The position numbers and the translations under genes were made by a program. From positions 41,214-105,213 of the forward strand of contig NZ_AZRK01000015.1 in the NCBI RefSeq assembly GCF_002895485.1: 64,000 nucleotides of DNA, in the 5' to 3' direction. The notes beneath the pieces are model-generated. The model was not told the DNA's origin, ran no database searches, and worked only from the letters and a program-made list of their open reading frames with translations. Positions 1-64,000 of this stretch are shown in pieces. Numbering within the stretch: position 1 is the stretch's first letter; every line of letters starts with the position of its first letter. This stretch comes from Petrotoga sp. 9PWA.NaAc.5.4. Lineage in GTDB: Bacteria > Thermotogota > Thermotogae > Petrotogales > Petrotogaceae.

Positions 1-827
1 ATCTCTATGCGATAAACCCAGATGGTTCACTCAAATGGAAGTATAAGACAGACTATTGGATTTATTCAAGCCCAACAATAGGCAGTGATGGAACTATATA
101 TGTGGGATCATTGGATAGTTATCTCTATGCTATAAACCCAGATGGTTCACTCAAATGGAAGTATAAGACAGACGATGGGATTGCTTCAAGCCCAGCGATA
201 GGCAGTGATGGAACTATATATGTGGGATCATTGGATAGTTATCTCTATGCGATAAACCCAGATGGTTCACTCAAATGGAAGTATGAAACTGGCTCTGGGA
301 TTGATTTCTCAAGTCCAGCGATAGGCAGTGATGGAACTATATATGTGGGATCAAGGGATAATTATCTCTATGCTATAAACCCAGATGGTTCAGTCAAATG
401 GAGGTATAAGACAGAAGATGGGATTGCTTCAAGCCCAGCGATAGGCAGTGATGGAACTATATATGTGGGATCATATGATAGTTATCTCTATGCGATAAAC
501 CCAGATGGTTCACTCCAATGGAAGTATAAGACAGACGATGGGATTATTTCAAACCCAGCGATAGGCAGTGATGGAACTATATATGTGGGATCAGGGGATA
601 ATTATCTCTATGCAATAAACCCAAATGGTTCACTCAAATGGAAGTATAAGACAGACTATTGGATTATTTCAAGTCCAGCGATAGGCAGTGATGGAACTAT
701 ATATGTGGGATCATATGATAGTTATCTCTATGCGATACAAGGAGAAAGTGAGGGGTTAGCAGACACATCTTGGCCGAAATTTAGAAAGAACAACAGAAAT
801 ACAGGTAATTATGATGCTGCTGAATAA
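1..827 (+). CDS. PQQ-like beta-propeller repeat protein, 3' part
   Basis: The reading frame is open at the left edge (first full codon at base 3), so the N-terminus lies outside the window. What is visible is six full units of about 40 residues, each reading roughly LYAINPDGSLKWKYKT...SPAIGSDGTIYVGS, then a final LYAI strand and a short tail with the motif SWPKFRKNNRNTG. Repeats with a YAINPDG turn and a GTIYVGS strand are typical of PQQ_2-type beta-propellers, which in many anaerobes are secreted or cell-surface proteins. No catalytic residues can be named. The units are also almost identical at DNA level (period about 120 bp), which points to recent internal duplication or gene conversion. 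A GTG at 102 is merely a valine codon inside a repeat, not the start. A specific function cannot be given. Confidence 0.85.
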   Translation, partial: LYAINPDGSLKWKYKTDYWIYSSPTIGSDGTIYVGSLDSYLYAINPDGSLKWKYKTDDGIASSPAIGSDGTIYVGSLDSYLYAINPDGSLKWKYETGSGIDFSSPAIGSDGTIYVGSRDNYLYAINPDGSVKWRYKTEDGIASSPAIGSDGTIYVGSYDSYLYAINPDGSLQWKYKTDDGIISNPAIGSDGTIYVGSGDNYLYAINPNGSLKWKYKTDYWIISSPAIGSDGTIYVGSYDSYLYAIQGESEGLADTSWPKFRKNNRNTGNYDAAE

Positions 828-842
828 GTTTGTTTATATTAT

Positions 843-872
843 ACAGGAATGTTATACACATTCCTGTTTTTC
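843..872 (+). terminator. intrinsic terminator after the propeller gene
   Basis: A perfect 9-bp stem (843-851 with 859-867, arms ACAGGAATG/CATTCCTGT) and a 7-nt loop are followed by a run of T. It sits 16 bp after the stop codon of the propeller gene. Confidence 0.8.
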
Positions 873-1180
873 CTTTAATAATTGGTAACATTATAAGAAA
901 ACAAATAATAGATATTATAGTCAACCATTACGGCCTGACACCCTGTTATATTGGAAAACATTTTCAATGTTTTCAAAAGAATTCAATCAACAACAAAGAA
1001 CAATCTTGTTTTGAAATAAAAAGAGCTTGAACTCATATGAAAATAATTCAACTGAGAAAGAGAGTTAAAAGGTATAGAATATTCATTTGAAAAATCTTTT
1101 CTCTATTTGGGGTGATTATGATAAAGTAATAACAGTAAAAATAAAATAAGAAAATTGGCGAGATATATTATTTATGGTTC
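873..1180. other. gene-free stretch, nothing recognised
   Basis: About 300 bp between two convergent terminators. A 66-codon open frame here begins inside the terminator region, lacks a ribosome site and resembles nothing. I see no repeat core, RNA gene or promoter. Confidence 0.5.
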
Positions 1181-1232
1181 TAAAAAAGAAGTAAGTCTGC
1201 TCAAAAAACTTTGCAATAGAGCAGACTTACGT
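1181..1232 (-). terminator. intrinsic terminator of the gcv operon
   Basis: A 12-bp perfect stem (1191-1202 with 1219-1230) has a 16-nt loop. On the minus strand it is followed by a T-rich tail (TTCTTTTTTA). It lies directly after the gcvPB stop codon. Confidence 0.85.
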
Positions 1233-1237
1233 CACAA

Positions 1238-2674
1238 CTAATTGTATCTGGTTTTAATATTTTTATTAGCTTTTACCTCATCAAGCCTTTTAACTGGCGT
1301 TTTATGAGGAGCTTGCTTTAAAATGTCAGGATTGTTTCGAGCTTCGTTATACACACTTTCATATATTTGTGCAATTTGATCCAAAGTTTCCTTGCTTTCA
1401 GTTTCTGTAGGTTCAATCATCATTGCTTCATCAACTATTAAAGGAAAATACACTGTTGGTGGATGAATTCCATAATCTAACAGTCTTTTTGCAAAATCTA
1501 ATGTACTTACTCCGTATTGCTTTAAAGAGGAACCTTTTACGACAAATTCATGTTTACATACACTTGGATATGCAATATCCAAAAATTTTGATAATTTATT
1601 TTTCAAATAATTGGCATTAAGAGTTGCCAATTCACTTGCTTTTTTTAATCCCTCTTTGCCCATAGACAAAATATAACTGTATGCTTTTACCAGCACTAAA
1701 AAATTCCCATAAAAACTTCTAACTCTCCCAATACTCTTTGGAATATCATAATTGAAATAATAGACACCTTCATTATTCTTTTCAACAATTGGCCTTGGAA
1801 GATAATCCTTTAAAAATGATTTTACAGCTATAGGACCGCTTCCGGGACCTCCCATGCCATGTGGAGTAGAAAAAGTCTTATGGAGGTTTAAATGGACAAC
1901 ATCAAATCCATTATCTCCCGGACGAACTTTTCCCATAACTGCATTTAAATTAGCTCCATCATAGTATAAAAGTGCATTTTTGCTATGTGCCATTTCTGCA
2001 ATTTCTTTTATATTCTTTTCAAATATTCCTAAGGTATTTGGATTTGTAAGCATTATAGCAGCGGTATTATTGTTTATTAAGTCTCTCAGGGTATTCAAGT
2101 CAACGCATCCTTCTTTATTAGATCTAACTTCCACTACTTTAAAACCAGCCATAGCAGCAGACGCTGGGTTAGTTCCATGAGCAGAGTCCGGTATAATTAC
2201 TTCATCTTTGTAGCCCATATTTTTATCTTCTAAGTATTTTTTTATTATGAGCATTCCAGTTAATTCTCCATGAGCACCAGCAGCTGGTTGCAAGGTTATA
2301 TAATTCATGCCGGTAATTTCTATTAAAAAGTTTTGTAATTCGTACATAAGCTCCAATGCACCTTGGATAGTTTCTTCTTCTTGATATGGATGAATCATTT
2401 TAAAACCATCAAGTGAAGCTAATTCTTCATTCACTATTGGATTATATTTCATTGTGCAAGAACCCAAAGGATAGAACCCTCTATCTACAGAATAATTAAG
2501 AGAAGCTAATTCATTGTAGTGCCTTACAATATCAACTTCATAAAGTTCTGGAAGATTGGGAGGTTCTTTTCTAATCAAATGTTCGGGTATATCGATATTG
2601 GTTTTTTCTATCTCTGATTTTGGAAGATTAAAAGCACTCCTTCCTTTCTTTGACTTTTCGAATATTAATTTCAT
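1238..2674 (-). CDS. gcvPB: glycine dehydrogenase (decarboxylating) subunit 2
   Basis: This is the PLP-carrying half of the split P-protein of the glycine cleavage system. It decarboxylates glycine and passes the aminomethyl group to the lipoyl arm of GcvH. The cofactor-binding stretch [21 protein letters not shown] is present, as are the family signatures [15 protein letters not shown] and [11 protein letters not shown]. At 478 residues it has the usual subunit-2 length. The start at 2674 is chosen because GGAGGG lies 6 nt upstream; the longer frame to 2698 has no ribosome site. The start overlaps the gcvPA stop by 4 nt (ATGA), so the two subunits are translationally coupled. It is the last gene of the operon and is followed by a strong terminator. 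Confidence 0.97.
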
Positions 2675-4017
2675 GATAATCCCTCCAAAAATGTGCATAA
2701 AAATTCAATATCTCTTTTTTTTGTTAATTCAGTAGCGCAAAATAAAACCTCATTCTTTTTATCTGGAAAATATTTCATAAGAGGTAGAGGTCCAAAATAA
2801 TTTTGTTTTAACAATTCAGAGTTTATTCGTTGAGGGTCTATATAAGATTTTAAAACAAATTCGTTGAAAAATGGTGCCTCAAAGGCGAGCTCGAATTTTT
2901 CGGTTTCTAACAATTTTTTTAACAAGTAATGTGCATTATAATAATTTTGTAAAGCAATTTCTTTAATTCCATCTTTGCCAACTACGTTTAGATATATCGA
3001 CGCAAGCAAAGCATTAAACGCATGGTTAGAGCAAATATTAGATGTAGACTTTTCTCTTCGAATGTGTTGCTCTCTTGTTTGGAGAATCATAACAAACCCT
3101 CGTTTGTTTTCTTTGTCTGTTGTTTCACCAATAATTCTTCCAGGCATTTTTCTTATATATTTTTCTCTTGTTGCAAAGAATCCTAAACCAGGGCCACCCA
3201 AAGACGGAACGTTTCCCAAGGATTGACCTTCACCAACTACTATATCTGCGCCAAATTTACCCGGTGCCTCTAATAAGCCTAAGGAAATAGGATATGTTGA
3301 GACAATGAAAACGATATTTTCTGGTATATTATTTCTAATTTCTCGAAGATCTTCTATGATCCCAAAAAAATTAGGATAAGACACAACAACGCATGATGTT
3401 TCACTTGTAATTTTTTCCCTTAAATCTTTTAAATCTACTTGACCAGTTTCTTTTATATAATCAATTTTTATTAATTTCATTTCTTGGGCCTCAACATAGG
3501 TTTGAGATACTTCATAGTATTCTGGATGAACTAAACTCGAAATTAGAACTTCGTTTTTACCGTTTATTCTTTTAGACATTAAAATAGCTTCAGCTAATGC
3601 TGACGCACCATCATACATAGAAGAATTCGATACTTCCATTGCAGTAAGTTCACTTATAAGTGTTTGATATTCAAATAATATTTGAAGCGTCCCCTGGGAA
3701 ACTTCAGCTTGATAAGGCGTATATGCTGTTAAAAAATTTCTATTTGAAGCTAAGGAATAAACTAACGCAGGAATATAATGATTATAAATGCCTGCTCCTC
3801 TGAAAATCCCAAATTCTTGTATATTTTTGTTTAAATTTGATAGGTCTTTTAATCTTTCTTTCAATTCCATTTCTGACATAGCTGAAGGTATATTAAGTTC
3901 TTTATCAAAAAGGGAAGGAACGTCAGCGTACAATTCGTTAATTTCTTTAATGTTGAGAAAATCCATCATTTCTTTTATATCTTCATTGGTATGGGGCAAA
4001 TATGGAAATTTATTCAT
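2671..4017 (-). CDS. gcvPA: glycine dehydrogenase (decarboxylating) subunit 1
   Basis: Subunit 1 of the two-subunit P-protein (448 residues, usual length). The N-terminus [17 protein letters not shown] and the segments [26 protein letters not shown] and [18 protein letters not shown] match the family. It forms the glycine decarboxylase with the GcvPB product. A GAGGTG ribosome site precedes the ATG at 4017. It is separated from gcvT by 38 bp and overlaps gcvPB by 4 nt. No gcvH is found between gcvT and gcvPA, where some relatives keep it, so the lipoyl carrier must be encoded elsewhere. Confidence 0.96.
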
Positions 4018-4055
4018 CTAAAAAATTCACCTCTTTAAAATATTTTAAAAGATAA

Positions 4056-5378
4056 TCATTTTTTACTTTTTACAGAACCTTTATAGAAGGGAGTTTTTAC
4101 TACTTGAGCTTCAAGATCCTTATTTTTAGCTTTTATCGTTAAATTTGTACCAATTTTTGAAAAAGGTATATTTACATATCCTAAAGCAAGATTTTTTTGT
4201 AGAGTTGGTGATTTTAAGCCACTTGTAATATAACCTATCTTTTCATTTTCGTTGTAGATTTCATATCCATGTCTTACAGGCATTTTATCAAAAATTTCAA
4301 TTCCTACAAGTTTCCTTTTTATTCCTTCTTCTTGCTGATTTATTAGAGCCTTTTTTCCTATAAAATCTTTTTCAAAATCGACAGTCCACTTTAAAGCAGC
4401 TTCCAAGGGAGTTGTGTTTTCGTCTATATCGTTACCATATAAAAGTAACTTTGCCTCAAATCTTAAAGTATCTCTACTTCCAAGACCACAAGGTTTACCG
4501 TCTATTTCTTTTGCTAAATCTAATAATTTATCCCACAATTTAGAAACGCTATTTACAGAAGAATAAATTTCAAATCCGTCTTCTCCTGTATATCCTGTTC
4601 GTGAAAGTATTATATCTTCTCCTTCAACTTTAACAACTTTGAAAGTATAATATTCAATATCATCAAGTAGCACATCTTCGAGATATTTTTGTAACTGACT
4701 TTGAGATTTCGGACCTTGGAAAGCTATTTGACAAACTTCTTTACTTTTGTTAGTAACAGAAACATCAAAATGATTTTTATGAGAGTTTATCCATTGAAAA
4801 TCCTTTTCAGTGTTACCGGCATTAACTACAAGGAGGATTTTGCTACTCGAAAATTTATAAGCAAGCAAATCATCTATTATACCTCCGTTTTCATTGCACA
4901 TTGGAGAATATACAATTTCACCTTCTTTTATTTTTTTTACATTGTTAGTGATCAAATAATTTACAAAATCTTCTGCTTGCTTACCTTCAACAAATATTTC
5001 ACCCATATGAGACACATCGAATATTCCCACAGAACTTCTTACAGCATTGTGCTCTTCCAAAATAGAAGAATACCACAATGGTAATTCCCATCCGGCAAAC
5101 TCTCCCATTTTTGCTCCAAGTTGTATATGTCTTTCAAATAAGGGCGTTCGTTTTAATTCTTGCAAAGTAGTCCCTCCTTTTTCGAAGTTTTCAATAATAT
5201 TTAAAGCTTTTTGAAAATCTTTATCATCAACATATATATCAAAAACGGTGCCCTGACCAAAATATTCTTTACCTATTCCACCAGAAGCTTTTAAAAAAAC
5301 TTCTATACTCTCATCTTCCAAAATCTGTTTTATTATTTGACTTTCTACGTAATTCACAAATTCTTTTAACTTTCTCAT
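4056..5378 (-). CDS. gcvT: glycine cleavage T protein with DUF2007-like N-terminal extension
   Basis: The C-terminal ~370 residues are a complete aminomethyltransferase: LKRTPLFERHIQLGAKM at the usual start, then GIFDVSHMGEI, SRTGYTGEDGFEIY and GLGSRDTLRFEA. It releases ammonia and forms methylenetetrahydrofolate from the aminomethyl-lipoyl GcvH. About 70 extra residues precede it and resemble DUF2007 (VESQIIKQILEDESIEVFLK ... FDIYVDDKDFQKALNIIE). The frame is unbroken between the parts. An ATG at 5378 has AAGGTGG upstream. A second start, TTG at 5165, has AAGGAGGG 6 nt upstream and would give GcvT of normal length (369 aa). Both products may be made. The longer frame from 5408 has no ribosome site. 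Confidence 0.93.
   Translation of the reverse strand: MRKLKEFVNYVESQIIKQILEDESIEVFLKASGGIGKEYFGQGTVFDIYVDDKDFQKALNIIENFEKGGTTLQELKRTPLFERHIQLGAKMGEFAGWELPLWYSSILEEHNAVRSSVGIFDVSHMGEIFVEGKQAEDFVNYLITNNVKKIKEGEIVYSPMCNENGGIIDDLLAYKFSSSKILLVVNAGNTEKDFQWINSHKNHFDVSVTNKSKEVCQIAFQGPKSQSQLQKYLEDVLLDDIEYYTFKVVKVEGEDIILSRTGYTGEDGFEIYSSVNSVSKLWDKLLDLAKEIDGKPCGLGSRDTLRFEAKLLLYGNDIDENTTPLEAALKWTVDFEKDFIGKKALINQQEEGIKRKLVGIEIFDKMPVRHGYEIYNENEKIGYITSGLKSPTLQKNLALGYVNIPFSKIGTNLTIKAKNKDLEAQVVKTPFYKGSVKSKK
5163..5180 (-). promoter_or_regulatory. internal ribosome site and TTG start inside gcvT
   Basis: On the minus strand AAAGGAGGG (5180-5172) is followed by a 6-nt spacer and TTG at 5165-5163, in frame with GcvT. 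The Shine-Dalgarno match is as strong as at any true start in the window, and the position equals the normal GcvT N-terminus. Confidence 0.7.
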
Positions 5379-5412
5379 AGATACCACCTTAAAATATATT
5401 TTATTCAAATAG

Positions 5413-5418
5413 ATTATA
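5413..5418 (-). promoter_or_regulatory. possible -10 box of the gcv operon
   Basis: A consensus TATAAT lies about 35 bp upstream of the ATG at 5378. The -35 region at the right spacing is only T-rich and does not match TTGACA, so this is tentative. Confidence 0.3.
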
Positions 5419-5518
5419 GCATTTTTTACGAATAAGAAAAAAGAGAAGGATTCATAAATAAAAGCAGTTAAAGGGAAGTAGAATCATCTAAAAGCTATAT
5501 ACAATTGAAATTCTAATT

Positions 5519-6181
5519 TTAAGCTTGAAGAACTACATATTTGTTATCTTCTGTAATACCTAAAGCGGTAAGTTTGCCCCCATATACACAACCTGTATCA
5601 ATATCAATGCTTATTAATTCATTGTTTTCATCTTTTCTCATTATAATTTTATCACTACCGTTTAAATATAATGTCGGTGTATGTCCGTGTACTATTATAT
5701 AATTTTCATATCTTGTTTTCATATATAAAAATTTCTCTCTTATCCACAAAAAATCCCATTTGTTTTGAACAGAAAGAGGCTTGTCAGGATTTACACCTGC
5801 ATGTACAAATAAGTAATTATATCTACCTATCTTTTCATTATAAAAGAGAGGTAGTCTTTCCAAAAATTCAACGTATTCATCTTCTACTTTGTTTTCAAAG
5901 CTTTTAATAGTTGTAATAGCTCCATTATAAAACCAAACACCATCGTCATAATCATGTGTCTTTCGATAATAATCAACCAACATGTCATCGTGGTTTCCTT
6001 TAAGAAAAACATGTTTACCTGCTTTGCTTAGAACAATAAGAAGATCAAGAACCTTTTTTGAATCAGGTCCTCTATCTACATAATCACCCAAAAAAATTAT
6101 TTTATCGTTATCTTTTATTTTCTTCAAAAGAGAAATTAAATTTTCATACATTCCATGAATATCTGATATAGCCCAAATCAT
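5519..6181 (-). CDS. PPP-family metallophosphatase (serine/threonine or dinucleotide phosphatase)
   Basis: All metal-binding motifs of the PPP branch of calcineurin-like phosphatases are present in order: ISDIHGMYENL, LGDYVDRGPDS, FLKGNHDDML, LFVHAGV and IIVHGHTPT. Bacterial members are protein phosphatases (PrpE/PrpA type) or Ap4A hydrolases (ApaH type), and the sequence alone does not settle which. The length of about 220 residues fits the bacterial protein phosphatases. It is soluble, with no signal peptide. The ATG at 6181 is preferred because GGTG lies 5 nt upstream; a GTG two codons earlier is also possible. It stands alone between gcvT and the copper genes on the same strand. Confidence 0.85.
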   Translation of the reverse strand: MIWAISDIHGMYENLISLLKKIKDNDKIIFLGDYVDRGPDSKKVLDLLIVLSKAGKHVFLKGNHDDMLVDYYRKTHDYDDGVWFYNGAITTIKSFENKVEDEYVEFLERLPLFYNEKIGRYNYLFVHAGVNPDKPLSVQNKWDFLWIREKFLYMKTRYENYIIVHGHTPTLYLNGSDKIIMRKDENNELISIDIDTGCVYGGKLTALGITEDNKYVVLQA

Positions 6182-6260
6182 AATCACACCACTTTTTCTA
6201 AACTTATTAATGTAATAAAGTATAGATGTTAACTTTCTACATAGTTTTTATATTTTTAAA

Positions 6261-6284
6261 AAAGGCGGAATAAATTCCGCCTTT
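6261..6284 (-). terminator. terminator of the copper cluster
   Basis: A 10-bp stem (AAAGGCGGAA/TTCCGCCTTT, 6261-6270 with 6275-6284) overlaps the copZ stop codon and is followed by T residues on the minus strand. Confidence 0.8.
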
Positions 6285-6486
6285 ATTTTATCAAGATGGG
6301 AGGATAACCTATTTCTTCCAACAACTTTTCTATTTTCTCAATACTTTCTGTTGTTTCTACTTCCACCTTTTTTTGTTCTAAATCTACCTTAAAATTATTG
6401 GCTAATCCAGATTCTTTTAAATGCTTTTCGATGGTCATTTTACAATGATTACAAGACATATCTGGTACTTCAAATAGATATTTCAT
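6283..6486 (-). CDS. copZ: CopZ-like copper chaperone (HMA domain)
   Basis: A 67-residue single HMA domain with the metal site PDMSCNHCKMTIE (Cys12 and Cys15) and the expected ferredoxin-like pattern ending in EEIGYPP. Such proteins carry Cu(I) in the cytoplasm and deliver it to CopA or to a CsoR regulator. It lies downstream of csoR and copA on the same strand but is separated from copA by about 490 bp of intergenic repeats. Its leader (6517-6586) closely matches the csoR leader. A GGAGGTG site precedes the ATG. The symbol is given from domain and context; another soft-metal carrier role is possible. Confidence 0.85.
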   Translation of the reverse strand: MKYLFEVPDMSCNHCKMTIEKHLKESGLANNFKVDLEQKKVEVETTESIEKIEKLLEEIGYPPILIK

Positions 6487-6516
6487 ATTTTTTCACCTCC
6501 TTAATCTTTTGTTTAT

Positions 6517-6975
6517 ACTCACTTTAGAAATTCTAAAATTCTTATTATGTGTATGTTTTAGCGTTGATTTTTTACAAAATACCTTTCCACTTCTAACCCT
6601 TACTAATTCTTAATTTCTTTAGTTTTCAATACTTGTAGTTAGATAGGAGAGGGCTCCGCCCTGGACCCAATTTAAATCAACTGCTCAATTTTTAAAAACT
6701 CTCATTTCTAAAGTCCTTATCTAATACTTACTAACTATGAATTTTTTTAACTTTTTCGCTACATGTACCGAGACAGGGGAGGGCTCCGCCCTGAACCCAT
6801 CTTAAATTCAAATGCTTATTTTCTGAAGATCATCTTTTCTAAAGTCCTTATCTAATACTTACTAACTACGAATTTTTTTAACTTTTTCGCTACATGTACC
6901 GAGATAGGGGAGGGCTCCGCCCTGGACCCAATTTAAATTTAAACGCTTATTTTTAGAAAACCTTTATTTCAAAAG
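6517..6975 (-). repeat. intergenic repeat array A, three units, pointing to copZ
   Basis: Three units with cores (plus-strand reading GGGCTCCGCCCTGGACCC or one-base variants) at 6651-6668, 6781-6798 and 6912-6929, a period of 130-131 bp. Each has an upstream hairpin segment of the type CGCTACATGTACCG. The array fills the space between the copA end and the copZ leader. The leader module (6517-6586) ends about 30 bp before the copZ start. Read in the direction of copZ the cores are GGGTCCAGGGCGGAGCCC. Confidence 0.9.
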
Positions 6976-6978
6976 TAC

Positions 6979-9204
6979 TCATCCTTTATATTCCGTTATT
7001 TTACTTATTCTACTTGAATTGTAAATTACATTTATAGAACTAAATAACATAGCTATCTCAGCTATAACCGGATGAAGAACTCCCATCATTGCAAATGGTA
7101 TTGCGATTATATTATAAAAAAAAGCCCAAAATAAATTTTGCTTAATCTTTTTGAATGTAACTTTTGATATTTCAATAGCATCCAATACTTTCGAAATCTC
7201 TCCTTTTGAAATTATTACATCAGCACTTTCTATAGTCAAGTCCGTTCCAGTTCCTATTGCTATCCCAATTTCCGCCGATTTAAGTGCGGCGGCATCATTT
7301 ATACCGTCTCCTACCATGCAAACTTTTTTGCCTTCTATTTGATATTTTCTAACAATTTCGACTTTATTTTCAGGAGATACATTTGCCCAAAATTCATCTA
7401 TTCTAACGGTCTCACACACATTTTTTGCTGTTATTTCATTGTCACCTGTTACCATAACAGTTTTTATATTCATCTCTTTTAATTTTGTAATAGTTTCTAT
7501 TGTATCTTCCTTTATTTTATCAGAGATTCTTATATAACCAATACTCTTATCGTTTTTTAGAACTTCTATTATAGTTTCTCCTTTTTCCATAAAATTTTTA
7601 TATTTATCAGGAACTTGTGGTTTACCAATAAAGTAATTATCGTATTGGTATGTACCTTTAATACCTTCTCCAGTTTTTTCTTCAATGTTTATTACTTGTA
7701 TGTTTTGCAACTTATTTCTATCGTAATTTTGAAAATAATATTCAACAATAGCTTTAGCTAAAGGATGAGTAGAATTTTCTTCAATTTTTGTAATAATTGA
7801 ATATGTTTCATCATCCAACGTATGTCCTTTAACGGTAGGATGTCCTTCGGTTATTGTTCCTGTCTTATCAAACAAAACAACATTTATATCCTTAGCAATT
7901 TGAATAGCTTCACCATTTTTTATGATTAAACCTTTTTTTGCAGAAATACCGCTTGCAACAACAAGAGCCATTGGCGTTGCTAATCCTAAAGCACATGGGC
8001 AAGCGATAACTAAAGTTGCAACAAAAACAAATATAGACATAGATAGCCTTTCCACATCAGTTAAAACCCAAGGAAAAACTTCAGATGCTCTTATTAGAAA
8101 AGGTTGAAAACTTTCATAATTAAAAAACCATATTATAGCACTAACCAAAGCCGCAAAAAAAACTATCGGTATAAAATAAAGTGTAATTCTATCTGCAAAT
8201 GCTTGAATTGGTACTTTTGAGGATTGAGCTTCTTCAACAAGTTTTATCATTTGGTTTATAAATGTGTCTTCCCCAACTTTTTCAACTTTTATCTTTATCA
8301 ATCCCGATTCTAAAATGGTTCCACTTATCGCTTCTTCTCCTATTTTTTTGTACACAGGTAGAGGTTCTCCGCTTACCATTGATTCGTTAATATAACCTTC
8401 ACCTTCTACAATGATACCATCTAAAGGAATTTTCTCTCCTTTTCTTACAAGTAGAATCTCTCCTATTTTTACTGTTTCTATAGGAATAGCAACAACACCT
8501 TTTTCAGTAACAACATTTGCTTTATCTACTTTAAGAGAAAGCAAAGAAGTAATTTCTTTTGAAGCATTTTTTTTCATTCTTGATTCTATGTATCTTCCAA
8601 TTAAATTTATAGTAATGAGCATAGTTGCTACAGTACCAAAAGAAAATATATCTATTCCTAAAAGAGCCAGTACAGTAGTAAACCAAGCAGAAAGTGCTCC
8701 AATTGTTACTAAAGTGTTCATATTTGAATGTTTATGTGTCAATGCGATCCAAGCACTTTTCAAAGTTTCTCTTCCTGGAATAAAAATTACCAAAGCTCCT
8801 GCAATGAGTTCAAAAATTAAGAAATACGGAACATGAATACCCACCATATGTAATATCATAAGAACCATTAAAGGCAAGGTAATCGATATAGAAATCAACA
8901 TGTTTTTTCTTGCTTTTTTAAAACCTTTTTCTATAAGATCTTCTGAAGGAGATTCTTTAGAAACTTTATAGCCAGCACTTTCTACAGCCTCTTTTATTTC
9001 ATTAAATGATATAGGTTTCTCAGAAATCACTACCGCCTTTTCTGTGGCTAAGTTCACAGAGACATACTTCACACCTTCTATTTTATTTAAAGCTCTCTCT
9101 ACATTTCTTACACAAGAAGCACAAGTCATGCCTTGTACGGCAAAAGATATTTTATTCTCTGTAAAATCAATCGTTTGGTTTACATTTGTAGTTGCTTGAC
9201 TCAA
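6979..9204 (-). CDS. copA: copper-exporting P1B-type ATPase
   Basis: One N-terminal HMA domain (GMTCASCVRNVERAL) is followed by the membrane CPC motif (IACPCALGLATP), the phosphorylation site DKTGT, the HPLAKA nucleotide-binding motif and GDGINDAAAL. This is the Cu(I) exporter architecture of about 740 residues with one HMA domain. It pumps Cu(I) out of the cytoplasm. The TTG at 9204 is preferred because GAGGTG lies 6 nt upstream; the frame also extends 3 codons to a GTG that overlaps that ribosome site. It starts 15 bp after csoR, so the two are co-transcribed and presumably induced by copper through CsoR. Confidence 0.96.
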   Translation of the reverse strand: MSQATTNVNQTIDFTENKISFAVQGMTCASCVRNVERALNKIEGVKYVSVNLATEKAVVISEKPISFNEIKEAVESAGYKVSKESPSEDLIEKGFKKARKNMLISISITLPLMVLMILHMVGIHVPYFLIFELIAGALVIFIPGRETLKSAWIALTHKHSNMNTLVTIGALSAWFTTVLALLGIDIFSFGTVATMLITINLIGRYIESRMKKNASKEITSLLSLKVDKANVVTEKGVVAIPIETVKIGEILLVRKGEKIPLDGIIVEGEGYINESMVSGEPLPVYKKIGEEAISGTILESGLIKIKVEKVGEDTFINQMIKLVEEAQSSKVPIQAFADRITLYFIPIVFFAALVSAIIWFFNYESFQPFLIRASEVFPWVLTDVERLSMSIFVFVATLVIACPCALGLATPMALVVASGISAKKGLIIKNGEAIQIAKDINVVLFDKTGTITEGHPTVKGHTLDDETYSIITKIEENSTHPLAKAIVEYYFQNYDRNKLQNIQVINIEEKTGEGIKGTYQYDNYFIGKPQVPDKYKNFMEKGETIIEVLKNDKSIGYIRISDKIKEDTIETITKLKEMNIKTVMVTGDNEITAKNVCETVRIDEFWANVSPENKVEIVRKYQIEGKKVCMVGDGINDAAALKSAEIGIAIGTGTDLTIESADVIISKGEISKVLDAIEISKVTFKKIKQNLFWAFFYNIIAIPFAMMGVLHPVIAEIAMLFSSINVIYNSSRISKITEYKG

Positions 9205-9219
9205 AAAAATCACCTCTTT

Positions 9220-9492
9220 TTAAGCTGTCTTGTTTAAATAGCCTATAACTTCTTCAAGTTCTTCCAACTTTTGACTTATCAAATTTTGGTCATTAGATGA
9301 AGTTGCTTCTTTTACACAAGTTTCTATATGTTTAGTTAAAATATCAGAATGAGCATTTTTCAAAAGTGAAATGGTTGCTAACAACTGTTTTGAAATGTCT
9401 ATGCAATACCTTTCCTCTTCAATCATTTTTATAGTTGCCTCAATTTGTCCCTTAGCCGTTTTTAATTTTCTTAATGCTTTTTCATGTTTCAT
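9220..9492 (-). CDS. csoR: CsoR-type copper-sensing repressor
   Basis: A 90-residue all-helical CsoR/RcnR/FrmR family protein. The Cu(I) ligands of CsoR are in place with the exact family spacing: Cys30 (ERYC), His55 and Cys59 (KHIETC), that is 25 and 4 residues apart. This C-H-C set favours copper over the nickel or formaldehyde branches. It represses its own operon when free of copper. It is first in the run csoR-copA-(repeats)-copZ. GGAGG lies upstream of the ATG. No clear GC-rich CsoR operator is visible next to the start. Confidence 0.92.
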   Translation of the reverse strand: MKHEKALRKLKTAKGQIEATIKMIEEERYCIDISKQLLATISLLKNAHSDILTKHIETCVKEATSSNDQNLISQKLEELEEVIGYLNKTA

Positions 9493-9520
9493 AGCTTTTC
9501 CTCCTCACATAATATGTATT

Positions 9521-9760
9521 ACTCACTTTAGAAATTGCAAAATTCTTATTATATGTATATTTTAGCGTTGATTCTTTTACAAAATACCTCCTAAGTTCTA
9601 ATCCTTACTAATTCCTAATTTCTTTACCTTTTTTGGTACTTGTAGCCAAGGAGGGGGGAGGGCTTCCCCCTGGACCCATTTTAAATTCAAAAGCTTATTT
9701 TTTAAAAACGCTTTATTTCTAAAGTTCCTATAATATGTATATACCCACTTTAAGAAATTT
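9521..9760 (-). repeat. intergenic repeat B, one unit, pointing to csoR
   Basis: A single core at 9660-9677 in a diverged form (plus reading GGGCTTCCCCCTGGACCC). The leader module at 9521-9591 is nearly the same as that of copZ. The flanks TTTAAATTCAAAAGCTTATTTTT and TTTCTAAAGT match the other units. Between 9761 and 9980 a second, decayed unit can be made out: a CGAT...ATCG hairpin around 9865-9885 and a CCCTCCCCATATGGGA remnant near 9910. No gene is seen there. Confidence 0.8.
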
Positions 9761-9981
9761 TAAAAACCGTTTTTTATGTACATTTTATTGTTAAATTTTT
9801 ATAAAATGTGTGCATAACTCTAAATTTTACTAAATATAAATTTCTTTTCGATATTTTCATCGAAGAAGAAAGAAAAGGACTCTGTATACTTTTTTTCTTA
9901 AGCGTTATTCCCTCCCCATATGGGATGGTTTAACAAAATTATAGCTAAGATTTTTGACCTTAAAGTTACTTTTGTGTAAAA

Positions 9982-10013
9982 AAATACGGATTGCTATACA
10001 GCAATCCGTATTT
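9982..10013 (-). terminator. strong terminator after the FliL-like gene
   Basis: A 14-bp perfect stem (9982-9995 with 10000-10013, arm AAATACGGATTGCT) has a 4-nt loop and is followed by T residues on the minus strand. It lies 22 bp past the stop codon at 10036. Confidence 0.88.
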
Positions 10014-10035
10014 CGATAATTTATAAATTTTTGAA

Positions 10036-11757
10036 TTATTCTACTTTTGAAATATCTATTTTTACCTGTTTTATTCCATTTTTTTCGTTTGTACCTAATA
10101 ATTCGTTTAGAGCAACCATCATTTTACCCTCTAATTCGTCAGTTATATTAGCCTTTTTAAAATCTTCCACAGAATACGTTGATAATACTAATCTTAAAGT
10201 ATCAAAAATCCTAGCAAACGAATTATCAACTACACGCTTCATTTCTTCATTTGGAACAACAACAGAAAATTCAGTAATAAATACACGATTTGATATATTT
10301 ATCCTTACAGGATATTCTCCTTTTATTATATCGATTTTTATATCTTCTTGTTCTTTAACATAACGTATCTCTGGTTCAATAGAACCATAAAATCTAATAT
10401 CGGTATAACCAAGAAATTGTGGTTTCGCTGGATTTTCTTTAAGAGAATAAACGCCTACGTTTTCATTGGTAAATTTAATGTATAAGTAACCATTGGCAAT
10501 TTTTACACCATTCGCACCTTTTAAGTCCATTCTTCCTATTACCGAAGGTGAAGAAGGATTAGATACATCTGCTATATCTATACCTTCATTAAATTTTAAA
10601 ATATATAAATAATTTTCATTTTTTACTACATCAGTTACGTTCCCAGAAGTATTAATAACAGCTATTTCTTTGGGATTGTTAGGATTTGTAACATCGTAAA
10701 TTGTAACTCCCATAGGTCCACTTGGCGAATAAAGATATATCTTTTCAGCAGGAGCAGAAACGGTTGAAAACCTTATTTTAGAGGTTGATTCTCCTCCTTT
10801 CCCATCTTTTGCTACTATTGATAATTCATATTCTTTTGCAGGTTCTAATTTATCGTATTCATAAAAATAATTAGTTATGTTAGAAGCTATTAATTTTTCT
10901 GGTTCAGAACCAGATTTTAAATACAAATCAAAAGTGAGAGAATCTCCATCAGGATCCTCCGCCTGCCATACAAAGTAGACTCTATTTTCTGTTAATATCT
11001 GATTATTTGTTGGAGATAATACAATAGGTTTAGAAGGGTTTGAGTTCATTTGGAAAACTTGAGAATCTGAAAAATCTAACATCCTACCATCTTTTATTAC
11101 GGCAAACTTTAACTCTATTCCTTGTGAAGGTATTGAATCTAACACGATAATATTTTGATTATTACTTTGAAAAAGCTCAAATTTCCCATCGAGATTTTTT
11201 CTGTAAACAAGATATTTTTCATATCCTACAGGAAGAGTTATATATAGCTTATTATTTTCCCAACGACTACTTATAGAATAAATCAAAGGATCTTTTTTTA
11301 AAGTTATATTGTCAAATGTTTTATCTTCGTTTATAAACAAATTAGATTCATGATAATAGTAATAGGCAATATTATTATCATCAACGGCTAATATATTTAA
11401 ATTGTATGTCCCTTCTTCTATGGATTTAAGTTGTACAGGTTCATTTAGGGGAAATGTTGCTTCGTAAGTGTTAGTCCCTACTAACTCTACTTTTATTTTA
11501 TTGAATGGTTCTACAACATCTTCTTTTTTATCTATAGTGTAGTTGATAGTTATATTATAACTTTTACCAAAAAAAAGCAAAGTCAAAATAATAACAACAG
11601 TAAGAACAATTATAGCTATTAATGTTGAAAATATTATTATCCGATCTCTATTTGGTTTAGGAGTCTTTTCCTGATTTTCGATAAGTTTTTCATATTCTAA
11701 TTTGTTATCGCTATTTTCTTTATTAAAATCCTTCCCATTGGCATTTTGTTCAGCCAT
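10036..11757 (-). CDS. membrane-anchored protein: FN3-like, LVIVD repeats and FliL-like C-terminus
   Basis: The 573-residue protein starts with a charged ~40-residue cytoplasmic part and one transmembrane segment (RIIIFSTLIAIIVLTVVIIL, about 41-65). The rest should face the periplasm. A fibronectin type III-like domain lies around 255-335 (PTNNQILTENRVYFVWQAED ... LEPAKEYELSIVAKDG). LVIVD-type propeller repeats follow (IYDVTNPNNPKEIAVI; IADVSNPSSPSVIGRM). The last ~110 residues follow the FliL C-terminal pattern: a beta strand, a helix with DTLRLVLSTYSVEDFK, a helix ELEGKMMVALNELL and a closing strand KQVKIDIS. FliL is an N-in single-pass protein near the flagellar stator, so the topology agrees. 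The FliL link is inference. No flagellar genes are adjacent; rsmA lies upstream beyond three repeat units. Confidence 0.6.
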   Translation of the reverse strand: MAEQNANGKDFNKENSDNKLEYEKLIENQEKTPKPNRDRIIIFSTLIAIIVLTVVIILTLLFFGKSYNITINYTIDKKEDVVEPFNKIKVELVGTNTYEATFPLNEPVQLKSIEEGTYNLNILAVDDNNIAYYYYHESNLFINEDKTFDNITLKKDPLIYSISSRWENNKLYITLPVGYEKYLVYRKNLDGKFELFQSNNQNIIVLDSIPSQGIELKFAVIKDGRMLDFSDSQVFQMNSNPSKPIVLSPTNNQILTENRVYFVWQAEDPDGDSLTFDLYLKSGSEPEKLIASNITNYFYEYDKLEPAKEYELSIVAKDGKGGESTSKIRFSTVSAPAEKIYLYSPSGPMGVTIYDVTNPNNPKEIAVINTSGNVTDVVKNENYLYILKFNEGIDIADVSNPSSPSVIGRMDLKGANGVKIANGYLYIKFTNENVGVYSLKENPAKPQFLGYTDIRFYGSIEPEIRYVKEQEDIKIDIIKGEYPVRINISNRVFITEFSVVVPNEEMKRVVDNSFARIFDTLRLVLSTYSVEDFKKANITDELEGKMMVALNELLGTNEKNGIKQVKIDISKVE

Positions 11758-11789
11758 CTTTTATCCCTCCAAAATAAAAAATATTTTTA

Positions 11790-12297
11790 CTCACTTTAGA
11801 AATTTTAAAACTTAAGCTTTACCAATAGTTTAGTTTTAAATTTTTTCAAAAATACCTCTTCACTTCTAATTTTCACTAATTCTTAATTTCTTTAACCTTT
11901 TCGGTACTTGTACCGAAGGAAGGGGGAGAGGGCTCCGCCCTGGACCCGTTTTAAATTCAAAATTCTATTTTTAGAAAATTATTATTTCTAAAGTCTCTAC
12001 ATAATTCTCACTAATTCTTAATTTCTTTAACCTTTTCGGTACTTGTAGCCAGACAGGGGAGGGCTCCACCCTGAACCCGCTATAAATTCAAATGCTTATT
12101 TTCTGAAAAATTATATTTTCTAAAGTCTCTACATAATTCTCACTAATTCTTAATTTCTTTAACCTTTTCGGTACTTGTAGTTGGGTAGGAGAGAGCAGTG
12201 CCCTGGATCCGTTTTAAATTCAAATGCTTATTTTCTGAAAAATTATATTTTCTAAAGTCTCTAAAAAAATATTTTTACCTACTCCAGAAATTCTAAA
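11790..12297 (-). repeat. intergenic repeat array C, three units, pointing to the FliL-like gene
   Basis: Cores at 11930-11947 (consensus), 12061-12078 (one base pair changed to a wobble) and 12193-12210 (diverged, still able to pair with one G-U). The period is 131-132 bp. The second hairpin TTCGGTACTTGTACCGAA is complete in the unit nearest the gene. The leader module covers 11790-11859. The far end at about 12260-12297 carries a second copy of the leader tail facing a CTTTAGAAA motif. The array separates rsmA from the downstream gene on the same strand. Confidence 0.9.
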
Positions 12298-12299
12298 AA

Positions 12300-13124
12300 T
12301 TATATTTTATCGTTAACTAATTTTTCTTCTAACATTTTATACAATTGAATATATTTTTCAATTGGAACTTCTTCTGGTCTGATCATATGATTCAAATTAA
12401 TTCTATCAAATAAATCTTCAATTTTCAAATTAATTCCTTTTAAATTATTTTTTAGGGTCTTTCTCCTTTGAGAAAAACAGATATGAGTGAATTTCATAAA
12501 TTTTTGTGGAGTCATAATTTTAGTATATTTTTCTGTTGGAATCAATTTCAATATTACAGAATCGACCTTAGGGGAAGGTATAAAGTTTGACTTGGAAACT
12601 TCTAATACTTTTTCTACTTCACAAAAAGTTTGAACAAATATACTCAATGGGCTGTAATTTTTTCCTGATTTCGACATTATTCTTTCCGCAAATTCTTTTT
12701 GAAACATTAAAATCGCATATAGAAACTTTGGAGATTCGAAAAATATTTTTTCCAATATTGGAGATGAAATGTAATAAGGTATATTCGCTATATATTTTAA
12801 ATTCCCATAGTTTATCAATTTCGAAAGATCAAAATCTAAAAAATCGACAAAATATATTTCTACATTTTCATAATTTTTAAATCTTTCTTCCAATAAAGGT
12901 TTTAATCTTAAATCTATTTCAAAAGTTATAACTTTTTGTGCTTTTTTTGCAATTTCTTCTGTTAGTACACCTGCACCTGTTCCAATCTCAATTACAGTAT
13001 CATCTTTTTTAACGTCACTTTTTTCAACAATTTTAAAAGCTATATCTGGATTAGAAAGGAAATTCTGTCCTAAACTTTTTTTCAGAGTTATTTGATATCT
13101 GTTTAACAACTCAGAGGTTTTCAA
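12300..13124 (-). CDS. rsmA: 16S rRNA dimethyladenosine transferase
   Basis: This KsgA/RsmA enzyme dimethylates two adjacent adenines near the 3' end of 16S rRNA late in 30S assembly. The sequence has KKSLGQNFLSNPDIA, the SAM-binding motif VIEIGTGAGVLTEEIA, FEIDLRLKPLL and the catalytic NIPYYISSPI. The length of 274 residues is normal. It begins 18 bp after the SLBB gene on the same strand and probably shares its transcript. Repeat array C begins right after its stop codon. Confidence 0.96.
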   Translation of the reverse strand: MKTSELLNRYQITLKKSLGQNFLSNPDIAFKIVEKSDVKKDDTVIEIGTGAGVLTEEIAKKAQKVITFEIDLRLKPLLEERFKNYENVEIYFVDFLDFDLSKLINYGNLKYIANIPYYISSPILEKIFFESPKFLYAILMFQKEFAERIMSKSGKNYSPLSIFVQTFCEVEKVLEVSKSNFIPSPKVDSVILKLIPTEKYTKIMTPQKFMKFTHICFSQRRKTLKNNLKGINLKIEDLFDRINLNHMIRPEEVPIEKYIQLYKMLEEKLVNDKI

Positions 13125-13142
13125 ACAATTATCACCTTCAAA

Positions 13143-15650
13143 TTAAAAAATTTCGGTTATATTTTGATATGTATCAAAACCGGCGTTAATAAAATTCATA
13201 AACATTTGGACTGTACTCATGACTTCTACAACACTTGTTAACGCATTTTTAGGTACAAATATAATATCTTTAGGTTTTATTTCAGGATTCATTCCTGTTT
13301 TTACGGGAGCAGCTTTATTTATACCAGCTAAGTCTAAAGAAACAGGTGGATTTTCAGGTCCATCTTTAAATAAATACACTGTCGACATTTGGGCAGTTTT
13401 TGAAACGTTACCCGCTTTAAGTATGGCATCTAAAACGGTCATACCTGGATTATAGGTAACTAACCCTGGTCTTACTACTTCTCCGAAAACATAAACTACT
13501 AACTCCTCGGTAGGAGGTACATATACTATTGATCCAGGATTTACCAGAACATTTCTTAAAGAATCAATATCTTTAATATTTACTTTTATTTCTGCGTTTT
13601 TCTCTGTATAAATATACACTAATTCTTGATTTTTCCAATCTATCTGAGAAGTCGAAAGAATTTCTACTAATGATAGTGGAACATCACTTCTAATACTTTT
13701 AGGGTTTATGTTACCTAATACAGCAATATATGAATTTTCTAAATTAGGTTTGACATATACATATGAACCTTGCGGAATTTCTAACATTAAGTTATTTAAT
13801 AAGTCCTGAGAATCTATTTTGTTTATTATTTTTCCATCTTTGTATATTTCGATTGTACCTTTATCGACTGGAGCAAAACCATTCACTGAAGAAAATACAT
13901 CTATTAATCTTACAATTTTATTTTGGATAACTTTAGTTTCTCCAGCTTTATAAACTATAACTTCATTTGAAGATGTTTTTGCTATTTCTAAAAATACTTT
14001 TCCTGATAAAGTAATTTTTTCCAACTTATCTTTCTCAGAAGCATTTATAACTTCTGATTTATCAGAAATTTGGTATCTAATTTCATAAGATTCATTTAAA
14101 TTGAAAGGAATAAGTAATTCAAATAATGTTTGCCCATTTTTATATTGTACGACATCGGAAAACTCTCCAAAAATATAGGCAACTTTTAATTCAGTATCAG
14201 CAATAATTGTAGAACCAGGTAAAATATTAATATTTTGAAAACTACTCAAATCGTATGGATCAACTTTTAAATTTTTTGAAATACCATTTTCTTCTATTAT
14301 AATCAAATTTCCTGAAAAATCCTGTGTAAAACCTTTGGATATTGCCAGAATTTTGTCCAATGTGATGTTCTCTTGTGGTAAGAACGTTACCTTACCAGGT
14401 TGAACAAATGCACCGCTTAAGTAAACATAGTTTCTTTTTACCTTTATTTGCACAAAATCGCCCGTCTGCAACATTGATTCTAAGCCATATATTTCATTGT
14501 TCACCCTCACTTCTTCAACAGAAGACTCATTTATACCTGTCTTCACTAAGAGTGTCCTAACATTCATCGTTTCATTTTTTTCAAAGTCTACTCTTTTTGA
14601 AAGTTCCTCCGAACTCAAATATACGTAATTTTGAGATTTATTAATTAAAACTGAGTCTCCGGGTTGTAATAGAAAATCGTTTCCTTTTGTGATATTTTCT
14701 AATGACAAATCTATAACATCTGTTCCTCTTATAATCGTTATCTGATCATTTATTTGACTTATAGGCATACTTATACCTGCATTTGAACCAATTAGAGTTA
14801 TTAAAGATTTAATTCCCATACCTTGAAAAAAGTCTAAAGAAACAGAACCAAAATCTGAAAACACCAGTACTTTATTCGTATAGTTGTAAGGTATTATTAA
14901 AGTATCTCCTGGTTTCAAAACGAAGTCTTCTTCTTTAAGTGTTTTTTCAAAATTAACCTCCATTATTTCAGAATTTCTTATTATTATTATATTAGAAGCT
15001 ATCTTGTTAGTAGGAATATTTATTGAAGCTAATACACTTTTTAAAGTCATTCCTTCAAAATAATTCAACGAAGAAGTACCAAATTCAGAGAATATATTTA
15101 TGTTATTTGAATAATCGAAAGGAAACAATACAAAATAATTTTGATATATATAAGGATCTTCGCCTTTTTGACCAGTTTTTATCCATTCAATATTTACACG
15201 CTGTTCACTACCGTCAGGCGCTTTTATCAAAGCATAAGATGACTTAGATATATCCTTAATACCTCCCACCAAACCAATTAGTTCTGATAACTTTATTCTT
15301 TCAGCTCTTATATCTACTATTCCATTAACGTTTGTATTACCCAAAACTGTTACAGGAAATGGAGCATACTGTGTTATACCCACAGTAATTTTGTTAGTCT
15401 TAATATAACTTTCCATTTTTAACGAAATCTCTTTTTCCAACTCTTCTAAAGTTTTACCTTCTGCCATAACTCTTCCAATAGGAGGAACCGTAATATCACC
15501 TTGTGGACCAACAATCAATTTTTCAATGGAATATTCGGGATATCCTAATACCCAAACACCTAAGGTATCTCCTCTTCTAACAGTATAGGAAAAAGAAAGA
15601 GATGACAAAATAATAAAAATAATTAAAAATGAGAAAATATGTTTTTTCAT
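13143..15650 (-). CDS. Wza-like polysaccharide export protein with multiple SLBB domains
   Basis: After a signal peptide (MKKHIFSFLIIFIILSSLSFS) comes a polysaccharide-export domain: YTVRRGDTLGVWVLGYPEYS, then VGPQGDITVPPIGRVMAEGKTLEELEKEI. A series of SLBB-type units follows, recognisable by repeated VLGNTNVNGIVDI, YLSGAFVQPGKVTFLP, YVFGEVVRPGLVTYNPG and YVKPN or FVPKN ends. At about 835 residues it is longer than Wza and carries many more SLBB units, so it could build a long periplasmic or outer-sheath channel. The start at 15650 is chosen for GAGGAGG 9 nt upstream; the frame extends 26 codons further only because it reads through a truncated repeat. No glycosyltransferases are adjacent. 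It is co-directional with rsmA downstream. Confidence 0.82.
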   Translation of the reverse strand: MKKHIFSFLIIFIILSSLSFSYTVRRGDTLGVWVLGYPEYSIEKLIVGPQGDITVPPIGRVMAEGKTLEELEKEISLKMESYIKTNKITVGITQYAPFPVTVLGNTNVNGIVDIRAERIKLSELIGLVGGIKDISKSSYALIKAPDGSEQRVNIEWIKTGQKGEDPYIYQNYFVLFPFDYSNNINIFSEFGTSSLNYFEGMTLKSVLASINIPTNKIASNIIIIRNSEIMEVNFEKTLKEEDFVLKPGDTLIIPYNYTNKVLVFSDFGSVSLDFFQGMGIKSLITLIGSNAGISMPISQINDQITIIRGTDVIDLSLENITKGNDFLLQPGDSVLINKSQNYVYLSSEELSKRVDFEKNETMNVRTLLVKTGINESSVEEVRVNNEIYGLESMLQTGDFVQIKVKRNYVYLSGAFVQPGKVTFLPQENITLDKILAISKGFTQDFSGNLIIIEENGISKNLKVDPYDLSSFQNINILPGSTIIADTELKVAYIFGEFSDVVQYKNGQTLFELLIPFNLNESYEIRYQISDKSEVINASEKDKLEKITLSGKVFLEIAKTSSNEVIVYKAGETKVIQNKIVRLIDVFSSVNGFAPVDKGTIEIYKDGKIINKIDSQDLLNNLMLEIPQGSYVYVKPNLENSYIAVLGNINPKSIRSDVPLSLVEILSTSQIDWKNQELVYIYTEKNAEIKVNIKDIDSLRNVLVNPGSIVYVPPTEELVVYVFGEVVRPGLVTYNPGMTVLDAILKAGNVSKTAQMSTVYLFKDGPENPPVSLDLAGINKAAPVKTGMNPEIKPKDIIFVPKNALTSVVEVMSTVQMFMNFINAGFDTYQNITEIF

Positions 15651-15679
15651 GTGCAATTTCCTCCTCAGATATTTTATTA

Positions 15680-15776
15680 TACTCAATTTAGAAATTCTAA
15701 AACCGCCTTGGACCCATTTTAAATTCAAATGCTCATTTTCCGAAAATATTCATTTCTAAAGTCCCTACATTTTATT
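15680..15776 (-). repeat. truncated intergenic repeat D, pointing to the SLBB gene
   Basis: Only part of a unit remains. The leader end TTTAGAAATTCTAAAA joins directly to half a core (CCGCCTTGGACCC, about 15703-15715), followed by TTTTAAATTCAAATGCTCATTTTC and ATTTCTAAAGT. The second hairpin and half of the first have been lost by an internal deletion. Confidence 0.75.
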
Positions 15777-15778
15777 AT

Positions 15779-16228
15779 TTATATAATCATTTTTTCTATT
15801 AAATCTAATTCCTGAGACTCATAACCAGATACTTTTAACATTTTTATAATTTGTAGGGCAAGATCTTTATTATTAATTTTCATAGCAGATTTTACTTTTA
15901 ATATTAAAATATCAAGTCTTTCTTTATATCCCTTAGGCTCACTTAAAGATAAAACCCCTCTATAATCTTCAAGTTCGTATAAAGAATTGGCAAGATAAAT
16001 AATTGTTTCGTCTAAACCAATATTTTTATTAATAGCTTCTTGCAATATTTTACTTGCATTAAAATAGTCTTTTTTCATCATAAAACAAACTCCCATATTA
16101 TGATAAAAAATTGGTTCATCAGGTAAAAACTCAATGGCTTTTAAATAATATTCTATTGCCTCTTTATAATTCTCGGATTCTAACAAATCATTAGCTTTCT
16201 GATTCAAATAATACGCATCTTCTTTCAT
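15779..16228 (-). CDS. TPR-repeat protein
   Basis: A 149-residue soluble protein made of about four tetratricopeptide repeats, clearest in YYLNQKANDLLESENYKEAI/EYYLKAIEFLPDEP and FYHNMGVCFMMKKDYFNASKI. TPRs are protein-binding scaffolds; no enzyme motif is seen. Its start overlaps the stop of the upstream gene by 4 nt (16225-16228), so the two are translationally coupled and probably act together. The partner and role are unknown. Confidence 0.75.
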   Translation of the reverse strand: MKEDAYYLNQKANDLLESENYKEAIEYYLKAIEFLPDEPIFYHNMGVCFMMKKDYFNASKILQEAINKNIGLDETIIYLANSLYELEDYRGVLSLSEPKGYKERLDILILKVKSAMKINNKDLALQIIKMLKVSGYESQELDLIEKMII

Positions 16229-18024
16229 TTCATATCACCGCCAATATAATAAAATAACGTGTCTACCAATATTTTATCTTGTAGAAGTAACGTTATCCTC
16301 GTGGACTTAATATCGGAAATTATTGGAGGATATAATGTATACTCTATATAATCGATCAATTTATATGAATCATTTAAATATTGCATCAAATAGTCTTCAT
16401 ATTTCTTATCTACAACCATCCCCCCACTAATATAAGCTAAAGTTTCTAACGATGCCTCTATAGAATCTGTTTCTGTTAAATAAAACAACGAACTATTGGA
16501 TAATATGAATGGAATTACATCTTCAGCACTTAAACTTTTGTTTAACTCACCGTAGGTTATTATGTTCGCATCAGTATTAATTTGAGGCATATGTATTTTA
16601 AAAAAATCATTTATTTCATACTTATAATTAGTAGAAATTGAGTAGTAGCGTATATAATTAAAAGGGACTCTTCCCCCAGCATCCATAACAGTTATATTCT
16701 TAGTCAAAAATTCCATTTTTTGACCAGAAACATCACTTATATTTAACTTTCCCCTAACCTTTCGTTCGTCATCGTAGTAAATTAAACCATACAAATTCAA
16801 AATATAAAGATCTTTCTTAGAGTCTGCATCGATTCTGTGCAAAATAACTTGATTATTTTCTAAATCATTCAAAGCAACAATACCATTTTTTATTTTTATA
16901 ATTCCTTTAAAATCAGAAAAATTGCTGTTTTCTAACTCTGTATCCATATTTATGATTTCATTACTTTTACTTAATAACTGAATTCCATTCTCAAGCGAGG
17001 AAAGCATTATCATATTCCAAGGTAACACTTCTATAGATAAGTAAAAAGCTTCTGGCAATTCTATAATTTTAACAACTTCATTTTTTAATATATCAAAATG
17101 AAAAATAGATGAACTTTCGTATTCTAATAGATACAAACTGTTATGCCAAAATGCCCCATCGATAAAAATAATATCATTTTCAAACTTTTTACTTTGCAAT
17201 ATTTCTCCGTTGAAACCGATCACTTTTATTTCATTTGCATATGGATCGTATCCGATTAATCTTCCAGCGTTATCAACATCATAGATAATAAAAGGGAATC
17301 CTTCTATTAAAGTATTTAACTCATTTTCAATTTCTTTTTTCAAAGATATACTTTCAACAGTCCCATCAATAAAAACTTCTTTTCTAATAATAGGCGAAAA
17401 ACTTTCGAAATAATAAATCCCTTCATTACTACTTACATATATTCTATTCAAATTTTTATCTGAGTTAATCGAATAATATTTTTTATTTTTATCCAATCTT
17501 ATCCATGTTTCATCTTGCCCATTTGTCTTAAATATTAAATGATTTTGAGGATCTAAAATGTATAAATTAGAATTAAAAACTTCTAAATCAATCGGGACGT
17601 AAAATTTTTCAAAAGAATTTTTTACACCATGAACATTCATTAATTCATAAACCCGAGGAAATTCATAATTACTATAAGAGAAATCTTTTATATTATTGAT
17701 AAAATTTAACAAAGTATTAGCTTCTTCGTTAACTACAGAAAATAATAAGGCATTTTCCAAATCCTGAATGGCTCTTTCAACCATTCCTAATTGTAAATCT
17801 AATTTTGCAGCATAATACCAAAATTTTGGAATATCTGTTATATATATTTCGCCGGTCATAGCTTCATTAAGCTTCATTCTTGCTTCATACTTTTTATCAA
17901 TAAACAACAAATCTAAACTTTCAGAAAAAAGTTTTCTTGATTCCAATTCACTTTCAGAAAGTTCTTGTGAAAACGAAACAACACCTAAAAAAAATAAAAG
18001 AAGCACTAAAAAAAACTTTTTCAT
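16225..18024 (-). CDS. exported protein, TPR-like N-terminus and propeller-like middle, unknown function
   Basis: A 599-residue protein with a signal peptide (MKKFFLVLLLFFLGVVSFSQ). The first ~100 residues after it look like TPR helices (AAKLDLQLGMVERAIQDLENALLFS). The middle has a run of short beta-strand repeats with FKTNGQDETW, YVSSNEGIYYF and LYLLEYESSSIFHFDI, in the manner of NHL-type propellers. The C-terminal part is unassigned. It is probably periplasmic or envelope-associated. It lies one base after plsY and overlaps the TPR gene downstream. No family name is claimed. Confidence 0.65.
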   Translation of the reverse strand: MKKFFLVLLLFFLGVVSFSQELSESELESRKLFSESLDLLFIDKKYEARMKLNEAMTGEIYITDIPKFWYYAAKLDLQLGMVERAIQDLENALLFSVVNEEANTLLNFINNIKDFSYSNYEFPRVYELMNVHGVKNSFEKFYVPIDLEVFNSNLYILDPQNHLIFKTNGQDETWIRLDKNKKYYSINSDKNLNRIYVSSNEGIYYFESFSPIIRKEVFIDGTVESISLKKEIENELNTLIEGFPFIIYDVDNAGRLIGYDPYANEIKVIGFNGEILQSKKFENDIIFIDGAFWHNSLYLLEYESSSIFHFDILKNEVVKIIELPEAFYLSIEVLPWNMIMLSSLENGIQLLSKSNEIINMDTELENSNFSDFKGIIKIKNGIVALNDLENNQVILHRIDADSKKDLYILNLYGLIYYDDERKVRGKLNISDVSGQKMEFLTKNITVMDAGGRVPFNYIRYYSISTNYKYEINDFFKIHMPQINTDANIITYGELNKSLSAEDVIPFILSNSSLFYLTETDSIEASLETLAYISGGMVVDKKYEDYLMQYLNDSYKLIDYIEYTLYPPIISDIKSTRITLLLQDKILVDTLFYYIGGDMK

Positions 18025-18025
18025 T

Positions 18026-18628
18026 TCATTTTTCCTTTTCTTTAATTATTTTTGGAAGATCTGTCTTATTTTCTGTTCCCAAAAATAATCTTTTTACATT
18101 TTCTCTATGCTTATATAAACTTAAAAAAGATAAAATTAAAAAGGTTATCCCTAATTTAAAGTCAAAAAAGAACCCTAAAACAGAAGAAATAAATAAACCC
18201 AACAAAGAAGCTAAAGAAACATATTTAGTGGTAAGTTCTATAGGAAACCATATTAATAAAAATATTAAACCCAAAAGAGGTTTCAAAGCAAAATATCCTC
18301 CTAAGGTTGATGCCACACCTTTTCCACCTTTGAATTTTAAAAATATTGAGTAATCGTGTCCTAAAACAACCAAAATCAAAGAAACATAAGGTATCCATGA
18401 ATCTAAGCCAAAGATGAACCTTCCAATTAAAACTGGGACAAAGCTTTTTGAAAAGTCAAGAATAATAGATAAAAGCCCCCATTTCAGTCCCAATATCCTT
18501 AAAACGTTGGTCCCTCCAACATTTCCGCTACCTTTTTTTCTTATGTCGACCCCATTTAACCAAGGTATTAAAAAACTAAATGGAATAGCTCCGCAAAAAT
18601 AACAAATAATCAAAAAAACTATGTTCAT
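18026..18628 (-). CDS. plsY: acyl-phosphate:glycerol-3-phosphate acyltransferase
   Basis: PlsY is a membrane enzyme that transfers the acyl group of acyl-phosphate to glycerol-3-phosphate, the first step of phospholipid synthesis. The three conserved loops are seen: KKGSGNVGGTNVLRILG, GHDYSIFLKFKGGKGVASTLG and the late region LSLYKHRENVKRLF. Five hydrophobic spans and 200 residues match the family. GGGAG lies upstream of the ATG. It follows der by 29 bp. Confidence 0.95.
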   Translation of the reverse strand: MNIVFLIICYFCGAIPFSFLIPWLNGVDIRKKGSGNVGGTNVLRILGLKWGLLSIILDFSKSFVPVLIGRFIFGLDSWIPYVSLILVVLGHDYSIFLKFKGGKGVASTLGGYFALKPLLGLIFLLIWFPIELTTKYVSLASLLGLFISSVLGFFFDFKLGITFLILSFLSLYKHRENVKRLFLGTENKTDLPKIIKEKEK

Positions 18629-18657
18629 AGTATTTACTCCCTTGAATTTTAGAGTTT

Positions 18658-20046
18658 TTAGACTATTTTTTCCTTTGAAAACTTTGCTTGTTCTTTTTCC
18701 TCAAACTTTAAAAATATTGGAGAACCTATAAATGGATTAATATTTTTTCTAATCATATTTCGTAATCCTTGCTGATAATATTTTGGGATTTCTCTTGGCA
18801 AATTTGAATAAAATACAAAAACAGGAGGTCTAACTCCCACTTGTGCCGCATAGTAAAATTTAATCCTTTTCCCCTTTCGTACAGGAGGGGGAGAAATCAT
18901 AACGTATCTTTCTAAAACAGAATTTAATAGATTATTAGATATTTTTATATTTCTTGATTCATTAGCAACTATTATAGATTGGACGAGATCTTCTATTCCC
19001 TGTTTCTTTGGAGCCGAAGTGAATACTATCGGACTATAATTAACAAAATAAAACTCTTTTTCGAAATATTTTAGGAATTCTTCCTTCTTTTTTTGATTGT
19101 TAACTACCAAATCCCATTTATTAAAAACTACCACACTAGACTTACCTAAATTTTCCGATACTCCAATTATACTCTTATCTTGATGCGTTATTCCTTCCGT
19201 TGAATCCAATACGAGCACAACAACATCAGACTTCTCGATTGCTTTAAGCGTTCTGGCAATCGAAAACATTTCTATACTACCATAAGTAATTGTACTTTTT
19301 TTCCTCATACCTGCTGTATCAATAAATTTAAATTGATGGTTATTTATAATAACATCTTGGTCTATTGCGTCTCTTGTTGTTCCTGAAATTTCTGAAACAA
19401 CAGCCCTTTCAATTCCTATTATAGAATTAAAAAGAGAAGATTTTCCTACATTTGGTCTACCAATAATCGCTACTTTAATAATTTTTTCTTCACTTAATTT
19501 ATCAAAATTTTCTTGATCTTCATTTGAAGAATATTGAATATCTTTTTTCAAAATAGCAATAACTTTATCTAAAAGTTCATCGATATTTTTATTATGTTCC
19601 GCAGATACCGCTATAGGGTCTCCAAATCCTAAAGAAAAAAGCTCCGGTTTAACCTCTAACTCATACTTTTCAAAGTTTTCGCATTTATTAGCTACCAATA
19701 ATACATTACCCTTAATTTTTCTCAAATATTCAACAATATGGAAATCTTCTGAAGTCAAACCATTTTTACCATCAACTACAAATAAAATTAGATTTGATTC
19801 ATTAAGACTATTAAATATCGCTTCTTTTTGTTTTTCTTCTATAATATTTTGAGGTTGTTCGAAAATACCACAAGTATCTACTAAAGTAAAACTCACATCG
19901 TCCCACTTAGCTTTAGCGTATATAAAATCCCTTGTAACGCCAGCTATATTGTGAACTATAGATTTCTTTTCTCTTATTATTCTATTAAATAGTGTGGACT
20001 TACCCACATTTGGTTTTCCTATGATAAATATTCTTTGCTCATTCAT
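18658..20046 (-). CDS. der: ribosome-assembly GTPase Der (EngA)
   Basis: There are two tandem GTPase domains, each with a full motif set (GKPNVGKSTLFN with DTCGIF; GRPNVGKSSLFN with DTAGM and NKWD). A C-terminal KH-like domain ends in NPFIGSPIFLKFEEK. Der acts in 50S subunit maturation. The length of 462 residues is typical. It is preceded by the S1-domain gene (33 bp) and followed by plsY (29 bp) in one run. Confidence 0.96.
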   Translation of the reverse strand: MNEQRIFIIGKPNVGKSTLFNRIIREKKSIVHNIAGVTRDFIYAKAKWDDVSFTLVDTCGIFEQPQNIIEEKQKEAIFNSLNESNLILFVVDGKNGLTSEDFHIVEYLRKIKGNVLLVANKCENFEKYELEVKPELFSLGFGDPIAVSAEHNKNIDELLDKVIAILKKDIQYSSNEDQENFDKLSEEKIIKVAIIGRPNVGKSSLFNSIIGIERAVVSEISGTTRDAIDQDVIINNHQFKFIDTAGMRKKSTITYGSIEMFSIARTLKAIEKSDVVVLVLDSTEGITHQDKSIIGVSENLGKSSVVVFNKWDLVVNNQKKKEEFLKYFEKEFYFVNYSPIVFTSAPKKQGIEDLVQSIIVANESRNIKISNNLLNSVLERYVMISPPPVRKGKRIKFYYAAQVGVRPPVFVFYSNLPREIPKYYQQGLRNMIRKNINPFIGSPIFLKFEEKEQAKFSKEKIV

Positions 20047-20079
20047 GTTACTACACCTCTTAATTTTCTATCATTTCTT

Positions 20080-21672
20080 TTAACTATTAATTTCCTTCAT
20101 AACTTTATAAGCTTCTTCTTTTTCTCTTTCTTCTTGTAAATGGGAAACGCTTATTATCATATTACCTCTTTCATTTTCATTTTCAAGGTTAATTTCTAAT
20201 ACTTTAGCTTCTACTTCATCTCCAATTTTATAAATTTCTCTAATGTCTTTAAAATCTGTAGAAGCTTTACTTGATGGTAAATAAGCTTCTACTTGATATT
20301 CTTCCAACACAACAATAGCACCTTTATCAACAAATCTTTGAATTTTACCTTTTACAACATCCCCAACTTTTACTTCGTTTATTACTTTTTTCCAGGGATT
20401 TTCACCAACTTTTCTCAAAGATAATCTGATCTTTTTATCCTCTTTATTTATTGATATAATTCTAACTTTTATTTTTTCACCTTCTTTAAGAAGACTTGCT
20501 ACATCGTCAACAAAATTCCATGAAAGTTCTGAAACATGGAGAAACCCAGTTAAACCTTCTTCTAATGAGACAATAGCTCCGTTGTTTAGAATCTTTTCAA
20601 CTGTCCCAAAAGTGACGTTGCCTTCACTATATTTTTCTTCTACATCTTCCCATGGATCTTTTTTTACTTGTTTATAACTTAAATTTATTTTCTTTCCATT
20701 TTTATCTATGTTTAAAATCTTAACCTCTACTCTGTCACCTATTTCTACTATATCTCTTATTTTCCCCTTATGTCCCCAGAATATCTCTGATTCGTGAACA
20801 AGCCCTTCTATACCTTCTCCAATTTCAACTGTAAAACCAAAAGGAAAGATCTTCTTAACTTGGCCTATAACAACGCTTCCAATAGGATATCTTTCTTCTA
20901 TATTTTCCCAAGGATTTTCTTTTAATTGTTTTATTGATATCAACAATCTTCTTTTTTCTCTATCAATCTTAATAATGACCCCTTTAACTCTTTGACCTTT
21001 TTTTATGTAATCGAATATTTCAACTTTATCATTCCAACTTATTTCACTTCTTGGAAGCAAAGCAGTAATATATTCTGACAATTTTACAAAAGCTCCAAAA
21101 GGTTTAGTTTCTTCAACTATACCTTCTACAATCATTCCTTCTCTATAATTTTCAAATGCTTCATTTGTTTTTTCTTCAACATAATCTTTTCTGGAAACAA
21201 CTATATTTCTACCCTTTTTAGATAATACTTTAACCATAACTTCATTATCAGGTAACTTCTCATCATGCTTTAATAGAGATAAAGATTCAGGAAGAAATGC
21301 CGTCACTATTCCCTCGATTAGCACTGTATAACCTTTTTTTAATCTATTTTTAAAAATTGCTTTGTAATTTTTCCCTTCTTTTATTTCATTCATTAATTTC
21401 TGAAAAAGCGCTTCTTTTTCAGAAGCCATATTAAATCCTTCAGCATCATTTATTTTTAAAATCTTTACTAATATATCCTCACCTATTTGATAATTTTCTT
21501 TTGGCTTGACTAAGTTTTCCTGATTTACAAACACATCTCCTGTTGCTTTTTCTAAAGCAACCCATATGCCGTCGTTATCTATCTCAAAAACCTTTCCTTG
21601 CAATATTTTCCCTTTTTTTAACTCATTTATTTCTTCTTGTTCTAATAATTCTTTAAAAGATTGTCCTTCCAT
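20080..21672 (-). CDS. rpsA: ribosomal protein S1-like protein with six S1 domains
   Basis: Six S1 RNA-binding domains can be marked at about residues 18-88, 97-167, 178-255, 259-340, 345-425 and 430-520. Domains 3 to 5 are the best conserved (EGMIVEGIVEETKPFGAFVKL; GQVKKIFPFGFTVEI; GTVEKILNNGAIVSL) and end in the repeated K.NPW/KDPW linkers. At 530 residues it is near full S1 size. It should bind mRNA at the ribosome. AAAGGAGG lies upstream of the ATG. In several Firmicutes S1 is fused to or adjacent to IspH; here ispH lies upstream, separated by one repeat unit. Confidence 0.9.
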   Translation of the reverse strand: MEGQSFKELLEQEEINELKKGKILQGKVFEIDNDGIWVALEKATGDVFVNQENLVKPKENYQIGEDILVKILKINDAEGFNMASEKEALFQKLMNEIKEGKNYKAIFKNRLKKGYTVLIEGIVTAFLPESLSLLKHDEKLPDNEVMVKVLSKKGRNIVVSRKDYVEEKTNEAFENYREGMIVEGIVEETKPFGAFVKLSEYITALLPRSEISWNDKVEIFDYIKKGQRVKGVIIKIDREKRRLLISIKQLKENPWENIEERYPIGSVVIGQVKKIFPFGFTVEIGEGIEGLVHESEIFWGHKGKIRDIVEIGDRVEVKILNIDKNGKKINLSYKQVKKDPWEDVEEKYSEGNVTFGTVEKILNNGAIVSLEEGLTGFLHVSELSWNFVDDVASLLKEGEKIKVRIISINKEDKKIRLSLRKVGENPWKKVINEVKVGDVVKGKIQRFVDKGAIVVLEEYQVEAYLPSSKASTDFKDIREIYKIGDEVEAKVLEINLENENERGNMIISVSHLQEEREKEEAYKVMKEINS

Positions 21673-21700
21673 TAAATTGAACCTCCTTTAGAATCAAAGA

Positions 21701-21880
21701 TTACTTACTTTAGAAATTTTAAAACTTAAGTTTTGATGATCTTTTAGCTTTAAATTTATTCAAAAATACCTTATCACTTCTAATTCTCACTAATTCTTAA
21801 TTTTTCTAACCTTTTCGATACTTGTACCGACAAGGGAAGAGGGCTCCGCCCTAAACCCATTATAAATTCAAAACCTCGTT
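21701..21880 (-). repeat. intergenic repeat E, one unit, between ispH and rpsA
   Basis: The core at 21841-21858 (plus reading GGGCTCCGCCCTAAACCC, two changes outside the stem) lies next to a hairpin segment CGATACTTGTACCGA. The leader module (21701-21770) contains the palindrome AAAACTTAAGTTTT. It fills the gap between ispH and rpsA and points to rpsA. Confidence 0.88.
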
Positions 21881-21881
21881 T

Positions 21882-22736
21882 TTAGAACGTACGATAATTG
21901 TTTTTTAAGTAATCCAGTACTTCGTGTAGATCTTTATCTGGTGTTGATGAACCAGTGACAATCCCAATTTTATCATAAGCTGATAAATAAATATTTTTGA
22001 GTTCCTCTACATTTTCTATGTGAAAAGATCTTTTACAATATTTTTTTGCTATATTGAAAAGCTTGTTAGTATTTGAACTATGTTTGCCCCCCAATACAAG
22101 CATAACATCACATTCATTAGAAAGCTTTTCGGTTTCTTTTTCTCTCAAAATAGTTTCTGGACAAATTGTATTTTTTATCAATACTTCTGAAAATTTATTT
22201 ATATTTATCATTTCTACAACGAATTTCTTATATTCTTCTTCTTCAGCTGTTGTTTGAGCAACAAACAAAACCTTTTTATTATCTATTTTAAGAGCTGACA
22301 GAGTAACCAGTACATTTTTTTCATCGATATTACCTATTACGCCTTGAATCTCCGGATGTTCTTTTTTCCCATAAACTACTGTATAATAACCTTCCTCTTG
22401 CTTTTTTTTAATATAATTTATTAAATTTTTTACTATAGGACACGTCATATCTATTACCGAAAAAAACTTATTCTTTAAAACATCCTTTTCAAATTTAGTT
22501 ATTCCATGAGCTCTAATAACCACTGTCTTTGTCTGTGAATCTTTTGGGATATCTTCTAAATATCTTAGAGTTATAGCACCATTTTCAGTGATTTCAGCTA
22601 TAACATCGTTATTATGAACTAACTCTCCATATATATAAATTTCTTCGCTATTTTTCTGAAGTAGATTTTTGACTTGATCATATGCCTTTGAAACTCCTGA
22701 GCAAAAACCAGTTCTGTTAGAAACTTTTATTTCCAT
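21882..22736 (-). CDS. ispH: 4-hydroxy-3-methylbut-2-enyl diphosphate reductase
   Basis: The last enzyme of the non-mevalonate isoprenoid pathway, an iron-sulfur reductase making IPP and DMAPP. The three cluster cysteines are present at Cys12 (TGFCSG), Cys99 (MTCPIV) and Cys192 (NTICPE), with RAHGI and the late STPDKDLHEV region. The length of 284 residues is normal. It overlaps cmk by 20 nt, a tight pairing. Confidence 0.96.
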   Translation of the reverse strand: MEIKVSNRTGFCSGVSKAYDQVKNLLQKNSEEIYIYGELVHNNDVIAEITENGAITLRYLEDIPKDSQTKTVVIRAHGITKFEKDVLKNKFFSVIDMTCPIVKNLINYIKKKQEEGYYTVVYGKKEHPEIQGVIGNIDEKNVLVTLSALKIDNKKVLFVAQTTAEEEEYKKFVVEMININKFSEVLIKNTICPETILREKETEKLSNECDVMLVLGGKHSSNTNKLFNIAKKYCKRSFHIENVEELKNIYLSAYDKIGIVTGSSTPDKDLHEVLDYLKNNYRTF

Positions 22737-23406
22737 TTATTTCTTTTCTCCTCAAAATGCTTAATATTTCTTCAACTACTTCTTGAATAGATTTATTAGT
22801 AGTATCTATAATTAACGCATCTTTAGCTGGCTTTAACGGCGCTATAGACCTTTTTGAATCAGCGTTGTCTCTTTCATAGATTTCATTCAATATTTCTTGA
22901 TAAGAAACATTCTCACCTTTGACCTTTAATTCTTTCCATCTTCTTCTTGCTCTTTCTTCAAGCGTCGCTGTCAAAAAGATTTTTAAATCAGAGTTGGGTA
23001 GCACAACTGTACCTATGTCTCTTCCATCAACAACTATGTCAATACTTTTCGATACATCTTTTATTATTTCATTAACCTTTTTCCTAATTGATGGATTTTG
23101 AGAAAATGCTGATGCCAATTTCCCCGCTTCCAAAGTTTTTATCTCTTCAGTTACATCTTTTCCATTTAAAAAATACTTATTATCTTTTATCTCAATGTCT
23201 ATTTCTTGCAAAGCTGTCTCTACCTTTTCTAAATCTTTAGGGCTAATTCCTTGTTGATTCAGATATAGACCTATTATTCTATATAATGCACCACTATTCA
23301 AATGAAATATATGTAATAACTCCGAAAGCTTTTCTGCTATCGTTGATTTTCCAGATCCAGCAGGACCATCTATAGCTATTATTAATTTTTTATTTTTTAT
23401 ATACAT
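22717..23406 (-). CDS. cmk: cytidylate kinase
   Basis: A CMP/dCMP kinase of 229 residues. The P-loop IAIDGPAGSGKSTIAEKL, the substrate segment VDGRDIGTVVLPNSDLKIFLTA and RDNADSKRSIAPLKPAKDALIIDTT are clear. It starts 48 bp after aspS and overlaps ispH. Cmk, IspH, S1 and Der occur as a linked set in many bacteria. Confidence 0.95.
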   Translation of the reverse strand: MYIKNKKLIIAIDGPAGSGKSTIAEKLSELLHIFHLNSGALYRIIGLYLNQQGISPKDLEKVETALQEIDIEIKDNKYFLNGKDVTEEIKTLEAGKLASAFSQNPSIRKKVNEIIKDVSKSIDIVVDGRDIGTVVLPNSDLKIFLTATLEERARRRWKELKVKGENVSYQEILNEIYERDNADSKRSIAPLKPAKDALIIDTTNKSIQEVVEEILSILRRKEINGNKSF

Positions 23407-23453
23407 TATTCCACCTTTTTATAAATTTTATTACAATTATTTTAGTATGAAGA

Positions 23454-25238
23454 TTATTGCCCTGCTAAATCACTCGATATTGTTAAAATAATGTGCAATT
23501 CTTCTAATTGCCTACTTGAAACCACAGAAGGAGCTCCTGTCATAGGATCAGAACCGGAAGCTGTTTTAGGAAAAGCTATAACTTCTTTTATTGACTCTTC
23601 ACCGACTAAAATACTAACAAGTCTATCCATTCCTAAAGCTATTCCTCCATGAGGAGGTACTCCATATTTAAACGCTTCGATTAAAAAACCAAATTTTTCT
23701 TCTATTTCACTTTCATTCAGTCCTATTATTCTAAAAACTTCTTTTTGAACTTCTCTATTGTGAATCCTTATACTTCCGCTTGCAATTTCATATCCATTTA
23801 TTACTAAATCATAAGATTCTGATTTTATCTTCATCGGATCTGTTTTCGCATATCTTTCCAAGTCTTCCAAGTTAGGCATAGTAAAAGGATGATGTTCTGC
23901 AACAATTCTTCCTTCTTCCTTATCCCATGCGAACATAGGAAAATCTGTAACCCATAAAAATTCAAACCCTTCTTTTTTTGAAAACTCCTCCTTAATTATT
24001 TTGTTTCGCAATTGACCTAATATATTGTTAACTGACTGTAGTTCCCCCATAGTCAAAAGCATTACAGCTTTCTTTTTTATTATACCATGCTCTAATAACA
24101 TATTTATTTCTTTTTCAGCCACTTTTTTGATATTTGATCTAACCTCATCACCATAAGATATCCATATTAATACAGAGCTCCCCATTTCTTTTGAAAACTC
24201 TATAAGCTCATCCAATTTTTTTCTCGAAAACTTTTCTGAACCATTTTTTATTAAAAATCCTTTTATTATGGAACCTTCATCGATTGCTTTTTTTATAAAG
24301 TTAGCTTCGGTATTTCTAAAATAGTCAGTTAATTCAAGAAATTCCATACCATATCTGGTATCTGGTTTATCACTTCCATATGTATTTATTAGATAATCAT
24401 AAGTATACCTTTTAAAAGGTATGTGTACATCAAAAAAATTTATTGACTTTTGAAAAATCTCTTTTATGAGTTTCTCTGTTAAATCAAGAATATCCTCTTT
24501 GGTTACAAAAGAAGCTTCTAAATCAATTTGAGTGAATTCCGGTTGCCTATCCGCCCTAAAATCTTCGTCTCTAAAACATCGAGCTATTTGAAAATACTTA
24601 TCAAATCCTGACACCATCAAAAGTTGTTTGAATAATTGGGGAGATTGCGGCAAAGCATAAAATGTACCGGGTTTAAGACGTGAAGGTACCAAAAAATCCC
24701 TTGCACCTTCGGGTGTAGATTTGGTTAAATAAGGAGTTTCAACTTCTAAAAAATCTAAAGAAGAAAGAAAATCTCTGGTTGTTTTCATCACTTTATGACG
24801 AGTAATTAAATTTTTTTGCATCTTTTCTTTTCTTAAATCCAAATATCTATATTTTAGCCTTAAATTTTCGGATACTTCTTCTTCAACGTTTATGTATATA
24901 GGAGGTGTTTCAGATTCGGATAATATTTCTAAATTAAGAGCCAAAACTTCTATTTCTCCGGTTTCCATGTTTGGATTAATATCTTTTTCTGGCCTTAATC
25001 TTACTTTCCCTTTAATTGAAACAACATACTCATTTCTAAGTTTTAAAGCTTTTTCATATAGTTCTTTATTCTCATTGGAATCAAAAACAACTTGTGTTTT
25101 ACCGTATCTGTCTCTAATAAGAATAAAAATAATTCCTCCTAAATCTCTCACTCTATCTATCCAACCATTTAGAATTACTTCTTGATTTATGTCTTCTTTT
25201 CTAAGTTGATTACAATGGTGCGTTCTTTTTTGGAACAA
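23454..25238 (-). CDS. aspS: aspartyl-tRNA synthetase
   Basis: A class II synthetase of bacterial type. It has an OB-fold with RTHHCNQLRKEDINQEVILNG and motif 2 in FRDEDFRADRQPEFTQIDLE. A GAD insertion (about 285-400) and motif 3 GGIALGMDRLVSIL follow. The TTG at 25238 is chosen because GAGGTG lies 6 nt upstream and it gives the usual N-terminus; the longer frame to 25265 has no ribosome site. At 594 residues it is the normal size. Whether it also charges tRNA-Asn cannot be decided here. Confidence 0.95.
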   Translation of the reverse strand: MFQKRTHHCNQLRKEDINQEVILNGWIDRVRDLGGIIFILIRDRYGKTQVVFDSNENKELYEKALKLRNEYVVSIKGKVRLRPEKDINPNMETGEIEVLALNLEILSESETPPIYINVEEEVSENLRLKYRYLDLRKEKMQKNLITRHKVMKTTRDFLSSLDFLEVETPYLTKSTPEGARDFLVPSRLKPGTFYALPQSPQLFKQLLMVSGFDKYFQIARCFRDEDFRADRQPEFTQIDLEASFVTKEDILDLTEKLIKEIFQKSINFFDVHIPFKRYTYDYLINTYGSDKPDTRYGMEFLELTDYFRNTEANFIKKAIDEGSIIKGFLIKNGSEKFSRKKLDELIEFSKEMGSSVLIWISYGDEVRSNIKKVAEKEINMLLEHGIIKKKAVMLLTMGELQSVNNILGQLRNKIIKEEFSKKEGFEFLWVTDFPMFAWDKEEGRIVAEHHPFTMPNLEDLERYAKTDPMKIKSESYDLVINGYEIASGSIRIHNREVQKEVFRIIGLNESEIEEKFGFLIEAFKYGVPPHGGIALGMDRLVSILVGEESIKEVIAFPKTASGSDPMTGAPSVVSSRQLEELHIILTISSDLAGQ

Positions 25239-25516
25239 TAATAACACCTCCGAATTTTTATTCATTTTATTTTACCATTTTTTGTGATAAAATAAAATAA
25301 GTAAAATTTAAAAATTTTATTGTTTATCTAAACCTCTTCTATTTTTGTGGCTAAAATTAATAAAACCATTAGATAAAAATACAGTTAATCAAAATTAGAC
25401 GGGTGTTTTGGAAAAGAAGCTTTTTGAAGAAAAACATTTTGAATTTATGATAGGTCTATAGTGGTTTTAAAATTTTTAAATTATCTATAATTCTTAATTA
25501 TACAGGAGGTGTTATT

Positions 25517-26554
25517 GTGAAAAAGGTAGGTATTGTTCTTTTATTGTTGTTTGTTAGTGTTGGTATGATGGCTCAAAGTTTTAAAGATGTTCCTGTGAAC
25601 CACTGGGCATACGAAGCGGTAGAAAGGCTTTCAAAGATCGGCATCATAGAGGGCTATCCAGACGGTACTTTTAAAGGATTGGAAAATATGAACAGATATC
25701 AGTTAACAGTCGCCCTTTCAAGGACCTTAGACTATACAGAAAAAAGCCTGATCGCTCCTTTAGCTCAGCGTGTAGCAACTTTGGAACAAAGGGTAAATAC
25801 TTTATCAACTTCTCCTGCTATTCCTTCGGCTGATTTGCAGGAACTTCAAAACAGGTTAAATACAGTTGCAAACAACGTTTCTACGGTTCAAAACAGGGTA
25901 GATTCTATTTCAAGTAATGTTTCTAACCTTCAAAGCACAGTAACAAGATTAGACAACTCTGTCAAAGAGCTTCAAAATTCTTATGAATTATTAGGATACA
26001 CTACAACAAAAATCGACGAACTCGAAAGAAAAGTCAATTCCATAACTGCTTCCACTGTAACTAAAAGTGATATAGATGCTTTAAATACAAGAGTTTCCAG
26101 GTTAGAAACTTCTGTTACAAGTTTAAATAGTAACTATCAGAATTTATCACAAACCACATCTTCACTTCAAACACAGATAAGAAATTTAGAAGCCGCTAAC
26201 GTTACTATACAAAATAACGTTACAAAAGCTAATGAAGAAATAGCAAGAATGAATTCTTTAGTTAACAATCTGAACTCTAAAGTAAATTCAAAAGTAGATG
26301 TCACAGATTTTAATCAGCTTAAAAGTACAACGGATCAACTCAGTAGTCAAATAGCTGCGAACACACAAAGAATAACCCAATTAAACTCTAATGTTCAAAG
26401 TGTACAAACAAATGTTTCTCAACTTTCTACTGAAGTTAGAGAAGTAAGAACTATAGCTGAAAGTAAACAAGGCGGCGGAATTAATTTCTTAGATATAATT
26501 ATTTCTGTTGTTATCTCTTCTGCAATTACTTTTGTATTAACAAATTTCTTATAA
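25517..26554 (+). CDS. Omp-alpha-like envelope protein (SLH, coiled coil, C-terminal membrane anchor)
   Basis: The architecture is that of Omp-alpha of Thermotoga, the rod-like protein spanning the periplasm. A signal peptide ends near MMAQS. One SLH domain follows (FKDVPVNHWAYEAVERLSKIGIIEGYPDGTFKG, about 22-75), which binds the cell wall. Then comes a long heptad-rich coiled coil (about 85-315, rich in LNS, LQS and VSNL units). A hydrophobic C-terminal segment (FLDIIISVVISSAITFVLTNFL) anchors it in the outer membrane. The GTG start has AGGAGGTG upstream. It is a single-gene unit with its own terminator and is one of the best clues to Thermotogota. Confidence 0.9.
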   Translation: MKKVGIVLLLLFVSVGMMAQSFKDVPVNHWAYEAVERLSKIGIIEGYPDGTFKGLENMNRYQLTVALSRTLDYTEKSLIAPLAQRVATLEQRVNTLSTSPAIPSADLQELQNRLNTVANNVSTVQNRVDSISSNVSNLQSTVTRLDNSVKELQNSYELLGYTTTKIDELERKVNSITASTVTKSDIDALNTRVSRLETSVTSLNSNYQNLSQTTSSLQTQIRNLEAANVTIQNNVTKANEEIARMNSLVNNLNSKVNSKVDVTDFNQLKSTTDQLSSQIAANTQRITQLNSNVQSVQTNVSQLSTEVREVRTIAESKQGGGINFLDIIISVVISSAITFVLTNFL

Positions 26555-26571
26555 TCATATGATATTTATAA

Positions 26572-26598
26572 AAAAATGCCGCTTTGTGCGGCATTTTT
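26572..26598. terminator. shared terminator between the convergent Omp-alpha-like and PhoU-like genes
   Basis: An 11-bp stem (AAAAATGCCGC/GCGGCATTTTT, 26572-26582 with 26588-26598) has A and T tracts on both sides. It can stop transcription from either direction and overlaps the stop codon of the minus-strand gene. Confidence 0.85.
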
Positions 26599-27250
26599 AT
26601 TTTATGTTTCTTTTCAAAATTATTATTTCTACCCTATCAGAAGCATCTTCCGCTCTATCTGCTATATCCCCAATTTGTAAGAATAAATCTTTTAGCTGTA
26701 TTTTTTCGGCTAATTGTAATTTTTCCATATCAAATAATTTTTTTATTAAAGCTTTTTCTAATATATCTTCTTTATGTTCGTACTCTTCAACCTTTTTAAC
26801 AAATTCATGCCCCTTTTCAATGTTTTCAAATAATGATTCTATAGATTTTTTCAAAAATTTATAACTCTTTTTTACAAGCTGGATTTGACCCAAGAAATCC
26901 TCTTTAAATTCTTCAGGAATATTAGGTTTTTGAAACTCTAAAATTTCTGATACACTTTGAATTTTATTCATAACTTTATCTGCGGCTTCAATAAGCCCCA
27001 AAAGATCTCCTCTGAAATTCGGTAAAAAAGCCCCTTCGTACATAACACTCTCTGTCTTTCTTCTCAAAGAATCTGCTTCACTCTCGATTTCAGATATTTT
27101 TTCAAGTGTCTCCTTGGTTTTTTCCTTGTCATTATTTAAATACGATACAACCATCTCTTCAAACGAAGACAATCCTTCTTCGATTTTGCTTAAATGCTTT
27201 GAAAATAGATCTATAATCTTTTCCTCTTTTTTACCAAAAAAAAGTTTCAT
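26597..27250 (-). CDS. PhoU-like DUF47 family protein
   Basis: A 217-residue all-helical protein of the DUF47/TIGR00153 type: MKLFFGKKEEKIIDLFSKHL at the start, two similar helical halves, and EYEHKEDILEKALIKKLF and DIADRAEDASDRVEIIILKR near the end. The acidic EXXXD motifs typical of PhoU-type metal binding are present. The family usually sits beside a Pit phosphate transporter, but none is adjacent here, so a phosphate role is only inferred. GGAGGTG precedes the ATG. Confidence 0.8.
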   Translation of the reverse strand: MKLFFGKKEEKIIDLFSKHLSKIEEGLSSFEEMVVSYLNNDKEKTKETLEKISEIESEADSLRRKTESVMYEGAFLPNFRGDLLGLIEAADKVMNKIQSVSEILEFQKPNIPEEFKEDFLGQIQLVKKSYKFLKKSIESLFENIEKGHEFVKKVEEYEHKEDILEKALIKKLFDMEKLQLAEKIQLKDLFLQIGDIADRAEDASDRVEIIILKRNIK

Positions 27251-27350
27251 AAAAACACCTCCAGACAGTAAGGAGAAAAGAACAACTATGTCTTTAACTA
27301 CTATAATATCTCTTCTATAAAATTATTAACTTTATAGAATAATAATAATT

Positions 27351-30110
27351 TCACCCATTTCTTTCTTCTTTTAATACGCTTGCACAACGAGGACATACAT
27401 TGGGAAATTCCGTATCTAATCCTGTATTTGGGTCAACTTTCCAACATCTTTCACATTTTTCTCCTTCTGCTTTTACAACTTTTATTTTCCCATTTCTACC
27501 ATCAAAACCATTATCTACTATACCTAATTCAAATTGAGAAACTATTAATATGTCCGCAATAAAGGTACTATCATAAGAACTAATAACTTCTTTCAAAAAA
27601 TCGTCAGACAATTCTACTATTACTTTTGCTTCTAAAGAATTTCCTATTAACTTTTCTTTCCTTTTTTCTTCAAGAGCTTTCAAAACATCGTCTCTAAAGT
27701 CCAAAATCTTATCCCATTTTTCTTCTAATCCTTTATCAATATAATTTTCATTATAAGAAGGCCATGTTTCAGCAAAAATAGTTTCATATGTTTTTAATTC
27801 ATCAAGGTGATCGTACACTTCTTCTGCTGTAAATGGAAGTATCGGCGCCATCATCTTTGTTAGCGCCAGAACAGTCTCATATAAAACTGTTTGCGCAGAT
27901 CTTCTCAAATTAGAATTTTTACCTTCAACATACAGTCTATCTTTTATTATATCTAAATAAGTAGCGCTCATATCGATTGTACAAAAATTATTTAATAAAT
28001 AATGTACCTTATAAAATTCATAATTTTCATATGCCTTAGTTATTTCTCTTATTAATTTATGAAGTTTCAATATAGCCCATCTATCTATTTCTAACATATC
28101 TTCATAAGCTATCGAATCCTTTTTAGGATCGTAATCGTAAATATTACCTAACAAGAACCTAAGGGTATTTCTCAATTTACGATAAGTTTCAACCTGTTGT
28201 TGTAAAATATTGTAAGAAATTTTTATATCCACAGTGTAATCTGCAGATGCAACCCATAACCTAAGTATATCTGCTCCATATTTATCAACCACTTCTTTAG
28301 GATTAACTACGTTACCTAAAGATTTTGACATCTTTCTGCCTTCTTCATCTTTTATAAATCCGTGAGTTAATACCGATTTGTAAGGAGCAATACCGTGTTT
28401 TGCTACAGACAAAAATATTGAACTTTGAAACCAACCCCTGTGTTGATCGCTTCCTTCAAGGTACAAATCAACTGGGAATTTTTTAAGATCTTCTGTGCTA
28501 TTAACCACAGCTTCAAAGGAAGCTCCAGAATCTATCCAGACATCTAATATATCTTCTTCTTTTTCAAATTTTGAACTTCCGCATTTTGAGCAAGTAATTC
28601 CATGTGGTAATAAATCTTCTATATTTTTTTCAAACCATGCATTAGTTCCATTTTCTTTTACAATTTCAATAAAATTCTCTATAATTTCTGAGTTAAATAT
28701 GACTTCTCCACAGTTTTTACATTTTACAGCAGGAATAGGGATACCCCAAGCTCTTTGCCTTGAAATTACCCAGTCCGGTCTTTCTTTCACCATAGAAGTT
28801 ATTCTGTTTTCTCCCCATTTTGGAATCCAGTTAACTTCCTTTATTTGTTCTAAAACTTTTTCGCGATATCCATTCTTTTCTAAGTCAATAAACCACTGTT
28901 CTGTCGCTCTAAAAATAATAGGGTTCTTACATCTCCAGCAATGTGGATAAGAATGAGTTATTTTACCAGCAGCTACAAGAAAATGTGAATCATTTAGATC
29001 TTTTATAATTACTTTATTTGCATCCCAAATCTTTAAACCTTCATATTTCCCAGCTTCCTTTGTAAAATATCCTTTATCATCTACAGGAGAAATCATAGGC
29101 AGATTATATTTTAAACCTGTTTTATAATCATCAACTCCATGACCTGGTGCCGTATGCACACAGCCAGTCCCATCTTCTAAAGTTACATAATCCGCCAAGA
29201 CGATTAAACTTTCTCTATTCATAAAAGGATGAAAAGCCTTTCTACCTTCTAATTCTTTTCCTTTGTATGTTTCAATTATTTCAAAATTACTTATATTCGC
29301 TTCTTGTAATGTTCTTTTTATCAAATCTTTTGCTAAAATCCAATATTCACCATCTACTTTAATTTTCGAATAATCATAATCAGGATGCACAGCAATAGCG
29401 GTATTTGCTGGTAGAGTCCATGGTGTGGTCGTCCATATTATAATGTAAGTTTCTTTTTCATCTTTCATTGGAAACTTAACATAGATAGAATCAGATGTAT
29501 GATCATGGTATTCAACTTCTGCCTCTGCCAAAGCTGTTTTACATTCAGTACACCAGTATATTGGTTTTTTACCTCTATAAACATTTCCTGAATCTACCAA
29601 ACTTTTTAAAACTTCTAAAACTTTTGCTTCATATTTCGGATCCAAAGTCAAGTAAGGAGTATCCCAGAAACCAATTACTCCTAATCTTTTAAAGCTATTC
29701 CTTTGTATATCTACAAATTTTAGTGCATATTCTTCACAAATTTTTCTGATTTGTAATTTGTTTAGTTCGTTAGCTTTTTCTCCAAGTTGTGTAGTAACAT
29801 TATGCTCTATTGGAAGACCATGAGTGTCCCATCCCGGAATATAAGGAGTGTTAAAACCCTTAAGAGTTTTGTATTTTAAAACAATATCTTTTAGAATTTT
29901 ATTAAGAGCTGTACCAATGTGTATATCGCCATTTGCATAGGGAGGGCCGTCATGCAAAATGAATTTCTCGCAATCTTTTCTATGATTTTTTATATAGTTA
30001 GCAATATCGATTTCTTCCCACTTCTTTAAAATAGTTGGTTCCTTTTCTACTAAATTTGCTTTCATTTTAAAATTTGTTTTGGGAAGATTTATTGTATCTT
30101 TATAATCCAA
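27351..30110 (-). CDS. ileS: isoleucyl-tRNA synthetase
   Basis: A class I synthetase of about 919 residues. It has the signature [21 protein letters not shown], the editing domain ([29 protein letters not shown]), the KMSKS loop [11 protein letters not shown], and a C-terminal zinc motif CERCW...CPRC. The TTG at 30110 is favoured by GGAGG 8 nt upstream; the frame extends three codons to a GTG inside that site. It begins 20 bp after the response regulator gene, so it may be co-transcribed with the two-component pair. No T-box leader is seen. Confidence 0.95.
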
Positions 30111-30130
30111 AATGTGCACCTCCGCTTTTT

Positions 30131-30490
30131 CTATTGAATTTTTGTAAGATGATCAATAGTGTCTTTTATTTCTGTTACATCCATTGATTTTACAACGTAT
30201 GCATCTGCAGCCCAAGAAGCCATCTCACTCTTATAATGAGAATATGCTGTAAGAAAAACGATTTTCTTATTTGAGTATTTTTTCCTTATTTCAGCCGCTA
30301 ACTCCAAACCATTTACATCCGGCATCTCGATATCTGTACAAATTATTTCTATATCTTTATTATTTTCTAATATTTCTAAAGCTTTTTTGGCGTTGGGCGC
30401 ACAAAAAACTTCATATCCTGATTCTTCTAACTCTTCTTTTATCAAAGTTCTTATATTTTCTTCATCATCAACAACTAAAATTTTTGACAA
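30131..30490 (-). CDS. single-domain response regulator (CheY-like)
   Basis: A 119-residue receiver domain without an output domain. The acidic pocket (VVDDEEN), the phospho-acceptor Asp in [11 protein letters not shown], the switch Thr in LTAYS and the Lys in VVKSMD are all present. The TTG start has GGAGGG upstream. It follows the large histidine kinase gene, which is its likely partner, and precedes ileS. The target is unknown: motility control or a further phosphorelay step are both possible. Confidence 0.88.
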
Positions 30491-30530
30491 TTTTATCCCT
30501 CCAATATATCGTTTTTTATATTATCGAACT

Positions 30531-30590
30531 GAATTCATTTTAAATTCAAACGCTTATTTTTTTAAAAATATTATTTCTAAAGTACCTAAT
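30531..30590 (-). repeat. fragment of the intergenic repeat between kinase and regulator genes
   Basis: Only the segment TTTTAAATTCAAACGCTTATTTTT...ATTTCTAAAGT is left, without the GC core. It matches the left part of complete units and has the same polarity as its downstream gene. Confidence 0.6.
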
Positions 30591-33345
30591 AATTTTTTAT
30601 TGGAATTTCAAATCTAAAAGTAGTACCGCTTTCATCAGATTTTACCAAATAAATTTTTCCTTTATGTTCTTCTTCTATTATCTTTTTGCAAATAGCCAAG
30701 CCTAATCCTGTACCTTTAGATTTTGTTGTGAAAAAAGGACTAAATAAATTTTCTTTAACTTTATCAGAAAGCGGAGTTCCATCATTTGTAATTTCGAATA
30801 TTACATTTTCACCTTCGACTTTAACTTTTAAGTCAATCTTTCCGTTTTGATTCACAGCTTCTATTGCATTTTTTATTAAGTTAATCAAAACCTGCTTTAT
30901 TTTATCTTTATCGGCATTAATAAATATCTTTTCTTCCAGCCATTCTGTATTTAGCATAATATCCTTTTGCTTTATAAAATCTTCATACATCATCAAAACT
31001 TCTCTTATCGATTCAACTAAATTAACCTGCTCTATTTGTGTAGCTTTAGTGCCTCTAGAGTATTCCAAAATTTCATTAACTATGTTTTCTAATCTTGAAA
31101 GTTCTTCACTAATTATTTTGGTATACTTTTTAATATCTTCGTTATCTTCCAATTTTTTGTTTATTCTATTCAAAAATCCGCCTATTACTGTGATAGGATT
31201 TCTAATCTCGTGAGCAATTTTAGCAGTCATTTCTCCCATTGAAGCAAGTTTTTCTCTTTTTTGCATTTCTTTTTGAAGGTTGTATAGTTCGGTTATCTCG
31301 TCAAGAACTATAATTACCCCTTCAATTACACCTACTTCTTCATTTCTTAAAGGTGAACATTGAATGTCAAATATTCTCTCATCATCGGAAATTTCTATTT
31401 TATAGTTTTTTAATTTTAAATAATTTTTCGTTTCATAGACTTTTTCTATAATATTAATAATATCGTTTCCAAAAATATTTACTAATTCATTTATTGAAGA
31501 ACCAATCATATTTTCCCGTGGAATAGAAAATAAAGATTCAGCCTTTTTATTCCATTCGTTTATTTTACCACTTTTATCAATAACTACAACAGCAAGAGCT
31601 AAATTCTGCAAAATATTATCTTTAAATCTTCTATAGTAATCCATTAAATCTTTTTGTTCTTCTAATCTTTTCGTTTTCTGTCTCAACTCTTGATAATTTT
31701 CTATCATTTCTAAAGCTAAGCCCATGTTATCTTTAAAAAGTTTCACAATTTCTATATCCATAGGAGTTATAGGGTTTTTATTTATTTTATTATCCACTAT
31801 AATCACAGATTTTGTCTCCATCATTCCAGTAAGGGGAAATATAAGAAACTCCTCATTTTTTAAAATGTCATAAATATCTTCCAAATCTTCCCATTTTATT
31901 TGAAGCATTTGAGGAACTACATGAATTATTTGTTTCTTTTCTACAACCCTTTCTAAAATAGGATGGCCCTTATAAGCTAAAACCTTGCTCTCTAATTTAG
32001 TGGTTAATTTATTATTTGTAGGTAATTTTAAAGCTTCTTCTTTTAAATATTGCACCATACTACCATATTTTAAAGAAGTTATGTTGGCTTGTTTCCAAAT
32101 TTCATTGGTATCTTCTTCATCATCAGGCCCTATCCAAAGTTTTGGAACTAAAAATCCTCGAATTTTATCTTTTTCTAAGTAAAGTGCCCTATTGAATTTT
32201 AATCCCCTACCAGAAGTTAGTCCCAGAAGCATAATTTTTATCGCAATGTTCTTATCATAAACTGAACGAACAGCTTGCGAAATTTTATCTAAAGAATTCA
32301 TTCTATTCAAGTATTCTTTTTGTTCTTCTATAAGTTTTTCATGACTTTCTTTTAACTTTCTTAATTTATCAACTTCACTTTGTAACTTATTGTATAACTT
32401 AATTCTATGAATAGAAAAAGCCAACCTTTTAGCACTATCTTTTAAAATACTGAAATCTGTTTCATCAAAATTCTTATATGTTCTAAAATCATATCCTTCT
32501 ACTCTATTATACGTAGCTATTACTCCATATATTTCGCTGTTTTGCTCAATTTTAGCGTACATAGAAGACTTTAAATCAATATTAAAGGGAATAACGTAAT
32601 TTTCAAAGCTCTCCCTTCCAACAAATATGAAACTATTCTTTTCAAAAACGACTCTACCTTCGATGGAATTGTTAATACTTAAAGTCTTATGTAAAACTTG
32701 ATCTTCATTTATTCCTACAAAATTTTGAAGTAATAATTCATCTTGCGATAAATTCCAAAAAGCTACGCATTCAGCATGCAAAGAATCTTTTAAAAAGCAC
32801 AGTACCTCATTTATAATAATTTCTTCACGATCAATCTTTTCAATAATTTCAGTTAATTTCTCCATAATAGAAACTTTATTTTCAAGTTCTTTGATTTTTA
32901 AAGTTTCCAAAGATAAATGAATTAATATACCATAAGAATCAATTTCCTTAACGATTTTATCCTCGTTATTATTTTCGAAAAAACCTGCGGCTGCTATTAA
33001 TTGATTACTAAAAAAAATAGGGTATATATATAATAAGTTATTATCAACATTATCACACGACTGATCCAATCGAATTAAATTTTTTTGAATATCATAACAA
33101 ATTTTTTTGCCGGAAAAAAAACTCTTTTTAATCTCTTCATTACCTCTAAGATATACTCTAACTTGTCTATATTCTTCTAAAGAACTCGCCATACATTTTA
33201 AAACTTCTCTTGCCGATTCATAAATAAAAACAACATTATGTTGTGAAAGACTTTTCTGAAGTTGCTTAGAAATTTCTTGAAAACTTAACTCTAATATTTT
33301 GTTAGGATCTTCACTTGTTATTATATCTAAAAAGTTATTAATCAA
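30586..33345 (-). CDS. large cytoplasmic sensor histidine kinase (GAF and PAS domains)
   Basis: About 919 residues without membrane segments. The first ~560 residues contain at least two GAF-like regions with coiled-coil linkers. A PAS domain follows (about 570-690: NLALAVVVIDKSGKINEWNKKAESLFSI ... NMIGSS). Then come the HisKA H-box (MTAKIAHEIRNPITVIGG, His near 714) and an HATPase domain (NLIKNAIEAV; FTTKSKGTGLGLAI). The phosphate most likely goes to the receiver encoded just downstream. The TTG at 33345 is preferred because GGAGG is 9 nt upstream; an ATG three codons earlier abuts the ribosome site. The ligand is not known. Confidence 0.88.
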   Translation of the reverse strand: MINNFLDIITSEDPNKILELSFQEISKQLQKSLSQHNVVFIYESAREVLKCMASSLEEYRQVRVYLRGNEEIKKSFFSGKKICYDIQKNLIRLDQSCDNVDNNLLYIYPIFFSNQLIAAAGFFENNNEDKIVKEIDSYGILIHLSLETLKIKELENKVSIMEKLTEIIEKIDREEIIINEVLCFLKDSLHAECVAFWNLSQDELLLQNFVGINEDQVLHKTLSINNSIEGRVVFEKNSFIFVGRESFENYVIPFNIDLKSSMYAKIEQNSEIYGVIATYNRVEGYDFRTYKNFDETDFSILKDSAKRLAFSIHRIKLYNKLQSEVDKLRKLKESHEKLIEEQKEYLNRMNSLDKISQAVRSVYDKNIAIKIMLLGLTSGRGLKFNRALYLEKDKIRGFLVPKLWIGPDDEEDTNEIWKQANITSLKYGSMVQYLKEEALKLPTNNKLTTKLESKVLAYKGHPILERVVEKKQIIHVVPQMLQIKWEDLEDIYDILKNEEFLIFPLTGMMETKSVIIVDNKINKNPITPMDIEIVKLFKDNMGLALEMIENYQELRQKTKRLEEQKDLMDYYRRFKDNILQNLALAVVVIDKSGKINEWNKKAESLFSIPRENMIGSSINELVNIFGNDIINIIEKVYETKNYLKLKNYKIEISDDERIFDIQCSPLRNEEVGVIEGVIIVLDEITELYNLQKEMQKREKLASMGEMTAKIAHEIRNPITVIGGFLNRINKKLEDNEDIKKYTKIISEELSRLENIVNEILEYSRGTKATQIEQVNLVESIREVLMMYEDFIKQKDIMLNTEWLEEKIFINADKDKIKQVLINLIKNAIEAVNQNGKIDLKVKVEGENVIFEITNDGTPLSDKVKENLFSPFFTTKSKGTGLGLAICKKIIEEEHKGKIYLVKSDESGTTFRFEIPIKNY

Positions 33346-33376
33346 TTTAATCATCCTCCATAAAAGCTTTCATAAC

Positions 33377-33443
33377 GCCACTTTCAAAAGGTTCAAAACT
33401 TAAGTTTTTTCAGTCTTTTATTTTAATTTTTAAAAATATTCCT
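33377..33443 (-). repeat. degenerate leader module ahead of the histidine kinase
   Basis: It contains the AAAACTTAAGTTTT-like palindrome and the flanking A/T pattern of the repeat-array leaders, in the same position relative to the start codon, but no core unit is attached. The sequence from 33444 to about 33650 shows nothing else that I recognise. Confidence 0.5.
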
Positions 33444-33649
33444 GTTTTGCTATTCTAAATTTTTATTAACTACCGTTTCATTCAACGTATTAGATCCCAA
33501 AGTACCAAAATTTACTTCACCTTCGACGAATACACTCCTCTTATTTATGAAACATAGACTTCAATTCATTATTCTCGTTCAAATATTAATCTTTAAAAGA
33601 TGTGTTTTCTTAACTTATATATATATTATATCACTTACTTTATTTTATG

Positions 33650-34060
33650 CTTACTTTAGAAATGATAATTTTTAGAAAATAAACTTTTGAGTTTATAACA
33701 ACCAAGTTCGAAACCTGACAGAGACGTATTTCTTTCTTTAGAATGGTGTTCTTTAGCTACATGTACCAAAAAACTAAAAAAATTAAGAATTAGTGAGAAT
33801 TATGTAGAAACTTTATAAAAGATAATTTTTCAGAAATAAGCATTTGAATTTAAAACGGGTCCAGGGCGGAGCCCCCCCTTTGTCTCGGTAAAAGCACCGA
33901 AAAGGTTAAAGAAATTAAGAATTAGTGAGAATTATGTAGAGACTTTATAAAAGATAATTTTTCAGAAATAAGCATTTGAATTTAAAACGGGTCCAGGGCG
34001 GAGCCCTCTTTCTCTCTTTCGCTACACGTAGCGAAAAAGTTAAAGAAATAGATAATTTAA
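33650..34060 (+). repeat. intergenic repeat array F, two intact units and one decayed, pointing to clpC
   Basis: Intact cores lie at 33857-33874 and 33989-34006 (period 132 bp). The second unit carries a perfect hairpin TTTCGCTACACGTAGCGAAA at 34017-34036. A decayed unit at about 33655-33800 keeps the flanks and a GCTACATGTACC segment but has lost its GC core. The array ends about 40 bp before the clpC promoter, so here the repeats lie upstream of the mapped-by-eye -35 box. Confidence 0.88.
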
Positions 34061-34097
34061 GATCAAAACTATAAACATAAATAATTTATTTTTTGTC

Positions 34098-34126
34098 TTG
34101 ACAAATAAGATAAAAAAGGTTATAAT
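34098..34126 (+). promoter_or_regulatory. consensus sigma-A promoter of clpC
   Basis: TTGACA (34098-34103) and TATAAT (34121-34126) are separated by exactly 17 bp. Both boxes are perfect matches. It is the clearest promoter in the window. Confidence 0.9.
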
Positions 34127-34137
34127 AAAAACAGGAT

Positions 34138-34164
34138 TTAGCACTCATAAATTAAGATTGATAA
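34138..34164 (+). promoter_or_regulatory. CIRCE-like operator (HrcA site) upstream of clpC
   Basis: TTAGCACTC, a 9-bp spacer, then GATTGATAA. The left half is a perfect CIRCE half-site and the right half matches GAGTGCTAA at 7 of 9 positions. It sits just past the -10 box, where HrcA binding would block transcription. HrcA control is therefore inferred. Confidence 0.75.
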
Positions 34165-34204
34165 AACAAAACATTTCTGTATATTTAAAGTGGAGGTGAA
34201 TAAT

Positions 34205-36667
34205 ATGAGATTTAATCCTAACGATTTTACTGAAAAATCTTTGAAAGCAATTCAAGAAGCACAAAATCTATTAGCTTACTCAGGCGGTAATATCATGAAG
34301 CCAGAGCATCTTTTGTTGGCTATTTTAAATATGAGCGATCCTGAGGTTGAGAAAATTTTTGAAGGGAAGGATTTGAATCTTTTAAGAAATAAACTTGAAG
34401 ATGCAATTTCAGAAGAGATGGGAGTTTATTATTCTTTTCCCTACTCAGGAGGAGGGATTTACATTTCGAATAGTTTGGGAAATGCGATAAACATTGCAAA
34501 ATCAGAAACTATTAAATTGGGAATGAAGAAGATTCCTGTTATTGCACTTGTACTTGGCATTATGTTAGAAGGTAATTCTTATGCTTCAAAACTTTTGTCG
34601 TCTTTTACTTCAGAAAGAAGAGTCCGAGAAGTTCTTCAAGAGCTTATGGAAAACGGCGATGAAGAAGTAGATGCTGAAGGTGCAGATCCACTCAAAAGAT
34701 TTGCTATAGACTTAACAAAAGAAGCAAAGAAAGGGAAACTACTGCCTGTAATTGGAAGAGAAAAAGAAATAAAAAGAATTATTGAAATATTGTCTCGAAA
34801 ACAAAAAAACAATCCGGTGTTAGTCGGAGATGCAGGTGTTGGAAAAACTGCAATTGTAGAAGGATTAGCTCAATTGATAGTAGATGAAAGTGCCCCGGAT
34901 TATCTAAAAAATAAAAAAATTTTACAACTGGATATGGCAGCTTTATTAGCCGGAACAAAGTTTAGAGGAGAATTTGAAGAGAGATTAAAAGCTGTTATTG
35001 ATACTGTAAAAAAACATAAAGATGAGATTATCTTATTTATAGATGAATTGCATAATATAATCGGTGCAGGTGTAGCTGAAGGGAACGCAATGGATGCTGC
35101 AAATATTTTGAAGCCTGCCTTAGCAAGAGGTGAAATAAAAGTAATAGGTGCCACTACATACGATGAATACGTAAAATATATCGAAAAAGATAAAGCTTTG
35201 GCAAGAAGATTTCAACCAATATTTGTTCAGGAGCCAACTGTAGAAGATAGCATTGAAATATTAAAAGGACTTAAAGAATCCTATGAAAAACATCATAGAG
35301 TAGAAATACTCGACGAAGCTATAGAAGCTGCTGTAAAACTTTCACAGAGATATATTACAGACAGATTCTTACCCGATAAAGCTATAGATTTGATTGATGA
35401 AGCATGCGCAAGGGTAAAATTAAGAAGCTCAGGAAAACCTGAAAAAGTAATCGAATTAGAGAGAAAAATGCAGAAATTAGAAGAAGAAATTAATAAATTA
35501 ACCCTTGAAGAGAAGTATGAAGAAGCTTCAAAGAAAAAGGCAGAATATTTTGATTTACAAAAAGAATTAGAAAAAACCGAAAAAATGGCAAAAAGTTTGC
35601 AAACAGAAAGTAATAATGTAGTTGATGAAGATGTTATTGCTTCTATAGTCCAAGAATGGACCGGAATACCTGTTACAAGAATGGTTGAAGATGAAAAGAA
35701 AAAACTTGCAAATCTTGAATCAGAAATTCATAAGAGGTTGGTTGATCAGGATGAAGCTGTTAAAACTATCGCAGAACACATAAGAAAAGCAAGAGCAGGA
35801 TTGAAAGATCCTCGTAAACCGGTTGGATCTTTTTTATTCTTAGGGCCAACCGGAGTAGGTAAAACAGAGTTAGCAAAAACCTTAGCTGAAATTTTGTTTG
35901 GAACAGAAGATGCTCTAATAAGAATAGATATGAGTGAATATATGGAGAAATTTAACGTTTCAAGATTAATAGGTGCTGCTCCCGGTTATGTAGGATACGA
36001 AGAAGGAGGCCAATTAACAGAAGCAGTAAGAAGAAGACCTTATTCAGTAGTATTGTTTGACGAAATAGAAAAAGCTCATCCCGATGTGTTCAATATGTTA
36101 TTACAGGTTCTTGATGATGGAAGATTGACAGATTCACAAGGAAGGACTGTCAACTTTAGTAATACTGTCATAATAATGACATCAAATATAGGTTCTGAAC
36201 AGATAAATAAAAGTAAAAGAAATTTAGGATTCATAGGAGAAGAAAGCGAAGAACAAAACTATGAAAATATAAAAAATGAAGTTATGACTCAAGTTAGAAA
36301 TGTTTTTAGACCCGAATTTATAAACAGATTAGATGATATTATTGTATTTAAACCATTAAATGTAGAACACATTAAGGAAATAATTAATATAATGATTAAT
36401 AAATTGCAAGAAAGATTAAAAGAAAAAAATATAAAGATTCAAATCACTGAAGCTGCTAAGGATGTCATTGCAAAAGAAGGGTTTGATCAAGTTTACGGTG
36501 CAAGACCTTTAGCAAGAGTTATCGAAAGAAAAATAGAATCACCTCTTGCAAACATGATAATTGAAGATACAATTGGTGAAGGAGATACTGTTATAGTTGA
36601 TTCAAAAGATAGAGAAACTTTAGAAATAAGAAAAGCAGGAGGAGAATTATTAAAAAAACGGGATTAA
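34205..36667 (+). CDS. clpC: ATP-dependent Clp protease ATPase subunit ClpC
   Basis: A two-ring Hsp100 unfoldase of 820 residues. It has an N-terminal Clp repeat domain (about 1-145), AAA-1 with GDAGVGKTAIVEGLAQ, a UVR segment (KMQKLEEEINKLTLEEKYEEASKKK) and AAA-2 with GPTGVGKTELAKTLAE. A C-terminal D2-small domain ends in YGARPLARVIERKIESPLA. The UVR segment marks ClpC rather than ClpB or ClpA. It unfolds proteins for ClpP. The ATG at 34205 has GGAGGTG 6 nt upstream; the frame from the GTG at 34190 starts upstream of that site. A strong promoter with a CIRCE-like operator suggests heat-shock control. Confidence 0.95.
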   Translation: MRFNPNDFTEKSLKAIQEAQNLLAYSGGNIMKPEHLLLAILNMSDPEVEKIFEGKDLNLLRNKLEDAISEEMGVYYSFPYSGGGIYISNSLGNAINIAKSETIKLGMKKIPVIALVLGIMLEGNSYASKLLSSFTSERRVREVLQELMENGDEEVDAEGADPLKRFAIDLTKEAKKGKLLPVIGREKEIKRIIEILSRKQKNNPVLVGDAGVGKTAIVEGLAQLIVDESAPDYLKNKKILQLDMAALLAGTKFRGEFEERLKAVIDTVKKHKDEIILFIDELHNIIGAGVAEGNAMDAANILKPALARGEIKVIGATTYDEYVKYIEKDKALARRFQPIFVQEPTVEDSIEILKGLKESYEKHHRVEILDEAIEAAVKLSQRYITDRFLPDKAIDLIDEACARVKLRSSGKPEKVIELERKMQKLEEEINKLTLEEKYEEASKKKAEYFDLQKELEKTEKMAKSLQTESNNVVDEDVIASIVQEWTGIPVTRMVEDEKKKLANLESEIHKRLVDQDEAVKTIAEHIRKARAGLKDPRKPVGSFLFLGPTGVGKTELAKTLAEILFGTEDALIRIDMSEYMEKFNVSRLIGAAPGYVGYEEGGQLTEAVRRRPYSVVLFDEIEKAHPDVFNMLLQVLDDGRLTDSQGRTVNFSNTVIIMTSNIGSEQINKSKRNLGFIGEESEEQNYENIKNEVMTQVRNVFRPEFINRLDDIIVFKPLNVEHIKEIINIMINKLQERLKEKNIKIQITEAAKDVIAKEGFDQVYGARPLARVIERKIESPLANMIIEDTIGEGDTVIVDSKDRETLEIRKAGGELLKKRD

Positions 36668-36683
36668 TAAATCCCGTTTTTTT
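36652..36683. terminator. shared terminator of clpC and the rubredoxin gene
   Basis: A 14-bp stem (36652-36665 with 36670-36683, inner GC part ACGGGATT/AATCCCGT) is flanked by A7 and T7. It overlaps the clpC stop codon and serves both converging transcripts. Confidence 0.88.
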
Positions 36684-36697
36684 AATATCGATGATTT

Positions 36698-36859
36698 TTA
36701 ATCCATTACTTCAAAATCTTCTTTTGAAGCTCCACACACAGGACAAGTCCAATCATCTGGTAAATCTTCAAAAGAAGTTCCAGCTTCTACTCCGTTATCT
36801 GGATCGCCTACTTCTGGATCATAAATATACCCACAAATCGTGCATCTATACTTTTTCAT
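36698..36859 (-). CDS. rubredoxin
   Basis: A 53-residue gene. The translation begins [20 protein letters not shown] and ends with [17 protein letters not shown], so both CxxC(G) iron knuckles and the aromatic core residues of rubredoxin are present. It carries one electron on a Fe(Cys)4 centre. It is last in the run rubrerythrin, superoxide reductase, rubredoxin and is the likely electron donor to both enzymes. It is too short for most ORF length cut-offs. Confidence 0.95.
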
Positions 36860-36881
36860 TTTTATCAACTCCTAAATTCAC

Positions 36882-37235
36882 TTAATTTACTGTCACTTTT
36901 TTCGTATTTTCCCATAATCCATGAATATTACAATGTGAAAGAGCAATAAGTGTAGCAGATTTTGACAATCTGATCTTAGCTTTTACATAAGGTTCTCCCA
37001 CTACAGGTCCAAAAATATACCTTCCTAAGTGAACAGTGTTGGGATCATCTTCGTATTGAGCAAAAAGATCTATCCATTCTATATGGTGTTCAACGGTGTT
37101 AGGATGTTTTATTTCTTTTCCAACTTGTACTTCAACTTCAAATTCTTCGTTTGCTTTAACGATATCTGGGCAATCGATTGTTGGAACGTGTTTCTCTTCT
37201 TTAAAATCTTTAATTTTGATTACTTCACCTAACAA
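36882..37235 (-). CDS. superoxide reductase (neelaredoxin type)
   Basis: A 117-residue class II superoxide reductase. The iron ligands are visible in order: EEKHVP with Glu and His, HHIEWIDL with two His, and the C-terminal SHCNIHGLW with Cys and His. There is no N-terminal desulforedoxin domain. It reduces superoxide to hydrogen peroxide without making oxygen, as strict anaerobes do. The TTG start has a purine-rich GGAAAGGGGG site upstream. It is flanked by rubrerythrin (peroxide removal) and rubredoxin. Confidence 0.95.
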   Translation of the reverse strand: MLGEVIKIKDFKEEKHVPTIDCPDIVKANEEFEVEVQVGKEIKHPNTVEHHIEWIDLFAQYEDDPNTVHLGRYIFGPVVGEPYVKAKIRLSKSATLIALSHCNIHGLWENTKKVTVN

Positions 37236-37337
37236 TCTTATACCCCCTTTCCTTTCAAAAAGTATAAAAATTAAAATTCATATACATTTTAAAAACAACT
37301 ATATTTTCAAAAACCTTCGTTCCTACAAAACATCAAG

Positions 37338-37847
37338 TTAAAATTCTACAAACTTACTCTTTGGGGCTCCACAAACCGGACATTTTTCAGGAGCTTCTCC
37401 TTCCACAGTATAACCACACACGTCACAAATAAAGATCTTACCAACCTCTACATCTTTACCTTGATCTGCAACCTTTTTAGCATTTTTGTACCATTCTGCG
37501 TGTATTTTTTCAGCTTCTAAAGCAAAATGAGTGGTTCTTACAGCTTCCTTTTCTCCTTGAAAATCAGCAGCATTTTTGTATACTGGATACATCTCTTCTA
37601 TTTCAAAAGTTTCGCCGTCAATACATTGTTGCAAATTATCCGTTGTTGAACCAATATAACCCAACGCCCTATAATGGTTTCTTGCATGAACATATTCTGC
37701 ATGAGCTATAGCCTTCCACATTCTTGCTAAATTTTTAAGTCCTTTTTCCTCAGCCTCAGCAGCAAAAATCAAATATTTCATATGTGCTTTAGATTCTCCA
37801 CAAAAAGCATCCTCTAAAAATTGCTTTGTCATAGCTCTATTAACCAT
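37338..37847 (-). CDS. rubrerythrin
   Basis: A 169-residue protein with an N-terminal four-helix diiron domain (glutamate-rich [22 protein letters not shown] and [14 protein letters not shown], with a second pair in [14 protein letters not shown]). The C-terminal rubredoxin-like knuckle is CDVCGY...[11 protein letters not shown]. It reduces hydrogen peroxide to water with electrons from rubredoxin. It heads the oxygen-defence run and is 112 bp downstream of the H-NOX chemoreceptor gene on the same strand. Confidence 0.95.
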
Positions 37848-37959
37848 TGAATCAACCCCCTTTTTACAAAATTTTTAAAAAATACAAGTTCTTTAATGTA
37901 AATTATAGCATGATTATTTTTAGTAAAGATTAAAATTTTTTAAAAATATACTGAATTAA

Positions 37960-39774
37960 TTAGTTCTTGCTTGAAAAATTGCTTTTGAGAGATTGAATAA
38001 AACGTTGAATTTGTTCGATGTTGTCCAATACAACCCTTATATTATTTATGAATTCTTTTACAGAAGAAGAAATTTCTTGAGCTGTGGCGGATCCCTCTTC
38101 TGAAATAGCTAACAAACTTTGAGTATTTTTACTTATTTCTTCTAATTTTTTCCCTTCGGTTTGAAGTTCTACTAATATTTTAGAAATTTCAACTGAAATG
38201 TTTTCTATATTATCTGCAGAGATTTTATTTTCTTCCGAACTAATTTTAAGATTTTTTGCCCCTTCTTTCATAGATTGAAACTCTTTCGCTATACTTTCAG
38301 AAAGATTCTTGATTACACTCGAAATTTTATTAAGAATTTTATCAATTTGGGAAGCTGCGTCTTTACTTTCTTCGGCAAGAGATCTTATCTCATCTGCTAC
38401 AACCGCAAAACCTCTGCCGGCTTCTCCAGCTCGAGATGCCTCTATAGCCGCATTTAAAGCTAACAAATTTGTTTGATCAGCTATTCTTCTTACAGTATCA
38501 ACTACCTTTAGTATTTCCCGTGTATCGTTTTCTAAATTATTACTGTCTTGAACTAATATATCAAACCTCTTACTCATATTTTCAATTTCCAGAGAAGATT
38601 TTTCAACTCTTACTGAAGAATTTGTTATTTTTTTAACAGCATCCTGTAAAGATACAACCATATCATTTTCTCTTGAAATAATGTTTTGAATAGTATTAAC
38701 ATTCACTTCTACTACATTTGATATAGATTCGGCATCGTTTGCGGTCTGTTGAGAACTTATCGCTACTTGTTCTATCAATTCATTTATTGAATCACTTATG
38801 GACTTCATTTCTTGGGCATTTTCCGCAACTCTTCTCGTAAAAGTTTCTATTTCCTCTATATCTCCAGTAATATTTATCATTAATCCATTTAATTCACTTC
38901 TCAATTTATCTATCTCATATGAATGTCCTTCTAACATCTTTTCACCTTTTAAAAGCTCAGGTTCATCAAAATTCCTTTCAGAGAGTTTTTTAATTCCACT
39001 ATTAGAGGCACTAAATATATTTTTAAAGTATCTTCCCATAGAAAAAATAAATATCCCCGAAGAAATTGCTGTAATTGCTGAAACTAATAAATTGTTATTA
39101 AAAATACTTCCCAAAATCCACGACACAAAAAATACAATTAGAATCGTATAAAAGGTAAGTGAAGTAAAAAATGTTTTCATAAAAGAAAGACTAATTGCTA
39201 TAAAAAATCGGGCTTTATTTATTTTTGCATAGGGTTTTTCACTTTTCAATTTTATCTTCATGAAACTACCTGTTTTACTTTTTCCTTGATCTATTATTTC
39301 ATAATCAATCTTTTCCCCAAAAAGCTCTGACGATCCTTCTAAAAGACCTAAAAAATAATATCCCATGTCTCTAAAAGAACGATAAATGATATAAGCAGAA
39401 TTACTATCTATGATTTCAAACTCAATCGCAGGAGGTTTTGCACCGTTAATTCGTTTAGTTAAAGACTTATGAACATCGTTCATGGTTGATAGGAAAGCTA
39501 ACAATCCTTTTCTTTTAAAAAAATTAGGATAATATTTTTTAAAGGTATAAATATTATTTTTTCCAAGTTCTTTCATAAGTTCTTCTTTGCTTTTATTTGC
39601 CTTTTTTGAAGCCAAATCAAGCATCTGAAAAACCTTATCGTCTTCTAAGTCTTCAAAAGGCGAAAAATGTTTATTTTTAGAAATTCCAATCTGAGAAAGC
39701 ATATCATTCACAAAATCTTGTCCATAAGTATTTTTAAACGTTTCTAACCATGTTTCAACAATCATTCCTTTCAT
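37960..39774 (-). CDS. H-NOX-type chemoreceptor (heme-based gas sensor fused to MCP signalling domain)
   Basis: Residues 1-185 form a complete H-NOX heme domain. The proximal heme ligand His102 (DVH), Pro115 and the YxSxR heme-propionate motif (Tyr131, Ser133, Arg135) are present. The distal-pocket trio Trp9, Asn74 and Tyr140 known from the oxygen-binding H-NOX of Caldanaerobacter tengcongensis falls at the same residue numbers (comparison from memory). Two membrane spans follow (about 198-222 and 227-249). The coiled-coil methyl-accepting domain has the hairpin tip [34 protein letters not shown] (about 431-464). It should steer motility in response to oxygen, or possibly NO. It is followed by the rubrerythrin operon on the same strand. 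GGGGGAAAG precedes the ATG. Confidence 0.92.
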
Positions 39775-40030
39775 AAACTTTCCCCCTTATATATTATATA
39801 AAATTATATAAAAGTCATGCATTTTTACAGCTTCAAAATTTTGAAAACAAATATAATTTTATTTAAAAAATAAAAATAATCTAAACTTCTTGTTCTTAAA
39901 ATTATACCATAAAAACAAATAAGCTATTAAAAAAATTTTTTGAAATGGTATAATTAAATTGGTACAACGTACTAAACAGGTTAAAGGAATATAAAAACTA
40001 ATCATCAAAACATTTATAGAATCAGAGTTT
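39775..40030. other. gene-free start of a divergent intergenic region
   Basis: A very AT-rich stretch between the divergent H-NOX receptor and the 40713 gene. It contains a TATAAT-like string near 39950 on the plus strand but no convincing -35 box. No gene or RNA is seen. Confidence 0.4.
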
Positions 40031-40687
40031 CATAATTTCTAAAGCAAGTAAAAATTATATAGAGACTTTAGAAACGGAGAGTTTTCCTAAAATAAGGTTT
40101 TGAATTTAAATTGGGTCCAGGGCGGAGCCCCTCTCCCCTCTCGGTACAAGTGCCGAATAACTTAAGAAATAAACAATTTGCCAAAATAGATAAAGACTTT
40201 AAAATGGAGAACTTTTTAAAAATAATCTTTTGAATTTAAATTGGGTCCAGGGCGGAGCCCCTCTCCCCCTCTTTCGCTATACATAGCGAAAAACTAAAGA
40301 AATTAAGAATTATTGAGAATTAGAACTTAGAATGACTAAAAAAGAAGTAGAGACTTTAGAAATGAGAGTTTTCAAAAAATAAGCTTTTGAATTTAAAATG
40401 GGTCCAGGGCGGAGCCCCTCTCCTCTCTCGGTACAAGTGCCGAATAACTTAAGAAATAAACAATTTGCCAAAATAGATAAAGACTTTAAAATGGAGAACT
40501 TTTTAAAAATAATCTTTTGAATTTAAAATGGGTCCAGGGCGAAGCCCTCTCCCCCTCTTTGGCCACAAGTACCAAAAGAGTTAAAAAATTCATATCTTGT
40601 AAGGATTGAAGTTATGGAGGTATTTTTAAAAAACTTTAAAACTAAAATATTGGCAAAACTTAAGTTTTATAATTTTTAAAGTAAGTG
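40031..40687 (+). repeat. intergenic repeat array, four units, pointing to the 40713 gene
   Basis: Cores at 40113-40130, 40243-40260, 40400-40417 and 40530-40547 (spacings 130, 157, 130). The second hairpins differ but keep pairing: CGGTACAAGTGCCG (units 1 and 3), TTTCGCTATACATAGCGAAA at 40272-40291 (unit 2), and TTTGG...CCAAA at 40558-40576 (unit 4). The left end carries a leader-tail copy (about 40031-40057) facing a CTTTAGAAA motif. The full leader module lies at 40616-40687, just before the ribosome site of the next gene. Confidence 0.92.
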
Positions 40688-40712
40688 AAAAATTATATTT
40701 TAGGAGGATAAA

Positions 40713-41045
40713 ATGTCAGATTATTCAGATTATGACGATAAAAACCTTGAATTACATATGTTAAAAGAAAAAATCGAAGCTTTAGAAAAGAAAGAAATGA
40801 CAGTTAGACAAGAAATCGAAGATTTAAAATATCATCAAATGCAGGTAAACAATCAATTGAATCAAATTTTTCATTTACTTAAAATAATCTTTTGGTTAAG
40901 TATCGCTTTATCTGTATCTTTGTTGATCTTTTTGATTTTTATTCCACCTGTTATAATTGGCCTATGGATTATTTTTGGTATATTATTCTTAACTATAACT
41001 CTTTTATATTTTGGAATTAGATTTACTTCTAAAAAAATTGAATGA
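40713..41045 (+). CDS. small coiled-coil membrane protein, unknown function
   Basis: A 110-residue protein. The first half is a charged coiled coil (LHMLKEKIEALEKKEMTVRQEIEDLKYHQMQVNNQL). The second half has two hydrophobic spans (IFWLSIALSVSLLIFLIFIPPVIIGLWIIFGILFLTITLLYFGI). No family is recognised. AGGAGGATAA precedes the ATG. It is followed by the HD-domain gene after 9 bp, so the two form an operon behind a four-unit repeat array. Confidence 0.7.
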   Translation: MSDYSDYDDKNLELHMLKEKIEALEKKEMTVRQEIEDLKYHQMQVNNQLNQIFHLLKIIFWLSIALSVSLLIFLIFIPPVIIGLWIIFGILFLTITLLYFGIRFTSKKIE

Positions 41046-41054
41046 GAGGCGATT

Positions 41055-41609
41055 TTGTTGACAAAGCAAGAGGCTATTGACTTACTTCATGAAAATATTA
41101 AAACAGAAAGTCTTATAATACACTCATTATCTGTAAGCGCTATAATGAAAGAGCTTGCAAAAAGATTAGAAAAAGATGAAGAAAAATGGGAAATAACTGG
41201 GTTATTGCATGATCTTGATTATGAATTTACAAAAGAAAATCCCGAAATTCATGCAATAAAAACTGTAGAAATGCTTGATGATAAAGTAGAAGATGAAATT
41301 AAAGATGCAATCTTAGCTCACAATGAAAAAAAAGATATCGAAAAAGATATTGAAATTGCACTTTATGCTGCCGATCAACTTGCTGGGTTGATAACAGCCG
41401 CAATACTTGTTAGACCTAATAAAGACATAGAAGGTTTAACCGTTAAATCTTTAAAGAAAAAGTTCAAGGATAAAGCCTTTGCTAAAGGAGCAGACAGAGA
41501 AAAGATACAACAAATCCAAAGGCTAAATATAGAATTAGAAGAATTTTTTCAAATAGGAATAAACGGTATGATCAATATCAAGGATAAATTATCTTTTGAT
41601 AAAGCTTAG
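41055..41609 (+). CDS. HD-domain phosphohydrolase family protein
   Basis: A 184-residue protein with HD-superfamily metal ligands in order: IHSLSVSAIM (His), GLLHDLDYE (His-Asp) and AADQLAGL (Asp). The order and the LLHDLDYE form match small uncharacterised HDIG-type proteins rather than (p)ppGpp synthetases. The substrate, perhaps a nucleotide, is not known. The start is a TTG (41055 or the next codon). It converges with the gene at 41613 with only a few bases between. Confidence 0.75.
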   Translation: MLTKQEAIDLLHENIKTESLIIHSLSVSAIMKELAKRLEKDEEKWEITGLLHDLDYEFTKENPEIHAIKTVEMLDDKVEDEIKDAILAHNEKKDIEKDIEIALYAADQLAGLITAAILVRPNKDIEGLTVKSLKKKFKDKAFAKGADREKIQQIQRLNIELEEFFQIGINGMINIKDKLSFDKA

Positions 41610-41612
41610 AGA

Positions 41613-41849
41613 CTAATTTTTGTGTTCATCTTCATTGCTATCATCTTTATTATCTTCTAATTCTTTTATTCTTAAGTTTACAATAGTAAAAAAAGATATG
41701 GATATCACTCCGAAGGTTGAAAATATCCATATAATAAGCGAAAACCAAAAAATTTTTTTAAACAAAAAAAAGAAGACTAAAAGAAGAGCAATTGAAATAC
41801 TGAAATAAAATAAAAGAAATTTAAATATTCTTTTTTTGTTGTTATCCAA
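41613..41849 (-). CDS. small two-span membrane protein, unknown function
   Basis: 78 residues with two hydrophobic spans (FLLFYFSISIALLLVFFFLF and WFSLIIWIFSTFGVISISFF) and an acidic C-terminal tail (EDNKDDSNEDEH). The TTG start is supported by GGAGGC 9 nt upstream, which is why I accept it as a gene. No family is recognised. Confidence 0.55.
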   Translation of the reverse strand: MDNNKKRIFKFLLFYFSISIALLLVFFFLFKKIFWFSLIIWIFSTFGVISISFFTIVNLRIKELEDNKDDSNEDEHKN

Positions 41850-41986
41850 AACTATATTGCCTCCTTCTTTGAAGGTATGGAAAGTTCTACCTTAATCCCA
41901 CATAAGTTTAAAAGCTTATTTTTATAAAACTACGTTATTTTCTTATGAACTAATTACAATAAAATTATAAATAAAAGGTGATGTCC

Positions 41987-42550
41987 TTGCAAGCTTTATT
42001 GACAATATTACCGGATCCTTTTTATACCAGAATAACAAATATTTGGATAGACTTGGAAAAAAGGTTTGGAATAAAATGGATAAAAGAAAATGTTCCATTT
42101 CCACATATAACTTGGAATGTGGCAGAAAAATATAATACAGAAAATTTTGAGCAAACATTAAAAAACTCATTAAAAAATTTAGTTTCAATAAACATAAAAA
42201 CAGAAGGTTTAGGGATTTTTACTGGTGAAAAAATCGTACTGTATTTACCTATTAAACCATCAAAAGAAGTTTTAGAATTTCATGAATTTTTTTGGAATTT
42301 AGTTAACGTAAATCAAACAAAATTAAATAAATATTATGCACCTACTAACTGGTTTCCTCATATAACTTTAGCCGTAGAAGACATTAACAAAGAAAATATT
42401 GGACAAGTAGTTAGCTATTTATCTGATAAAAAATTTAAATATAACATAAAATTAGAGTCAGTTTCCATAGTTCAACGAGAATTAGGAAAAGAAGTAATTA
42501 TTAAAAACACCTTCGGCATACCAAAAAAACCAAAAATACGAAATAATTAA
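41987..42550 (+). CDS. 2H phosphoesterase-like protein (2'-5' RNA ligase superfamily)
   Basis: A protein of about 187 residues with the two HxT motifs that define the 2H superfamily: FPHITWNVAE and, about 90 residues later, FPHITLAVED. Members cleave or form 2'-5' RNA or cyclic phosphodiester bonds, but the two halves here are otherwise diverged and the substrate is open. The TTG at 41987 has AAAGGTG 6 nt upstream. Its stop overlaps that of the convergent DUF368 gene by 4 nt. Confidence 0.78.
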   Translation: MQALLTILPDPFYTRITNIWIDLEKRFGIKWIKENVPFPHITWNVAEKYNTENFEQTLKNSLKNLVSINIKTEGLGIFTGEKIVLYLPIKPSKEVLEFHEFFWNLVNVNQTKLNKYYAPTNWFPHITLAVEDINKENIGQVVSYLSDKKFKYNIKLESVSIVQRELGKEVIIKNTFGIPKKPKIRNN

Positions 42551-43386
42551 GTGTTCCTTGATTTTCTTCCCAATCTTTCTAATAAAACAACAAATAATAC
42601 GCCTATTAAACCAAATATTATAAGGACCGTTAAATTATCTATTCGAGACAAAGGGGCTCTCAAACCTCCTACCATTAATCCTATTAAGAAATACATTGTA
42701 AAAGCATAGAATTTTTTCAACAACCATTGTAAAAATTTGCTCATAACGGCTATACCTAATATGGCACCTAACACAAAAACCATTAAAACTATAAAATTCA
42801 ATTCATTTACAGCCTTAACTATATAATCATATTGGTTCATCATTAACAGTACAAAAGATCCAGATATTCCTGGAAGAACCATCGCACAAATTGCAAAAAA
42901 ACCAGATAATAAAATTACTGGTAAAGAATGATCAACTGTTAGGGTTTTCAAACCCGAGATGTAAAAAGCCAATAAAAATCCTAATACAGAAGAAAAAATA
43001 AACAAGATAGTTTTATTCTGAGAAACTTCATGCTTCTCTTTTTTAGATATTTCACCAAACAAAAAGAAAATACTGGCAATGATTAAACCTGTAAAAAAAG
43101 AAAATACACCATTTTCATAATTGGTCATTAAAAAACCTATAACGTTTAAAGATGCAAATAAACCAACAAAAACTCCTATATAAAGTATTAATAGAAATCT
43201 AAATTCCTTACTTTTTATTAACTTTTTCAAATGCGAAATATTACTAAAAAAGTAAGACCATGAAGAAATAAACTTTTCATAAATACCAACTATTAATGCA
43301 ATAGTAGCTCCTGAAATTCCAGGAATTGAATCAGCTATGCCCATGAGTATTCCGTCTATAAATACAATGAATTTTTGTAAATTCAT
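42547..43386 (-). CDS. DUF368 family membrane protein
   Basis: A 279-residue integral membrane protein with about eight spans. The family signature GIADSIPGISGATIALIVGIYEKF appears at the N-terminus and a related motif, AMVLPGISGSFVLLMMNQYD, in the middle. This internal duplication is typical of DUF368; members of this family have been linked to undecaprenyl-phosphate or phospholipid transport, but I cannot assign the substrate from the sequence. It lies behind the six-unit repeat array. A TTG/ATG pair at the start has a weak ribosome site. Confidence 0.85.
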   Translation of the reverse strand: MNLQKFIVFIDGILMGIADSIPGISGATIALIVGIYEKFISSWSYFFSNISHLKKLIKSKEFRFLLILYIGVFVGLFASLNVIGFLMTNYENGVFSFFTGLIIASIFFLFGEISKKEKHEVSQNKTILFIFSSVLGFLLAFYISGLKTLTVDHSLPVILLSGFFAICAMVLPGISGSFVLLMMNQYDYIVKAVNELNFIVLMVFVLGAILGIAVMSKFLQWLLKKFYAFTMYFLIGLMVGGLRAPLSRIDNLTVLIIFGLIGVLFVVLLERLGRKSRNT

Positions 43387-43394
43387 ATTGCCTC

Positions 43395-44180
43395 CTTAAA
43401 CTTCTTTTCTTTAACTTCTTCGCTGCGTGTAGCGAAAGAGGAATGAGGGCTCCGCCCTGGACCCGCTATAAATTCAAAAGCTCATTTTCTGAAAACCTTC
43501 ATTTCTAAAGTTCTTATCTAATTCTCACTAATTCTTAATTTTTTTGACTTTTTCGGTACTTGTACCGAAGAAAGGAGAGAGGGCTCCGCCCTGGACCCGC
43601 TATAAATTCAAATGCTTATTTTCTGAAAATCTTCATTTCTAAAGTTCTTATCTAATTCTCACTAATTCTTAATTTTTTTGACTTTTTCGGTACTTGTACC
43701 GAAGAAAGGAGAGAGGGCTCTGCCCTGGACCCGTTTTAAATTCAACCGCTTGTTTTTATAAAATTCTCGTTTTCAAGGTTCCTGTCTAACTACGATTTTT
43801 TTACTTCTTCGCTGCGTGTAACGAAAGAGGAATGAGGGCTCTGCCCTGGACCCTTTTTAAATTCAAAAGCTCATTTTCTGAAAATCTTCATTTCTAAAGT
43901 TCTTATCTAATTCTCACTAATTCTTAATTTCTTTAACTTTTTCAGTACTTGTACCGAAGAAAGGAGAGAGGGCTCCGCCCTGGACCCGCTATAAATTCAA
44001 AAGCTCATTTTCTGAAAATCTTCATTTCTAAAGTTCTTATCTAATTCTCACTAATTCTTAATTTCTTTAACTTTTTCAGTACTTGTACCGAAGAAAGGAG
44101 AGAGGGCTCTGCCCTGGACCCGTTTTAAATTCAAACGCTTGTTTTTATAAAATTCTCGTTTCCAAAGTTCCTACTTCTTT
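43395..44180 (-). repeat. intergenic repeat array G, six units, pointing to the DUF368 gene
   Basis: The largest array. Cores (plus reading) lie at 43447-43464, 43581-43598, 43715-43732, 43836-43853, 43970-43987 and 44104-44121, with spacings 134, 134, 121, 134 and 134 bp. Units alternate between two hairpin types, CGCTGCGTGTAGCG and TTCGGTACTTGTACCGAA (perfect at 43552-43569). Cores alternate between GGA and AGA loops. Neighbouring units are almost identical, so the array has grown by tandem duplication of one- and two-unit blocks. It has no complete leader module at the gene-proximal end. Confidence 0.93.
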
Positions 44181-44193
44181 CCTAAAAAATACC

Positions 44194-44218
44194 TAAAAAA
44201 AACCCCGCATAATGCGGG
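44194..44218 (-). terminator. terminator after the PHP gene
   Basis: On the minus strand CCCGC, a 5-nt ATTAT loop and GCGGG are followed by GTTTTTTTT. It separates the PHP gene from the six-unit repeat array, so the array belongs to a new transcript or to read-through. Confidence 0.8.
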
Positions 44219-44279
44219 ATAAGTTGGGGATTTTATTGGGGGTTATTATTTTTCTATTAGAAATTTTATATTCAAAAAC

Positions 44280-45125
44280 TTAATGTTTCCTTAAAATTTT
44301 AAGAAAAGGTTCTATGTCCATTATATCGACGTTCAACCCCAATTCAATGCCAACTTTATTTTCCCCATGATAGTCGGAACCCGCTGTCATAATTAATTCA
44401 TATTTTTTTGCCAATTGCTTATATTCTTGGACCATGGTTTTTGTATGAGATGAGTAATACACTTCTATGCCATCTAATCCCATAGCCTTTAAGTCAGAAA
44501 TGAGTTTTTCTAAATCTTTACCATATACCTTTGTTTGATACGGATGGGCTAAAACAACAATTCCACCTGCTTCTTTTATAAGTTTTATTGCTTGTTCTGG
44601 CTCTAATCTTTTTTTGTCTAAATAGAGCGGTGCTCCTTTTTTTAAGTATTTATCAAAAGCTTCTTGTTTATCTTTAACATATTTCTTTTGGACCATCAAG
44701 TTAGCGAAATGCGGTCTGCCTATTAATTCTTTCCCGGCTTCTTGCTGTAATTCTTCCAAAGTTATATCAAACCCATAATTTTTCATATTTTGTATCATTT
44801 GATCATTTCTTTGTTGCCTATATTCCTGAAGATTTTTTAATATATCATTCAAATTTTTATCTCTTATATCAAAATTATATCCGAGTAAATGCAGTGTTGT
44901 TGGAAATTCAGCACTTATCTCTACTCCTGTAACAAAAAACAATTCGTTCGGGAATATCTCTTGTGAATCTAAAATGGACTTTACTCCATCAACGGTATCG
45001 TGATCAGTTATTGAAAAATATTCTATGCCTTTATTTAAGCCGATTCTTATCAATTCTTGAGGGCTATCCGTCCCATCAGAAGCGGTTGAATGAACATGCA
45101 AATCTATTCTCAGTTCTTTCCTCAT
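44280..45125 (-). CDS. PHP-domain phosphoesterase (YciV/RNase AM-like)
   Basis: A 281-residue PHP metallo-hydrolase. The metal ligands are in RIDLHVHSTASDGTDSP, YFSITDHDTVDG, an ELIGRPHFA segment, GGIVVLAHPYQTK and TAGSDYHGEN. This is the layout of the stand-alone family that includes the 3',5'-nucleoside bisphosphate phosphatase / 5'-3' exonuclease YciV. The substrate is inferred from the family. The start overlaps the stop of the upstream gene by 4 nt. Confidence 0.85.
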   Translation of the reverse strand: MRKELRIDLHVHSTASDGTDSPQELIRIGLNKGIEYFSITDHDTVDGVKSILDSQEIFPNELFFVTGVEISAEFPTTLHLLGYNFDIRDKNLNDILKNLQEYRQQRNDQMIQNMKNYGFDITLEELQQEAGKELIGRPHFANLMVQKKYVKDKQEAFDKYLKKGAPLYLDKKRLEPEQAIKLIKEAGGIVVLAHPYQTKVYGKDLEKLISDLKAMGLDGIEVYYSSHTKTMVQEYKQLAKKYELIMTAGSDYHGENKVGIELGLNVDIMDIEPFLKILRKH

Positions 45126-45397
45126 TTATGTTTTCTCCATAACACTTTATTTCTTTTATCGTCATAGATTTCCATAACATCTTCTGGCAAGTCTAAATCA
45201 TCAATATGTTTTGTAATAACCTCAATTATTAAATCTTCTGGAAGTGATGTAACAAACCACAAATCGCTTAAATATACTTGATTCTCTCCTCTAATAGGAG
45301 ATTTATATATTGCACTTTCTATTGCTTTAGCAAAAGTCATTAGAGGAACTTCTTTTACAAAACCTTTTCCTGAATCTTCACCATAAAAATTACTCAT
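45122..45397 (-). CDS. conserved-looking small protein, unknown function
   Basis: 91 residues, soluble and acidic. No domain is recognised; the sequence begins MSNFYGEDSGKGFVKEVPLM and ends in RRNKVLWR-like basic residues (DDKRNKVLWRKHK). It lies between the ROK kinase gene (21 bp) and the PHP gene (4-nt overlap), so it is certainly translated as part of that operon, but its role is open. Confidence 0.65.
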   Translation of the reverse strand: MSNFYGEDSGKGFVKEVPLMTFAKAIESAIYKSPIRGENQVYLSDLWFVTSLPEDLIIEVITKHIDDLDLPEDVMEIYDDKRNKVLWRKHK

Positions 45398-45418
45398 TTG
45401 ATATAATTGTACTCCTTT

Positions 45419-46375
45419 CTAAGATTTTGGCCTGCCCTCTTTCCCATACAAAGCAGCCGATGCAGCGCCAAGAATACCAGCATCTTCCACTAAAGAAGAT
45501 TGTTCAATAATATAAGTATCGGCAAAACTGCTCATTACATATCTTTTTGTCATTTCACGCAGTGGCACAAATAGAGCATCACCTGCTTTACTCAGTCCCC
45601 CACCAATTATGATTTTTTCCGGATTAAAAGCGTGTATATACCCTCCTATTGCACGAGCCAAAGAATCAATAGCAAAATTAACTACAATCGTTGCTAAGGG
45701 ATCCATTTTCTTATAAGCTTCAAAAACATGTTTAGATTCTATCTTTTCTTTAGAACCTGCAAGTTTTAGAACTAAACTATCAGGAAATCTGTCGATTAAA
45801 TTCTTTGCTTCTCTTGCAATGGATTTTGCGGAAGAAGTTGCTTCTACACATCCCCTATTTCCACATCCACATTCCGGACCATTTGGTACTACAACAATAT
45901 GCCCTAACTCAGGTGCTAACCCGTCTTTTCCAGTAAGAAAAATATTATTACAAACTACCCCCGAACCAATCCCTGTACCTAAAGTTAAAGCAATAAAATC
46001 TTTAAGACCTTTGGCTTTACCAAAATACCATTCACCAAGTGCAAACGCATTAGCATCGTTTTCAACAAACACCTCTTTTTGAACATTTTTCTTTATTTCT
46101 TTCGCCAATTCAAAATTGCGCCAATTAGGGAAGTTAGGAGAAAATTTAACAATTCCATTATCTCGATCAATTGATCCAGGAGACCCTATTCCTACTGATG
46201 AAACGTTTGTATCTTTAGCTAATTCCCGGATTACATTGGAAATATTTTCAATAACCTTATAATTACCCAGTTCTACTTGTGTTGGATAAGAAACTTTATT
46301 AATAATACCCTTTTCCTCATCGACTAATCCACCTTTAATCTCAGTACCTCCTAAATCTATTCCTACAACGACCAC
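45419..46375 (-). CDS. ROK-family sugar kinase, probably glucokinase
   Basis: About 318 residues with the ROK layout: the phosphate-binding GIDLGGTEIKGGLVDEE, the catalytic NDANAFALGEWYFG, LGTGIGSGVV, the glucose-contact ELGHIVVVPNGPECGCGNRGCVEATSS with a CxCGxxGCxE zinc motif, and FNPEKIIIGGGLS. The zinc motif and ELGH place it among ROK kinases, with glucose the most common substrate; other hexoses or N-acetylmannosamine cannot be excluded. It lacks a helix-turn-helix, so it is a kinase and not a ROK repressor. The GTG at 46375 is favoured by GAGGAG 8 nt upstream. Confidence 0.88.
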   Translation of the reverse strand: MVVVGIDLGGTEIKGGLVDEEKGIINKVSYPTQVELGNYKVIENISNVIRELAKDTNVSSVGIGSPGSIDRDNGIVKFSPNFPNWRNFELAKEIKKNVQKEVFVENDANAFALGEWYFGKAKGLKDFIALTLGTGIGSGVVCNNIFLTGKDGLAPELGHIVVVPNGPECGCGNRGCVEATSSAKSIAREAKNLIDRFPDSLVLKLAGSKEKIESKHVFEAYKKMDPLATIVVNFAIDSLARAIGGYIHAFNPEKIIIGGGLSKAGDALFVPLREMTKRYVMSSFADTYIIEQSSLVEDAGILGAASAALYGKEGRPKS

Positions 46376-46384
46376 TTTTATCAC

Positions 46385-46685
46385 TCCTCAAAATCATTCT
46401 CTCCTATAACCACTGTTTTGTTCTTAATTATTATACCAGATGGTACAATTAATAATACGAAATAAACATTTTTTTGTCAAAAATTAACAATTTCTTTAAC
46501 ATTTATACGCACAATTGGTTCCTATGAAACTTCATTTTTTTAAAAAATTGTTTTTGAATTAAAATAAGCATCTGAATTGTTCTCATAAAATATCTTATTA
46601 TATTATCGTAAAAAACAATTACACAGTTCTTAAAATAAATGTTTGATGATTTGTAAAAAGTAAAAAGAAAAGAATTTACTATTAA
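46385..46685. other. gene-free AT-rich stretch upstream of the ROK gene
   Basis: About 300 bp with no credible frame. A TATAAT-like string (plus ATTATA) near 46430 could belong to a promoter for the ROK operon, but there is no clear -35 box. Confidence 0.35.
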
Positions 46686-46796
46686 GAATTATTATCAAAA
46701 AAATTTGATGGAAAATTATCAGAAGAATTGAAAGAGAAAATTCAAAACGCGGAAGATGAAACAATAAATTACATAGCTGTCAATTACGCATCTTAA
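46686..46796 (+). pseudogene. C-terminal remnant of a Rpn/DUF4351-like nuclease gene, copy 1
   Basis: An open frame of 36 codons follows an in-frame stop and lacks a start. It reads LLSKKFDGKLSEELKEKIQ...AEDETINYIAVNYAS and stop. The pattern (LL.KKF..LSEELKEKI..A.EETI) resembles the C-terminal tail of DUF4351 found in Rpn/YhgA-type putative transposase nucleases; this is recognition by eye. Its last 25 bp (46752-46776) recur exactly at 47886-47910 on the far side of the toxin-antitoxin pair. Confidence 0.5.
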
Positions 46797-46949
46797 AATC
46801 AATGTTTTAAGGGTTGTTAAAAATATTAATCGTTTGAACGTTTTCAAAACCACGAGATACACAGGCTGCATATGAAACTAATTACCTTTCAATTTAAATC
46901 AGTGTTTAAAACTATTTACTGTATTATATTGCATTTGATTTTTTACTCT

Positions 46950-47360
46950 TCAATCTAACAATTTTAAAGTTATCTTTGTAAATTCAAGAAAATCGTTTAG
47001 ATGTTCTTCAATAATTTTTTGAACTATGCTCAAATTAAGAGTTCGATAATCATGAACAGCTATATTTCGAAATCCCACCATTGCTTTCAATCTGTCAGCT
47101 AACCTTTCATCAATAATGTTCGCTTCATTTAGAATATCAAAAACTTGACGAGTTGTCTGTGGAACTCCTAATTTATTAGTAGAAACAATATGCATGGCTA
47201 TATCAATACAAGCTTCACACGCTCTTTGAATATTTAATATTATTGAGTCTTGCTTTGTATAATTTTTTAAATTTGCTGGATCATTGTTATATTCTTCGTT
47301 TATTCTATAAATACATCTCTCAATAATCGCAGTTTTATTTATTATAATATCATTTTGCAT
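46950..47360 (-). CDS. hepT: HepT-like toxin of a HepT/MntA system
   Basis: A 136-residue HEPN-domain protein. The catalytic RX4-6HXY motif is present as FRNIAVHDYRTL. Helices and length match HepT (formerly DUF86). In the best-studied pair HepT is an RNase that MntA silences by attaching AMP to the tyrosine of that motif. It overlaps mntA by 11 nt and is translated after it. Function is inferred from the family. Confidence 0.88.
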   Translation of the reverse strand: MQNDIIINKTAIIERCIYRINEEYNNDPANLKNYTKQDSIILNIQRACEACIDIAMHIVSTNKLGVPQTTRQVFDILNEANIIDERLADRLKAMVGFRNIAVHDYRTLNLSIVQKIIEEHLNDFLEFTKITLKLLD

Positions 47361-47757
47361 ATATGCTCCCGCTTTCTTTTATTTTATTTAGAATTTCTTC
47401 TCTTTCTTCATTTAACCTTGCATAACTTTTATAGGTAATCATTTCAAAGATGGCTCTTTTTTTCTCATCATAAGAGTAAATTACAAGTCCGGTACTTATG
47501 ATTTGAGTTTGAAAAACAGTAGATGCTTTTTTAATATCTATTAAATCTACTTCTCTGCCTACTAAATCAGCTAATTTCTGAGATAAAAGGAAAAGATCAA
47601 ACGCATCTACGGATTTTTCACTCAAAAAGGCAATATCAATATCACTATCTTCTCTCATTATGTTTTTTACTGAAGATCCAAAAAGATATATTACATCTAC
47701 ATCTAAATTTTTGATTAAAAAGTTTTTTATAATTTCAATTTGCTGCTGGGTTATCAT
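47350..47757 (-). CDS. mntA: MntA-like minimal nucleotidyltransferase antitoxin
   Basis: A 135-residue minimal nucleotidyltransferase with the active site LFGSSVKNIMREDSDIDIAFL, that is GS with a downstream DxD, and a third acidic residue in VDLIDIK. It should use ATP to AMPylate its partner HepT. GAGGGGATG precedes the ATG. The pair stands alone between two copies of a truncated gene end, which fits an acquired module. Confidence 0.88.
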   Translation of the reverse strand: MITQQQIEIIKNFLIKNLDVDVIYLFGSSVKNIMREDSDIDIAFLSEKSVDAFDLFLLSQKLADLVGREVDLIDIKKASTVFQTQIISTGLVIYSYDEKKRAIFEMITYKSYARLNEEREEILNKIKESGSIYAK

Positions 47758-47858
47758 TTTAACATCCCCTCTTATTCGATTTTCAAATATTTTGCAATAG
47801 AGTCATTAAACGTTATTTTTGCTAATTTTATTATATCATACAGTTTTAAATTTAAAGA

Positions 47859-47930
47859 GAAGAGACCTTTGGTTTATTAATTGCAGAAGATGAAACAATA
47901 AATTACATAGGAGACAATCTATATTCTTAA
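47859..47930 (+). pseudogene. C-terminal remnant of the same gene family, copy 2
   Basis: The frame reads RETFGLLIAEDETINYIGDNLYS and stop. The 25 bp at 47886-47910 are identical to 46752-46776, and the rest of the tail is similar in spacing (CAAT and TCTTAAA recur). Together with copy 1 it brackets the hepT-mntA pair in direct orientation. Confidence 0.5.
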
Positions 47931-48023
47931 AGTTGGCTCCATAATTTAAATTCTGAAAAATATAGTAAAATATTTATTGATAGATTATTTAGAAATAAAA
48001 ATAATCAAGAGGTGAAAATTGAA

Positions 48024-49088
48024 ATGAAAATCCTTCATACCGCAGATCTTCATTTGAAAGAATATGAAGATGAAAGATGGAAGAGTTTAAAACAAATTAT
48101 AGAAGTTGGAAAACAAGAGAATATTGAGCTTCTTTTAATAAGTGGAGATCTTTTTGATAAAGATATGGACTCAGAAAAACTTAGACCAAAAATTCGAGAA
48201 ATCTTTTCAAATAACAAATTCAGAATAATTATTCTTCCAGGCAATCATGACAGCGATTCATATAAAAATGGTTTGTATTTTGGAGAAAACGTAACTGTTT
48301 TAAATAATCCAGATCTTTCGCTTGAATTTAACAATGTCTGCATATGGGGCTTCCCTTTTGAACCTTTATCTTCAGAAGATATTCTAAGTAAAATTAGACT
48401 GTTTTCTTCTAAATTAGATAATACCAAAATAAACATATTAATGATTCATGGTGAATTACTTGATGCCTTCTATTCAAGAGATGATTTTGGAGATGAGGGT
48501 AAAGAGAGGTACATGCCTATAAAACTATCTTACTTTAAATCTTGTGGTTTTGATTATGTACTTGCGGGACATTTTCACACAAACTTTAATAATTATGAAT
48601 TTGAAAAAAATAAATATTTTGTATATCCAGGCTCGCCGGTGTCAATTACTAAAAAAGAAGTCAAACAAAGAAAGGTTAATGTTTTTGAAGTGGGCCAACC
48701 ACCTCATGATTATTTGATAGATACATTCCATTATGTAGAAATTAAGATTAACTTAAACCCTTTTGACGATACTAACCCAGTTGAGTTAGTAAAAAAAGAA
48801 ATAGAGAAAGCTCATAAAAATGCTAAGATGATTTTTACTATTACTGGGTACATAAACAGTGACTCGATTCATATGAGTGAACAAGAGATAGTTCAACAGC
48901 TAAAAAAGCTTGAGGGATACAATGCAGAATTTCCTAATTTGGAATTTATAGACATAAAAAGAATACTCGAAGACTCGCTTTTCGATAAGTTTTATAAGAA
49001 GGTTAAAGCTAAAAATTATCCACCTGAGAAAGAAAAAGAATTGTTAGATTTTGCAATTAGAGCAATGATGGAGGTTGTGAAAAAATGA
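48024..49088 (+). CDS. SbcD/Mre11-like DNA repair nuclease (YhaO type)
   Basis: A 354-residue calcineurin-type nuclease: MKILHTADLHLKE, LLISGDLFDKD, IILPGNHDS, NILMIHGELLD and the metal-binding GHFHTNF. It is shorter than full SbcD and lacks its long C-terminal region, like the YhaO branch. It should act with the ATPase encoded next on DNA ends or hairpins. The ATG at 48024 is chosen for GAGGTG 9 nt upstream and the usual N-terminus. It overlaps the partner gene by 4 nt. Confidence 0.88.
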   Translation: MKILHTADLHLKEYEDERWKSLKQIIEVGKQENIELLLISGDLFDKDMDSEKLRPKIREIFSNNKFRIIILPGNHDSDSYKNGLYFGENVTVLNNPDLSLEFNNVCIWGFPFEPLSSEDILSKIRLFSSKLDNTKINILMIHGELLDAFYSRDDFGDEGKERYMPIKLSYFKSCGFDYVLAGHFHTNFNNYEFEKNKYFVYPGSPVSITKKEVKQRKVNVFEVGQPPHDYLIDTFHYVEIKINLNPFDDTNPVELVKKEIEKAHKNAKMIFTITGYINSDSIHMSEQEIVQQLKKLEGYNAEFPNLEFIDIKRILEDSLFDKFYKKVKAKNYPPEKEKELLDFAIRAMMEVVKK

Positions 49089-51433
49089 AAATCAAAGAAT
49101 TTTTTATAAGTCACTATGGCCCTTTGGAAAACAGAGAAAAGATAAAATTAGCGGATTTTAACTTAATATGGAGTAAAAACGAGGGAGGCAAAACACTTAC
49201 TATAGAAGCCATTATTAAGCTTTTATTCAAAAAAGGAGTTAAAGAGTTTGAAAACTTAAACAGGGTAGAGGAAGTCCCTGAAGGATATATGATTTTAGAA
49301 AGCATCGATGGAAAAGAACATAAACTTTCTAACAGGGGAGAGTTCAACGAATTAAAAGAGTTTACTCCTACAGATTTTAAAAATATTTTTATCGTTAGAA
49401 ATAGTGATATATCTATTGAACAAAGTAAAAATAGCGGTATTTCTTATTACGAGAACATAACAGAAAGACTTACAGGTTTAAGAACAAACGAGATAAATAA
49501 GATTTCTCAAAAAGTTGGAGAAATGGCAAGATTAACTCATAAAGGACTTTTTAGAGATGTAGGAGAGGAAAAGTTAAAGACAAGAATAGATGAAGCTAAA
49601 AAATTGATCGAGAAAATTGAAGAAATTATAAAAGATAGCCAGGAAAAAGGTTTAGAACAGTTAGAAGTAAAAATTGTGACATTGAAAGAAAAATTAAAAG
49701 AAATTGATAATCAAATCAACCTACTTGAAGAAGTTAGAAAAAGAGAAAAATATGAAACAGGTAGCAAAGCTTTAAATACTCTTAAAACTCTGATAAAAGA
49801 AATAAAAGAGCTGGACATATACAATGAAGCAGAAGCAAAAGAATGGGAAACATTAGAACAAAGGCTAAAAAATTATAATTCTGAAAAAGAACAAAAAGAA
49901 AAAGATCTTCAAGCTAAAGAAACCGAACTTGACGAGACAACACACAAGCAAACTGCTTTGACAGAAGAATTCAAATTGTACGAAGAGAAAAAACGAAAAA
50001 TAGATGGAGTGATAAGGCCAAAAATAGAAGAGTATAAATCTTTAAAAGAAGATAATATAAAGCAAGAAAAGCAAAGCAAAACGTATACTATTTTATCAAT
50101 TGTTTCTGTTACCTTTTTTGCTTTTTTTCTTTTGGCTTCAATATTTCAAAGGTCTGCCGTGTTTTACACATTAACAGGTGTTTCTGCTATCGCATCTTTT
50201 TCTTTTATATTCTTAAGATACATAACTTTAAAAAGCAAAAGCCATACGATGCGTTCAATTGAAGAGTTTATAACAAGTTTAAAAGAACTTGAATTATTAG
50301 CAAGCAGCGTTAATGATATTTACTCTAAAATCCAAGACTTTGAAAGACTATATCGTCAGAAATCTGAAGAATTAACTCGTTTTAACGTACATAAAGAGAA
50401 TTTAGAAAAAGAAATCAACAAGATTAAACTGGAAGATATTCCAGAAAAAGAGCAAAATATCAAAGAAACTAAGTTAAAAATACAAGAGATAAAAGACAAA
50501 TCAAAAGAGACTTCATTAGAATCTTACAACGAAAAATTAAAGTTAAAAATGGAGATTCAAAAAGACATTGAAAAACAAGAGTCTGTACTGAAAAGCCATT
50601 TTGGAAATGTAGAAGGGGGATTAGAAAAAGCGATCCAATATTGGGAAGACGAAATATCTAAATTTGAAATATTCAAAGATGCTTATAAAGACTTGAAATA
50701 TAGCGAAGAAGAATTGTCTAAACTACAAAGCGAAACGAAAAAGTGCCAAATCGAGCTTGAAAAGATAAAAAACGAGCTTAATACACTTCAAAAACGATTT
50801 GAAGAAGTAGAAAGGCAAGCTAATTATATATTAAATTCACAAGAGCCGATAATCTGTAATACATTAGTCGATCTGCAAGCAATTAAAGAATTACTTTTTA
50901 AATTTGTAGATACACATGAAAATAATAGAAAGAATGCTTTAGAAGTTATCGATATATTTACAGAAATAGCAAACGAAGAAAAAACAAAAATTTCACAGCT
51001 TTTTGGAAAAGACAGCCGCATATCAAAGTATTTTAGAGAAATTACTAACAATATGTATGAAGAAGCTATATTTGATGTAGATGAAAATAAAATAAAAGTA
51101 AAAAGAAAAGATGGTGTTATACTTAGCATTGAACAATTGTCAGGAGGAACGTACGATCAACTTTACTTCTCAATTCGATTGGCTTTAGGGGAAGCCTTGA
51201 TGGCCAGCCAAAGTGGGTTTTTTATTCTTGATGATCCGTTTGTTAAATCTGATTCAGAAAGATTGATTAAACAGATAGCAATATTAAAAAATATAGTAAA
51301 ATCAGGTTGGCAGGTTATATATTTTAGTTCGAAAGACGAAGTAAAAGATTTGTTAAAAGAAGATATAGCTAAAAAAGAAGTTAATTTTATCGAACTGCCG
51401 CCACTAATCGAATTAGACTCCTTAAAACAGTAA
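49085..51433 (+). CDS. SbcC/Rad50-like coiled-coil ATPase (YhaN type)
   Basis: A 782-residue SMC-like ATPase. An N-terminal Walker A in IWSKNEGGKTLTIEAI, long coiled coils, and a C-terminal ABC signature and Walker B (LSGGTYDQLYFSIRLALGEAL; FFILDDPFVKSDS) are present. The middle of the coiled coil, where Rad50 has a zinc hook, instead has two hydrophobic spans (about 335-385: ILSIVSVTFFAFFLLASIF and VFYTLTGVSAIASFSFIF). This membrane hairpin is typical of YhaN-type proteins and would tether the complex to the membrane. It forms a complex with the product of the overlapping upstream gene. Confidence 0.88.
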   Translation: MKIKEFFISHYGPLENREKIKLADFNLIWSKNEGGKTLTIEAIIKLLFKKGVKEFENLNRVEEVPEGYMILESIDGKEHKLSNRGEFNELKEFTPTDFKNIFIVRNSDISIEQSKNSGISYYENITERLTGLRTNEINKISQKVGEMARLTHKGLFRDVGEEKLKTRIDEAKKLIEKIEEIIKDSQEKGLEQLEVKIVTLKEKLKEIDNQINLLEEVRKREKYETGSKALNTLKTLIKEIKELDIYNEAEAKEWETLEQRLKNYNSEKEQKEKDLQAKETELDETTHKQTALTEEFKLYEEKKRKIDGVIRPKIEEYKSLKEDNIKQEKQSKTYTILSIVSVTFFAFFLLASIFQRSAVFYTLTGVSAIASFSFIFLRYITLKSKSHTMRSIEEFITSLKELELLASSVNDIYSKIQDFERLYRQKSEELTRFNVHKENLEKEINKIKLEDIPEKEQNIKETKLKIQEIKDKSKETSLESYNEKLKLKMEIQKDIEKQESVLKSHFGNVEGGLEKAIQYWEDEISKFEIFKDAYKDLKYSEEELSKLQSETKKCQIELEKIKNELNTLQKRFEEVERQANYILNSQEPIICNTLVDLQAIKELLFKFVDTHENNRKNALEVIDIFTEIANEEKTKISQLFGKDSRISKYFREITNNMYEEAIFDVDENKIKVKRKDGVILSIEQLSGGTYDQLYFSIRLALGEALMASQSGFFILDDPFVKSDSERLIKQIAILKNIVKSGWQVIYFSSKDEVKDLLKEDIAKKEVNFIELPPLIELDSLKQ

Positions 51434-51439
51434 GCATTT

Positions 51440-52200
51440 TATAAATAAAGATTTTAGAAAATAAGCTTTTGAATTTAAAACGGGTCCAGGGCGGAGCCCT
51501 CTCCTCACTCTTTGGCTACACTTAGCGAAAAACTAAAAAATAGTTAACTTGTCAAAATTAGAATTACATAAGCATTTTATAAATAAAGATTTTAGAAAAT
51601 AAGCTTTTGAATTTAAACGGGTCCAGGGCGGAGCCCTTCTCTTTCTCACTACACGTAGCAAAGAGGTTAAAGAAATCAAGAATTAGTGAGAATTAGAACT
51701 TAGAATAACTAGAAAAGAAGTAGAGACTTTAGAAATGAGAGTTTTCAAAAAATAATCTTTTGAATTTAAAACGGGTCCAGGGCGGAGCCCTCCTCACTCT
51801 TTGGCTACACTTAGCGAAAAACTAAAGAAATTAAGAATTAGTGAGAATTAGAACTTAGAATAACTAGAAAAGAAGTAGAGACTTTAGAAATGAGAGTTTT
51901 CAAAAAATAAGCTTTTGAATTTAAACGGGTCCAGGGCGGAGCCCTCTCCTCACTCTTTGGCTACACTTAGCGAAAAACTAAAGAAATTAAGAATTAGTGA
52001 GAATTAGAACTTAGAATAACTAGAAAAGAAGTAGAGACTTTAGAAATGAGAGTTTTCAAAAAATAATCTTTTGAATTTAAAACGGGTCCAGGGCGGAGCC
52101 CCCCTCCTCTCTTTCGTTAAGCTTAGCAAAGAAGTTAAAATTTATAGTTAGTCAGGAACTTTAGAAACGAAAAATTTTATAAAAACGAGGTTTTGAATTT
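51440..52200 (+). repeat. intergenic repeat array H, five units, pointing to tnaA
   Basis: Cores at 51482-51499, 51619-51636, 51773-51790, 51927-51944 and 52084-52101, all consensus, with spacings 137, 154, 154 and 157 bp. The longer period comes from an extra segment GAACTTAGAATAACTAGAAAAGAAG between units. The second hairpins are partly decayed (TTTGGCTACACTTAGCGAAA has one mismatch). It fills the whole gap between the SbcC-like gene and tnaA. Confidence 0.93.
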
Positions 52201-52235
52201 AAAATAGATAAAACATCTTACAAGGAGGCATTACC

Positions 52236-53621
52236 GTGAAGAAAGCTTCTAAACCCGAACCCTTTAGGATTAAAATGGCCGAACCAATAAAGTTAATATC
52301 AAAAGAAGAAAGAGAATCAGCTTTGAAAAGGGCAGGATACAATGTATTTGCTCTAAAAGCAGAAGAAGTATTTATTGACCTTTTAACCGATAGTGGAACA
52401 GGCGCTATGAGCGACAATCAATGGTCTGGCATGATGCTGGGAGATGAATCTTACGCTGGTAGTAAAAACTTTTTACATTTAACAGATACCTGCCAAGAGA
52501 TTTTTAATTACAAATACTTTATACCCACACATCAAGGAAGAGGTGCAGAAAAAGTTTTGTTCCCGGCTTTAATAAACAAACCTGGTCAATATGTTTTAAG
52601 CAACATGCATTTTGATACAACAAAGGCACATGTTGAATTAGCACATGCACGAGCTATAGATTGTGTGATAGAAGAAGCTTTTGACACCGCTTCATATCAT
52701 CCCTTTAAAGGAAATGTGGATATTAAAAAAATGGAAAGATTTATTAAAGAAAAAGGCAGCGAAAACATAGCTTTTATTATAATCACTATTACTTGTAACA
52801 GTGCAGGGGGACAACCTGTTTCTATGAAAAACATCAAAGAAACAAGTCATTTAGCAAAAAAATATGGAATTCGTGTTTTTTTGGATGCAGCACGTTTTGC
52901 AGAAAACGCTTATTTTATTAAAACAAGAGAAGAAGGCTATAATAATAAAACAATTAAAGAGATAGTTCAAGAAATGTTTAGTTATGCCGATGGTTTTACA
53001 ATGAGCGCGAAAAAAGATGCTATAGTAAACATAGGAGGATTAATAGGCATAAAAGACAATGAAGAACTTTATCATCAAGCATGTTCAAACTTAGTTCCTT
53101 TGGAAGGGTTTATAACATATGGCGGATTAGCTGGCAGAGATATGGAAGCTATAGCAAGAGGTTTAAAAGAAGGAATAGATTTTGATTATCTTGAATATAG
53201 AATAGCACAAGTAGAATATTTGGGTGATATTTTGAAAGATGCTGGCATTCCCATACAATATCCTACAGGTGGACACGCTGTTTTTGTGGATGCAAAAAAA
53301 ATGTTACCACATATTCCATATTATCAGTTCCCAGCTCAAGTACTTACTAACGAACTTTATTTGCAATCAGGTGTTAGAGCGGTAGAAGTAGGTTCTTTAA
53401 TGTTGGGACGCGATCCTGATACGGGTGAACAATTAGAATCTGATTTCGAATTTTTAAGGCTTACTATACCTCGAAGGGTCTATACAAATAACCATATGGA
53501 TTATGTAGCTCAAGGATTGATTGATGTAAGTAAAAGGTCAGAAACATTGAAAGGCTTAGAATTTGTCTACGAACCAAAAATTTTAAGACACTTTACTGCG
53601 AGATTGAAACCTGTTGAATAA
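52236..53621 (+). CDS. tnaA: tryptophanase (L-tryptophan indole-lyase)
   Basis: A PLP beta-eliminating lyase of 461 residues: [50 protein letters not shown], the PLP lysine in [13 protein letters not shown] (Lys260) and [11 protein letters not shown]. Tryptophanase and tyrosine phenol-lyase are close relatives. At the three positions that usually separate them this protein has the tryptophanase residues: Asp in HFDTT, Val-Gly-Ser in [10 protein letters not shown] instead of Arg, and His in LRHFTARL instead of Phe (comparison from memory). It converts tryptophan to indole, pyruvate and ammonia. The GTG start has AAGGAGG upstream. It is a single gene with a terminator. Confidence 0.92.
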
Positions 53622-53625
53622 TTTA

Positions 53626-53653
53626 AAAAGCGGTAGAAATTTCTACCGCTTTT
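53626..53653. terminator. terminator between tnaA and the convergent 53669 gene
   Basis: A perfect palindrome AAAAGCGGTAGA / TCTACCGCTTTT (12-bp stem, 4-nt loop) with A and T ends lies 5 bp after the tnaA stop; it can serve both strands. Confidence 0.85.
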
Positions 53654-53668
53654 ATATCAATAATAACT

Positions 53669-54127
53669 TTATCTAACAGGAATCCAATTTGCGTAATCAT
53701 TTAACCATTTTGTTAAATCAAAAGACGTTTGATTAGGATTGGTTAAAAATCTTATAATATCTTCAGTTAGTTTTTCTTTTTTGTCTTGTTTCAACCAATC
53801 TACTGTTAAGATTCTCCCAGTAGCCACTTCTCCAGGTTTTGTCGGAGCCGGTATTGTTCTTCCTTCTTTCAACATTTGTTCAAGCTTTTGATATTTTTGA
53901 AGCTCTAATTCCGTTACAAGATTTATCTTTACAGACACCTCAGAACCTGACCACAATGTATCTGCTTTTTTTAATATCAAAGAATCTCCCGTAAGTTCAA
54001 AACTATCATAAGCATCTAACCTATAGACTTTTAGTGTATTATCATTTATTATCAAGAATTTTTCTGCATACATAAACACAGAAAGAAGGACTATTGAAAT
54101 AACTATCAAAAATATCTTTTTCTTCAT
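53669..54127 (-). CDS. secreted protein of unknown function
   Basis: A 152-residue protein with a signal peptide (MKKKIFLIVISIVLLSVFMYA). The mature part has short strands (FLIINDNTLKVYRLD; LILKKADTLWSGSEVSVKI) and a helical middle (LELQKYQKLEQMLKEG). The ATG at 54127 has a GGGGAGAT site; the longer frame to 54166 has none. It follows the lipoprotein gene on the same strand with an 81-bp gap. No family is recognised. Confidence 0.6.
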   Translation of the reverse strand: MKKKIFLIVISIVLLSVFMYAEKFLIINDNTLKVYRLDAYDSFELTGDSLILKKADTLWSGSEVSVKINLVTELELQKYQKLEQMLKEGRTIPAPTKPGEVATGRILTVDWLKQDKKEKLTEDIIRFLTNPNQTSFDLTKWLNDYANWIPVR

Positions 54128-54208
54128 TTTTATCTCCCCTTCATAATATTTTTTTACAGAATACAAGTTGGGTATTTATGCCAACTTGTACATGTTTTTA
54201 ATAAAACG

Positions 54209-54784
54209 TTACTTTGTTAGTTCAAAAAAATCAAGATCCACTTCGTAGCCAGTTTTTACTTTTATTAATTCTTCAATTTCATCTTTTCTACCCTCTAAAG
54301 GATTGTATCCTTCAATTGCAGCTCCCGCTGGCGGGAAGTCGTATCTAAAAGCAAACCAAAAACCTTCAACATCATAAAATCCGTTATTTCCTTCATATTC
54401 TCCTGCCATTAAATCGTTACTATCATCAGATTCATTGTGGAAAATACCTGTTAACTCATAACTATATACGTCTAACCTTTCCATAGTGAATTCAACTTTA
54501 TTCCCATTCATACTAAAAGTAGCTGTAATTTCTTCAATTGGGTCACCATATTTGTCCACAGCAACTGGCACATAACCATCGTCATCATCATTCACATCAA
54601 TAGCGATATAGAAATAGTTTTCCAGATCATCGTATACACCGTTATTGTTTTCATCTTTAAGTAATGTAACCAACCAACCACCGACAGGTTCTTGAGAAAC
54701 TCCTCTTAAAACTCCGTTACCTGCACAACCAAAAAGTAATAATACAGCTGCTCCTAAAATCATAAAAAATCCTACCCTTTTCAT
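54209..54784 (-). CDS. lipoprotein of unknown function with acidic repeats
   Basis: A 191-residue lipoprotein: MKRVGFFMILGAAVLLLFGCAG gives a signal with a lipobox (LFGC), so it should be lipidated at Cys20. The mature part has two Asp/Asn-rich loops (DENNNGVYDDLENYF; DVNDDDDGYVPVAVD) that resemble calcium-binding dockerin or EF-hand loops. It ends in a VDLDFFEL strand. GAGGAGGG precedes the ATG. The function is not known. Confidence 0.7.
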   Translation of the reverse strand: MKRVGFFMILGAAVLLLFGCAGNGVLRGVSQEPVGGWLVTLLKDENNNGVYDDLENYFYIAIDVNDDDDGYVPVAVDKYGDPIEEITATFSMNGNKVEFTMERLDVYSYELTGIFHNESDDSNDLMAGEYEGNNGFYDVEGFWFAFRYDFPPAGAAIEGYNPLEGRKDEIEELIKVKTGYEVDLDFFELTK

Positions 54785-54811
54785 AACTATCCCTCCTCAT
54801 GAAAATTATTA

Positions 54812-55140
54812 TACTTACTTTAAAAATTTCGAAACCTAAGTTTTACCAATCTTTTAGTTTTAAATTTATTCAAAATACCTCCACGACTCTAATACTTACT
54901 AACTATGAATTTCTTTAACTTTTTCGCTACGTGTAACTAAAGAGGGGAAAGGGCTCCGCCCTGGACCCATTTTAAATTCAAAACTTCGTTTTTATAAAAT
55001 TTCTTGTTTCCAAAGCTTCTGACTAACTATGAGTTTTTAAGTTCTTTGCTAAACTTAACAAAACAGGAGAAGGCTGCGACCTGTACCCTTTTTAAATTCA
55101 AAACCTTATTTTCTGAAAAATTTTCATTTCTAAAGTCCGT
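54812..55140 (-). repeat. intergenic repeats, one intact and one decayed unit, pointing to the lipoprotein gene
   Basis: The intact core is at 54951-54968. A decayed core at 55071-55088 (plus reading AGGCTGCGACCTGTACCC) still has matching flanks. The leader module is at 54812-54882, about 28 bp before the lipoprotein start. Confidence 0.85.
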
Positions 55141-55490
55141 AAAGAATAAGAAGTTTACCTCATAATAAAATCCATCTAAATTATAACATAAAAATGATGA
55201 AAAATTAATGAAAAAATTTTTTGCCAATTTAATTCGCTTAAACTTTATTTTTAAAATGTGGCAGCTGATTTTCTCATATAAAAACTATCAAAAATTTAAG
55301 TTTTTAACTCAAAACAAATCTTAGAAACTATCCAATATACTGTAACCTGTTTTGAAAATAACGTAATGTAAAATATTAATCAATTTTTCTTCATAATGAT
55401 ATAATTATTATATCCCATGCTATAAAATAAATTAAAATTTTAATCAAAATGCTTTTTGAATTGAATTATGGTTTGAGGTGTGGAGGTATT
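55141..55490. other. gene-free centre of a divergent region, nothing recognised
   Basis: About 350 bp between two repeat arrays that point outward to divergent genes. It is very AT-rich. There is no convincing frame or hairpin; a TATAAT-like string near 55400 may be part of a plus-strand promoter. Confidence 0.4.
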
Positions 55491-55499
55491 TTATAAAAG

Positions 55500-56120
55500 T
55501 GAATAAACTAAATAAGAACTTTAGAAAAGAGAGCTTTTTAAAAATAATCTTTTGATTTTAAAAACGGGTCCAGGGCAGAGCCCTCCCCCCTCTTTGGCTA
55601 CAAGCACCGAAAAAGCTAAAGAAATAAACAATTGGCCAAAATTAGATAAAGACTTTAAAATGGAGAACTTTTTAAAAATAATCTTTTGATTTTAAAATGG
55701 GTCCAGGGCGAAGCCCTCCCCCCTCTTTGGCTACAAGTACCGAAAAAGCTAAAGAAATAAACAATTGGTCAAAATTAAATAAAGACTTTAAAATGGAGAA
55801 CTTTTTAAAAATAATCTTTTGATTTTAAAAGCGGGTCCAGGGCAGAGCCCTTCCCCCTCTTTAGTTACACGTAGCGAAAAAGTTAAAGAGATTCATAGTT
55901 AGTAAGTATTAGATAAGTACTTTAGAAATGATAATTTTCAAAAAATAGGAATTCGAATTTAAAATGGGTCCAGGGCGAAGCCCTCCCCCCTCTTTGGCTA
56001 CAAGTACCGAAGAGCTAAAGAAATCAAGAATTAGTAAAGATTATAAGTGGGAAGGTATCTTGTAAAAGAATCTCCGCTAAAATATACATATAATAAGAGT
56101 TCCGGAATTTCTAAAGACAA
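55500..56120 (+). repeat. intergenic repeat array, four units, pointing to the OsmC gene
   Basis: Cores at 55566-55583, 55699-55716, 55833-55850 and 55966-55983 (spacings 133, 134, 133). Cores use AGA or GAA loops in place of GGA while keeping the AGGGC/GCCCT arms. The leader module at 56050-56120 belongs to the same subtype as those of csoR and copZ, with CGCTAAAATATACATATAAT shared exactly with the csoR leader. Confidence 0.92.
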
Positions 56121-56150
56121 TGAATAAACTAAAATGTAGGAGGTCTAAAA

Positions 56151-56567
56151 ATGAAAGAATTTTTAGTAAAAAATCTTCATGGAAGTCATTTTTATATGAA
56201 AACACCTTCTGGACATGATATCCATATTGATGCAGACCCAGAAGTATATGGTTATGATTCTGGTGCAAGGCCTATGGAATTTTTGATAGCTGGTTTAGCA
56301 GGATGTACAGGAATTGATGTTGTAAGTATTCTTAAGAAAATGAAAGTTGAGTACGACGAGTTCAACTTGAGACTTTTGACAGAAAGAAGCGAAGAACACC
56401 CAAAGAAATATACAAAGATTCATGTGATCTACGAATTTAAAGGGAAAGATTTACCCTTAGATAAATTACAACGTGCAGCACAACTATCTCAAGAAAAATA
56501 TTGTAGTGCTATAGCTACCTTTAGAGGTTCTGTAGATATTACTCATGAAGTAAAAATTGTAGAATAA
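56151..56567 (+). CDS. OsmC-family protein
   Basis: A 138-residue OsmC/Ohr fold protein with the two redox cysteines in IAGLAGCTGIDVVSILKK and LSQEKYCSAIATFRGS. The layout is nearest the YhfA/OsmC-like branch, whose members remove organic peroxides or act on small thiol-linked substrates; the exact substrate is not clear. AGGAGG precedes the ATG. It is preceded by four repeat units and followed by one more before mrp. Confidence 0.88.
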   Translation: MKEFLVKNLHGSHFYMKTPSGHDIHIDADPEVYGYDSGARPMEFLIAGLAGCTGIDVVSILKKMKVEYDEFNLRLLTERSEEHPKKYTKIHVIYEFKGKDLPLDKLQRAAQLSQEKYCSAIATFRGSVDITHEVKIVE

Positions 56568-56579
56568 AAGTTATAGATA

Positions 56580-56790
56580 AGTACTTTAAAAATGCGCATT
56601 TTATAAAAACAGGGTTTTGAATTTAAAATGGGTCCAGGGCGGAGCCCTTTTTTCTTTCCTTTGATACTTGCAACAAAGAAATTAAAAAAATAGAGAATAG
56701 TTCAAAATTAGAATTACGGAGGTATTTTTATAAAAATTTTAAACTTAAAATATTAATAAAACTTAGATTTTAGAACTTCTAAAAACATTT
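56580..56790 (+). repeat. intergenic repeat, one unit, between osmC-like gene and mrp
   Basis: The core at 56630-56647 is followed by TTTTTTCTTTCC, which makes this copy look like a working intrinsic terminator. The second hairpin is of the CTTTG...CAAAG type. The leader module is at 56718-56790, 28 bp before the mrp start. Confidence 0.88.
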
Positions 56791-56818
56791 AAAATTATAG
56801 GAATAAAGGAGAAAGAAT

Positions 56819-57625
56819 ATGGCAAATATACAAGAAATGAAAGAAAAAGTAAATCGCAAATTAGAAAATATAAACAACGTGATTTTAGTGATGAGTGGGA
56901 AAGGTGGTGTTGGAAAAACCACTGTTGCTGTTAATTTGGCAGTCGCACTTGCATTGGAAGGCAAAAAAGTCGGCCTTATGGATGTTGATTTACATGGGCC
57001 AGACGTTGTAAGAATGCTTGGAGGAAGAGATGTTCAACTTTCCCAAGTTGGAGATGAGATATTACCTCCAGAAGTCAATGGGATCAAAGTTATTTCTATA
57101 TCTCAGTTTTTGGAAGGAGACAATCAAGCTGTTATCTGGAGAGGTCCTTTGAAAACAGGCGCAATTTTACAGTTCATAGGAGATGTTGCGTGGGAAGATT
57201 TAGATTATTTAATAATAGATGCTCCTCCTGGCACTGGAGATGAACCTTTAACTGTTTTTCAAAACATTAATAAAATAAAAGGTGCCTTGATAGTTACATC
57301 TCCTTCTCAAGTTTCTCAAGATGATGTTGAAAGGGCGATTAACTTCGTTGAGAAGATGAATAAAAAAGTTATTGGTATAGTGGAAAATATGTCTTATTTT
57401 ATTTGTCCTAACTGTAAAACAAAGCACTATATTTTTGGTGAGGGTGGAGGAAGAAAATTAGCTCAAAAGTATAACTTAGAATTAATCGCAGAAATACCTT
57501 TAAATACGATGATCAGAGAAAATATGGACGACGGAAAACCTGTAGCATATTTTGGAACACCTGAGATAACTGATTCATTTGTTTCTTTAGCAAGAAGAAT
57601 TATTGATAAAATTGAAGTGGAATAA
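56819..57625 (+). CDS. mrp: Mrp/ApbC-type P-loop ATPase (iron-sulfur cluster carrier)
   Basis: A 268-residue Mrp/NBP35 family protein with the deviant Walker A VMSGKGGVGKTTVAVNLA, the DVDLHGPDVVRMLG switch, DAPPGTGDEP and a C-terminal metal-binding CPNCKTKH (CxxC). It lacks the N-terminal MIP18-like domain of longer homologues. Such proteins carry and transfer Fe-S clusters; no assembly genes are adjacent. It starts after an AAAGGAG site. Confidence 0.92.
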   Translation: MANIQEMKEKVNRKLENINNVILVMSGKGGVGKTTVAVNLAVALALEGKKVGLMDVDLHGPDVVRMLGGRDVQLSQVGDEILPPEVNGIKVISISQFLEGDNQAVIWRGPLKTGAILQFIGDVAWEDLDYLIIDAPPGTGDEPLTVFQNINKIKGALIVTSPSQVSQDDVERAINFVEKMNKKVIGIVENMSYFICPNCKTKHYIFGEGGGRKLAQKYNLELIAEIPLNTMIRENMDDGKPVAYFGTPEITDSFVSLARRIIDKIEVE

Positions 57626-57661
57626 TAACGTAATCTCAATTCGGTAAGGAGGAATTTTCTC

Positions 57662-59653
57662 ATGAAAAAAATATTTTTTGTTTTTTTAATCATGATTCCT
57701 TTCATACTGTCTTTTAGTGTAAACTCTTCATTTTTGTATTCAAAAGATGCTACTTCGGTGTATTTAATAGGTAGTTTCAACAACTTTGAACCCATTGAAA
57801 TGCAAAAAAGTTTTACAGGGCTTTGGAGATACAATGTTGATTTAGAGCCAGGAGAGTATCTGTATAAGTTCATAGTCGATGGTGAAAAGATCATAGATTA
57901 CTCAAATACCAATATCGCTGTATACAATGGTGAAATCTTTAACGTTAGAGTTGTGAAAGATCCTTTTGCTTTTCCACAACTTGGAGATGGCAAAGTTAAA
58001 GAGGTTAATTTTAAAAACGAACGCAAATATATAAACCCAGTAAAACCCGGTGAAATATATCTTTCTATAGAATTTGAAAAAAATGATGTTCAAGATGTTA
58101 ACCTACAAGCTAATGCCACCTCAATTGAAAAGGATGTAATAGAAATAGATAATAAAATTCTATACAGATTCCATGTATTTACCGAAGCAAACGTCTTAAA
58201 ATATAGATTTGCGATAGAAGATGGAAAAGAAATAATATACGGTTATAACGAAACAGAAAATTTCTTTGAATTTGACTTTTCTCATCCTATAGTTCCTTAT
58301 TTTGATATACCCGAATGGGCAAAAGGCAGAATATATTATCAAATATTTCCAGATAGGTTTAGAAACGGTGATCCATACAACGATCCCAAAAACACATACA
58401 GTTGGTATGGTCCTCACAATAGAAATTCTTTGTCTTTTGGATTTTATGGTGGAGACCTGCAAGGTATTATTGATTCCATTGATTATTTGAATTACTTAGG
58501 AGTTGAAGCAATATATCTCAATCCTATTTTTGAAGCTCCAAGTACTCATAAATACGACACAAAAGACTATTTAAAAATAGATCCTTCATTTGGTGATGAA
58601 GAAGTATTTAAAGATATGTTGGATATTCTTCATGAATATGATATAAAAGTTATTTTAGATGGAGTGTTTAACCATACAGGGACAGAATTTTTTGCTATGG
58701 CAGAAAACTTTGAGAAACAAGAAAAATCCAGATATTTGGATTGGTATTATATCAACACATTTCCTATTCAAAAGTCCGTTGAAAGTTATAAAGGTTGGCA
58801 TGGTTATGCAGATTTACCTATTTTAAACAACAATAATCCTAAAGTGAGAGCTTATATAAATCAAGTAATAGGAAAATGGATGAGCTTTGGTATAGATGGT
58901 TGGAGACTCGATGCTGTTGACCAATTACCAGTGGATTATTGGTCAGCTTTATATGAAAACTTCAAAAACATTGACCAAGAAACATTCATCGTTGGAGAAT
59001 TTTGGAGAGACGCAACTTCGTATTTTGAAGATCCAAGTTTCGATTCAGTTATGAACTATATCTTTAGAGATGCCGTTGTATCATATGTAAAAGGCGGTAG
59101 TGCCACTAATTTTGTCAACACAACTAATGCCTATATAAACAAATATCCTCCACAAGTACTCCATGGACTATGGAATATTTTGGGTTCACACGATACCGAA
59201 AGAATTTTAACTACATTGGGTGAGGATACCGATAGAATGAAGTTAGCAGCTGTTCTTCAAATGACCTTTATCGGTTCTCCCATTATATATTATGGTGACG
59301 AGATAGGTATGACAGGATTAACGGATCCCTTCTGTCGAATTCCATTTTATTGGGATGAAAGTAAATGGAATATGGAAATTTTCGAGTTGTATGTTGATTT
59401 AATCCAACTAAGAAAAGAAAGCAATGCTCTAAGAATAGGGGATTATAAGGTATTGTATGCTGACGGTTCTGTTTTAATTTATCAAAGAAGTTATCAAGAA
59501 GAAAAAATTATCGTTGCCATAAATTCAAAAAATTCTTATGTAAATATTGATTATAACTTAGATGGTAATTATTATGATCTTTTCTCCCAAAATACAATAA
59601 ACACAATTACTGATTTACCAGCCAAAGGATTTTGTATATTGAAAGCACTCTAA
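57662..59653 (+). CDS. secreted GH13 alpha-glucan hydrolase (neopullulanase/cyclomaltodextrinase-like)
   Basis: A 663-residue exported enzyme. After a signal peptide (MKKIFFVFLIMIPFILSFSV) comes a CBM48/AMPK-like starch-binding module (YLIGSFNNFEPIEMQKSFTGLW ... GEYLYKFIVDG, about 28-95). A further beta domain and the GH13 barrel follow. Catalytic residues are Asp417 (WRLDAVDQL), Glu446 (IVGEFW) and Asp511 (GSHDTERIL), with DGVFNHTG as conserved region I. The opening YYQIFPDRFRNGDP is typical of neopullulanase-type enzymes. It should cut starch, pullulan or cyclodextrins outside the cell; the exact specificity is not decided. GGAGG lies upstream of the ATG. Confidence 0.9.
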   Translation: MKKIFFVFLIMIPFILSFSVNSSFLYSKDATSVYLIGSFNNFEPIEMQKSFTGLWRYNVDLEPGEYLYKFIVDGEKIIDYSNTNIAVYNGEIFNVRVVKDPFAFPQLGDGKVKEVNFKNERKYINPVKPGEIYLSIEFEKNDVQDVNLQANATSIEKDVIEIDNKILYRFHVFTEANVLKYRFAIEDGKEIIYGYNETENFFEFDFSHPIVPYFDIPEWAKGRIYYQIFPDRFRNGDPYNDPKNTYSWYGPHNRNSLSFGFYGGDLQGIIDSIDYLNYLGVEAIYLNPIFEAPSTHKYDTKDYLKIDPSFGDEEVFKDMLDILHEYDIKVILDGVFNHTGTEFFAMAENFEKQEKSRYLDWYYINTFPIQKSVESYKGWHGYADLPILNNNNPKVRAYINQVIGKWMSFGIDGWRLDAVDQLPVDYWSALYENFKNIDQETFIVGEFWRDATSYFEDPSFDSVMNYIFRDAVVSYVKGGSATNFVNTTNAYINKYPPQVLHGLWNILGSHDTERILTTLGEDTDRMKLAAVLQMTFIGSPIIYYGDEIGMTGLTDPFCRIPFYWDESKWNMEIFELYVDLIQLRKESNALRIGDYKVLYADGSVLIYQRSYQEEKIIVAINSKNSYVNIDYNLDGNYYDLFSQNTINTITDLPAKGFCILKAL

Positions 59654-59684
59654 AGAACATTTGCACCAAGTTTGGAGGCAAAGT

Positions 59685-61988
59685 ATGTATTTTTTTTACG
59701 ACATTGTTCCTATAGGGCAAAGAATTTATAAACCATATACGTATAAATATTATAAAAGTCTTGAAATAGGACAAAGAGTAGTCATAGACCTTAGAGGAAA
59801 ATTTGTACCTGGAATGGTATATAGACAAGCAGAATCAACTTTTCAAGATAATATTAAAATAAAAGATATTGAATTTCCTTTAGATGAAAGAAGTTTTTTA
59901 AATGAATATCATATAAAACTTTTAGAAAAAGTTTGCTCGTATTTTATAGCACCTATTGGAGAGATAGCAAAACTTTTGTTTCCTCCTTCATCTTCAGATG
60001 TTTATAAACTTAGGATAATTCCAAAAAATCCTTTGGCTCCTTATCAAAAGCCTGTTTTCTACAAAGAATTTTTAAAACGTTACCTCAATTCTGCTACAGC
60101 AAACAAAGAATTGAGAAACCTTTTAGATTCCAACTTGGTAACCTTAGAAGTGTATAGAAAAAATACACGAGAGTTAAAAGATAATTTTGTTGTTTTGAAT
60201 ATGGATTTAAAAGATATTTGGAAGTACAATTTATCTAAAACGGCAAGAGAAGTGGTGAACTTTCTTTCAATAAATGGAAGCGTCCTTGAAAGTGAGTTGT
60301 ACAATAAAGGGGTTTTAAAAAAAGGTTCTACAGTTTTGACTACTTTAGTTAAAAAAGGTATAATAAATATAACAGAAAAGATAGAGCCAAAAGAAAATAG
60401 TATCGAAGTTTCGCTTTCCGATGAACAGTTAAACTCTGCAAATTTTATTAAAAATAATAAGGATAAACCCCATTTGTTGTACGGCATCACTGGAAGCGGG
60501 AAGACAGAGGTCTTTTTTGAAGTTTCCCGTGAGATTTTGGAAAATGGCGGAAAAGTTCTCTTATTAGTTCCTGAAATTTCTTTGACTTCGGAATTAATGA
60601 ATAGGTTAAAAAAAAGATTTTCTAATTATAAAGCGTTGTTTTACCACTCAAGTTTAACAAGCTCTGAAAGAGTAAATACCTGGTATTCAGCTGTTAACGG
60701 GGATGTTGATATCATAATAGGTACAAGAAGCGCAATATGGTTACCTATAAAAGATTTAAAAATGATAATAATCGATGAAGAGCATGATCAATCTTATTAT
60801 CAAATTGAAAATGTAACTTATGATGCCGTAGAAACCGCTATTTTCAGAAAAGAAATTGAAAATCTCCAATTAATACTTTCATCGGCTACACCAAGAGTTC
60901 TAGATCTATATAAAGTAAAAAATAATTCAATGTATTTAGAGACGATAAAATCTCGGTATTTTAGTGAAATGCCTGAAGTGGAAATTGTGGATATGAAGAA
61001 AGAAGAAAAGTATAACTGGATATTCAGCAAAAAAGTCATTGAAAGTATAAAAGAAGTGTTAAAAAAAGATAGAAAAGCCATAATATTTACTCCGACAAGA
61101 GGGTATGCTAATTATATAATTTGCAGTGATTGTGGATATATATTTAAATGTAAAAATTGTGATGTTTCATTGACCTTTCATAAAAAAGATAGAAAATTGA
61201 CATGTCACTATTGCGGTAAAGAAAGTTCAATACCAAATTTTTGTCCAAAATGCGGTGGATTTAAACTGCAAAGTAGAGGCTATGGCACAGAGCGAGTGAT
61301 AGCGGAACTTGGAAAATTGTTCCCTTCCGATCCACTTGTTAGAGTAGATAGAACGGTTATAAAAACGTTTAACGATTTAAACAAAACTTTCAATTTTATG
61401 AAAGAGCCCGGAAAGAAGATAATTGTTGGGACGAGGATGATAACAAAAGGTTTGGATATTCAGGATTTGGATTTAGTTATAATTCTTGATGCAGATAGGT
61501 ATTCTAATTTGCCAGATTATAATTCAGAAGAAAGTACTGCTTCTTTGATAATGCAAGTTGCGGGAAGATCTGGTAGAAAAGAAAAAGGTAAAGTATTGAT
61601 TCAAACCTTTGAACCTGACAATGAAGTCTACAAAGCGGTTCAGTCACATGATTACAATTTAATAGCGGAAAAAGAACTTGAACAAAGAAAATTTTTTAAA
61701 TATCCCCCTTTTATTGATTTATACTTAATTATAGTTAGTGATTCAAAAATAGAGAAGGTTCAGAGCATTTCTGAAGAAATAGTAAAAGAGATTGAAACCC
61801 AAGTAGATAATAAAAACCTTGAAATATTAGGTCCTGTGACACCCGTAATTTCAAAGTTAAGAGGTAATTATAGATATCAAATTATAATAAAAAGTTATCA
61901 AGAACATTTAGATTTTTTGCCTAAAGTTGTAGAAAAATACGACAAATTTATAAAATTATATGTCAATCCTCCAACAACAATTATATAA
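59685..61988 (+). CDS. priA: primosomal protein N' (replication restart helicase)
   Basis: A 767-residue PriA. The N-terminal DNA-binding part begins MYFFYDIVPIGQRIYKPYTY. Helicase motif I is GITGSGKTEVFFE and motif II IIDEEHDQSYYQ. The two zinc sites between the helicase lobes have eight cysteines in four CxxC pairs (CSDC...CKNC...CHYC...CPKC). The late GRSGRKEKGKVLIQT is motif VI. It reloads replication at collapsed forks. The ATG at 59685 has TTGGAGGC just upstream; a TTG eight codons earlier opens the frame but lacks a ribosome site. Confidence 0.96.
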   Translation: MYFFYDIVPIGQRIYKPYTYKYYKSLEIGQRVVIDLRGKFVPGMVYRQAESTFQDNIKIKDIEFPLDERSFLNEYHIKLLEKVCSYFIAPIGEIAKLLFPPSSSDVYKLRIIPKNPLAPYQKPVFYKEFLKRYLNSATANKELRNLLDSNLVTLEVYRKNTRELKDNFVVLNMDLKDIWKYNLSKTAREVVNFLSINGSVLESELYNKGVLKKGSTVLTTLVKKGIINITEKIEPKENSIEVSLSDEQLNSANFIKNNKDKPHLLYGITGSGKTEVFFEVSREILENGGKVLLLVPEISLTSELMNRLKKRFSNYKALFYHSSLTSSERVNTWYSAVNGDVDIIIGTRSAIWLPIKDLKMIIIDEEHDQSYYQIENVTYDAVETAIFRKEIENLQLILSSATPRVLDLYKVKNNSMYLETIKSRYFSEMPEVEIVDMKKEEKYNWIFSKKVIESIKEVLKKDRKAIIFTPTRGYANYIICSDCGYIFKCKNCDVSLTFHKKDRKLTCHYCGKESSIPNFCPKCGGFKLQSRGYGTERVIAELGKLFPSDPLVRVDRTVIKTFNDLNKTFNFMKEPGKKIIVGTRMITKGLDIQDLDLVIILDADRYSNLPDYNSEESTASLIMQVAGRSGRKEKGKVLIQTFEPDNEVYKAVQSHDYNLIAEKELEQRKFFKYPPFIDLYLIIVSDSKIEKVQSISEEIVKEIETQVDNKNLEILGPVTPVISKLRGNYRYQIIIKSYQEHLDFLPKVVEKYDKFIKLYVNPPTTII

Positions 61989-62132
61989 ATTTGCTATTTT
62001 ACTTATTTTAAAAGTGATAATTTTATAAAAATACTTTGTAAATTTACCATGTGTTAAATGTGACACTGTTTAAAAATATTCAAGCTTAGAATCCCTAAGA
62101 AAGTAAAATTTACACTCATGGAGGTGGTAACG

Positions 62133-62732
62133 ATGGAATACAAAGTTTTTACAAAATCCGTAGATTTAACAGATGCTTTAAAAAACTATCTTGAAAAAAG
62201 GATGACGAAACCTGATCATCTTCTTAAAAGGCACCGTGATTTGGTTTCAGCTGCAGACGTGAGGATCACAAAAGAAAGAGGAATTTATAAAGTTGAAATA
62301 ACAACACACGTCAAAGGTTTAAATAAGATTATAAAAGTTGAAGAAAGAAACAATGATTTATACCAAGCTATTGATGAAGCTACCGATTCTTTAGAAAGAA
62401 GAATTAGAAAGATAAAAAATCGAGTTCAAGAATCTTATAAGAGTGAAAATATTTCTGTTACAAAGGTTCCTGTTGAGAATATGGAAAAGAAAATTCTTGA
62501 AAATTCAATTTATGAAGAAGTTACAGATGTTGAAGAAGAAAAGTTATCGGCTCCAAAAATCGTTAGAACTAAAAATTATGATTTGACAATAATGAATGTT
62601 GAGGAAGCTATGCTTCAAATGCAGTTGTTGGGACATTCTTTCTTTGTTTTTAGAAATTCTGAAAACAATGCAGTATGTGTTCTATACGAGAGAAAAGACG
62701 GAGATTTAGGGTTGATAGAATTTAACGAATAA
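62133..62732 (+). CDS. hpf: long-form ribosome hibernation promoting factor
   Basis: A 199-residue long HPF. The N-terminal RaiA/YfiA-type domain (MEYKVFTKSVDLTDALKNYLE ... IDEATDSLERRIRKIKNR) binds the decoding site. A linker and a C-terminal dimerisation domain (KNYDLTIMNVEEAMLQMQLLGHSFFVFRN) then pair two 70S ribosomes into 100S. The ATG at 62133 has GGAGGTGG upstream; an ATG at 62118 overlaps that site. It follows priA after 144 bp of AT-rich sequence. Confidence 0.95.
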   Translation: MEYKVFTKSVDLTDALKNYLEKRMTKPDHLLKRHRDLVSAADVRITKERGIYKVEITTHVKGLNKIIKVEERNNDLYQAIDEATDSLERRIRKIKNRVQESYKSENISVTKVPVENMEKKILENSIYEEVTDVEEEKLSAPKIVRTKNYDLTIMNVEEAMLQMQLLGHSFFVFRNSENNAVCVLYERKDGDLGLIEFNE

Positions 62733-62773
62733 GAAACGCTGAATTGGTTCAATAGAATTAATAGGACTTACAT

Positions 62774-62805
62774 AAAAAATTGGGGAAATATTTCCCCAAT
62801 TTTTT
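62774..62805. terminator. shared terminator of hpf and the isomerase gene
   Basis: A 13-15 bp stem (AAAAAATTGGGGA with TCCCCAATTTTTT; 62774-62788 with 62791-62805) is flanked by A and T tracts. It lies between two convergent genes. Confidence 0.85.
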
Positions 62806-62827
62806 ATATTATCTTTTGTTATTAAAA

Positions 62828-64000
62828 TTATTCTGCTGTTAAATCTGTAGATTGAGAAGTACTTGTTACGGCGTTAGAAATTTGTTCGTCTATAATTTTT
62901 TGAGTCTCTTCAATTAACTGATCAATATTACTATAGTAATTAGGAGCTAATTCTTTTATGGTTTCCAAATAATAGAGTTTAATTTCATTTAATCCTAATA
63001 ACTCACTCAAATCCAACCCGATTTCTAAAGCTTCTAATTTTGTATCCGTATCGGCTTGCGCAGAATCTACAACAATTTGTACGTTAATCAAAATTTCATT
63101 AATAGGCTGTTGAAAATACGCAAATAAAATCTGAGGCCCAAAATACATATAATATTGCTTCAATTGATTAAGTTGTAACTTTGAGTAACTTACTATTACT
63201 TTAGGATCTTGAGGATTTATCTGATAATATAATTGTACGACTGTGTTAGACGATGGATACTGTGCAAATAAATCTGCTAAAACTTTTGTGAGTTTATTAG
63301 TATACTCATTAACTTTATCTTGTAAATCTGTTCTCAACGTACTAGCTTCTTCCGTACTATTAACTCCTAACTTTTGAGCGCTTGTTAAATTGTTAAGATA
63401 TTCTCTAAAATTTTCATATTTTGTTAATTCTTCTTCTATGTTGTTTATACTCGTTTCTTCTTGTAAAATAGTCGTCAATTCATCTATTTTTTGGTTAACT
63501 TCTTCTAAAGTTAAAGAAGATAAATTAGCATCTAAATTTTGTTCAGAAATGATATAACTACTCAATACCCTCAATTGTTCATCGTAAGTCCCTAATAATT
63601 GAGTAACAACCAACGTATAAATAGCAAGATAATCCGACTCAGCTTCAAGAGAAATTCCATCACCGTCAAACACAATATTTTCAAGTTCTTTTGCTAATTC
63701 TTCCAGTTTTTCTCTATCTTCTCCTACAATTGACAATTCATGAATATACATGAGTTTTAGGTCATAATAATTTCTTCCAAAATCTTCTTGTTGCTTGTAC
63801 TCAACTAACCAAGAACTAAACTTTTGTTCTTCCAAAATACTTTCTATTTCAGCATAAACATCATCGTATAAAAACACATCTTCGGGATTTGAAAAAACCT
63901 TTTTGTCTAATACTCTTATTAGATGATAACCTTCAAAAGTTTCAACTGGTCCCACTATTTCTCCCACATTTGCATTAAATACGGCTTCTTCAAAAGTACT
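62828..64000 (-). CDS. parvulin-type peptidyl-prolyl isomerase, C-terminal part
   Basis: The frame runs off the right edge, so the N-terminus (with any signal peptide) is missing. The visible beginning, STFEEAVFNANVGEIVGPVETFEGYHLIRVLDKK, is the end of a PpiC/parvulin domain as in SurA or PrsA. About 340 mostly helical residues rich in Asn, Gln and Leu follow (YYDLKLMYIHELSIVGEDREKLEELAKELENI; later YYLETIKELAPNYYSNIDQLI), unlike the short tail of PrsA. It probably assists folding of exported or outer-envelope proteins. The GTG at 63967 lies inside the domain and is not the start. Confidence 0.8.
   Translation of the reverse strand, partial: STFEEAVFNANVGEIVGPVETFEGYHLIRVLDKKVFSNPEDVFLYDDVYAEIESILEEQKFSSWLVEYKQQEDFGRNYYDLKLMYIHELSIVGEDREKLEELAKELENIVFDGDGISLEAESDYLAIYTLVVTQLLGTYDEQLRVLSSYIISEQNLDANLSSLTLEEVNQKIDELTTILQEETSINNIEEELTKYENFREYLNNLTSAQKLGVNSTEEASTLRTDLQDKVNEYTNKLTKVLADLFAQYPSSNTVVQLYYQINPQDPKVIVSYSKLQLNQLKQYYMYFGPQILFAYFQQPINEILINVQIVVDSAQADTDTKLEALEIGLDLSELLGLNEIKLYYLETIKELAPNYYSNIDQLIEETQKIIDEQISNAVTSTSQSTDLTAE

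Follow-up and report, generated by a model that had tools for sequence, protein, structure and literature searches.

A hepT-mntA pair between short direct repeats

The window, a stretch of 64,000 nucleotides from Petrotoga sp. 9PWA.NaAc.5.4 (genome G000), contains a predicted toxin-antitoxin (TA) pair, hepT-mntA, on the reverse strand, with remnants of rpn, a gene for a DNA-cleaving defence nuclease, on both sides; the remnants share a 25-bp direct repeat. G003, to which several of the features refer, is a genome of the sister genus g4.

45419-46384, - strand: ROK-family kinase gene (PF00480), left flank; ancestral neighbour of ispD, which it adjoins in G003, G009, G012 and G016
46714-46776, + strand: left rpn relic, C-terminal region, ending in the repeat; 55 of 61 nt (46714-46774) identical to rpn of G003, protein E 1.1e-9
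46752-46776, + strand: left copy of the 25-bp direct repeat, exact match
46777-46893, no strand: spacer that separates the left relic from the shared block; resembles the G003 spacer no more than shuffled sequences do
46894-47882, no strand: 989-bp block common to G003 at 95% identity by DNA comparison; holds hepT and mntA
46950-47360, - strand: hepT, 136 aa, predicted HEPN RNase toxin (PF01934; RX4HXY motif; PDB 6m6u/5yep)
47350-47757, - strand: mntA, 135 aa, predicted nucleotidyltransferase antitoxin (PF18765, PF01909; GSX10DXD motif; PDB 5yep)
47882-47922, + strand: right rpn relic, C-terminal region, starting at the end of the shared block; agrees with the two rpn copies of G003 at 36 of 41 and 38 of 44 nt
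47886-47910, + strand: right copy of the 25-bp direct repeat, exact match
48012-49088, + strand: sbcD-like gene (PF00149), right flank; placed elsewhere in g4 genomes

A search of the window located the 25-mer GAAGATGAAACAATAAATTACATAG at both sites with 0 mismatches and in one orientation, on either side of the opposite-strand hepT-mntA, exactly as the earlier note on this DNA had described it. The repeat is present at just these two sites in the whole genome (2,224,578 bases, 45 contigs); no third match with up to 3 mismatches exists in the window, and there were 0 in 100 dinucleotide-preserving shuffles. Ungapped extension yields 49 nt at 80% identity (46749-46797 and 47883-47931), and beyond the 25 bp the two tails are still alike at 12 of 21 nt, a level reached in 148 of 20,000 shuffles. 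Between the repeats, the only frames of at least 60 aa are hepT and mntA, and no transposase, integrase or recombinase gene was detected. A phage source was rejected, the exact 25-mer having 0 matches in viral_contigs.

HepT matches PF01934 with 105.6 bits (cut-off 23.5), and MntA matches PF01909 with 37.5 bits (cut-off 21) and PF18765 with 78.4 bits, above the cut-off; the two genes share an 11-bp overlap. The best PDB matches are 6m6u and 5yep for HepT and 5yep for MntA, chains that we take to be of the Shewanella type. HepT carries RX4HXY as RNIAVHDY at residue 98 and MntA carries GSX10DXD as GSSVKNIMREDSDID at residue 27, the two motifs given for the HepT/MntA system in the published description (PMC7641770). 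Relative to G003, hepT differs by 13 synonymous and 5 non-synonymous codons, and mntA by 9 and 7, respectively. Given the family matches, both motifs, the PDB matches and these codon differences, the pair is apparently an ordinary HepT/MntA system, intact as judged by its motifs, in which MntA would probably add AMP units to HepT and thereby block its RNase activity, as published. The window pair shares both families, the motifs and the overlapping, upstream antitoxin gene with the class I (HEPN/MNT, PF01934/PF01909) system of Shewanella oneidensis, SO_3166/SO_3165, as presented in the available portion of PMC7641770, but differs from it in the rpn relics at both sides and in being known here from sequence.

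PADLOC gave no match for HepT or Rpn, and MntA matched PDC-S09 models. A scan of promoters and terminators was uninformative (10 promoter-like sites compared with 12.7 expected, and 0 terminators). A plasmid source was considered and rejected: 26 records match, with identities of 64.9-71.9% among the 20 listed, most of which are from Bacillaceae.

Nature and origin of the rpn relics

The earlier note had taken the two tails to be the ends of a gene of the Rpn/DUF4351 type. Their derivation from the C-terminal region of Rpn holds, with a match at E 1.1e-9, but they are not true gene ends, about 16 residues being missing. That match of the left tail (LLSKKFDGKLSEELKEKIQNAEDETINYIAVNYAS) is to an Rpn of G003, the parent protein of which matches PF04754 at E 5.9e-59; another is to an Rpn of G009 (E 3.0e-9). 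At E<=1, 21 of 41 genomes produced a match, although chance probably accounts for the weakest. The similarity to Rpn extends over 46714-46774 in the left tail and over 47879/47882-47922 in the right one, and upstream of 46714 the resemblance to rpn is weak and fades. Both tails resemble the C-terminal region of Rpn, and descent from unrelated genes, which would have told against the earlier note, is not what we find.

The Rpn proteins of relatives run about 16 residues further, with GDNLLEITIEELKEIL, so that the stops at 46794-46796 and 47928-47930 appear to be products of decay. The relics contain no start codon and no catalytic domain: the Transposase_31 / PD-(D/E)XK domain is absent from both tails, the longest frame in the left tail is 36 residues, and a PF04754 search returned nothing at C15. 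The genome does encode an intact homologue, for which the earlier note proposed to search, at C2:18359-18970, with a 336-aa open frame and a PF04754 match at E=2e-60. Three further rpn genes of G000 are cut by contig ends (L160, L161 and L163, at the end of C10, the end of C12 and the start of C18), and rpn repeats may accordingly have broken the assembly of this genome.

We compared the relics with 47 rpn tails from loci fetched from nine related genomes, dropping gapped or short matches. Four g4 tails are the closest to the left relic (53-54 of 63 nt) and g4 tails are also the closest to the right relic (34-35 of 39 nt). G000 has four more rpn tails, and these rank near the bottom of the comparison (36-39 of 63 nt for the left relic and 22-23 of 39 for the right one). 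A resident origin of the tails was rejected on the left-relic values, and the comparison indicates that the relics derive from foreign, g4-like rpn sequence rather than from resident genes.

The counterpart in the sister genus

Among 103 genomes of the phylum, G000 and G003 are the 2 that contain the 989-bp block, and the HepT of G003 is 96% identical to that of the window. In G003, the pair is located between a full-length rpn gene (L137 10361-11344, - strand, 327 aa) and a 147-aa C-terminal copy (8266-8709, - strand), with the same gene order and relative orientation as in the window. Over 540 bp, the full-length gene and the C-terminal copy of G003 are 92.6% identical, and they do not differ across the segment that corresponds to the window repeat; the repeat around hepT-mntA is thus 25-28 bp long in the window and approximately 540 bp long in G003. 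Of the two alternatives raised in the earlier note, namely, that the TA pair entered between two paralogues or that it replaced the body of one, the former is favoured over the latter because a relative carries the same pair between two rpn copies.

The flanks of the window locus are 67-73% identical to their counterparts in G003, compared with 95% for the hepT-mntA block. This value alone is no proof of recent transfer because divergence between the two genera is uneven: some other genes, those for GH3 and transglutaminase proteins (L151 vs L137), reach 88-90% identity in the same comparison of G000 with G003. A comparison of the left spacer (46777-46893) with that of G003 gave no signal, 270 of 500 shuffles scoring as well.

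Two other observations concern these genomes. In G003, the segment between mntA and the truncated rpn (L137:8710-9202) contains a putative decayed hicB-like gene, with frames assigned by eye. Dispersed intergenic repeats of about 130 bp, of the GGGCTCCGCCC type, occur in the window at 43397-44173, 51438-52185, 54811-56119 and 56578-56787, and also beside orthologous genes in G003 and G009.

Different sites in the two genomes

The G003 insert spans approximately L137 7718-11781, and in G000 the same flanks lie 60 bp apart at the orthologous place (L151 11599-11659). The insertion site of G003 is thus a different site from the window locus and is empty in G000. The ROK gene and ispD are adjacent in 4 of the 4 relatives examined; in G000, this adjacency is broken, with ispD on another contig, C17. 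On the other side, sbcD of g4 genomes sits elsewhere, beside a gene that is presumably PolC-like. The broken ROK-ispD adjacency and the different location of sbcD in g4 indicate that the window locus is a synteny break in the lineage of the window.

A reciprocal translocation was tried as an explanation and rejected: no rpn adjoins ispD on C17, matches in G000 to the PolC-like gene upstream of g4 sbcD are weak and incomplete, and no reciprocal junction of the rearrangement was found. Separately, a 70-bp relic, 83% identical to the interior of mntA, is present about 7.4 kb from ispD (L171:2084-2152; G000 C17:8083-8151), where an older copy of the hepT/mntA pair may have decayed.

Proposed evolutionary history of the locus

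The reading that we favour, with reasonable though not strong confidence, is that the locus is a worn unit of the form rpn - hepT/mntA - rpn C-terminal copy, which was exchanged horizontally between genera of one family. Since a nearly identical pair is flanked in the sister genus by one complete and one half copy of rpn, hepT/mntA probably came along with its rpn neighbours rather than landing alone. In the source lineage, the TA pair would have been flanked by an entire rpn gene and by a shortened duplicate of the C-terminal half of that gene, as is still the case in G003. In the lineage of the window, the unit, transferred in one piece, would have come to lie with the ROK gene on one side and sbcDC on the other, at a point where the ancestral link of ROK to ispD has been lost. 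Afterwards, the two copies of rpn would have decayed by deletion, the left one to about 60-100 bp and the right one to about 45 bp, probably with a deletion that joined the sequence upstream of mntA directly to the tail of rpn; the right relic starts exactly at the end of the shared block (47882/47883), as a single deletion junction would give. The 25-bp repeat would then be the surviving overlap of both relics. The points against such a history are the shortness of the relics (41-63 nt), the weak similarity to rpn upstream of 46714, the evidence coming from one genome of the genus, a left spacer unlike that of G003, the 88-90% identity of some other genes of the two genera, and the failure to find the reciprocal junction.

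An unlikely alternative is a single insertion of the hepT-mntA segment into one rpn tail already present at this site, with duplication of 25-28 bp, either as a long target-site duplication or through a single crossover of a circle carrying a short piece of rpn. Such an event would fit the exactness of the repeat and the layout of the two copies, the left one being rpn up to the repeat and the right one the repeat and then rpn onward. However, the length of the repeat would seem not to be fixed, given the much longer one around the same pair in G003, the window copies remain alike for 21 nt past the repeat, neither a recombinase nor a transposase gene lies between the repeats, and the tail differs in type from those of the resident rpn genes.

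Quite improbable, in our view, is an entry of the pair between two unrelated, already adjacent rpn copies of an array, with a separate origin of the G003 arrangement. Same-strand rpn arrays that enclose TA genes are indeed common in g3 genomes, but a separate origin would have to explain why two genera share the gene order, the orientation and a block at 95% identity, and why the relics are of the g4 type. That the repeats are active now, with recombination between them deleting the pair, as the direct repeats on both sides might suggest, in line with the loss that the earlier note considered, and as recombination of the 540-bp copies of G003 would do there by excising the pair and leaving one intact rpn, is very improbable in the window, where the exact match is limited to 25 bp with no recombinase gene in between.

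rpn and toxin-antitoxin genes in the family and beyond

In the accessible part of PMC10327210, Rpn is described as a gene-within-gene TA family in which some rpn genes have RpnS copies downstream, and rpn arrays arise by tandem duplication and cluster with defence genes. Overexpressed Rpn promotes RecA-independent recombination, according to the accessible part of PMC5350276. G003 resembles the E. coli rpnE-ypaA and rpnC loci, which have a second RpnS copy downstream, as they appear in PMC10327210, in that a full-length rpn is followed by a C-terminal copy on the same strand, but differs in having hepT-mntA between the copies; the window keeps relics only. Likewise, the same-strand rpn copies of the family, with other TA genes nearby, are comparable to the tandem-duplicated, defence-linked arrays of PMC10327210, the available text of which does not describe an inter-genus TA pair inside an rpn duplication. 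Our literature search, in part confined to top-ranked results, found no report of hepT-mntA inside an rpn duplication.

In 21 genomes of the family, 10 HepT-family genes are encoded, and 6 of these lie within 5 kb of rpn sequence, compared with 0.29 expected; with four probably related g3 loci counted once, 3 of 7 HepT genes are near rpn (P ~5e-4). The other four of the 10 have no rpn on their contig. A script scan of 20 rpn loci identified 18 same-strand rpn pairs separated by 350-4000 bp, and 7 of the 18 enclose a TA gene (hepT/mntA, hicB, parE-like, UPF0175 or DUF3368), which is to be read as a pattern and not as a statistic because rpn content was the basis for choosing the loci, the same loci supplied the queries, and the g3 set includes several related loci. 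Outside the family, among the best 80 of 202 relatives, with flanks of up to 6 kb and some shorter, mntA is located beside hepT in 80 of 80 loci and rpn is present in 0 of 80. In G018 (C20, L175:4530-7148), a UPF0175/DUF3368 pair has a full-length rpn on one side and, on the same strand as that gene, a C-terminal rpn fragment of 181 aa on the other, the plan also seen in G003.

This is a modest and largely explained case, in which the components are known and the combination is new. As a rather doubtful generalization, the C-terminal rpn copies of this family might serve as landing or exchange sites for TA cassettes, giving nested TA units that move between genera, with the window as a worn-out example. 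Cassettes, for which hepT-mntA, hicB with the parE-like gene and UPF0175/DUF3368 would be candidates, could enter via breaks made by Rpn nucleases or via homology between rpn tails, settling between rpn and a spare, rpnS-like C-terminal copy. The two genera have in common a TA pair together with pieces of rpn, in an intact version in G003 and a worn version in the window, and each version also has an unoccupied counterpart site. Should this pattern hold, the numerous short tails of rpn in these genomes would be a record of past exchanges of TA cassettes.
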